Shown: positions 1-31,831 of the stretch, in pieces | How positions within the stretch are numbered: position 1 is the first letter of the stretch | How the letters are laid out: every line of letters begins with the position of its first letter | Virus record (IMG/VR): IMGVR_UViG_3300005617_000705 | Coordinates: 1 to 31,831 of that record | DNA from: a virus | DNA length: 31,831 bases | Reading direction: 5' to 3' (one strand) | The notes under the pieces: model-generated | Databases searched by the model: none | What the model saw: the letters and a program-made list of their open reading frames with translations, nothing else | What the model was told of the DNA's origin: nothing | Position numbers and translations under genes: made by a program

Positions 1-1038
1 GGTGAAATAAACCCACGCTATGGTTACCCGATACCAGAGCGCATTGGTGTAGTTCGTTATTTTCTTGTGGATAATGATGAATATGTATGGGGCGATACCA
101 AGGAAGAAGTGATAAATAAATGTGATCACATTTTCAGCAATCCATTGTTTGCTAAAATAAATCCTGAAGATCTTATCAAGTCCATCACATTTATTCCAGG
201 TTCAATTTTCGATAACAAAAAGTTGATGGAGAAAAACCCGGAGTATCTTGGTAACCTTATGGCGCTGGATGAAGTGGAGAAGGCCAGGCTATTGGGTGGT
301 AACTGGAAAATAAGAATAGATCCTTTGTGCATATTCATGGCCATGTCTATTCAGAATCTTTTCACTAATACTTACCCATCTAATACCAACCAACGTTATA
401 TCACTTGTGATGCTGCACGCTTCGGTAATGACCTATGCACTATATTCGTTTGGTATGGCTGGAAGGTGGTGAAGCTAATCATCCTCACAAAATCCGATGC
501 ACAGGAAACAGTTGATAAAATTGAAGAAGAGCGCAAACGTTATGACATACCAAAGGGAAAGGTTATCGTTGATCAGGATGGTGTAGGCGGTGGTGTGGTG
601 AAGCTTGGCCGTTATATTGGTTTCAGTGGCGGTGGTCATGTTATGGAAGAGCCAGGCACAGGTATAAAAGAATTTTATAAAAACCTAAAGACTCAATTCT
701 ATTACCGCTTTGCTGATAAAGTAAACAATGACGAAGTTGCACTACCACTCAGTAATGAGAATGTTGTAATCGATGGCCAGTTCGGTGTGAAGATAAAACT
801 GAAAGGCAAGATGTATGATGTGCGGGATTTGATTAAACAAGATCTTCGGGCCATCAAGAAAAAAGAAAAGGATGAAGATGGTAAAAAGCAAATCAACAGT
901 AAAGAAGAACAGAAAATAATATTGAAAGGCCGGTCTCCTGACTTTGGCGATGGCATGTCGCTGCGTGTTTATTTTGAATTTAAGTCAGGTGTAATTGTTA
1001 CTGGGAATGCAACAGGTTCAATCCTGGATAAGCTGTAA
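1..1038 (+). CDS. terL: Terminase large subunit, C-terminal part (5' end outside window)
   Basis: The frame is open from base 1, so the gene starts upstream of the window and the ATG at 67 is internal. What remains is mainly the RNase H-like nuclease domain that cuts concatemeric phage DNA during packaging; the ATPase Walker motifs must lie upstream. Visible motifs are CDAARFGND (first Asp codon at 409), VDQDGVGGG (Asp codons at 571 and 577) and, near the end, RSPDFGDGMS (Asp codons at 940 and 949). These match the spaced acidic residues of terminase nucleases, whose last motif is often written SPDxADA. It is followed by a 110-bp gap holding a palindrome, not by a portal gene, which is unusual for a terminase. 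The identity is fairly sure; the catalytic assignments are inferred from motif order. Confidence 0.86.
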   Translation, partial: GEINPRYGYPIPERIGVVRYFLVDNDEYVWGDTKEEVINKCDHIFSNPLFAKINPEDLIKSITFIPGSIFDNKKLMEKNPEYLGNLMALDEVEKARLLGGNWKIRIDPLCIFMAMSIQNLFTNTYPSNTNQRYITCDAARFGNDLCTIFVWYGWKVVKLIILTKSDAQETVDKIEEERKRYDIPKGKVIVDQDGVGGGVVKLGRYIGFSGGGHVMEEPGTGIKEFYKNLKTQFYYRFADKVNNDEVALPLSNENVVIDGQFGVKIKLKGKMYDVRDLIKQDLRAIKKKEKDEDGKKQINSKEEQKIILKGRSPDFGDGMSLRVYFEFKSGVIVTGNATGSILDKL

Positions 1039-1080
1039 TGCACATATTGTACATAAATTTTGTGATAAACATAAATAAAT

Positions 1081-1099
1081 AGTAAATTATTTATTTACT
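1081..1099. promoter_or_regulatory. 19-bp palindromic dyad, copy 1
   Basis: The sequence AGTAAATTATTTATTTACT is a perfect 7-bp inverted repeat (AGTAAAT/ATTTACT) around a 5-bp centre. It lies in the 110-bp gap between terminase and the next gene. The identical 19-mer recurs at 19199 and, in reverse complement, at 30720; a one-mismatch version is at 16321. The stem is A/T-rich and lacks a U tract, so an intrinsic terminator is unlikely. A protein-binding operator at the head of a transcription unit is my inference. Confidence 0.65.
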
Positions 1100-1148
1100 T
1101 TTACTCCACTTTCTTCAACTAAATATATTTTAAACGAAAAATTTTCTT

Positions 1149-1907
1149 ATGAACAATCCTTTTGCGAAAGAATCTAATGCCATTTTACAGGTGCTGAAAG
1201 ATGCCTACTCTAAACTGGAGTTGATACAAATGCACCCTGACGCTGTATGGCTCAAACAAAAAACAATGATGGACATGAAAAGGAATATTGCTGCACTGAG
1301 TATTCAATTGGGCATCGACTTGCCTGATGATGAAAACAACGAAGTAGTAGATCATTCACAGCCCATCAAAAAACTTTTTGGTAAAGTAATTGGTGAAAAG
1401 CCGGCCAAGATAGAATCCATTACCAACAGTGATGAAATAAACGAAGTTGAAATGGGTGAGAAGGCAAAAGAACTTTACAATCGTTTCATCCTGGCATCTG
1501 TTGAAGATATCATCAGTACTATTTCCGTTGAAGATATTTATGCAGTTGCTGATTTGGCGGGTGTTGATTACGATGTTATTCCTGAACAGGCTAAACCTGA
1601 TTTTGTTGAATCCATTAAACAGGCCATAAAGGAAAAGCAACTTCCCGCATCCGGGTCAGAAAATGACGGCGGCAAAAAAGAAGATCCTGCTATCACTGAG
1701 TTAAGAAACAAAAGGGATGCATTGTATGATAAATTCAATGACATGGAAATGGACCAGATATTAGATAAAATTCCTGATATCGAAGTACGTGCCGTGGCCA
1801 AGAAAGCAGGCTTACCGGTGACTGATGTAAATCCCAAAAAGATTGATCAAAAGTTTGTTAACCAAATTAAAGAGGCCATCAAGAAACAAAAAGCCATCGA
1901 CGCATAA
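1149..1907 (+). CDS. Charged helical protein with internal tandem duplication, unknown function
   Basis: A 252-aa protein without signal peptide or membrane segment, rich in Lys, Glu and Asp and predicted by eye to be mostly helical. Residues about 105-164 and 188-248 are two diverged copies of one roughly 60-residue unit: each has an LY(N/D)(R/K)F start, an I-x-x-I-x-x-I stretch, an AVAxxAG core, and an F-V-x-x-I-K-x-A-I-K end. A Gly/Ser/Asp-rich linker separates them. The start at 1149 follows an A/T-rich leader and is the first start codon after palindrome copy 1. Its stop overlaps the next start (TAATG), implying translational coupling. I do not recognise the family. The two-copy design suggests a small binding module, possibly an assembly factor. 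Confidence 0.75.
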   Translation: MNNPFAKESNAILQVLKDAYSKLELIQMHPDAVWLKQKTMMDMKRNIAALSIQLGIDLPDDENNEVVDHSQPIKKLFGKVIGEKPAKIESITNSDEINEVEMGEKAKELYNRFILASVEDIISTISVEDIYAVADLAGVDYDVIPEQAKPDFVESIKQAIKEKQLPASGSENDGGKKEDPAITELRNKRDALYDKFNDMEMDQILDKIPDIEVRAVAKKAGLPVTDVNPKKIDQKFVNQIKEAIKKQKAIDA

Positions 1908-2641
1908 TGGATGTATTTGTAAACAATATCAAATTCGATGTGCCATTTGATGTTTCGTCCATCACGCTGGGCAAGTATGTTGAATACTATGAAATGTTTG
2001 GCCGGGAGCTGGACGTGCAGCTGAATGAAATATTGAAAAGGGATTACAAAAAGATCAAGGCTGAAGAGTTTCTTGAAATTGATGATACCGATGCTTCGTT
2101 ATTTCTTCAGATGGATTTGGATGATCATCTTAACAATGAAGCATTGGCCTGGTATTCTTTTTTTACCGGTGCTGATTTGTTTGAAGTAAAAGAGCAGCCA
2201 TACATACAACCGCTTTTAAACCAATATCGCGTCTTTAGATATCTATTGAAAGAATCTATGGAGGCTGTTCAATCTTATCCCTCTGACTTTGATTGGAGGG
2301 ATGAGATTTGGACAATTCAAAATTTTACCGTTAACCCTGCCAGTGAGATGACTTTTAATGAGATAATCACCTCACGGGAAATAATGCGACAGATACATAA
2401 ACTATCCAAAGGTAAATGGGATGCCATGCCTTACTTGTGTGCAATCTTCTTTCGAAAAAAGGGTGAAAGGTTTTCCGATGAGTTGGTCCAGCTGGATGGT
2501 GAACGAATGAATCTAATGAATGAGCTGCCGCTTGACTACGCCCTTCGGGTAGCTTTTTTTTTGACCAGCTCTGCTCTTATCTGGATGGAAACTTTAGTGT
2601 CTTCGGAAAGTCCGGAGGTGGAGACAGCAAGCCTGAATTGA
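1907..2641 (+). CDS. Unknown phage protein, 0-frame product of a likely frameshifted gene
   Basis: The 244-aa 0-frame product begins MDVFVNNIKFDVPFDV and contains a central helical, aromatic-rich region. It overlaps the previous stop by one base. At codons 216-218 the message runs through nine T residues (2554-2562), with T-TTT-TTT in the correct register for -1 slippage. The 26 residues after this point in the 0 frame (LTSSALIW to ETASLN) look like generic read-on. The -1 frame stays open to 2835 and looks protein-like. Paired short and frameshifted long products are typical of tail assembly chaperones of the lambda G/GT type. That role is plausible but unproven here, because the tape-measure gene is 8 kb away rather than adjacent. 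Confidence 0.75.
   Translation: MDVFVNNIKFDVPFDVSSITLGKYVEYYEMFGRELDVQLNEILKRDYKKIKAEEFLEIDDTDASLFLQMDLDDHLNNEALAWYSFFTGADLFEVKEQPYIQPLLNQYRVFRYLLKESMEAVQSYPSDFDWRDEIWTIQNFTVNPASEMTFNEIITSREIMRQIHKLSKGKWDAMPYLCAIFFRKKGERFSDELVQLDGERMNLMNELPLDYALRVAFFLTSSALIWMETLVSSESPEVETASLN
2554..2560 (+). promoter_or_regulatory. -1 slippery heptamer T-TTT-TTT
   Basis: In the 0 frame of the 1907 gene the codons read gcT TTT TTT TTG, a perfect X-XXY-YYZ slippery site. After slipping, reading continues TTT at 2560 and GAC at 2563 and stays open to 2833. A CCC-TTC-GGG mini-hairpin, extended by CTA/TAG across a two-base bulge, sits just upstream at 2536-2552. A short CGGA-AAG-TCCG hairpin lies about 40 bases downstream. 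A real homopolymer indel would give the same picture. Confidence 0.6.
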
Positions 2642-2835
2642 TAAGGCATTATGAGGAATGGGGTTGGATAAATTTTCTATCCACCATGGCTGAAACAAAA
2701 GTATTTGATGTACCTGGAAGTGGTTTAGATAGCATTGAGTGTGCTAAAAATACAAAGGCTTATAAAGTACTCACGTTTGCCAGTGAGAAGAAAGATCTGG
2801 ATGTGGCAATAAAATTAGCTTACGACACAAAATAA
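2560..2835 (+). CDS. -1 frame extension giving a 309-aa transframe product
   Basis: This is the downstream half of the putative frameshift product: 218 residues from the 0 frame followed by 91 residues read here. The peptide includes FGKSGGGDSKPE and EEWGWINFLSTMAE and ends KLAYDTK. A separate start is possible only at TTG 2638, inside the previous stop codon, with no leader. The open frame reaches well upstream of 2638 to a stop at 2533-2535, covering the slippery run. The conserved-looking sequence before 2638 would be lost if translation began there, so I favour frameshifting. The next gene starts five bases after the stop. The product resembles no enzyme; a chaperone-like assembly role is an inference from the expression mode. 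Confidence 0.6.
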   Translation, partial: FDQLCSYLDGNFSVFGKSGGGDSKPELIRHYEEWGWINFLSTMAETKVFDVPGSGLDSIECAKNTKAYKVLTFASEKKDLDVAIKLAYDTK

Positions 2836-2840
2836 AATAC

Positions 2841-3308
2841 ATGAGTTACACAACTGATCCCAATGATGCAAGACTCGGAAAGGGAATTGATGAAAAGCAA
2901 ATTCCACAGCACGAGGTTTATTTAATTCTGTCAGAGGAAGAAAGAGCAAAGGGCTTTGTTCGCCCAGTTCGTCGATCGTATAAACACGTAGGTACCGGTG
3001 GGCCGCAATTCCCTTTAAGAGATTTAACAGAAGAAGAACAGGAGCGTTACGCCAATTGGGGATATGTGAAATTCGAAGAATTCCCGAAAGGTTTCGAACG
3101 TGCTGTAATAGGGCGTTTTTGGACTGAAAAGCAACTTGCTGATGTTGGTAATGGTTGCAAAACTGTAACTACAATGGGCCAGGCATTAGCGGAAACTTAT
3201 GCACGTGATCCCAAATTTTATGGCGCTACTTATTGCTGCTCTTGTCAAAAACATTTAGCAGTAGAAGAATTTGTATGGGAAGGAACAAATGAAAAAGTTG
3301 GATCATGA
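2841..3308 (+). CDS. Hypothetical phage protein with Cys pairs
   Basis: A 155-aa soluble protein, polar and rich in Glu, Arg and Lys, with no signal peptide. It has a proline/arginine segment (GFVRPVRRSYKHVGTGGPQ) early on and a CCSCQKH motif near the C-terminus, followed by an FVWEG ending. Together with an earlier single Cys this could form a small zinc-binding knuckle, but only one CxxC-like pair is clear. It sits in a run of small overlapping genes between terminase and the tail genes; its stop region overlaps the next start (ATGA). Candidate roles are head completion or DNA-associated functions, neither of which the sequence settles. The ATG follows an AATAAAAT leader. Confidence 0.65.
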   Translation: MSYTTDPNDARLGKGIDEKQIPQHEVYLILSEEERAKGFVRPVRRSYKHVGTGGPQFPLRDLTEEEQERYANWGYVKFEEFPKGFERAVIGRFWTEKQLADVGNGCKTVTTMGQALAETYARDPKFYGATYCCSCQKHLAVEEFVWEGTNEKVGS

Positions 3309-3508
3309 AAACAGCAGGTATAGTTGCCGATAATTATAAACTGGAAAAGTTCAAAAAAGAACTTACAGCAAAAGGATTAACCGATTTTACAATTGTTCCT
3401 TTTACAAAGGACACCTCTACAATAAAAGTTAAATGTGAGGAAAGCCAGTATAATGAAATCGCCAATATCTGTCGGCTGGTAGAAATACATTTTAAACAAT
3501 CAAATTAA
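3305..3508 (+). CDS. Small hypothetical protein
   Basis: A 67-aa basic protein, MKTAGIVADNYKLEKFKKEL at its N-terminus, with an alternating helix/strand pattern (a helix with Lys/Glu, then TIVPFTKDTSTIKVKC, then helix). This looks like a compact alpha/beta fold. It starts within the ATGA overlap with the preceding stop, so the two are probably translationally coupled. No recognised domain. The gene is supported by tight packing and a clean A-rich context. Confidence 0.6.
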   Translation: MKTAGIVADNYKLEKFKKELTAKGLTDFTIVPFTKDTSTIKVKCEESQYNEIANICRLVEIHFKQSN

Positions 3509-3522
3509 CTAAAAACAATTTT

Positions 3523-3942
3523 ATGAAATTAAATCCGCAGCAACAAAGAGAGTTTGCACAAAGGTTAAATGATGAACTCGACAAAATGACAATGAGTTGG
3601 ACAAATGAATTACGGGAATGGCACCCGGTTGTATTAAAAGCGCTGGACTACTCCAGTATCGTACAGCTGAACGTGCCGGTAGATAAATACCCATTGTTGT
3701 TTAAAACAGACACACATGGTATTAACATGAATGTTGTGATGGCATTATGTAATAACGTGGAAGCTGTAAGCCCTTATAATATGGGCATGACAGCGGAATT
3801 ATGGTGTGATTTTCTGCAAAAGAATAATGCAGTGGGCCAGCGTTGGGAAGAGTTGGTAGTACCAATACGCAAAAAAGTAATAACGGAATTTGAACTGACT
3901 CAGGACATGCCTGATAAAAGCAAATTAATTGCAATGCCATGA
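3523..3942 (+). CDS. Hypothetical phage protein
   Basis: A 139-aa soluble protein beginning MKLNPQQQREFAQRLNDELD, amphipathic helical at the N-terminus, with a middle DKYPLLFKTDTHGINMNVVM stretch and several Trp residues. The start is preceded by an A/T-rich leader (AAAAACAATTTT), the common pattern here. Its end overlaps the next gene by ATGA. Position between terminase and the tail genes suggests a structural or completion role, but no motif settles it. Confidence 0.6.
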   Translation: MKLNPQQQREFAQRLNDELDKMTMSWTNELREWHPVVLKALDYSSIVQLNVPVDKYPLLFKTDTHGINMNVVMALCNNVEAVSPYNMGMTAELWCDFLQKNNAVGQRWEELVVPIRKKVITEFELTQDMPDKSKLIAMP

Positions 3943-4574
3943 TAGATGAACTGTTTTTATACGATCGTGATAAAGGTTTGTTCAAAGAGATATTGAGCAA
4001 ATCAAAAATAATTAAAGGGCGGTACCATGTATCGCCCAATTATGGCCATGATCTAAATACCAACAACCTGGATCAATTTTTAAAAGACCCGGCATATGGT
4101 CAGCTGGCGGATACACAGAAATATCCCATCTGTGTATGTCTTACACCTGGCAGCCGGTTTACAAAAATTAATGGGCAGAAGTGGGAAGAGTTTTATTTCA
4201 GCCTATTCTTCTTAACCACAGCATTCCAAACCGGTACCAATCAAATTAAGAAGATTGATCGTGATACCAATACCAGCGGCCAGCACCCATGGTATGACTG
4301 GAGTGATATGAAGCAATGTGCAGCTGATTTTATTGAGTTACTGCGGTTGGTAATTTTAAAAAAACTTGTTGGTACAGTTCCAATAAAGACATTATTGAAT
4401 ATAGAATTTGAAAGGGCACAGATTGTGAGGATTACAAAATTTAATAATGATCGTTTGAATGGTGCAGCAGTGAATTTTACTGCCTTCCTAAGAACTGATG
4501 CTTGCGAATTGAAAGATTATGATGCCGGTGTGTTAGATACCCTGGATATTCCACCATTAAACATTGAACATTAG
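3939..4574 (+). CDS. Phage structural protein, possible tail terminator/completion protein
   Basis: A 211-aa protein without signal or membrane segments. The N-terminal part is mixed helix/strand. The middle has VCLTPGSRFTKINGQ and FYFSLFFLTT, strand-like and aromatic, and the C-terminus has RITKFNNDRLNGAAVNFTAF followed by an acidic tail. The last segment, a strand ending in an aromatic/acidic pattern, resembles the end of tail terminator and head-tail completion proteins, but this is a weak visual match. It begins at the ATGA overlap with the previous gene. Its place in a run of small genes ahead of the tail module fits a connector or terminator role. Confidence 0.55.
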   Translation: MIDELFLYDRDKGLFKEILSKSKIIKGRYHVSPNYGHDLNTNNLDQFLKDPAYGQLADTQKYPICVCLTPGSRFTKINGQKWEEFYFSLFFLTTAFQTGTNQIKKIDRDTNTSGQHPWYDWSDMKQCAADFIELLRLVILKKLVGTVPIKTLLNIEFERAQIVRITKFNNDRLNGAAVNFTAFLRTDACELKDYDAGVLDTLDIPPLNIEH

Positions 4575-4575
4575 T

Positions 4576-4833
4576 ATGGATTATAACAAAGTATTGGCAG
4601 AGTGCATACCACCACGGGTTAGGAAAATAATATTGGAAGAGAAGTTTATTGAAAAAGCAGTGAACACAGTTAATACAGGTACACCAATGGAGTACCTGTT
4701 TGATGTTTACGAAGAATTTATTGATGCGCAAGGTGAGTTTGAAGACTGGAATTGTTTTAAATGCCGGCAGAATATTTTAGACAACTTCCGGAAGATGCAA
4801 CCCTTTTTAATTGAACTGGAAAATGGCAAATAA
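4576..4833 (+). CDS. Small hypothetical protein
   Basis: An 85-aa acidic protein starting MDYNKVLAECIPPRVRKIIL. I chose ATG 4576 rather than the in-frame TTG at 4564 because the ATG lies directly after the previous stop (TAG at 4572-4574) in the usual tight spacing, and the extra four residues are not informative. The sequence is helical with conserved-looking Trp/Cys residues (EDWNCFKCRQNIL), a single CxxC-type pair. Its last 11 bases overlap the next gene. No family recognised. Confidence 0.55.
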   Translation: MDYNKVLAECIPPRVRKIILEEKFIEKAVNTVNTGTPMEYLFDVYEEFIDAQGEFEDWNCFKCRQNILDNFRKMQPFLIELENGK

Positions 4834-5320
4834 CACAAACATATTTTCAAACGTCAATCAGCAAATTGTTGATGACATCATCAAAGAACTGGCATTGCAG
4901 GGCCATAGCCTTACAGGAGCTTTGGAAAAATCATTGCAGGGCTATGTCGTTGATGAGGGCGGCAATATTATCTTAACTGCTAAGGCGCTTGATTATATTG
5001 AAAAGTTAGAAACAGGGCTACAGCCAAACCAAATTGATTTCAGTGCTGACTCTATAAATGAAATGGCTAAGTACGTTCAATTGCGTATGGGCTATACCGG
5101 TAAGAAAGCATTGCAGGTTGCATTACTTATTTTAAAAAAGCAGGGAAAAGAAGGTATGCCGACAAAAAACAGTTACCAATATTCAAAAACAGGGGATAGG
5201 ACAGATGTTGTTCTTGATACCTTTTTGAAAAACCAAAATCGTTATATAACAATGGTTGATGAAACAGTGATCAGCCAATTGGATAACCAATCATCATCTT
5301 TAGAAAATGGAACTATATGA
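4823..5320 (+). CDS. Hypothetical helical protein, possible head-tail completion factor
   Basis: A 165-aa protein starting MANNTNIFSNVNQQIVDDII. ATG 4823 is preferred over TTG 4811, which would only add MNWK and deepen the overlap with the previous gene. The protein is largely helical (QLRMGYTGKKALQVALLILK) with a C-terminal region of charged helices. Small proteins of this size at this position are often tail completion or minor head proteins, but the sequence alone does not establish it. The stop overlaps the next start (ATGA). Confidence 0.55.
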   Translation: MANNTNIFSNVNQQIVDDIIKELALQGHSLTGALEKSLQGYVVDEGGNIILTAKALDYIEKLETGLQPNQIDFSADSINEMAKYVQLRMGYTGKKALQVALLILKKQGKEGMPTKNSYQYSKTGDRTDVVLDTFLKNQNRYITMVDETVISQLDNQSSSLENGTI

Positions 5321-5610
5321 ATACTTGTAACATAAAAGCATTTAAAACTGATTGCAGCTCTGGGCAAGCAATTATTCCGGACCATAAGTTAAAAAGATTA
5401 CATCAACAGTACTTAAATGATCCAAAAATTAGGCTGTTTAATAAAATGACCTGTGATATTATTGAACGCAGATCTTCTGTTCAAGGCATTTTAAGTGATG
5501 GTCATTTTACATTCGTTAACGATCCTATAACGCAAAGAGCTCTTGATGAAATAGAAAATCAGCAAAAGATTTACGTGGAAAAACATTACTCGGAACTATT
5601 CAATAAATAA
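5317..5610 (+). CDS. Small hypothetical protein
   Basis: A 97-aa protein starting MNTCNIKAFKTDCSSGQAII, basic in the middle with a C-terminal charged helix (ALDEIENQQKIYVEKHYSEL). It begins in an ATGA overlap and is followed by an 18-base A/T-rich gap. No domain recognised. The tight coupling to both neighbours is the main support that it is translated. Confidence 0.55.
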   Translation: MNTCNIKAFKTDCSSGQAIIPDHKLKRLHQQYLNDPKIRLFNKMTCDIIERRSSVQGILSDGHFTFVNDPITQRALDEIENQQKIYVEKHYSELFNK

Positions 5611-5628
5611 CAATTAAAATTAAAAATC

Positions 5629-5892
5629 ATGCTATACACTTTAAAACCAGTTGAAGCAATACAAGTACAGGATCATGGCGAAAATATTTTAGAGGTACAA
5701 AAATTTTGCGAAAGCGTCGGCAATACCCTTGAAGCAGTTGATAATGTAATATACCTAATAGGCAAAGCCGAAACTATTGGTATTGTTCAGTCGGGCATGT
5801 GGTTAGTTAAAGGCGAAAAAATGCCCTTCAATGTAAATGATGATATTGTTTTGTACACTCCGGAAATATTCCCTTATACAGAGGCTAAATAA
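5629..5892 (+). CDS. Small phage protein of the KPV-EA-IQ / GxWLVxG type
   Basis: An 87-aa protein. The pattern KPVEAIQV near the start, then ILEVQKFC, a short beta stretch, QSGMWLVKGEKMPFNV, and an ending IVLYTPEIFPY resembles a widespread small phage protein family. That family usually reads KPVxIEAxQW, then PGDWIVxGxKGEFYPC, then KPDIFxxTYE. The family function is unknown to me; it is common among tailed phages in many hosts. Here the typical Trp of the first motif is replaced by Val. It lies directly before the tail adhesin-like gene and is well separated by A/T-rich leaders. Confidence 0.65.
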   Translation: MLYTLKPVEAIQVQDHGENILEVQKFCESVGNTLEAVDNVIYLIGKAETIGIVQSGMWLVKGEKMPFNVNDDIVLYTPEIFPYTEAK

Positions 5893-5898
5893 ATAACA

Positions 5899-7560
5899 AT
5901 GCCAATAATATCCATTTTAAACCAACCTGCCTCTAACGGCCTTGCAGCAGCTTACCGGCCAATTATGTTGACGGTAAGAGTAAACAATGTTACAGCTCCA
6001 CGCTATTATGATATAGTGGTGGGCCTTGATGGTAAAGCCGTTTTCTATGCAAAGGATACAACACCATTTGCAGCCGGTGGATTAACATCAATCACTTTTG
6101 CAGGTGCCACAGCCATCAACGGCACTTATACAATTTCATCTATAGTAATTAGTGCAGGAAATATCGTAACCATTCAAGTAGGCGGAGGATTAACGCCAGG
6201 TGTTTACTACGGTATAAATATTAGTCTCAACGGAACTTTAATTGCCGATGTAATAGCACCACCGGTTGTTTATTGTGATGTGTATGTGAATGATGTATTT
6301 TATAAGTCAGTTCAGAAAACACAGTGCACCATTTTAAATACTGATAATAGTGACTGGCAATTTGATATTCAGGATCCATGCCAGGAAGTATTAAAGAAAG
6401 TTTTGGCATCCAATGGCCAGACAACCATATATGCGGCTTCGGGTGTATCCGCAGTTGTTTATTGTAAGTTTCGATCCAGCGGTTTCGATAGTAATGGTTT
6501 TATTTCCCCAGAAGATACAGCCCCGGTCCAGGGAACTGGAATGATCGCACCTGTTGCAGGAACGGGTACAGTATCAAATTCTTTCTTCGTTATCAATTCA
6601 GTTCTGCAGCATGAAAACAATCAGCAATTAGACCTGCACCTGAACAGTTATAAAAAACGCACTTGGACTTCTGACACATTTCCTTTAAGCCATCGTATGG
6701 AAAATTATAAAGTGTCGATTGACAAATCAGATACTTTCCCCATTCTTTACATAGGCGCCAATACCCTAAGCTGTTTGCGTATCTGGTATAAACTGAAAGG
6801 GCAATCTACATTCCAGAAAAGAACCAATTGCCTTGGTGATAATGCTAACCTCATATTTGCATGGGATAAAGATGCTGCGGAATCAGTTGATCTTACTGGT
6901 ACGTTGAACGGTACGTTTACAGAAGTAGATTGGGGTGATGGAACAGTCGATACTTTGCTCACGCACACTTATGCAGCATCAGGAAATTACACAGTTAAAT
7001 TCTATGATTCAACAACAACCATTTTTAATATAGGCAATAAGTTTGGTCCATTCAGAAAGGTTACAGCCGTTACTGCGTGGCCATTCACACTTGTTGAAAT
7101 AAATTTGATCAACAGTTATGTTGCAACAGTTCCTTCGTTATCGCCATTGGTGAACTTACAAAGCTTTAAACTGCTTTCTCCTAACTTGGCTGCCATACCT
7201 GACTTTACTAATAACCCGCAATTAAATCTTTTACAGATTGTAAGCAGTGTAGCAAGTGGAGGTGGCGTGGTAGATCTAAGTAATAATCCACTGCTTACTT
7301 ACATTGAATTATATGGCAACCATATTACTAATGTTCTCGGAGTTGCGGCAATGACAAATATCGGTCACTTCCATATCCAGAACAATGAAATTGCTACAGC
7401 TGATATCAACAATATATTAGTTGCCCTTGATGCATCAGGAGCAATAAACGGTTATGGAGCTATGAATATCCAAACACCGGCGGCGCCACCAATCGGTGCT
7501 GGTGTTACTGCTTATACTTCATTGACCACAACAAAAGGCTGGGTCATTAACACAGATTAA
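5899..7560 (+). CDS. Tail-associated protein with PKD domain and leucine-rich repeats
   Basis: A 553-aa protein. Residues 1-120 are beta-rich, Gly/Thr-rich and Ig-like; residues 125-310 form a second beta-rich region (DVYVNDVFYKS, then HENNQQLDLHLNSYKKRTW). Residues about 318-378 form a PKD-type domain with the hallmark WGDGT (345-349) followed by HTYAASGNYTVKF. Residues about 395-515 read as irregular leucine-rich repeats (LVNLQSFKLLSPNLAAIP, LYGNHITNV, FHIQNNEI). PKD and leucine-rich repeats are binding folds, so host-surface or glycan adhesion is a reasonable inference. No signal peptide is present. It precedes the baseplate-type genes and the tape measure, which favours a virion tail component. 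The domain calls are firmer than the virion role. Confidence 0.7.
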   Translation: MPIISILNQPASNGLAAAYRPIMLTVRVNNVTAPRYYDIVVGLDGKAVFYAKDTTPFAAGGLTSITFAGATAINGTYTISSIVISAGNIVTIQVGGGLTPGVYYGINISLNGTLIADVIAPPVVYCDVYVNDVFYKSVQKTQCTILNTDNSDWQFDIQDPCQEVLKKVLASNGQTTIYAASGVSAVVYCKFRSSGFDSNGFISPEDTAPVQGTGMIAPVAGTGTVSNSFFVINSVLQHENNQQLDLHLNSYKKRTWTSDTFPLSHRMENYKVSIDKSDTFPILYIGANTLSCLRIWYKLKGQSTFQKRTNCLGDNANLIFAWDKDAAESVDLTGTLNGTFTEVDWGDGTVDTLLTHTYAASGNYTVKFYDSTTTIFNIGNKFGPFRKVTAVTAWPFTLVEINLINSYVATVPSLSPLVNLQSFKLLSPNLAAIPDFTNNPQLNLLQIVSSVASGGGVVDLSNNPLLTYIELYGNHITNVLGVAAMTNIGHFHIQNNEIATADINNILVALDASGAINGYGAMNIQTPAAPPIGAGVTAYTSLTTTKGWVINTD

Positions 7561-7570
7561 AATTTATAAA

Positions 7571-8143
7571 ATGGCAACAGGAGTTTTTTTAATACCTAAC
7601 GGGCCAAAGAATTTGGCGCCTATTTTTCCCGGGTTAGATTTCAGCCAGGTGAAAGAATATTATGTGCAGGTCTTTGATAACAATGGTACCATTGTGGCAA
7701 CCTCACCAATAAATAAAATGGCGTGCTGTAATAACGAGGAATGCGTACGGGTACATTTTTTAAATTATTTAGGTGGCTATGATGCAGTTGATTTTCCAAT
7801 AGTAGATATTACACATGAGGATACATCATCAGAGTTCCAAAATTCCTTGCCTTTCCCTCTTGCAAAAACAGATACCGGCATTGAAAGGTTTAATGTAAAA
7901 AGCAACGATACTTATGAAGTAAGTTGCAAATGCCTTGTGGCTGAATTATCATGGTTACAGGAATGCAAAGATTCACCAAAGGCTTTTATGGAATGGATAG
8001 GAAAAGAAGGGCAATCAGATAATTATATACCCATTGTAATTATTGCTGATAAATTTAAAAAATTGAAAACTGAAACGGAATACGATTATCAATTTTCTAT
8101 AAAGTTTAAATTTTCAAATGAAAATTCTACAATACGTAACTAA
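7571..8143 (+). CDS. Tail/baseplate-type structural protein
   Basis: A 190-aa protein starting MATGVFLIPNGPKNLAPIFP. It has alternating strand segments, an FLNYLGGYDAVDFP motif, a Cys cluster (ACCNNEEC near residues 50-60; CKC around 120), and a C-terminal YDYQFSIKFKFSN strand. The NxLGGxDxxxF pattern recurs in tail proteins of Bacteroidota phages in my recollection, where it sits next to a large baseplate protein, as here. Start and stop lie within 10 bases of neighbours; its stop overlaps the next ATG (TAATG). Exact role unknown. Confidence 0.6.
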   Translation: MATGVFLIPNGPKNLAPIFPGLDFSQVKEYYVQVFDNNGTIVATSPINKMACCNNEECVRVHFLNYLGGYDAVDFPIVDITHEDTSSEFQNSLPFPLAKTDTGIERFNVKSNDTYEVSCKCLVAELSWLQECKDSPKAFMEWIGKEGQSDNYIPIVIIADKFKKLKTETEYDYQFSIKFKFSNENSTIRN

Positions 8144-10515
8144 TGCCCAGTAAATATTTAAAAATATCGATCGGTGATTTCAGCGTTCAGGTTACAGACC
8201 CGGAGCAGTTGCCTTTATCAATAAATTATGCGTTGGAAGATCCGGATAATTTCCAGGATAAAAAATCAGCTGAGGCCTTTGGTATTAAGATACCTGCTAC
8301 TTTAATAAATGATCAATCAGCTAACACTTTCCGCAATGCTGATGTTGCTGATCTAACTACTGACCAGGTTTTCCGTGGTAACCAACAGTGCGTTATAGAA
8401 TCTAACGGATTTGAAATATTAAACGGTAAAGCTTTTCTTACTTCAGCAACACACAATGATAAACCCATTGACTACGATTATAATATTTTCGGGGATAATG
8501 CTGATTGGAAGGTTGACCTGCAGGAAAAAACTCTATTCGATTTTTTAAGCAGGATAAATTTCATTTTCACTAAATCCAATATTGTAAATAGCTGGGCCTT
8601 TGATGGAACTGATGAAACATTGCCTTATGTTTTTGCCCCGGTAAAATACCGGTTGCCAATGGGAGGTTATTCGATCGACAGTAATGGTGCCAGTGTGTAT
8701 GTAGATGATAACATGCTGCCGGAGTATATGAAGCCAGCACTAAGCAAATACTGGATATTGTTCTGGGCATTCAAATCTGTAGGCTATAAAATAAAATCAA
8801 CTTTTTTGGATTCACCATATTTCCGCAGACAAGTAATGCCATGGACATGGGGTAATTTTTTGGACAGTGACGGTACCAGGCTCAGTGTACATAATTTTTT
8901 AGCAAAAAGTATCGCTGATGTGGAATATGATAGTCCACTAGGCAGTCATTCTTTTATTTGGGATTTGAATGTAAGCAATGATAGCACGCTGGGGGCATTC
9001 GATAATAACAATGACTATAGTTACAATACCTCAACATTTGAAATGACATGGCAGTATAAAGTACCGCACTATGGAATTTTAAATGCAACGTTCGGCATTT
9101 CTATTAGCGTAGATTCTACTGTTGCCGATAACAGCGATTGTGAAATGCGTGTGCAGTGGTTTAAAAATGGCGTAATGTTCGATGGTGGAACCGGTGCGTA
9201 TAATGTCAATGGTAATGAGGTTTATTCTATATCAGCGCCAACGATCGGGGTAAGAACTGAGACGGGCGTACATGAATTATTTGGTACGGTACAAGTAAAT
9301 GAAACAGATAACTCAGGCGCTGGTACCATCATTACTGCTAAGATCTATTTGCATACATTCAGGTCCAAAGCAGGAAGATCTAACTGTACGGCAAATGTGC
9401 TGGAATTTAAACTTGATTTTTTCCGCATTCCGTTGGGTGGCACAATTGACTTCCAAAACTATACAGGGCTAAAGAAATATAAGTTCATGGATTATCTCCG
9501 TGGGTTAATAGATGAATTCAACTGGTCCATTAATACTGATTCAATTAATAAAGTTGTTGTTATTGAACCTACACATCAACATTCGTTAAATAATAATCTT
9601 GGCGTAAAAGACAAGCCGGGTTATTTTAAGAATGATTTCATTGATTGGAATGGAAAAGCTGATCTAAGTAAACAGTGGCAGATGGATAACTACAGTGCTT
9701 ATGAACGGGAACTCATTTTTAAATATAAGGATGATAACAATGATGGTATTTTAAAAGTGATCCAGGACCGCAACGTGAATATTTTGGCATGCGGTAAATA
9801 TGTATTGCCGGAAAGATTTAAAAGCGGTAAGCGCCAAGTGGAGAATCGCTTCTTTGCTGCAACCATGCACTACGAATTAGATCAGTGGAAATCTATCACC
9901 GGCGTATCGCCGCAAATGGTTGCGATGATACCTGAAAATGTTAGCAACACTTCAAATAATGAAGCCGCCAATACTTTCACGCCAAAGTCATGTTTTTACA
10001 AGGGCAACATTTCCGGTGCAGGTGGATGGAAATTTGACGGTGATGTGCTAACAACTTTTCCATTCATGTTCTCTGTAAATTATAAAGACGGTGGTGAGAA
10101 TGATCCCATACTATCTTACTCCGATGAAAAAATAAAAAGTGGTTCAGGTTTTATCATCGGTAAAGGATTGCTAAAAAGATTTTATTGGCAACGCCTGGCC
10201 ATAATTCGTAATGGCCAATGGTATAACTGCTGGTTTAGATTAAAAAATATTGATGTGGCGGGGCAGTTACACCAGGAATATAAAAGTTATAATGGCCAGC
10301 GCTGGGAATTGATAGAAATAAAAAATTACCAGCCATTGCTTGAAGCCAGTACTGCATGTTTAATGAGGCGATGGGCACCAATAGAATTAGTTGATGCCAA
10401 TAATACTTATCCGGCGGCTGATACAATCATCAATGGTACCACACCGGCTACCAATAGCCTGGATTTAAAATATGCGCCCTTGAAATGTTTAATTACCGAT
10501 ATACCCACAACGTAA
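8143..10515 (+). CDS. Large tail/baseplate protein
   Basis: A 790-aa protein with no signal peptide. The N-terminus has a characteristic LPLSINYALEDPDNFQDKKS stretch and KIPATLINDQSANTF, then GKAFLTSATHNDKP, a pattern I associate with large tail proteins in Bacteroidota phages just upstream of the tape measure. The middle (residues about 260-440) is beta-sandwich-like and rich in Asn, Thr and Gly. The C-terminal half has an alpha/beta mix including LRGLIDEFNWSIN and a QRLAIIRNGQWYNCWFRLKN region. Position directly before the tape-measure gene, with four bases between them, suggests distal tail or baseplate hub. No catalytic motif seen. Confidence 0.65.
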   Translation: MPSKYLKISIGDFSVQVTDPEQLPLSINYALEDPDNFQDKKSAEAFGIKIPATLINDQSANTFRNADVADLTTDQVFRGNQQCVIESNGFEILNGKAFLTSATHNDKPIDYDYNIFGDNADWKVDLQEKTLFDFLSRINFIFTKSNIVNSWAFDGTDETLPYVFAPVKYRLPMGGYSIDSNGASVYVDDNMLPEYMKPALSKYWILFWAFKSVGYKIKSTFLDSPYFRRQVMPWTWGNFLDSDGTRLSVHNFLAKSIADVEYDSPLGSHSFIWDLNVSNDSTLGAFDNNNDYSYNTSTFEMTWQYKVPHYGILNATFGISISVDSTVADNSDCEMRVQWFKNGVMFDGGTGAYNVNGNEVYSISAPTIGVRTETGVHELFGTVQVNETDNSGAGTIITAKIYLHTFRSKAGRSNCTANVLEFKLDFFRIPLGGTIDFQNYTGLKKYKFMDYLRGLIDEFNWSINTDSINKVVVIEPTHQHSLNNNLGVKDKPGYFKNDFIDWNGKADLSKQWQMDNYSAYERELIFKYKDDNNDGILKVIQDRNVNILACGKYVLPERFKSGKRQVENRFFAATMHYELDQWKSITGVSPQMVAMIPENVSNTSNNEAANTFTPKSCFYKGNISGAGGWKFDGDVLTTFPFMFSVNYKDGGENDPILSYSDEKIKSGSGFIIGKGLLKRFYWQRLAIIRNGQWYNCWFRLKNIDVAGQLHQEYKSYNGQRWELIEIKNYQPLLEASTACLMRRWAPIELVDANNTYPAADTIINGTTPATNSLDLKYAPLKCLITDIPTT

Positions 10516-10519
10516 AACT

Positions 10520-13500
10520 ATGGCAGATACAACATTACTAAATAGAGTCTATGACCTCAAAATAGCCGGTTATGATGATAGCATAACCAAGGTAAAGGCA
10601 TTGACCGAAGCATTCACTAAAATGGATGCGGTAAAGAAAAAGCTTAATGATTCACTGAAACAAAAAACCACTGCCGGTGATACTGAAGGCATAAAGGATC
10701 TTACTGCCAGGTTAAAAGAATTGGAAGCACAGATGAAAAATATATCTGTGCAAAGGGAAAAATCTGCAAAAGAAGCTGCTCTGCAGGCGAAAGCGGATAA
10801 AGACCTTGCAGCAGCTGATGCCATACGTACCAAATCACTCATTGATCAGGAAAAGGAATTGGACCGGTTGATTGCTGCTGAAGATAGAAAACAAAAGCAG
10901 GATGCGAAAACAGCACAAGGATTAAAAGCACAGGAAGGAAATTATTATGCATTACTGCAGGCCCAGAAAGCTGCATTGGAATTATATCGTCTTACACCAT
11001 CTACATCACCTCTTTTTGAACAGGTAAAATTAAGTGCTACTGAGGCAAAGGCGAAAGTGGATGCATTCAACAGATCACTGTCACCCGATGGTACATTAGT
11101 TGGTGAATATAAATCTGGTATCATCAATGCCTTTAAACAATTGGGCTTATCGGATGTGATAAAGAAACAGCGTGATGATATCCATAACGAGCTGAGCCAA
11201 TTGAAAGACGATAGCCAAAAACTGGCAAGTCAATTAAGGACTGCTGGTGAAAGCGGGGATGCCGCATTTAGTAAAATCGATTCCGAATTGCGCCTGAATA
11301 TTGAACACCAGCAGCAATTACAAAAGTCGTTGTTAAATATCAATTCAGCATTGCATGAAACTGGTAGCATTGGTAGCCAGATAACGGAAAGCCTCAATAA
11401 TGGATTTAAGAATGTAAAAAGCCAGGTTGCACAAGTTGCTGCCGGATATGTTGGATTTCAGGCAGTGTTGCAGGGTGTAATTGGCAGCATTGATACAACA
11501 AAAGAATTGAGTGATCAAACTTCTAACCTGGAAGTGGAACTGGGAAAATCTGCAGGTGGTGCAAAGAACCTGGTTGATCAGCTGGCAAAACTTAATACGC
11601 GCACGAAATTAAATGTGCTGGAAGATATTGCCAACATTGCTGCAAAGGCAGGTGTTAGTGAACAGAATTTAGTTGGTGTTACTCAGGCGCTCGATCAAAT
11701 TAAAATTGCATTCGGTAAAGATTTTGGAGACGTTGAGCAGGGAACAGAAAGCCTGGTTAAGCTAATAAATATTTTTGAAGGAAGCGATAAGGTTACAGGT
11801 GATAATCTTTTACGGGTAGGTAACGCCGTTAGAACATTAGCCAATGAATCCGTGGCCAGTGTTCCGTTCCTAAATGATTTTTCAAAGCGAATGGCTGGTT
11901 TAAAAGGAACATTCGATATTTCATTACCATCGGTATTGGGCCTTGCATCTGGTTTTGAACAATTCGGACAATCTGCAGAGGTTTCCTCCACTTCACTCGT
12001 AAGAATTATTCCAAAGCTGGCCAGTGATACAGAAAAATATGCGGCGATTGCTGGCATTACACAAAAAGCATTTTCGGATTTACTTAATAGTAATCCCGCA
12101 GAAGCACTTATAAAAGTATCACAGGGATTAGTACAGGGGAAAGGAAGTGTGGAGGAATTTGAAGCATCATTTAAAGACAGTTCATTAGGCAATGGCCGTG
12201 TTGCTTCCATAATCGGAGTATTGGGTTCTAAAGCAGATCAATTTCGTGCTAGTATTAAAAGCGCGGCCACTGCTTACGGCGATACATCTAATATTACTAC
12301 TGCCTTTACCGCCAAGAATGAAAACTTAGCTGCAAGCCTGGATAAAATCAGTAAGAAATTTGCGGATGCCGCAAACAGCACAGCATTTAAAGTAACGCTC
12401 GCGGCTATTGCCGGTGTAATTACTTTTATCCTTGGCAATCTTCCATTATTGATTACACTGGGAGCAGTGCTTGCTGCAGGTTGGGTTGTACAGAATTCTC
12501 AATTGGCATTATTAAACGCAGAATTATTTTTATATAATACTCGGTTGTTAATCTATCGTGGCATTTATGCAGTACTAACAGTCTTGAATACTGCTTATTC
12601 CCTTAGCCTTGGTTTATTGACTGGAGCATACACTCTTGCAACTTATGCAGCAACAATTTTCAATACAGTAATAAAGGCATCACCATTAGGACTTATTCTG
12701 ACTATTGTTGGATTGCTGGGCGCTTCATTTGTAGCACTTGGTCATTCTATCAATGGTACTACTGCAAGCCTTCGTCAAAAAGCAATACAGGATAAAATAA
12801 ATGCTGATATTGCCCAGCGTGTCATTGATCAGACTGGTGACCAAATTGTAAAATTAGCTAACCTAACTGCTGTTATAAGGGATAATTCAGCAAGTTTGGA
12901 TGTAAGGAAAAAAGCATTGGAAGAACTGCATGCCATTGGTGGTAAATACCTGGAAGGATTGACTTTGGAGAATGCTGCCACCGCAGAGGGTACGAAGTTA
13001 TTAAACGATTATATTGAATCGTTAAAACAAAAAGCTGCTTTTGAAGCTGCTTCTGCAATACAATCCGAAAAAATAAAAGAAGATCTTAAACTGGGATTAC
13101 TGGAAAGCAAATTGCAGCAACGTGTTTCTACAAAAAAGGGCACCGACTTGGAAGATTTAAGTCCGGAAGAAAAAGATTTTGTTGGAAAGGCCAGAAAGAA
13201 TTTTGCATTCACTGCTTCTGTTACAGATCTATTCACTGGTGGTAGTGCAGCTGATGAAGCATTGCAGGTAATAAAGGCACAACGTGCAACTCTTGCGATA
13301 GAAATTGATGCAACAACGAACATCGTAAAGGAAAAATATAAAAATCTAAACAGCACCGTTGCAACTGGTGGTGGTCCAACAGCTGCTGCTGCATCTGCCG
13401 GCTCTGTATTCGATCAATATAAACAATTGATAAATAATAAAGGAACTGAGGAACAATTTTCCAATTTATTAAAAGATATCCAAGATCAAAAGAAAGGAAC

Positions 13501-15436
13501 AGCACTGATTTCAAAAGAATACCAGGAGTTGGATGCACTTCAACAAAAGGTGCAGGATATTTTAAACCCCAAAAAAGGCAAAGCCAATAGCGGATCAAAA
13601 TTAAGTGGCGAACAAAAAGATCTTTTCAAAGATATTGATGCTGTACGTGATGAATTATTGGCCAAACAAAAACTTCTTTTCTCACAATTGCAAATTGATG
13701 AAGTGCAATACCTCACTTCTGTGTTAAAAATAAATACTGATGCTGCAGATGCAAAGCTCAAACTTATTAAAGGTAAAAATGCAGAGGAAAGAAAAACGAT
13801 CGCAGAACTCAAATTGTATAAAATTGAGCAGGAACAGGAAACCAATAAAAAGATTTTTGAAATAAAATCTAAGCAGCTCGACCGTAATTTGGATGATGCG
13901 AAGAAACCTGCACAACAGGCATTCGATAAAGTAAATGATGATCCCACAAAAACGAATTTGGAAAAACTCCAGGCACGGGAAAAATATTTATCCAGCATAT
14001 TAGTTTTGCAAACAGATGCCAATGCAAAAGCTGCACAGCTGGAAATTACTTACGGCCAGAATTCGGAAGCAAATGAAAAAAAGCGACGTGATGCAATTCT
14101 GGAAATCAATAAAGAGTTGGCCAAACTCCAATATGATATCTTCAAAGAATCGTATGATGAGCAATTGCGTTTGCAGGAAGAATCATTTACAAAACTGCAA
14201 AATGAAGCCCGCACTAATGCTGCAGAGCGTACTATCAATGTGCTAAGCAATGATAAGCTGACTCCCAATCAGCAGGCAATACAAATAAAAAGAATTGAAA
14301 GGGAAGAAACTAAACTTTTGCTCGCACAGGAAGTTGCTGATGCAAAAATTGCTCTTGAAGAAAAAGAAGCAGGATTAAGGAAAGGCTTAGCCACGGAAGT
14401 TGAAGTAAGTGAAGCCAGAAAAAAATTGAAACTGGCTGAACTTGCTGTAATTAAAAATTCAACAGCAGAAGAACTTACTTTTTTGCAAAAGCTGAACAAT
14501 GGTTTTAAAGATGCATTACACAATCTAACTGATTTCTTTAAAGGAGTAAAGCGCAGCAAAGAAGAAAACAAAAAGGATCTCAGCGATGCATTCACTGCTG
14601 CCGCAGAAACTATCAAGGGTGCTATCAATGATGCAAAGCAAGCGTACTTTGACAATAAGAAGCAGCAGGTTGATGATGAAAAGCAAACCACACTGGACCG
14701 GTTGAATATTGAGCAGCAGCAAGTGGAAAATACTGCACAGTCTGAAGGAGAAAAGGAAAGTATCCGGGCCCAGTTCGATGAAAAACGTAAAGCAGCTGAG
14801 AAAAAAGCAAGTGAAGAAAAAAAGCAAATTGCGCTCAAACAAGCAACAATTGATTTCGGCTTAGCTGTAATAAAAACACTGGCTACATACCCATTCCCAT
14901 TTTCTCTTATCCCTGTTGCTGGATTAACTATAGCATATTTATTACAACGCTCACAGATACAAAGTCAAAAGTTTGCAGAAGGCGGTATGGTTCAGCCTGA
15001 ACCAGTGGGCAATGGACGTATTGGTAACCGGCCTAATATTCCCATACAAAGGAATGGCGATAATATTTATGCAACAGTTAAAACAGGTGAAGTTATTCTA
15101 AATGAGCAACAACAGCGTAAAGCTGGCGGCGCCGCATTCTTTAGCAAACTCGGTGTACCTGGTTTCGCTGATGGTGGTTACACAGGCCTTGGTGATTTTA
15201 ATTTAGGAGATAATTTACAGCCACCGTATAACTCAGCATCCTTTCTATTACCAAATAATAATTCATCCAATGGCCAGGACAAAATTAATGCCCTTATGGG
15301 AATGATCGCCGAAACAAACAGGCAGGTGAATGAAACCAGTAAGCAAATAAAAAATATTAAAGTTCATGTATCAGCAAAAGAAATTGATGATACAAATGAC
15401 AAACGTAAAAAAGCTTCGGCAATTGGAACTATATGA
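10520..15436 (+). CDS. Tail tape-measure protein
   Basis: At 1638 aa it is the longest gene here. Residues 1-300 are charged coiled coil. Residues about 625-760 form a hydrophobic block with several membrane-like helices (TFILGNLPLLITLGAVLAAG and following), typical of tape measures that insert in the host membrane. Residues about 1010-1470 are again long coiled coil. The C-terminus has FAEGGMV, a GEVILNEQQQRKAGGAAFF stretch and GVPGFADGG, the Gly-rich motif pattern seen at the end of many tape measures. A ruler of this length at about 0.15 nm per residue would give a tail near 245 nm, hence a siphovirus-like particle. Its stop overlaps the next start (ATGA). Confidence 0.88.
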   Translation: MADTTLLNRVYDLKIAGYDDSITKVKALTEAFTKMDAVKKKLNDSLKQKTTAGDTEGIKDLTARLKELEAQMKNISVQREKSAKEAALQAKADKDLAAADAIRTKSLIDQEKELDRLIAAEDRKQKQDAKTAQGLKAQEGNYYALLQAQKAALELYRLTPSTSPLFEQVKLSATEAKAKVDAFNRSLSPDGTLVGEYKSGIINAFKQLGLSDVIKKQRDDIHNELSQLKDDSQKLASQLRTAGESGDAAFSKIDSELRLNIEHQQQLQKSLLNINSALHETGSIGSQITESLNNGFKNVKSQVAQVAAGYVGFQAVLQGVIGSIDTTKELSDQTSNLEVELGKSAGGAKNLVDQLAKLNTRTKLNVLEDIANIAAKAGVSEQNLVGVTQALDQIKIAFGKDFGDVEQGTESLVKLINIFEGSDKVTGDNLLRVGNAVRTLANESVASVPFLNDFSKRMAGLKGTFDISLPSVLGLASGFEQFGQSAEVSSTSLVRIIPKLASDTEKYAAIAGITQKAFSDLLNSNPAEALIKVSQGLVQGKGSVEEFEASFKDSSLGNGRVASIIGVLGSKADQFRASIKSAATAYGDTSNITTAFTAKNENLAASLDKISKKFADAANSTAFKVTLAAIAGVITFILGNLPLLITLGAVLAAGWVVQNSQLALLNAELFLYNTRLLIYRGIYAVLTVLNTAYSLSLGLLTGAYTLATYAATIFNTVIKASPLGLILTIVGLLGASFVALGHSINGTTASLRQKAIQDKINADIAQRVIDQTGDQIVKLANLTAVIRDNSASLDVRKKALEELHAIGGKYLEGLTLENAATAEGTKLLNDYIESLKQKAAFEAASAIQSEKIKEDLKLGLLESKLQQRVSTKKGTDLEDLSPEEKDFVGKARKNFAFTASVTDLFTGGSAADEALQVIKAQRATLAIEIDATTNIVKEKYKNLNSTVATGGGPTAAAASAGSVFDQYKQLINNKGTEEQFSNLLKDIQDQKKGTALISKEYQELDALQQKVQDILNPKKGKANSGSKLSGEQKDLFKDIDAVRDELLAKQKLLFSQLQIDEVQYLTSVLKINTDAADAKLKLIKGKNAEERKTIAELKLYKIEQEQETNKKIFEIKSKQLDRNLDDAKKPAQQAFDKVNDDPTKTNLEKLQAREKYLSSILVLQTDANAKAAQLEITYGQNSEANEKKRRDAILEINKELAKLQYDIFKESYDEQLRLQEESFTKLQNEARTNAAERTINVLSNDKLTPNQQAIQIKRIEREETKLLLAQEVADAKIALEEKEAGLRKGLATEVEVSEARKKLKLAELAVIKNSTAEELTFLQKLNNGFKDALHNLTDFFKGVKRSKEENKKDLSDAFTAAAETIKGAINDAKQAYFDNKKQQVDDEKQTTLDRLNIEQQQVENTAQSEGEKESIRAQFDEKRKAAEKKASEEKKQIALKQATIDFGLAVIKTLATYPFPFSLIPVAGLTIAYLLQRSQIQSQKFAEGGMVQPEPVGNGRIGNRPNIPIQRNGDNIYATVKTGEVILNEQQQRKAGGAAFFSKLGVPGFADGGYTGLGDFNLGDNLQPPYNSASFLLPNNNSSNGQDKINALMGMIAETNRQVNETSKQIKNIKVHVSAKEIDDTNDKRKKASAIGTI

Positions 15437-16086
15437 CATTCGCAGACTTAAAAACAGAAGTACTTACCCGGGCAAAATCATTAGAACTTTGCCCGGCATA
15501 TCAAGCAGCACTCATCGCCACAGATCGCAATGGTTTGCTTGCGGCAGTATCTCAATTATTTATCTGGTGTTACCAGGCCGGCGTTGTAGATGATACATTG
15601 CTGAATGAATTTTTGGATAGTGAACTCAACCCGTATGGAATTTATAAAGGCGGAGAGAATCTTACTAATCCAACAACCGATGTTTACTATTTAAAAACGG
15701 GTAGCCCTACCGTAACACTAAACGGCAATAATAAATGCAAAATTGCAGTGATGGGCGCTGTATCACTTACTTTGAACATTGGCGACAACTCTTATGCAGA
15801 TGTGAAAGCCTTTGATTCCTCTCATCTTATTATGTCGATATCTTCATTCTCGAATGCAAATGTCGAAGGAACACAAGATTCAAATGTTAGTGTTGCTGTA
15901 AATGATAATTCTTTTGCCCAGCTAATTTTAAGCGATAGAGTTACTGCAGAGTATACCGGAAATGATAACAGCCACGGCATTATAAAAGGATTCAATCATT
16001 CACAAACAACTTACACATTGAATGATTCTGCAACTATTCAGGCAAATGCATATAACCAAGCCTCTGTAACAAATACCGCACTTTAA
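15433..16086 (+). CDS. Tail-associated protein with short beta-solenoid repeats
   Basis: A 217-aa protein. Residues 1-90 are helical (FADLKTEVLTRAKSL; LLAAVSQLFIWCYQAGVVDD). Residues about 95-217 consist of short repeating strand units with NDNS/GDNS turns (IGDNSYADVKA, VNDNSFAQLIL, GNDNSHGIIKG, LNDSATIQANA), which suggests a small beta-solenoid. Similar turn-rich repeats occur in phage tail accessory proteins and trimer-forming fibres. It is coupled by ATGA to the tape measure and by TAATG to the next gene, so it belongs to the tail module. Specific role unknown. Confidence 0.65.
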   Translation: MTFADLKTEVLTRAKSLELCPAYQAALIATDRNGLLAAVSQLFIWCYQAGVVDDTLLNEFLDSELNPYGIYKGGENLTNPTTDVYYLKTGSPTVTLNGNNKCKIAVMGAVSLTLNIGDNSYADVKAFDSSHLIMSISSFSNANVEGTQDSNVSVAVNDNSFAQLILSDRVTAEYTGNDNSHGIIKGFNHSQTTYTLNDSATIQANAYNQASVTNTAL

Positions 16087-16313
16087 TGATAGGAAATCAA
16101 GATAAATACTATACCCAACTTGATAAAGATCTTCAGCAACTGGCAATGGTTGACTGGGCTACATTTGTGGATGTCGTTGGAGAAGATGCGATCATCGCAG
16201 CCAAAGTTTGCATTCTAAAATCACAAGGAAAATCATTAACTCAAATCGCAAATAAGCTTGCAATTTCTAAAATGCAAGTACGTACCAGGTCCGAAAAGTG
16301 TGTTAAGTGTTAA
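16086..16313 (+). CDS. Small helix-turn-helix protein, candidate regulator
   Basis: A 75-aa protein. Residues about 44-70 (LKSQGKSLTQIANKLAISKM then QVRTR) look like a helix-turn-helix: Ser/Leu/Thr-Gln-Ile-Ala, a turn at Leu/Ala, then a recognition helix with Ser-Lys-Met-Gln-Val-Arg. The protein ends KCVKC, two cysteines that might bind metal or form a disulphide. The N-terminal half is helical and could dimerise it. It overlaps the preceding stop (TAATG). The 3' end of the gene carries an 8-bp inverted repeat, and palindrome copy 2 follows eight bases after the stop. Binding of one or both dyads by this protein is my inference. A sigma-region-4-like or terminase-small-subunit-like role is an alternative. 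Confidence 0.65.
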   Translation: MIGNQDKYYTQLDKDLQQLAMVDWATFVDVVGEDAIIAAKVCILKSQGKSLTQIANKLAISKMQVRTRSEKCVKC

Positions 16314-16317
16314 CACA
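16299..16317. promoter_or_regulatory. Operator-like inverted repeat TGTGTTAA-GTG-TTAACACA
   Basis: A perfect 8-bp inverted repeat with 3-bp spacer. It overlaps the last codons and stop of the helix-turn-helix gene and lies three bases upstream of palindrome copy 2. The 19-bp span equals that of the other dyads but the sequence is different. It is directly upstream of the head-protease gene. I infer a binding site; a weak RNA hairpin is the alternative, but there is no U tract after it. Confidence 0.5.
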
Positions 16318-16320
16318 GAA

Positions 16321-16339
16321 AGTAAATAGATAATTTACT
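16321..16339. promoter_or_regulatory. 19-bp palindromic dyad, copy 2
   Basis: AGTAAATAGATAATTTACT differs from the reverse complement of copy 1 at one central base, so the 7-bp arms are intact. It lies in the 55-bp gap before the ClpP-like protease gene, 30 bases upstream of its ATG. A CATCTTTG element at 16357-16364, resembling the Bacteroidota -7 box TAnnTTTG, lies between the dyad and the start; if used it would give an almost leaderless mRNA. Confidence 0.6.
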
Positions 16340-16368
16340 TTATTGAAAATCATGTCCATCTTTGGTGC

Positions 16369-17499
16369 ATGAAATCTCCCCAATTATCTGTTTTCAATTT
16401 TTCCATCACCAATCAGAACGAAGATTCTGTTGATATCCATGTGGATGGATACATCGTTGATTCGCCAACGTTGGAGATGTACAAACAGTTTTGGGGTGAC
16501 GAAACTTCGGTGTCTTACAAATCTTTCCGCGAATCAATTCCGGGCAACGTTAAAACCCTAAATCTTTTTGTTAATTCCGGTGGTGGCCATGTTGGCGATG
16601 CAATGGCTATACATGATTACCTCACTGAACTGGAAGGCAAAGGTGTTACTGTTAACCGTGAAGGCCGCGGCATTGTGGCATCAGCTGCTACATACCTGGT
16701 AATGGGAAATAACAGCCGACTAAGTGAAAATTGTTTGTTCATGATCCATGAAGTAAGCGGTTTTGCATACGGTGATGTTAGTTCGATGGAAAACCAGGTT
16801 AAAGCAATGCGAAAGTTCAATGATACCATCATTAATTTTTATGTAAACCAAACTGGCCTTTCTTCTACAGTGATCGGTAATATGATGAAAGCCGAAACAT
16901 GGATGGACGCCGAAGAGGCAAAAAATAAAGGCTTTGTAAAAGCCAAAGGGCCAAAAGTAGAGCTTACCAATTCAATAAAATCTGAGCACTGGCTATTTTC
17001 AAATACAGCCATGCTTAATGTATATAATTCTTTTATCACAACACAAAATTCCAATACAATGGACATCACAAAAATTTCAGAAGCAATACAAAATGGCTTC
17101 AGCAGCTTAATGGAGAAATTAGGCCTTAAGGATAAAACAGAAGATGTAACTGTTAAAAACGCATTTTCTGATTTCAGTAAAAATATTACTGATGCGCTGA
17201 AAGAACTTCCTGAAGCACCTGATGAAACCAAAGTAAATGAAATGGTTAACACTGCTGTAACAGAAGCGTTAAAAACCATTGGCGAAAATGCCTCATTTAA
17301 AACTGCACTGGCAGCTGCTAATAAAGATGCGGTAACCAAAAAAGATTTGACTGATGCAATTGAAGGCCTTACCAATTCCCTGGCTGATAAATTGGGCGGT
17401 AAAAAAACTGAGAAGACTGAAAATGAGGTAAAGAAAAGAACTACTCCGAAGAACCGGTTCAGCGGTGTAGAATTCTGGCCCGAAGCTGCAAAAAACTAA
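16369..17499 (+). CDS. ClpP-like head maturation protease with C-terminal scaffold region
   Basis: A 376-aa protein. Residues about 10-200 form a ClpP/S14-type serine peptidase: LFVNSGGGHVGDAMAIHDYL (oxyanion Gly-rich loop), GIVASAATYLVMG with the likely nucleophile Ser105, LFMIHEVSG with His127, and ETWMDAEEAKNKGFV near 176-190, where the third catalytic residue is expected. Residues about 231-376 are charged and helical (MDITKISEAI, then KKDLTDAIEG), with the look of a scaffolding domain ending EFWPEAAKN. Such fusions are known: the protease matures the head and the C-terminal part scaffolds it. An ATG at 17059 could express the scaffold separately, as lambda Nu3 is made within C. The major capsid gene follows two genes on. 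Confidence 0.85.
   Translation: MKSPQLSVFNFSITNQNEDSVDIHVDGYIVDSPTLEMYKQFWGDETSVSYKSFRESIPGNVKTLNLFVNSGGGHVGDAMAIHDYLTELEGKGVTVNREGRGIVASAATYLVMGNNSRLSENCLFMIHEVSGFAYGDVSSMENQVKAMRKFNDTIINFYVNQTGLSSTVIGNMMKAETWMDAEEAKNKGFVKAKGPKVELTNSIKSEHWLFSNTAMLNVYNSFITTQNSNTMDITKISEAIQNGFSSLMEKLGLKDKTEDVTVKNAFSDFSKNITDALKELPEAPDETKVNEMVNTAVTEALKTIGENASFKTALAAANKDAVTKKDLTDAIEGLTNSLADKLGGKKTEKTENEVKKRTTPKNRFSGVEFWPEAAKN
17059..17499 (+). CDS. Possible nested scaffold protein (internal start)
   Basis: In-frame ATG 17059 lies at the junction between the peptidase and the helical C-terminal region. It is preceded by an A-rich stretch (AACACAAAATTCC) like the leaders of other starts here. The product would be 146 aa, acidic/basic helical, beginning MDITKISEAIQNGF. 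This parallels nested scaffolds of lambda type. It is an inference; the only sequence support is the position of the ATG and its leader. Confidence 0.35.
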   Translation: MDITKISEAIQNGFSSLMEKLGLKDKTEDVTVKNAFSDFSKNITDALKELPEAPDETKVNEMVNTAVTEALKTIGENASFKTALAAANKDAVTKKDLTDAIEGLTNSLADKLGGKKTEKTENEVKKRTTPKNRFSGVEFWPEAAKN

Positions 17500-17527
17500 T
17501 TATTTAAACTATTAAATTTTTTATACC

Positions 17528-18139
17528 ATGATTTCTTTAGATAACAGTGGTGTTTTAAACTACCCACAAAGAGCTGCAAACTTATTAACAGCGTCTATTG
17601 CATTCGTTCTTGATACCATTGGTTATGGAACATCTGTTCCGGCTGTTTCCTTTACTGGAGGCGGTGGTTCTGGTGCTACTGCAACCGCTGTTTTAACTAA
17701 CGGTAAAGTAACAGCGATAAATGTTACTGCCGCTGGTACAGGTTACACAACCGCTCCAACTGTAGTAATCGGTGGTGTAGGTGGTGCAAGAGCAACCGCT
17801 ACAATTGGCGGTGGTGGCGTTACTGCGGTTACAGTAAACTTCGGAGGTACAAAAAACTGTATCACGGTTACAGATAACACTACATATCCTGCTGGTGACA
17901 GCCGTAAAATTGTAGCTGTTGAAATCTATGATCGTTACAAAACAAAAGTGGCTGGCAATGTGCCTGCAACAGCATCTCCCGACATCAACTACGTGAATGT
18001 TGATATTTCAACATTGAATCCTGAACGTGGGTATGCGATGAGCATTAAAGCGGTGAGTCTGCTTGGATTGGTGAAAGATGGATCTGCTTTCAACATATCC
18101 AACACGTTTAATTCCGGTAACGTAAACATGGAAAAATAA
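17528..18139 (+). CDS. Capsid-associated protein with GTGYT-type beta repeats
   Basis: A 203-aa protein between protease and major capsid genes, the usual place for a decoration protein. Residues about 33-108 are glycine/threonine-rich with a repeated unit: GATATA, NGKVTAINVT, AAGTGYT, APTVVI, then a degenerate second copy (RATATIGGGGVTAVTVNFGG). The same unit occurs in the gene at 19246. The flanking residues 1-32 (MISLDNSGVLNYPQRAANLL) and 109-203 are not repetitive and have a beta-rich pattern. No signal peptide. The leader is A/T-rich. Decoration or cement protein is my preferred reading by position; direct evidence is lacking. Confidence 0.6.
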   Translation: MISLDNSGVLNYPQRAANLLTASIAFVLDTIGYGTSVPAVSFTGGGGSGATATAVLTNGKVTAINVTAAGTGYTTAPTVVIGGVGGARATATIGGGGVTAVTVNFGGTKNCITVTDNTTYPAGDSRKIVAVEIYDRYKTKVAGNVPATASPDINYVNVDISTLNPERGYAMSIKAVSLLGLVKDGSAFNISNTFNSGNVNMEK

Positions 18140-18166
18140 TTATTAACCTTTTTAAATTTTATATAA

Positions 18167-19192
18167 ATGTTACAATTAACACCATTCAGAGTTGAGCCAA
18201 AGGCAATGCACGAGCTGATCATTATGCCCCAGTTTGGAGATGTAATTGATTCAGAAACCGGCCAGGTTACCATTCCTTCTGACGAAGAAGGCGATTGGCA
18301 GATCATGGACGACGTAGTAGTGTCCAGGCCAATCATGGATTTGTTTGGCGGCCAAAACATTTTAAAACGCAGGGACGCGACCTGTAAATTGATATATTCT
18401 CCTGTGGGCCGTTTGGGTGCAAGGCTGATCAAAACAGAAAAGCTATATGCAGCAACCGAAGATTGCCAGGAAGAATTTTACCAAGGCGCATTCGAAGATT
18501 ACGAGCAACAAAACTTTGATGCTTTCTTCGAAAATGTAATGCCATTCATCGAAAAAGGTGTGGCCACTGATATTTATACCAATAAATACTTTGGTGATAT
18601 CAGCAGGACTTCTGATGTAAACGGCATCTGGAGCTGGAACAGGTTTGATGGTGTATTTACGCAGATCGCAAGATATGTTGCTGCAGGTACAATCCCCGCT
18701 GGCCAAACATTCACCATTCCTTCCGGTACATTAACGCCATCACAGGCTAATGCAGCATTGCAAAGTGCATTCGATAAACAGGATGGCATCTTGAAATTCT
18801 TTGATAAAGCTGATAAGGCTTTTTATGTTGACCAGGATTTGGCTGAAGCTTACCATGAATATGTAGTTACCAGCGGCGTTACTGTTCTTATGGAACGTAT
18901 GACCGGCCGGCCAATGCTGTTCAAAAAAGGTATTGAAGTGCGTGTGAAAAAATGGGATGGAGTACTCGCTGCATTAAATGCAGGTACTGCTGCACATGCT
19001 TGTATTCTTACACTTAAAGGAAACTTCCTTTATGCTGCTGATAGCAAATATGGTGGTGGCCCTAAACGCAATGAAGCGATCAGGATGTGGTGGAGCGATG
19101 ATGACAACATCTGGAAACGCCAAATCCATTTGAAGGCAGGTACTGAGATTGCCGCACCACAGCACATTGTATTTGGAATGACTTCGTTTTAA
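18167..19192 (+). CDS. Major capsid protein
   Basis: A 341-aa protein of the size and location expected for an HK97-fold capsid protein: after protease and decoration candidate, before tail tube and portal. It has a long extended N-terminal region with acidic stretches (EDCQEEFYQGAFEDYEQQN), a central helix-rich part (ANAALQSAFDKQDGILKFFD), and a C-terminal beta-rich part (KGIEVRVKKWDGVLAALNAG, KRNEAIRMWWSDDDNIWKRQ). Sequence features alone do not identify the fold; context makes this call. Palindrome copy 3 begins seven bases after its stop, and the preceding leader TTTTTAAATTTTATATAA is A/T-rich, as expected for a highly translated Bacteroidota gene. Confidence 0.8.
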   Translation: MLQLTPFRVEPKAMHELIIMPQFGDVIDSETGQVTIPSDEEGDWQIMDDVVVSRPIMDLFGGQNILKRRDATCKLIYSPVGRLGARLIKTEKLYAATEDCQEEFYQGAFEDYEQQNFDAFFENVMPFIEKGVATDIYTNKYFGDISRTSDVNGIWSWNRFDGVFTQIARYVAAGTIPAGQTFTIPSGTLTPSQANAALQSAFDKQDGILKFFDKADKAFYVDQDLAEAYHEYVVTSGVTVLMERMTGRPMLFKKGIEVRVKKWDGVLAALNAGTAAHACILTLKGNFLYAADSKYGGGPKRNEAIRMWWSDDDNIWKRQIHLKAGTEIAAPQHIVFGMTSF

Positions 19193-19198
19193 TTAAAA

Positions 19199-19217
19199 AG
19201 TAAATTATTTATTTACT
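19199..19217. promoter_or_regulatory. 19-bp palindromic dyad, copy 3
   Basis: AGTAAATTATTTATTTACT is identical to copy 1. Here it is flanked by TTAATT (19189-19194) and AATTAA (19218-19223), which extend the inverted repeat with a four-base bulge. It lies in the 53-bp gap between the capsid and tail-tube-candidate genes. The downstream AACTTTTAAA (19226-19235) also follows copy 4 (30742-30751) and may be part of the leader. Confidence 0.62.
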
Positions 19218-19245
19218 AATTAAATAACTTTTAAATTTTTAAGCC

Positions 19246-20064
19246 ATGCTTGGTTGTATAGTAAAAGGATATACTAAACCCTGTGTTGTTACCACAGGTG
19301 GTTGCGATATTTTATTAGTTGGCGATGCCAACGACTGGGATTTTACCGAAGGTACACCCGGTGCCGATGGTGAAGCAGTGGGTTATTCTACTGTAGCCAG
19401 AAGGGTATTGGGTAGCGGTGCCACTGCAACTTCTGCCGTAGCCAGTGGTGCTGTTACTGGAGTAACAGTTACGGCTGGTGGTACCGGTTACACTTCAGGT
19501 GTTACCATTTCATTTACCGGAGCAGGTACTGGCGCAACAGCGACAGCGACAGTTGTTGGTGGCGTTATTACTGCAATTACCGTTACTGCTCCAGGTACTG
19601 GTTATACTTCCGCACCAACAGTGGTGATCACTCCCGCGGCCGCGACAGCTGCCGGTGGCGCTTATTTCTACCCAATAGATTCTTTGGAAGATACTATCAG
19701 CGTAGATATAACTCAATCAAACCCAAGTGGATCTTCTGCATGGGCTTACGATATCCAGGCAAATATGGCTTCGTTCTGTCAGGCTATGACCAACTTCAAT
19801 AAGAAGATCGACGCGGCTTCTTATTGCTGCCAGCTGGTGTTTATCTGGCGCCAGAACGATGGAAAAATATTTGTTGCCGGTGAAAAATATGTCGGTGGTG
19901 CACTGATCCAGAGATTCCGTTTAAAACAGGACGGTTCAAAAATTTCAACCGGAAAGAAATTTACTGATTTCAACGGCCAGAACCTTTCAATAAAAGGCGA
20001 ATACTTAAGGCCTGCTTATGAATTCACAGGCGGTATCGTAGCATTGCAAGGTTTCATGCCATAA
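19246..20064 (+). CDS. Probable major tail-tube protein with inserted GTGYT-type repeat
   Basis: A 272-aa protein. The C-terminal third ([18 protein letters not shown], then [20 protein letters not shown], then [12 protein letters not shown]) matches the pattern I recall for tail-tube proteins in Bacteroidota phages: an xxxNDGKxxxxG turn and a late DFNGxxLxxxGE motif. Residues about 57-130 are an insertion of two repeats ([11 protein letters not shown].. [19 protein letters not shown].. [15 protein letters not shown]), also found in the gene at 17528. The flanking N-terminal [14 protein letters not shown] and post-insert [16 protein letters not shown] should be one core domain. The repeats may form a surface ornament on the tube. 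The alternative is a decoration protein. No signal peptide. Confidence 0.55.
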
Positions 20065-20076
20065 AATAATTTCCCT

Positions 20077-20325
20077 ATGGAGAACAAAAAAAACACCATT
20101 AAAGTTAAGCCCGGACATGAAAACATTGTGTTCGGGTTTAACAATAGTGCAAAGCCATTGGGCCAAAGGAATGACTTGCATTTGCTTTATGCAGATGCAA
20201 GTCATCATAACATAAAACACATACTTGATCTGTTTGAAGAAGTAACTGACAAAGAAGTTGAGGAGACTAAGGAAAATGCCTTTTTAGAAAAACAAGCAGA
20301 AAAAAATAAAACTACTGATGAGTAA
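20077..20325 (+). CDS. Small acidic-tailed protein, gene contains two strong RNA hairpins
   Basis: An 82-aa protein: a basic N-terminus (MENKKNTIKVKPGHENIVFG), a middle helix (HNIKHILDLFEEV), and a C-terminal run of Glu/Lys (KEVEETKENAFLEKQAEKN). It sits between the tail-tube candidate and portal genes, 12 and 3 bases from its neighbours. The function is unknown; the short protein could be a chaperone or connector. The unusual point is in the nucleotide sequence: two near-perfect inverted repeats at 20104-20142 and 20171-20205 would fold the mRNA into two long stems within the coding region. Confidence 0.6.
   Translation: MENKKNTIKVKPGHENIVFGFNNSAKPLGQRNDLHLLYADASHHNIKHILDLFEEVTDKEVEETKENAFLEKQAEKNKTTDE
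20104..20142 (+). repeat. Inverted repeat / RNA hairpin 1 inside small gene
   Basis: Left arm GTTAAGCCCGGACA (20104-20117) pairs with right arm TGTTCGGGTTTAAC (20129-20142) over 14 positions, with two G-U wobbles; two further wobbles and an A-U inside leave a five-base loop. It lies about 25 bases into the coding sequence at 20077. No U tract follows, so a simple intrinsic terminator is not indicated. Confidence 0.6.
20171..20205 (+). repeat. Inverted repeat / RNA hairpin 2 inside small gene
   Basis: Left arm ATGACTTGCATTTGC (20171-20185) pairs with right arm GCAGATGCAAGTCAT (20191-20205) over 15 positions with one G-U wobble and a five-base TTTAT loop. Eleven outer pairs are perfect. It begins 29 bases after hairpin 1, in the same small gene. 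It is followed by CATAACATAAAAC, not a U tract. Likely roles are mRNA stability, processing or translational control between tail-tube and portal genes. Confidence 0.62.
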
Positions 20326-20328
20326 CTC

Positions 20329-21762
20329 ATGCCTGAAAAAGATAGCATTCCGAAAACTCAATTCGAGGTTAGGCTTAAGATTGAAAACTCAATTAAGTTA
20401 GACCCCGAAAACCCTATACCAATTCAGTATGGGGGCAATTCTTTTTATACAGTTTCCTCAGCCAAAGGTGCAAAAAAATATATTCCATTCATCGGCCGTG
20501 ATGATAACATGGCCCAGCTATTATTAGAAGCCCGTCTCACTTCCACTACACAAAATATTTGCATTTCAACAATATCTCAGAGTGTTGTTGGTAAAGGCAT
20601 GTCTGTCGTTGACAATGCAAAGCCTGATGCTGATTATACAACCTGGTTAAAGAAAGTAAATAATGAACAGCAGTCCTTCGATGATGTGCTGCGTGATATC
20701 GTTGATGGGGAAAGAACTTATGGCAACCAGTTTATTGAAGTGCTGCAGGGAGAAATAAATAAGAAAAAGTTTATTAAGATCTACCTGCATGCTATGCAAT
20801 ATTGCAGGTTTAAATGGCCAGAAGAAGATTCCGAAGATGTAACTCATGTGATCATAAGCAAACTGCTTGCACGTAAAGGATTCCGGGCCATTGATTTAAA
20901 GGATAGCCGTGTTATTCCTCTTTATAGCGATAACCCGCTGGATAAAAATAAATGCTGGTTGGATAATGGCGATGGTACCAAGAGTACTATGCTGCATTTA
21001 AAGAATGAAGTTAACGGTGTGGATTATTACGGGTTACCGGCTTCCATTGCCGGCCTGCGTTACCAGGTGCTGGAAGGAAAATCTGCACAGTATAATATTG
21101 ATGAGTTTGAAAACAATATGGTATTGGGTGGCATGCTGATTTTCAAATCATCGATGACAACCGAAGAAGCACAAAAGAATGCAAAGGAAATATTGATGTC
21201 TCATGTTGGTACCGGTAAAGCTGGCCGTATTTCAGTTATCAGCAGTGAAAGTGGCTTGGCCGATGTAGAATACATTCCTTATGAAACAAAAAAGGATGGC
21301 AGCTACATTGAACTTGATCAAAGGATAGAACAAAAAATTGTTGCTGCTAACGGATGGGATGCATTGTTAGCTGGTATCCACCAGGCACGATCAAGCCTCG
21401 GGGTTGGTAGTGGTTATGTAAGGGCCATCTACGATATTAAAGAAGCTGTTTTACTCAACCCACTAAGAAAAAAAATTATCGATAAGATCATTATACCGAT
21501 AATGAATATTTATGCGGATGTAACTGGTAAGAAGGAAATTTTGAAATATGAGTTCACATTCCAATCATCAATGCCATTCAGTTTCATGGGTGATATTGAT
21601 CCCACAACGTTTATGAAAGTTAGTGAAGCCAGGGAACTTGCCGGTATGCCTCCGGATGAAAAGAATGGAGATAAATACCTAAGCGAAATGGGTGGTGGTA
21701 AAAAGACAGCAAACACTGGAGGTGGTAATAAAGGAAATCCGGGTGATGGAGGTAAAGAATAA
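20329..21762 (+). CDS. Portal protein
   Basis: A 477-aa protein with the length and order expected of a portal, the dodecameric ring through which DNA passes at the head vertex. After a polar N-terminus (residues 1-50) it has a long alpha/beta body with SSLGVGSGYVRAIYDIKEAV, KKIIDKIIIPIMNIYADVTG and MPFSFMGDIDPTTFMKVSEA, the last close to the stem/clip pattern. Then follow ELAGMPPDEKNGDKYLSEMG and a Gly-rich C-terminal tail. The pattern of FSFMGDIDP and REL(A)GMxP resembles portal proteins of Bacteroidota phages. Start ATG 20329 follows a three-base gap. A connector candidate follows directly, in keeping with the role. Confidence 0.75.
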   Translation: MPEKDSIPKTQFEVRLKIENSIKLDPENPIPIQYGGNSFYTVSSAKGAKKYIPFIGRDDNMAQLLLEARLTSTTQNICISTISQSVVGKGMSVVDNAKPDADYTTWLKKVNNEQQSFDDVLRDIVDGERTYGNQFIEVLQGEINKKKFIKIYLHAMQYCRFKWPEEDSEDVTHVIISKLLARKGFRAIDLKDSRVIPLYSDNPLDKNKCWLDNGDGTKSTMLHLKNEVNGVDYYGLPASIAGLRYQVLEGKSAQYNIDEFENNMVLGGMLIFKSSMTTEEAQKNAKEILMSHVGTGKAGRISVISSESGLADVEYIPYETKKDGSYIELDQRIEQKIVAANGWDALLAGIHQARSSLGVGSGYVRAIYDIKEAVLLNPLRKKIIDKIIIPIMNIYADVTGKKEILKYEFTFQSSMPFSFMGDIDPTTFMKVSEARELAGMPPDEKNGDKYLSEMGGGKKTANTGGGNKGNPGDGGKE

Positions 21763-21777
21763 ATAATTCAATAAAAA

Positions 21778-22482
21778 ATGTACAGACTAAATCTTTTGCA
21801 TAGGAAATGTTTAATAACCACAGATGAGGTTATTGCGCTTGCCCCGACTGACCAGTCAGTAGATCCTCGCAATCTTTTGTCTGCCATTCAAATCGCAGAG
21901 GAAAGATTTATCAAGCCATCAATATGCAAACAACTGTATTATGATTTTAGAGAAAAGAAAAATATTGTTGTTACTGATATCAATCTTGATTATCTGCAGG
22001 GATTAGTTAACGAAAGTTTGGCGGAAGCAGAAGTGGTTGAATTGAATGAAGGCGATTTAATAAATGCAATTGAATTAGTTGATGACTCCTGGTATGTGGA
22101 ATTGTGGAATGAACATTTATGGAAGTTAATTGCTGAATGTGTTGTTTATACTGCCTCACCAACAAATTACAGCCGGTTCACTTCATCTGGAGAAATGCAG
22201 AATAATCCTAAGACAATAACCTTTCAGGGAGATGGACAAGGAAGTTCATCTGTTGATTTGAAAACGATACAGTGGAAAATGGATAAAATTATGCAGGATA
22301 GAATAGATCCTTTGATTGCTGCTATGCATGAGTGGATTTGTGATAATAAAGCTCATTTCCCATTGTACACATGCAAACAATGCGATTGCAAAAAAGATGA
22401 CGGCGTAAGTATTAGCAGAAAAAGCGGCTGGATCCATGGCCTTTATGATAAAAGAAAAAATGATAAATGGCGTGAAGAATGA
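21778..22482 (+). CDS. Head-tail connector-type protein (DUF6712-like)
   Basis: A 234-aa protein downstream of the portal. Residues 1-60 (HRKCLITTDEVIALAPTDQS, then ERFIKPSICKQLYYDFREKK) resemble the EExFIKPxLGxxLY pattern of the DUF6712-type connector family, which I associate with Bacteroidota phages. This is recalled from memory and not searched. The middle is helical with Trp-rich motifs (DSWYVELWNEHLWKLIAECV). The C-terminal part has YTCKQCDCKKDD, a Cys cluster, and ends NDKWREE. It lies in the right place for the adaptor under the portal. The stop overlaps the next start (ATGA). Confidence 0.6.
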   Translation: MYRLNLLHRKCLITTDEVIALAPTDQSVDPRNLLSAIQIAEERFIKPSICKQLYYDFREKKNIVVTDINLDYLQGLVNESLAEAEVVELNEGDLINAIELVDDSWYVELWNEHLWKLIAECVVYTASPTNYSRFTSSGEMQNNPKTITFQGDGQGSSSVDLKTIQWKMDKIMQDRIDPLIAAMHEWICDNKAHFPLYTCKQCDCKKDDGVSISRKSGWIHGLYDKRKNDKWREE

Positions 22483-22835
22483 TATTAGAATTAAATATAG
22501 CCAATGGAAGAGATACCTGCTTTTGTGATGTATTGCGAAAAAGCTTAAGGATGCTTACCACTGATCTTTTGGACCCGGGTTATTATCCTGTAGAAGTTTT
22601 CGATGTTAACCTGGTATCAATTGGCATCGCACTGAACAAGGATCAATACATCGGAATTTGGAACAGCTCTTTAGATAATAACAATGTCGGATACTTGATT
22701 GGAGACACCGGGCTATTCAGTTTTATTCTTGTAAAACATAATGGCCCACTCCCAAATCAGGTTTATGGAAATCCATTACCGATGCCTGACATGGGAGAAT
22801 TTAATGATGACTTTAATGATGACTTTAACATATAA
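22479..22835 (+). CDS. Hypothetical connector/tail completion protein with C-terminal DDFN repeats
   Basis: A 118-aa protein, MILELNIANGRDTCFCDVLR at its N-terminus, mixed alpha/beta, coupled to the connector gene by ATGA. The C-terminus is EFNDDFNDDFNI, from a 12-bp tandem repeat (TTTAATGATGAC twice, about 22799-22822). The acidic, aromatic repeat at the very end may be a short docking tail. No known domain seen. Position between connector and fibre genes suggests head-tail joining, but this is not shown. Confidence 0.55.
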   Translation: MILELNIANGRDTCFCDVLRKSLRMLTTDLLDPGYYPVEVFDVNLVSIGIALNKDQYIGIWNSSLDNNNVGYLIGDTGLFSFILVKHNGPLPNQVYGNPLPMPDMGEFNDDFNDDFNI

Positions 22836-22840
22836 TTTTT

Positions 22841-25666
22841 ATGAAGAAAATAATTTCAATACTGTATTTTATGCTGATGGCATTTGCCGGCAGCGCACAG
22901 CTGAGTACAAAAATCACTGATGCGAAAAATTACAATAACGCAAATATCGTTACTAACGCTACAAAACAAATTACTGCTGTAAAAGTAAATACTGCATTGG
23001 ACAAGATATTGCAGGCAATTGATTTTGTAGATACGGCAAGAAGATTTCAGCAATTAAATTTGACAGGTGGCGCAGGTATTAACGTTAGCGGTACTTTTCC
23101 AAACATAAATGTTAGCAATATTGATTCTGCACTTATTTCCATAACGAAACCGCAGGCTGATACACTAATAAAATACAGCCAGTTAAAGAAAGGATACTTT
23201 TATAAAATCTCCGGTACACATTCTTCACTTTATAATGATGGTACCAGCTCAGGCACAACGCTTATATTAATGGCTGTTAGTAATTATAAATTCTCTCAGA
23301 TTGGTTGGGGAGTTTTTTATAATCCAAAATACAATCAAGCAACGGCTGGATTTGGAATTTGGAATCCATACAGTACCTGGACTGCCGGAACCATGACAGG
23401 TATGTTTAATGCAGGTGAGTTGATAACCGCAAACAATGGAGCGACAGGACAGCTGGTAGGTGTTCCGCAAACAGGGTTCTTTATCCCGCTTACCGGTACA
23501 TGGACAAGTGGGGTAACATCTGTTACCGGAAATGTAACCGGAGCAACTCTTACTGTTTCAGGTATCGCCATTAAATCCTATACTGCTGCATCTAAAACTA
23601 TTTGGGGTGGATATTCCTGGACAAATCTTACCGGAGCTGTGGGAACCGCTACTAATGTTACAACACTTGATGGTACCAACTGGCTTAAAAATGCTTATGA
23701 TACATCAAATTACAACATCGCTATTGACAATGTAGATTATGATTATAGCAATGATTTCATTGTTAAGCGTCATGAGGTACAAGGTAATAACACGGTAGTT
23801 TGTACTAAAAATAATCTCACTGGTTTTTCACCATCCTTTCACCCGATCGCAGTTTTCCAATGGGGAAATGCATTCGCTTCTCAAAAGGGTATGGGTAATA
23901 ACTGGATTGATAATTCCTACTGTGAGACTATAGATTTCCGGGGCGGATATTTTTATAACAATTTTATTGTTGGGGTATCAAATTTTAAAAATAATATACT
24001 TCTTGGTACAACAGCTGTATATGATAATAGAATTACTGCAGGTAATTTTCAATCAAATATTCTTGCAGGTGCTTCCACTGTGTACCTGAATACCATAGAA
24101 CAAACTTCCGCAATTTCGACAAATAGCGGGGCAACCGCAGTTATAAATCAAAATAGGATTACGGGTGGAGGATCTATCGATAACAATTTATTTTATGGAG
24201 CAGGGAATATTATCGATAATAAGATGTTAGGAGATGCCTCTTCGAATGGTACAATTATTTCAGCAAATAAATTTCTTACATCAAACTGTAACATTAGTTT
24301 TAATATAATGTATGCTGGGACCATAAATAATAATATTCTGAATAAAACAAGTTTTAGTGCTGCTTCAATAATTAGCAATTCTATGTATGGAAATAGTGCC
24401 ATAAATAGTAATAATATTTTCAAATCAAGCATCAATAACAATTATCTTCTGGTAAGCAATATAAGTTTCGATTCCCTAAATACTGGACAGATTAGATATA
24501 ATTCGCTTATTCATTCGAGTATGAACTTGGATACTTTGATAAATGCAACCGCTATTGACGTTTCAGATATCAAACTTTATACAAACACTTTTTCAAATAA
24601 ACGTATTACAACAACAACTCAATATGTAGTTGTAGATAATATGTCTTATGCACGTTATCCAAACATTGCAACTACTACAACATTACCTGATTACATAATG
24701 GTGATGCATGGGGATACATTGATGAAAATCCTTAGTTCAAATGTAACGACATTGAACCTGGGTAATAATGATCTGACAAATATTTCTTCTGGCACAAGGT
24801 ATTACGATAACAATTTTAAAAATTTATACTTTATAAATACAGGACGAATGAGGATTAGCCAGGTAATGTCAAATTATGGGTTTATCTATGATTTTGCCAA
24901 GACTACTGACTTAAATAATTATGATAGTACTTGGACTTGTGGTATAAATATGGAGAGTGGCTCCAGGATTCAAATTTATTATAAGGATAAAAATAATGGA
25001 GACTCAGCATCTTATTTTGAAATTGGGCGTGTTGTAAAAATAGTTTCAAAAGACACAGTTTATTTTGGAACTGATCTTGATAGTGCAAAGGCATTTATTA
25101 CTAGAGATGGAGTTTTCAAATATACAGCTAACCGTGGGGCTGCAATTACTGCAAGAGCGATTCCCGACTATGGATTTATAGATAGTATGGTAAATGCAAG
25201 ATTAGCTGCAGGAAAATATACACAAACAATTCATAGTGATGTTTCTGGTGCATCAAATGTTAGTGGTTCAACAACTGATCTCTTACATTATGATATTCCA
25301 CTAACTAATTGGGTTACTGATGGTGATTGTGTTAATTTTTCAATGTCATTTTTTACTAATTCAACAACAACAAACAGAACAATTGAAATATTGTTTGGAG
25401 GTTCAACAGTATTTACAACAGGTGCTGTTTCTACACCACCAAGTAAATATGTTAGTATAACAGGAAAGATAGTTAAAACTGGTTCATACTGGTATGTTTC
25501 ATCTCAAATGGTTAGTGATGCTTCAACATTTGGAAGTGCATTCACTAGCGTTCTATATACAGGTTTTCCTATAACTACTGTGGAATTAAAAGCAACTGGA
25601 TTGGCAACTGGAACAAATGTATTAGGACAACAATATTTAATTGTAACTAAAACTCCGGCAAACTAA
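22841..25666 (+). CDS. Large signal-peptide fibre with beta-solenoid and tip domain
   Basis: A 941-aa protein. It starts with a classical signal peptide (MKKII, hydrophobic core, cleavage expected after A19 before Q20). Residues about 20-130 are helical (NNANIVTNATKQITAVKVNT). Residues 130-360 are beta-rich with Gly/Thr segments. Residues about 365-590 form Asn/Ile/Ser-rich repeats (NNFIVG, NNILLG, DNRITA, NNNILNKTSF and others), a likely beta-solenoid. Residues about 797-941 form a beta-sandwich-like tip (SGSTTDLLHYDIPLTNWVTD onward), a candidate receptor- or glycan-binding head. A Sec signal on a fibre is unusual; either it is exported or it keeps a signal from a captured host gene. It overlaps the next gene by one base (stop TAATG). 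Confidence 0.75.
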   Translation: MKKIISILYFMLMAFAGSAQLSTKITDAKNYNNANIVTNATKQITAVKVNTALDKILQAIDFVDTARRFQQLNLTGGAGINVSGTFPNINVSNIDSALISITKPQADTLIKYSQLKKGYFYKISGTHSSLYNDGTSSGTTLILMAVSNYKFSQIGWGVFYNPKYNQATAGFGIWNPYSTWTAGTMTGMFNAGELITANNGATGQLVGVPQTGFFIPLTGTWTSGVTSVTGNVTGATLTVSGIAIKSYTAASKTIWGGYSWTNLTGAVGTATNVTTLDGTNWLKNAYDTSNYNIAIDNVDYDYSNDFIVKRHEVQGNNTVVCTKNNLTGFSPSFHPIAVFQWGNAFASQKGMGNNWIDNSYCETIDFRGGYFYNNFIVGVSNFKNNILLGTTAVYDNRITAGNFQSNILAGASTVYLNTIEQTSAISTNSGATAVINQNRITGGGSIDNNLFYGAGNIIDNKMLGDASSNGTIISANKFLTSNCNISFNIMYAGTINNNILNKTSFSAASIISNSMYGNSAINSNNIFKSSINNNYLLVSNISFDSLNTGQIRYNSLIHSSMNLDTLINATAIDVSDIKLYTNTFSNKRITTTTQYVVVDNMSYARYPNIATTTTLPDYIMVMHGDTLMKILSSNVTTLNLGNNDLTNISSGTRYYDNNFKNLYFINTGRMRISQVMSNYGFIYDFAKTTDLNNYDSTWTCGINMESGSRIQIYYKDKNNGDSASYFEIGRVVKIVSKDTVYFGTDLDSAKAFITRDGVFKYTANRGAAITARAIPDYGFIDSMVNARLAAGKYTQTIHSDVSGASNVSGSTTDLLHYDIPLTNWVTDGDCVNFSMSFFTNSTTTNRTIEILFGGSTVFTTGAVSTPPSKYVSITGKIVKTGSYWYVSSQMVSDASTFGSAFTSVLYTGFPITTVELKATGLATGTNVLGQQYLIVTKTPAN

Positions 25667-26709
25667 TGAAGAGGTTTATTATACATAAAAAAGATTTGCA
25701 CTTAATATCTGACCGCAATTATAAGAATGCTGTTGACATGATGGGAAGTGATGCAATTATTACAAATACGGATAACCTGGATTATCACAATTTGGATTTT
25801 GTTGCTATTTGCTTGACACCTGCAGAAGAGTTAGCTTTTAAGAATGCCGGTGTTGAAATTACAGAGAGTAAACCACAACCGGCTATCATTGGGAAATGGA
25901 ATGGCGCCAGCGTGTTTCAACCCACTTTAGGAAAATATCCATTTGAAGAAATGGGATTTGATAAGTACGATAACAAAAATATTACTGGTAAAAATATTAA
26001 AGTTGGTGCCATAGATTCAGGATTTAATCCATCTGGTACTTGCACAATTAATAGTGGCATAAATTATACTTCAGGTGATTCGTCTTATGCTGATGTAGTT
26101 GGCCATGGTACTCATGTAAGTTATATGTGTAAAAGTGCAGTTTGGGGTACTATACCGAATAGCAATTTTCGGATGATAAAATGTATAACTGATATTGGAA
26201 TGATGGATGAAACACTTTTTTTAGCTGGCGTTAGTGATGCCATCGCTAATCAATTACAACTTGTAAACATGTCGTTTCAGCTTAGTGGAACAAGATCAGT
26301 TATTCAATCAGCAATCGATTCTTTAATTAGTGCCGGCTGCTTACCAATAGTTGCTGGTGGTAATAGCGGTAATGCTGCTGACGTATCAATGCCAGCATCT
26401 TGCTTTGGAACGGTAGCGGTTGGCTATTGTGGACCAAATTTTATTATTGATCCTTCTTCATCATTACAAGTTCCTTCGGGTGGCCATGGGATTACTATTG
26501 TGGCACCAGGACAAAATGTTCCTGTTGGAGGTGATGCTGGAACTGGATTAGGAAACGGAAGTTCTTATGCAGCACCCTACGTAATGGCAGCATTGGCTTG
26601 TATCATGCAGGAGCACAATATGAATCCGTTTCAAGCACTCAATTTACTTAAAGGAAATGCAATCAAATCAAATTCACTATACGGAGCAGGCTTTTTGAAC
26701 TGCCCATAA
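25666..26709 (+). CDS. Subtilisin-like serine protease in fibre module
   Basis: A 347-aa protein of the S8 (subtilase) family. The catalytic residues are in canonical motifs: Asp117 in VGAIDSGF, His147 in GHGTHVS, oxyanion Asn233 in AGGNSG, and Ser300 in GSSYAAP, which corresponds to GTSMAAP. Residues 1-100 precede the catalytic domain and may act as a prodomain; no signal peptide is visible. The gene is fused in translation to the fibre gene (TAATG) and followed by a signal-peptide beta-helix gene. Possible roles are cleavage of host-surface proteins, fibre maturation, or processing in the infected cell. Subtilases are rare in tail modules, so its role deserves a check. The protease family assignment itself is firm. 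Confidence 0.88.
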   Translation: MKRFIIHKKDLHLISDRNYKNAVDMMGSDAIITNTDNLDYHNLDFVAICLTPAEELAFKNAGVEITESKPQPAIIGKWNGASVFQPTLGKYPFEEMGFDKYDNKNITGKNIKVGAIDSGFNPSGTCTINSGINYTSGDSSYADVVGHGTHVSYMCKSAVWGTIPNSNFRMIKCITDIGMMDETLFLAGVSDAIANQLQLVNMSFQLSGTRSVIQSAIDSLISAGCLPIVAGGNSGNAADVSMPASCFGTVAVGYCGPNFIIDPSSSLQVPSGGHGITIVAPGQNVPVGGDAGTGLGNGSSYAAPYVMAALACIMQEHNMNPFQALNLLKGNAIKSNSLYGAGFLNCP

Positions 26710-26720
26710 AAATTTCAATT

Positions 26721-28568
26721 ATGAAAAAATTATTAACACTACTGACATTTTTTATTGCATGCACTGTTCATGCATCAACGTATTTTATTTCCTTGACCGG
26801 TAATGATGCATCGGGCTCAGGTACATTTGCAAGCCCATGGCGTACATTAGCGAAAGCTACATCTACTGTTGCTACTCCGGGTGATATCATACACGTAACA
26901 GCCGGCACTTATCTTGAAACTGTACAATGCTTTTTAAAGCCTGGTGTTAGCCTTGAGGGCGATGGTGTTACATCAGTTATACAATGCACCTGGCCATGGA
27001 GTTTCCAGGGCGCTTTGGTTCTTGATTCGCCAGAAGGAACTAACGGCAACCAATCTATTTCATATTTGAAATTTGATGGAAGAAATATGGCAAGCCCACG
27101 AGGAATCCAAATACAGGGCCGCAGTAATGTTTCTATGCACCACTGCACAGTTGTTGACTTTAAAGAAGAAGGAATCATTATCAGCGGTACACTTGGTTAC
27201 ACCGGTGCTGCACCTGGTATCTATGCAACAGGTAATTCTTTCCATGATAATATTGTTACTAATTGTAGCCATTTTTCCGGATATGGTACTGGTTGCTTAG
27301 GAATTGGCGGTCAAGATGGAATGCTTGTATATAACAACACTATCACACAACCACTAAGAACGGCAAGTTATATTGGCTGGCCCATTAAATATTTTAATGA
27401 AGGTTGGTTGAAAGGTGTAAAAATTTATAATAATACAATTATCAAAGCTCCTTTTGATGGTAATGGATACGATTTCTGTTTGGAATTATTTAACCAATCT
27501 GGGATGGAAATTTATGGCAACACTATACAAGGTGCACTTGATTTTAATTTTCAAACAAAAGGCAGTTATCTGTACTCCATTTACATTCATGACAACACAA
27601 TTGCAGCTCCGGCATTTAATCAATTTACTGAGGATGGGATAATTGTAGAATATGGCATTGAAGGTTTATGGGTGAAGAATAATATTTTCAGAAACCTTTC
27701 TACTGGTGTGGTTTTTTATACCAGGGCTAATGCGATAATAAAGGACATCGAAATTGAGAAAAACCTTTTTGCTGGTTTTGGATTATCCAAGTCTGGTGTT
27801 GGAGCTTTTATAGGTGGTTTTGGTGTGGGTACCAATGCATATACAATTGATGTTCTTAAAATTCACAACAATACATTTGGCGGTATGGCATCTAATAATA
27901 TGAATGATGGCGTAGGCCTTGGTGAATGTAATAGCGGCGCTATAAAAAATGTATCTGTAAGGAATAACCATTTTGAAAATATTACAAGCAATGTTTTCAA
28001 AGCCGGTGGATCTGTTCGACCGGATTCAATTGCGTTTACAAATAATAATACCCAGGGCATTACTTATAACAGTACACCACAGTGGAGTAATACACCCACA
28101 AACTACGTCATTGGAAATAATATTTCTGTGGCGCCATTATTTATTGACATAGTGAATTATGTACCTTCTTCCAATTCTCCTTTGCTCACTGCAGGTTCGG
28201 ATGGTAAAGCAATTGGCTATACAGGTGGAGGAGGAGTGATCATTCCACCACCGCCGCCAACTCTTGAGCCTTTACAAGTTACGGCCACAAACCCTTTGGA
28301 TAGTATTAACGGCGTTGATCCATCAGCCATATCAATTACATTCAACAAGCCAATTAAAAGCGCTACCATAAAGCTTAAAAAAGGAACCACAACTATTTCT
28401 GCAACTGTTGCTATCAGTGGAAATAAAATATCTGTGGTTTCCAAAACCACGTTCACGCTGGATGCACTTTATTCTATACAGGTGAGCAGTGTTGTGGCAA
28501 CAGACAATACAACTTTATCAAGTTATTCATTCAATATAATTCGGTCAGCTAAAATTTATAAAAGATAG
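26721..28568 (+). CDS. Secreted right-handed beta-helix protein with C-terminal Ig-like domain
   Basis: A 615-aa protein with a signal peptide (MKKLLTLLTFFIACTVHA, cleavage after A18). Next comes TYFISLTGNDASGSGTFASP, the start motif of DUF1565/pectate-lyase-like beta-helix proteins, then PGDIIHVTAGTYLE and many N-rich turns (NNTIIKAPFDGNG, NNTFGGM) to about residue 490. A Pro-rich linker (IIPPPPPTLEP) near 505-515 leads to a Big_5-type Ig-like domain (INGVDPSAISITFNKPI...) to the end. Beta-helix proteins of this type often degrade or bind polysaccharide, so host glycan interaction is reasonable; no catalytic residue can be assigned. The signal sequence is close to that of the 29179 gene. No T9SS sorting domain is seen. 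Confidence 0.78.
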   Translation: MKKLLTLLTFFIACTVHASTYFISLTGNDASGSGTFASPWRTLAKATSTVATPGDIIHVTAGTYLETVQCFLKPGVSLEGDGVTSVIQCTWPWSFQGALVLDSPEGTNGNQSISYLKFDGRNMASPRGIQIQGRSNVSMHHCTVVDFKEEGIIISGTLGYTGAAPGIYATGNSFHDNIVTNCSHFSGYGTGCLGIGGQDGMLVYNNTITQPLRTASYIGWPIKYFNEGWLKGVKIYNNTIIKAPFDGNGYDFCLELFNQSGMEIYGNTIQGALDFNFQTKGSYLYSIYIHDNTIAAPAFNQFTEDGIIVEYGIEGLWVKNNIFRNLSTGVVFYTRANAIIKDIEIEKNLFAGFGLSKSGVGAFIGGFGVGTNAYTIDVLKIHNNTFGGMASNNMNDGVGLGECNSGAIKNVSVRNNHFENITSNVFKAGGSVRPDSIAFTNNNTQGITYNSTPQWSNTPTNYVIGNNISVAPLFIDIVNYVPSSNSPLLTAGSDGKAIGYTGGGGVIIPPPPPTLEPLQVTATNPLDSINGVDPSAISITFNKPIKSATIKLKKGTTTISATVAISGNKISVVSKTTFTLDALYSIQVSSVVATDNTTLSSYSFNIIRSAKIYKR

Positions 28569-28610
28569 CAATAGCAAGAAGACAACCATAAATTACCTAA
28601 GAAAACAAAA

Positions 28611-28865
28611 ATGCATACCATGACAGACATTGAAAAAAAAGAACTAAGAGGATTAAACATAAAAAATATTATAACAGTAATATTGGCTACTTCCACTATC
28701 GTCATCACTACTGTTTCATGGTGTGCAAAAATATCCGCTCAGATTGAGACAATAAAAAATGATAACGTTTACGAAAAAAGGTACAACGATTTACGGATGT
28801 CTATTTTGGAGAAAAGTTTGGAAAGTCTCAGGATTACAATGGATAATTTAAAAATGCAAAAATAA
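28611..28865 (+). CDS. Small membrane protein with C-terminal coiled coil, lysis-region candidate
   Basis: An 84-aa protein. Residues about 19-37 are one membrane segment (NIITVILATSTIVITTVSW), flanked by a charged N-terminus and followed by a coiled-coil-like helix (residues 43-84). It starts a cluster of short membrane proteins before the spanin-like pair, as expected for a lysis cassette. An in-frame ATG at 28620 is an alternative start. The type resembles small holin-associated or haemolysin XhlA-like proteins, only by architecture. The gap of 42 bases before it has no palindrome. Confidence 0.6.
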   Translation: MHTMTDIEKKELRGLNIKNIITVILATSTIVITTVSWCAKISAQIETIKNDNVYEKRYNDLRMSILEKSLESLRITMDNLKMQK

Positions 28866-28869
28866 TTTT

Positions 28870-29151
28870 ATGAAAGAAAACTTTTTTAATTCAATGCTTT
28901 CTGATGAAGGCAAAATCAGCCACAAAAGATGGATAGCAGTAACCTGCAGTGCTGTTGTATGCTTCATGTGTACGTTTGCGACAGTTAAATACCCACAATA
29001 CTTTCCCGGCACTCTGCAGGCTATACTTGTTTTTATAGCTGTCATAAGTGGTGTTGCGACCGTACCTCAAATAATAACACTGGTACGTGGCAATCCACCG
29101 GCAAAAGAAGAAGAGCCTAAAAAACCAGCTGAAGAAGCTGACAAACAATAA
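28870..29151 (+). CDS. Two-pass membrane protein, candidate holin
   Basis: A 93-aa protein with two membrane segments (about residues 21-38 and 48-71) linked by a short KYPQYFPG turn. It has a charged N-terminal stretch and a long charged C-terminal tail (PPAKEEEPKKPAEEADKQ). Two segments with a lysine/glutamate-rich tail is the class II holin layout. It lies four bases after the previous gene and ahead of the other membrane genes. No holin family motif is recognised, so this is an architecture-based candidate. Confidence 0.6.
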   Translation: MKENFFNSMLSDEGKISHKRWIAVTCSAVVCFMCTFATVKYPQYFPGTLQAILVFIAVISGVATVPQIITLVRGNPPAKEEEPKKPAEEADKQ

Positions 29152-29178
29152 TTATTTAATCACACAAAACACATTTTT

Positions 29179-29568
29179 ATGAAAAAATTACTTTCTCTAT
29201 TGACATTTCTCTTTGTATCAGCAATCTCCTTTGCACAGGAAACTGTAACTGTTTCTCCCACTTATTCGGAAGCTGTACACTATACAAATCTTACAGGGCA
29301 AAAGGGTTGGACAGTGATCGCAATTATTTTATTTATTGCGGTAGCTGCATACCTGGTATTGTGCGGTATGAATAAACTTACTTACAATCCATGGGTATGG
29401 ATTATTGGTTTAATATTTTCTATTGCAGCTTGGAGATCCAAGCCAACAGCCTGTTGGTTAAATAATGATAAGGTTGTGGAGAAATCTTATTTGGAAAAAG
29501 TAGGACGAAAATACATTTTGGATTCCTGCTTTAACAATAACCTCATGCAAAACGCTGCGGTAAAATGA
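29179..29568 (+). CDS. Signal-peptide and two-TM membrane protein
   Basis: A 129-aa protein with a signal peptide of the Bacteroidota type (MKKLLSLLTFLFVSAISFA, cleavage before Q20), a short extracytoplasmic segment, membrane segments at about residues 44-63 and 70-86, and a Cys-containing C-terminus (CWLNNDKVVEKS...YILDSC). The signal sequence resembles that of the 26721 gene at both amino-acid and base level, which suggests shared ancestry or a similar host model. Its stop overlaps the next start (ATGA). Lysis or envelope-modification role is inferred from the surroundings only. Confidence 0.6.
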   Translation: MKKLLSLLTFLFVSAISFAQETVTVSPTYSEAVHYTNLTGQKGWTVIAIILFIAVAAYLVLCGMNKLTYNPWVWIIGLIFSIAAWRSKPTACWLNNDKVVEKSYLEKVGRKYILDSCFNNNLMQNAAVK

Positions 29569-29966
29569 TCACCATAGCAATTATATTACCCATCCTTGTT
29601 TTGGCCATAAAGCTGATATTAAATTACCGGCTATGGTTACATGCAAAACCAGTGCAGCACACAAAAGAATGGATTGTGATGGCTGCAGCTTGCCTTCCAT
29701 CAATTGTGATTTTTACAATTGAAAGCAAGTTGGTATGGCTAGCAGCTGCTCCTTTATCTGCATTGATGATTGCTTTTTTTATCTGGATCTTCTTTGATGG
29801 TATTTACAACAAGCTACGGGGATTCAATTGGTGGTTTACCGGCAGCAATGATAAAGACGATGCAAAGGCTGATAACTTTCTGCAGGGTTTAAAATTGTGG
29901 CAGCATATTGTTATCAAGCTGGTCGGATTTTCTGTATTCATCACCACTTATATTCTAACAAAATGA
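29565..29966 (+). CDS. Multi-pass membrane protein, lysis-region
   Basis: A 133-aa protein with hydrophobic segments near residues 2-20, 40-75 (some charge breaks within) and 115-131, so probably three to four passes. A conserved-looking loop has FDGIYNKLRGFNWWFTGSND followed by charged residues. It begins and ends in ATGA overlaps, tightly coupled with the genes on both sides. It belongs to the lysis-type cluster by position. No family recognised; a holin-like or superinfection-exclusion role is possible. Confidence 0.6.
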   Translation: MITIAIILPILVLAIKLILNYRLWLHAKPVQHTKEWIVMAAACLPSIVIFTIESKLVWLAAAPLSALMIAFFIWIFFDGIYNKLRGFNWWFTGSNDKDDAKADNFLQGLKLWQHIVIKLVGFSVFITTYILTK

Positions 29967-30370
29967 AAGCGTTCAACTGGATACAACAGCATAAATACCC
30001 ATTGGTAGTAATAGGGTTTTTTCTTGTTACTGCTCTTTGCCTTTACTTTTTTATTGATGGGATAAGAAAGGACCATTCCATGGAACTGACAAAACAAAAA
30101 ATAGAATTGAAAGAAGAGGCCCGGCAGCAGGTAATCCAGGAAAGGAATGTATGGCAAGTTGAAATAGAAAAAAAGGATGAGCAAATTAAAAGTGTAATGC
30201 AAAAGGATTCAGCATTGCAACAAAGCATTCTCATTATTAATAACCAAATTGATAAGCTTACAAACAAAACTTATGTTCAATCTAAAACTAAAGTTTTTGA
30301 TTCTTATGGCAGTGCTGAGCTTCAGCAGTATTACAACAACCTGCCAGACGAACCAACCAACGACTACTGA
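29963..30370 (+). CDS. Inner-membrane spanin-type protein (Rz-like architecture)
   Basis: A 135-aa protein: a short cytoplasmic N-terminus, one membrane segment at about residues 12-31 (YPLVVIGFFLVTALCLYFFI), then a long charged coiled coil and a polar C-terminus. This is the i-spanin layout: anchored in the inner membrane, crossing the periplasm, needed for the last step of lysis in Gram-negative hosts. Start ATG 29963 is in the ATGA overlap with the previous stop; the GTG at 29897 is deep within that gene and was rejected. The 3' end overlaps the next gene by 98 bases in the +1 frame, as Rz1 lies in Rz. No sequence match to a known spanin is claimed. Confidence 0.6.
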   Translation: MKAFNWIQQHKYPLVVIGFFLVTALCLYFFIDGIRKDHSMELTKQKIELKEEARQQVIQERNVWQVEIEKKDEQIKSVMQKDSALQQSILIINNQIDKLTNKTYVQSKTKVFDSYGSAELQQYYNNLPDEPTNDY

Positions 30371-30728
30371 CGACTATACGCCCATAAAAAATTCCAAACT
30401 GCAAGCAGCTGCTAAGCTTATTGAAGTTGGAAAGATCAATGCACAACTTGTTGTGTTGTTGAATCAAAAAGTGGATTCATTAAACCAACGCATCGGTTTT
30501 TTACAGGCTGCCATTAAAGGATATGCTGAAAAGGACACAGCTGTTCAGCATGTTATCGACACATATAAAACTGAAGTGGCCAACCTTATATCACAAAGAG
30601 ATATGGCTACTAAGGAAATGAATACGCAGAATAAACTTTATCGGCGACAGAAAAGAAAAACAGTGTTTACAACGCTGGCCAGTGCAGGAATAACATCAGC
30701 TATTTTTTTATACCTAAAAAGTAAATAA
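30273..30728 (+). CDS. Second spanin-type protein, overlapping start, C-terminal membrane segment
   Basis: A 151-aa protein starting at ATG 30273, inside the preceding gene in the +1 frame; its signal sequence is encoded by the overlap. The N-terminus has Lys residues, a hydrophobic core (FLILMAVLSFSSI) and Cys24 in ITTTCQT, which would be a poor lipobox. The middle is a coiled coil (LLNQKVDSLNQRIGFLQAAI and onward). Residues about 130-148 are a C-terminal membrane segment (TVFTTLASAGITSAIFLYL). N-terminal signal plus C-terminal membrane segment resembles a unimolecular spanin. The TTG at 30249 was rejected because the ATG gives the cleaner signal. Palindrome copy 4 overlaps its stop codon. 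Confidence 0.58.
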   Translation: MFNLKLKFLILMAVLSFSSITTTCQTNQPTTTDDYTPIKNSKLQAAAKLIEVGKINAQLVVLLNQKVDSLNQRIGFLQAAIKGYAEKDTAVQHVIDTYKTEVANLISQRDMATKEMNTQNKLYRRQKRKTVFTTLASAGITSAIFLYLKSK

Positions 30729-30738
30729 ATAATTTACT
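30720..30738. promoter_or_regulatory. 19-bp palindromic dyad, copy 4
   Basis: AGTAAATAAATAATTTACT is the exact reverse complement of copies 1 and 3. It overlaps the last codons and the stop of the spanin-type gene and reaches into the 32-bp gap before the final fibre-type genes. AACTTTTAAA follows (30742-30751), as downstream of copy 3. As an imperfect palindrome its direction matters only in the centre. Confidence 0.62.
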
Positions 30739-30760
30739 ATAAACTTTTAAAATTATCAAC

Positions 30761-31345
30761 ATGAGCACTGAAAAAGCAAATGCACAAGCGCATAGCGGCG
30801 CTACAGTAATACGAAATTCCGGCCATACTGAAAAAGCCGAAGCGCATGGTCATTATGTAGTTGAATGCTACGATAAAGATGGCAAGCTGAAATGGAGAGA
30901 TGACATTGAAAATCTTATTGCAACCGTTGGAAAAAATCTTGCGTTAGATTCCTTTTTAGCAGGATCTTCTTACAGTGTTACAGGGCCGTACATTGGCTTG
31001 ATCAGCTCTACAAGCTATAGTGCTGTGAATGCTGCCGATACGATGACATCACATGCCGGCTGGCTGGAAGCAGGTAATGCCAATGCACCCATATATTCCG
31101 GTAGCAGGAAAACTGCAGCCTGGAGTTCAGCAAGTGGTGGAAGTAAATCACTTTCAGCTGCGTTGTCATTTTCCATTACCGGCTCCGGTACAGTTAAAGG
31201 TTGCTTTATGGTATTTGGTTCTGGTGCTTCTGCGACAGTGGATAATACTAGTGGAACATTATATTCTGCTGGACTGTTCACCGGTGGCGATAAAGTGGTT
31301 GCAAACACTGATACATTGAACGTATCGTTCACTGCATCACTTTAA
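30761..31345 (+). CDS. Phage virion accessory protein with DKDGKLKWRD motif
   Basis: A 194-aa protein. After a polar N-terminus come VECYDKDGKLKWRDDIENLI, VGKNLALDSFLAG, YIGLISS, ADTMTSHAGWLEA, and a C-terminus TLYSAGLFTGGDKVV...LNVSFTASL. This run of motifs matches a family I recall as common in tailed phages, notably of Proteobacteria (usually CxDxDGNLKWxD, AGKN, DTMASHAGW, GDTLNVTYTA). It is usually annotated as a hypothetical or virion structural protein. Here it sits after the lysis genes, following palindrome copy 4, in a tail-accessory block. The recalled similarity needs a search. Start ATG 30761 follows an A/T-rich leader. Confidence 0.68.
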   Translation: MSTEKANAQAHSGATVIRNSGHTEKAEAHGHYVVECYDKDGKLKWRDDIENLIATVGKNLALDSFLAGSSYSVTGPYIGLISSTSYSAVNAADTMTSHAGWLEAGNANAPIYSGSRKTAAWSSASGGSKSLSAALSFSITGSGTVKGCFMVFGSGASATVDNTSGTLYSAGLFTGGDKVVANTDTLNVSFTASL

Positions 31346-31367
31346 TTCATCACCAAATAATTATGTT

Positions 31368-31831
31368 ATGTCAATCGCTTCAGAGAACGATTATATCGGT
31401 GCATCAAAGCAAAGAGTTCAATTGGTTAAAACGGCAACGCGTACAAGCGTTGCCTTGATACCATTTTCAATATTTGATTTGGCTGGACAACCTGGTGCAG
31501 GAACATTGGCCGGGACTAGCACATCAGCAGGAGTTGTACCAACTGATGCAACCGCAGGGTGTCCTATAATAAATTTTAGTACCGGCGTAGGGTATTTAAG
31601 TAAAGTGGAATACTACAGCACAGTAGCATGCAGGTTGGAAATATGCGATATGCTTTTTAAAGCTGGCGCTTATGCTTTTACAGCCGGCACAACTTCACTT
31701 TCATCTCAGCCAGCAATTAGTGGCAGGTGTCCGGATTATCCTGGTAGCGGAACTGTATTTGGTGTTGGCAATGAAATATGGATAGAAGTGAGTACAGCTT
31801 TTGCAACTGGTACTGCATGGCAGGTGCAAGT
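31368..31831 (+). CDS. Phage virion protein, 3' end outside window
   Basis: The frame is open from ATG 31368 to the window end with 154 complete codons. It starts MSIASENDYIGASKQRVQLV, then has RTSVALIPFSIFDLAGQPGA, GVVPTDATAGCP and a GRCPDYPGSG region, ending in IWIEVSTAFATGTAWQ. The SxFDLAGxPGAGTLAG and VPTDATAG patterns match a phage protein I recall as commonly located after the 30761-type protein in other phages, so the pair is probably one inherited module. The alternative ATG at 31363, in another frame, gives only a short peptide. Virion structural role is likely; function unknown. Confidence 0.6.
   Translation, partial: MSIASENDYIGASKQRVQLVKTATRTSVALIPFSIFDLAGQPGAGTLAGTSTSAGVVPTDATAGCPIINFSTGVGYLSKVEYYSTVACRLEICDMLFKAGAYAFTAGTTSLSSQPAISGRCPDYPGSGTVFGVGNEIWIEVSTAFATGTAWQVQ

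Follow-up and report, generated by a model that had tools for sequence, protein, structure and literature searches.

Gene organization at the locus

The window, that is, the whole 31,831-nt stretch of viral DNA analysed here, contains on its plus strand a small gene (20077-20325) that encodes an 82-aa protein and harbours both of the hairpins described below. It is followed by the portal gene (20329-21762, plus strand), which was assigned by its match to phrog_12 (E = 3e-13), together with a match to PF04860 (E = 1e-6) that is under the curated cut-off of this family. Upstream of the small gene lies a 272-aa structural gene (19246-20064, plus strand), a candidate decoration or tail gene on the basis of synteny, whose PHROG matches were confined to a repeat common to virion proteins and gave no confident identity; its counterparts in relatives encode 187-315 aa. 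This gene is preceded by the major capsid gene (18167-19192, plus strand; 341 aa), whose AlphaFold2 model (pLDDT 77, pTM 0.77) adopts an HK97 fold and, in Foldseek searches, retrieved phage capsids and encapsulins (best E-values 3.5e-9 in PDB and 5e-19 in BFVD). The original prediction had placed the hairpins between a tail-tube candidate and the portal. The portal assignment holds, the 272-aa gene can be named only as a decoration or tail candidate, and the capsid gene is found two genes upstream of the small gene.

The small protein had no match in Pfam or PHROG, and its AlphaFold2 model (pLDDT 75) had none in a fold search against PDB. A search with the 82-aa protein alone also retrieved no relatives, and we gathered them via portal searches followed by growing capsid alignments. 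In this way homologues of the small protein were identified in 43 distinct records. They have a conserved motif, V-x-G-F-N-N-S-x-x-P-L-G-x-R, and the sequence comparison indicates that the 82-aa open reading frame is a real conserved gene. The relatives include a prophage of Deminuibacter soli (L017; Chitinophagaceae); a search of 395 class-level genomes added nothing beyond this already-known prophage, and no relative was found among named phage and plasmid records. The family that hosts the element is a large group of Bacteroidota-type phages.

Gene order in the relatives (n = 43) is HK97-fold capsid, second structural gene, small gene and portal, the last being scored where it was on the fetched locus, and every relative has its capsid gene upstream of the hairpin. 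The small and portal genes adjoin or overlap, and there is usually little space between the second structural gene and the small-gene start.

Two further features of this structural region were noticed. Neighbouring structural proteins of the window (17528-18139 and 19246-20064) have a common glycine-rich repeat (GSGATAT...AGGTGYT), which is present as well in relatives L009, L014 and L025, whereas L002 and L012 have shorter homologues that lack it; judging from these sequences, it is a domain that was gained or lost within the phage family. In addition, a 347-aa open reading frame among the late genes (25666-26709) has subtilisin-like motifs (D-S-G, H-G-T-H and G-S-S-Y-A-A-P) recognized by eye, and represents a serine protease candidate in the phage structural region.

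Hairpins in the window

Stem 1 (20104-20142, plus strand) occupies codons 10-22 of the small gene. Positions 20104-20120 pair with 20126-20142 around the loop AAACA, which gives 17 contiguous pairs (four of them G-U), somewhat more than the 14 pairs with two G-U that had been described previously for this hairpin. In both the minimum free energy (MFE) and the centroid structure, the stem is extended to 20097-20149 by five outer pairs (20097-20101 with 20145-20149) across two unpaired bases on each side. Stem 2 (20171-20205, plus strand) begins after a spacer of 28 nt and is formed by 15 pairs (one G-U) between 20171-20185 and 20191-20205 with a 5-nt loop, exactly as first described.

Both hairpins were confirmed on sequence and folding as lying within codons, and their strength is very unlikely to have arisen by chance. 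The region 20084-20225 has an MFE of -52.6 kcal/mol compared with -24.2 +/- 3.4 kcal/mol for dinucleotide shuffles (z = -8.5). When the protein was fixed and codons were resampled according to the phage's own usage, the control that the original prediction had suggested, z was -7.4 and none of the 300 recodings matched the fold of the window. In addition, stems 1 and 2 are the top two 44-nt sense-strand windows of the entire 31.8 kb. Neither is followed by a U tract (the next letters are AATAGTGC for stem 1 and CATAACAT for stem 2), in agreement with the initial view that they are not plain terminators. In this and the following analyses the number of shuffles per test ranged from 30 to 300 (500 for the covariation score), and the statistics ignore kinship among members.

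Conservation of stem 1 in the phage family

A strong sense-strand stem across the same codons of the small gene was found in 34 of the 43 members, with borderline cases called by judgement; L015 was counted as stem-bearing. The nine members without it are L002, L009, L025, L026, L047, L056, L058, L063 and L079. A protein that is kept while the pairing is lost had been named at the outset as evidence against a functional hairpin. Such cases do exist and include the close relatives L002 and L009, while most members keep the stem, often in another register. Compensatory changes in relatives, the other observation proposed at the outset, were found for stem 1: L012 retains all 17 pairs with two compensatory and three one-sided changes, and further examples occur within register C, described below.

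At least six stem registers could be distinguished, with pair sums of 88, 102, 115, 118, 122/123 and 126 relative to a 114-nt frame that takes the G of GFNNS as its anchor, which was picked after the first cases had been seen. Stem 1 of the window is the register A version. In the commonest, register C (15 sequences), 93.8% of pair cells were paired, compared with 75% in shuffled sequences and 32-58% when the partner was slid; compensatory double changes were present at 12 of the 15 pairs, and the covariation score was reached by none of 500 shuffles. The Deminuibacter soli prophage (L017) has its stem in this register. On the capsid-gene tree the register labels require about 12 changes, and the eight-member clade of the window itself contains registers A, B and C as well as four members without a stem. 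Outside register A, nearly all stems have their 3' edge approximately +15 to +25 nt from the motif. The stems of the relatives mostly precede CU-rich Leu-Pro-Leu codons, with no U run.

Controls with synonymous codons gave a similar picture for the whole family. For a 102-nt window at the site, the mean z was -2.46 in the 43 genes, 60% of which were below -2, and it was about 0 later in the small gene. Background values were -0.35 in the portal gene (33 loci, 2420 windows), -0.42 in the second structural gene and -0.68 in the capsid gene (sampled loci). The ~3.3-kb stretch from capsid to portal had its strongest 44-nt hairpin centred within 11 nt of the site in 26 of the 43 members; by chance this would be expected with ~2% probability per member, related members not being independent. 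Across this divergent phage family, selection has thus favoured a stable stem at the same dozen codons, with compensatory changes and no fewer than six registers.

Stem 2 has a different distribution. Of its 15 pairs, 13 are possible in L012, and the median in the remaining relatives is 6 of 15, which is the chance level. Stem 2 was therefore excluded from the conserved element: it is a lineage-specific addition common only to the window and, imperfectly, L012, and the original treatment of the two stems as one joint element could not be maintained. An in-frame palindromic insertion of the Rickettsia type was also rejected as an origin of the stems, because no alignment gap is present at the stems in relatives.

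Possible role within the operon

Stem 1 is thus the version, in the window, of a conserved RNA hairpin embedded in coding sequence. We consider it about an even chance that it acts as an intra-operon attenuator or 3'-end stabilizer, separating the expression of capsid from that of portal. In this proposal the stem would be a partial barrier within the operon of capsid, second structural gene, small gene and portal. Either part of transcription would be ended or paused at the stem, or the stem would block 3'-to-5' decay of the upstream capsid message. Since no U tract follows the stem, it is not an ordinary terminator, and it might work either by pausing-type partial termination or by blocking 3' exonucleases. 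The outcome would be more capsid mRNA than portal mRNA and, hence, less portal than capsid protein. Any sufficiently stable stem at the site would suffice, which would explain the drift of registers, and in the lineage of the window stem 2 would reinforce stem 1. The placement of the stem in coding sequence may be due to the gap before the small gene, which is too short for an intergenic terminator. The proposal is weakened by the absence of the stem from nine members, including four of the window's own eight-member clade, which makes it dispensable or replaceable. Translating ribosomes would open a coding stem, and the mismatches of register B (seven A-C, no G-T) are also against this proposal.

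Some members have terminators elsewhere in the operon. L047 and L058, both stem-less, contain an intrinsic terminator with a U tract in a longer gap before the small gene, and no such terminator was found in this gap in any of the 34 stem-bearing members, including L015. The argument that a terminator has replaced the stem comes from two loci, with about p = 0.04, is post hoc and ignores phylogeny.

Terminator-like stems with U-rich tails were also observed 20-70 nt past the capsid stop codon in five stem-bearing members (L065, L098, L061, L059 and L070), an arrangement that would lower expression in more than one step within the operon. A terminator right after the capsid gene was rejected as a general solution, because the scan found it in only 5 of the 43 members. 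Strong stems at the start of the portal gene were noted post hoc in L015 and L063; in L063, which has no small-gene stem, a textbook terminator-like stem (AAAAAAGGGGCGTCAATACGTCCCTTTTTTT) lies within portal codons at about +419 nt from the motif. L079, also without a small-gene stem, has a -27 kcal/mol stem across the capsid stop codon and a gap of 654 nt before the small-gene motif.

More tentatively, and with somewhat less confidence than we place in the role of stem 1 itself, the hairpin of this phage family may represent a class of coding-embedded phage RNA element that is defined by position and stability and not by sequence or fixed pairing, whose register shifts repeatedly and which sets the capsid-to-portal ratio.

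Alternative explanations

The same observations could be accounted for in other ways. It is possible, though unlikely, that the stem is a translational element which slows or pauses ribosomes early in the small gene, limiting the small protein and, via coupling with the adjoining or overlapping portal gene, the portal as well. The stem indeed begins at a limited distance past the small-gene start codon (~12-50 nt); however, this distance varies about fourfold whereas the 3' edge is nearly fixed, and the terminators of L047 and L058 precede the start codon. A slightly weaker candidate is a target for a protein or RNase, in which the capsid, portal or small protein, or RNase III, would bind the stem and the operon mRNA would be autoregulated or cut. 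Neither arm sequence, loop sequence nor register is kept, as might be expected for such a target, and most stems, with 9-16 pairs, are short compared with a canonical RNase III site; its attraction lies in the two adjacent stems of the window and in the small protein being always encoded on the same mRNA. A DNA-level palindrome, serving as a protein-binding or recombination site, seems improbable. Although the other strand also folds strongly (antisense z = -1.46), sense folding is much stronger overall (z = -2.46), and there is no conserved half-site. Mismatches are more often G-T than A-C (37 vs 15 overall, 15:2 in register C and 6:0 in register A), with the reverse in register B (0:7), which speaks for DNA. 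Sense folding and the G-T excess favour sense RNA, without by themselves removing a DNA role.

Two further possibilities have very little probability in our opinion. One is a recoding signal: the stem would promote frameshifting or readthrough, either out of the gene upstream or into the portal. The window does have the small gene in frame with the 272-aa gene across a single TAA (20062-20077), but L002, L012 and L014 lack this arrangement, which makes readthrough unlikely; in every member whose locus includes the portal, a stop downstream of the stem closes the portal frame, and inspection by eye of the sequence upstream of the stems revealed no recurrent slippery site. Frameshifting and readthrough were rejected on the basis of the closed portal frame and of the frame sharing that is not kept. 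The other, equally remote, is that the pairing is a by-product of protein conservation, the codons of V-x-G-F-N-N-S and its flank being complementary by accident. The conserved motif is encoded by the 3' arm, as this would require; nevertheless, the protein-fixed controls still yield the mean z of -2.46, and residues of the 5' arm change with compensation.

Comparison with known systems and implications

The nearest described kind of element is the SRPS stem-loop, which is found inside operons after the genes of an abundant product and has been proposed to set transcript stoichiometry (PMC8219983). The likeness lies in a stable operon stem-loop downstream of the capsid gene, the strongest of the stretch in 26 of the 43 members, with capsid being assumed here as the higher-level gene. 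SRPS stems are intergenic or located in 3'-UTRs, whereas the phage stem lies in the codons of the next gene; we therefore do not claim membership. The processed or stabilized 3' end and the changed transcript ratio that go with SRPS stem-loops would be predictions for the phage stem.

Leaky intergenic intrinsic terminators with U tracts are present between gene VIII and gene III of M13/fd and after gene 10 of T7 (T-phi). As in those phages, the element described here is located just past the most abundant structural gene and is predicted to reduce the gene of a minor head or tip protein. Unlike them, it is coding and has no U tract; terminators of that type do occur near the equivalent place in L047 and L058. 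With regard to the features of an intrinsic (Rho-independent) terminator, the stable stem is present and the immediate 3' U tract is absent. T7 also has RNase III sites between genes, which are likewise hairpins in phage polycistronic mRNA; the stems in our family are shorter and in coding position.

Searches of the open-access literature retrieved no precedent for a hairpin that lies in coding sequence between the genes of capsid and portal. The stem regions matched no Rfam 15 family at or above the gathering score, and the hairpin appears to be absent from Rfam. In one large microbiome screen, motifs were derived from sequence that had been predicted as non-coding (PMC8040213), and a coding-embedded stem would have been passed over. 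If our proposal is true, motif finders that are restricted to intergenic regions or to one fixed pairing would overlook position-conserved, register-free stems of this kind. The general question is how hundreds of capsid but only a dozen portal subunits are produced from one operon. A hairpin that is kept inside a coding gene, and whose pairing has been re-invented several times, would provide a directly testable answer for the capsid-to-portal ratio of this phage family.
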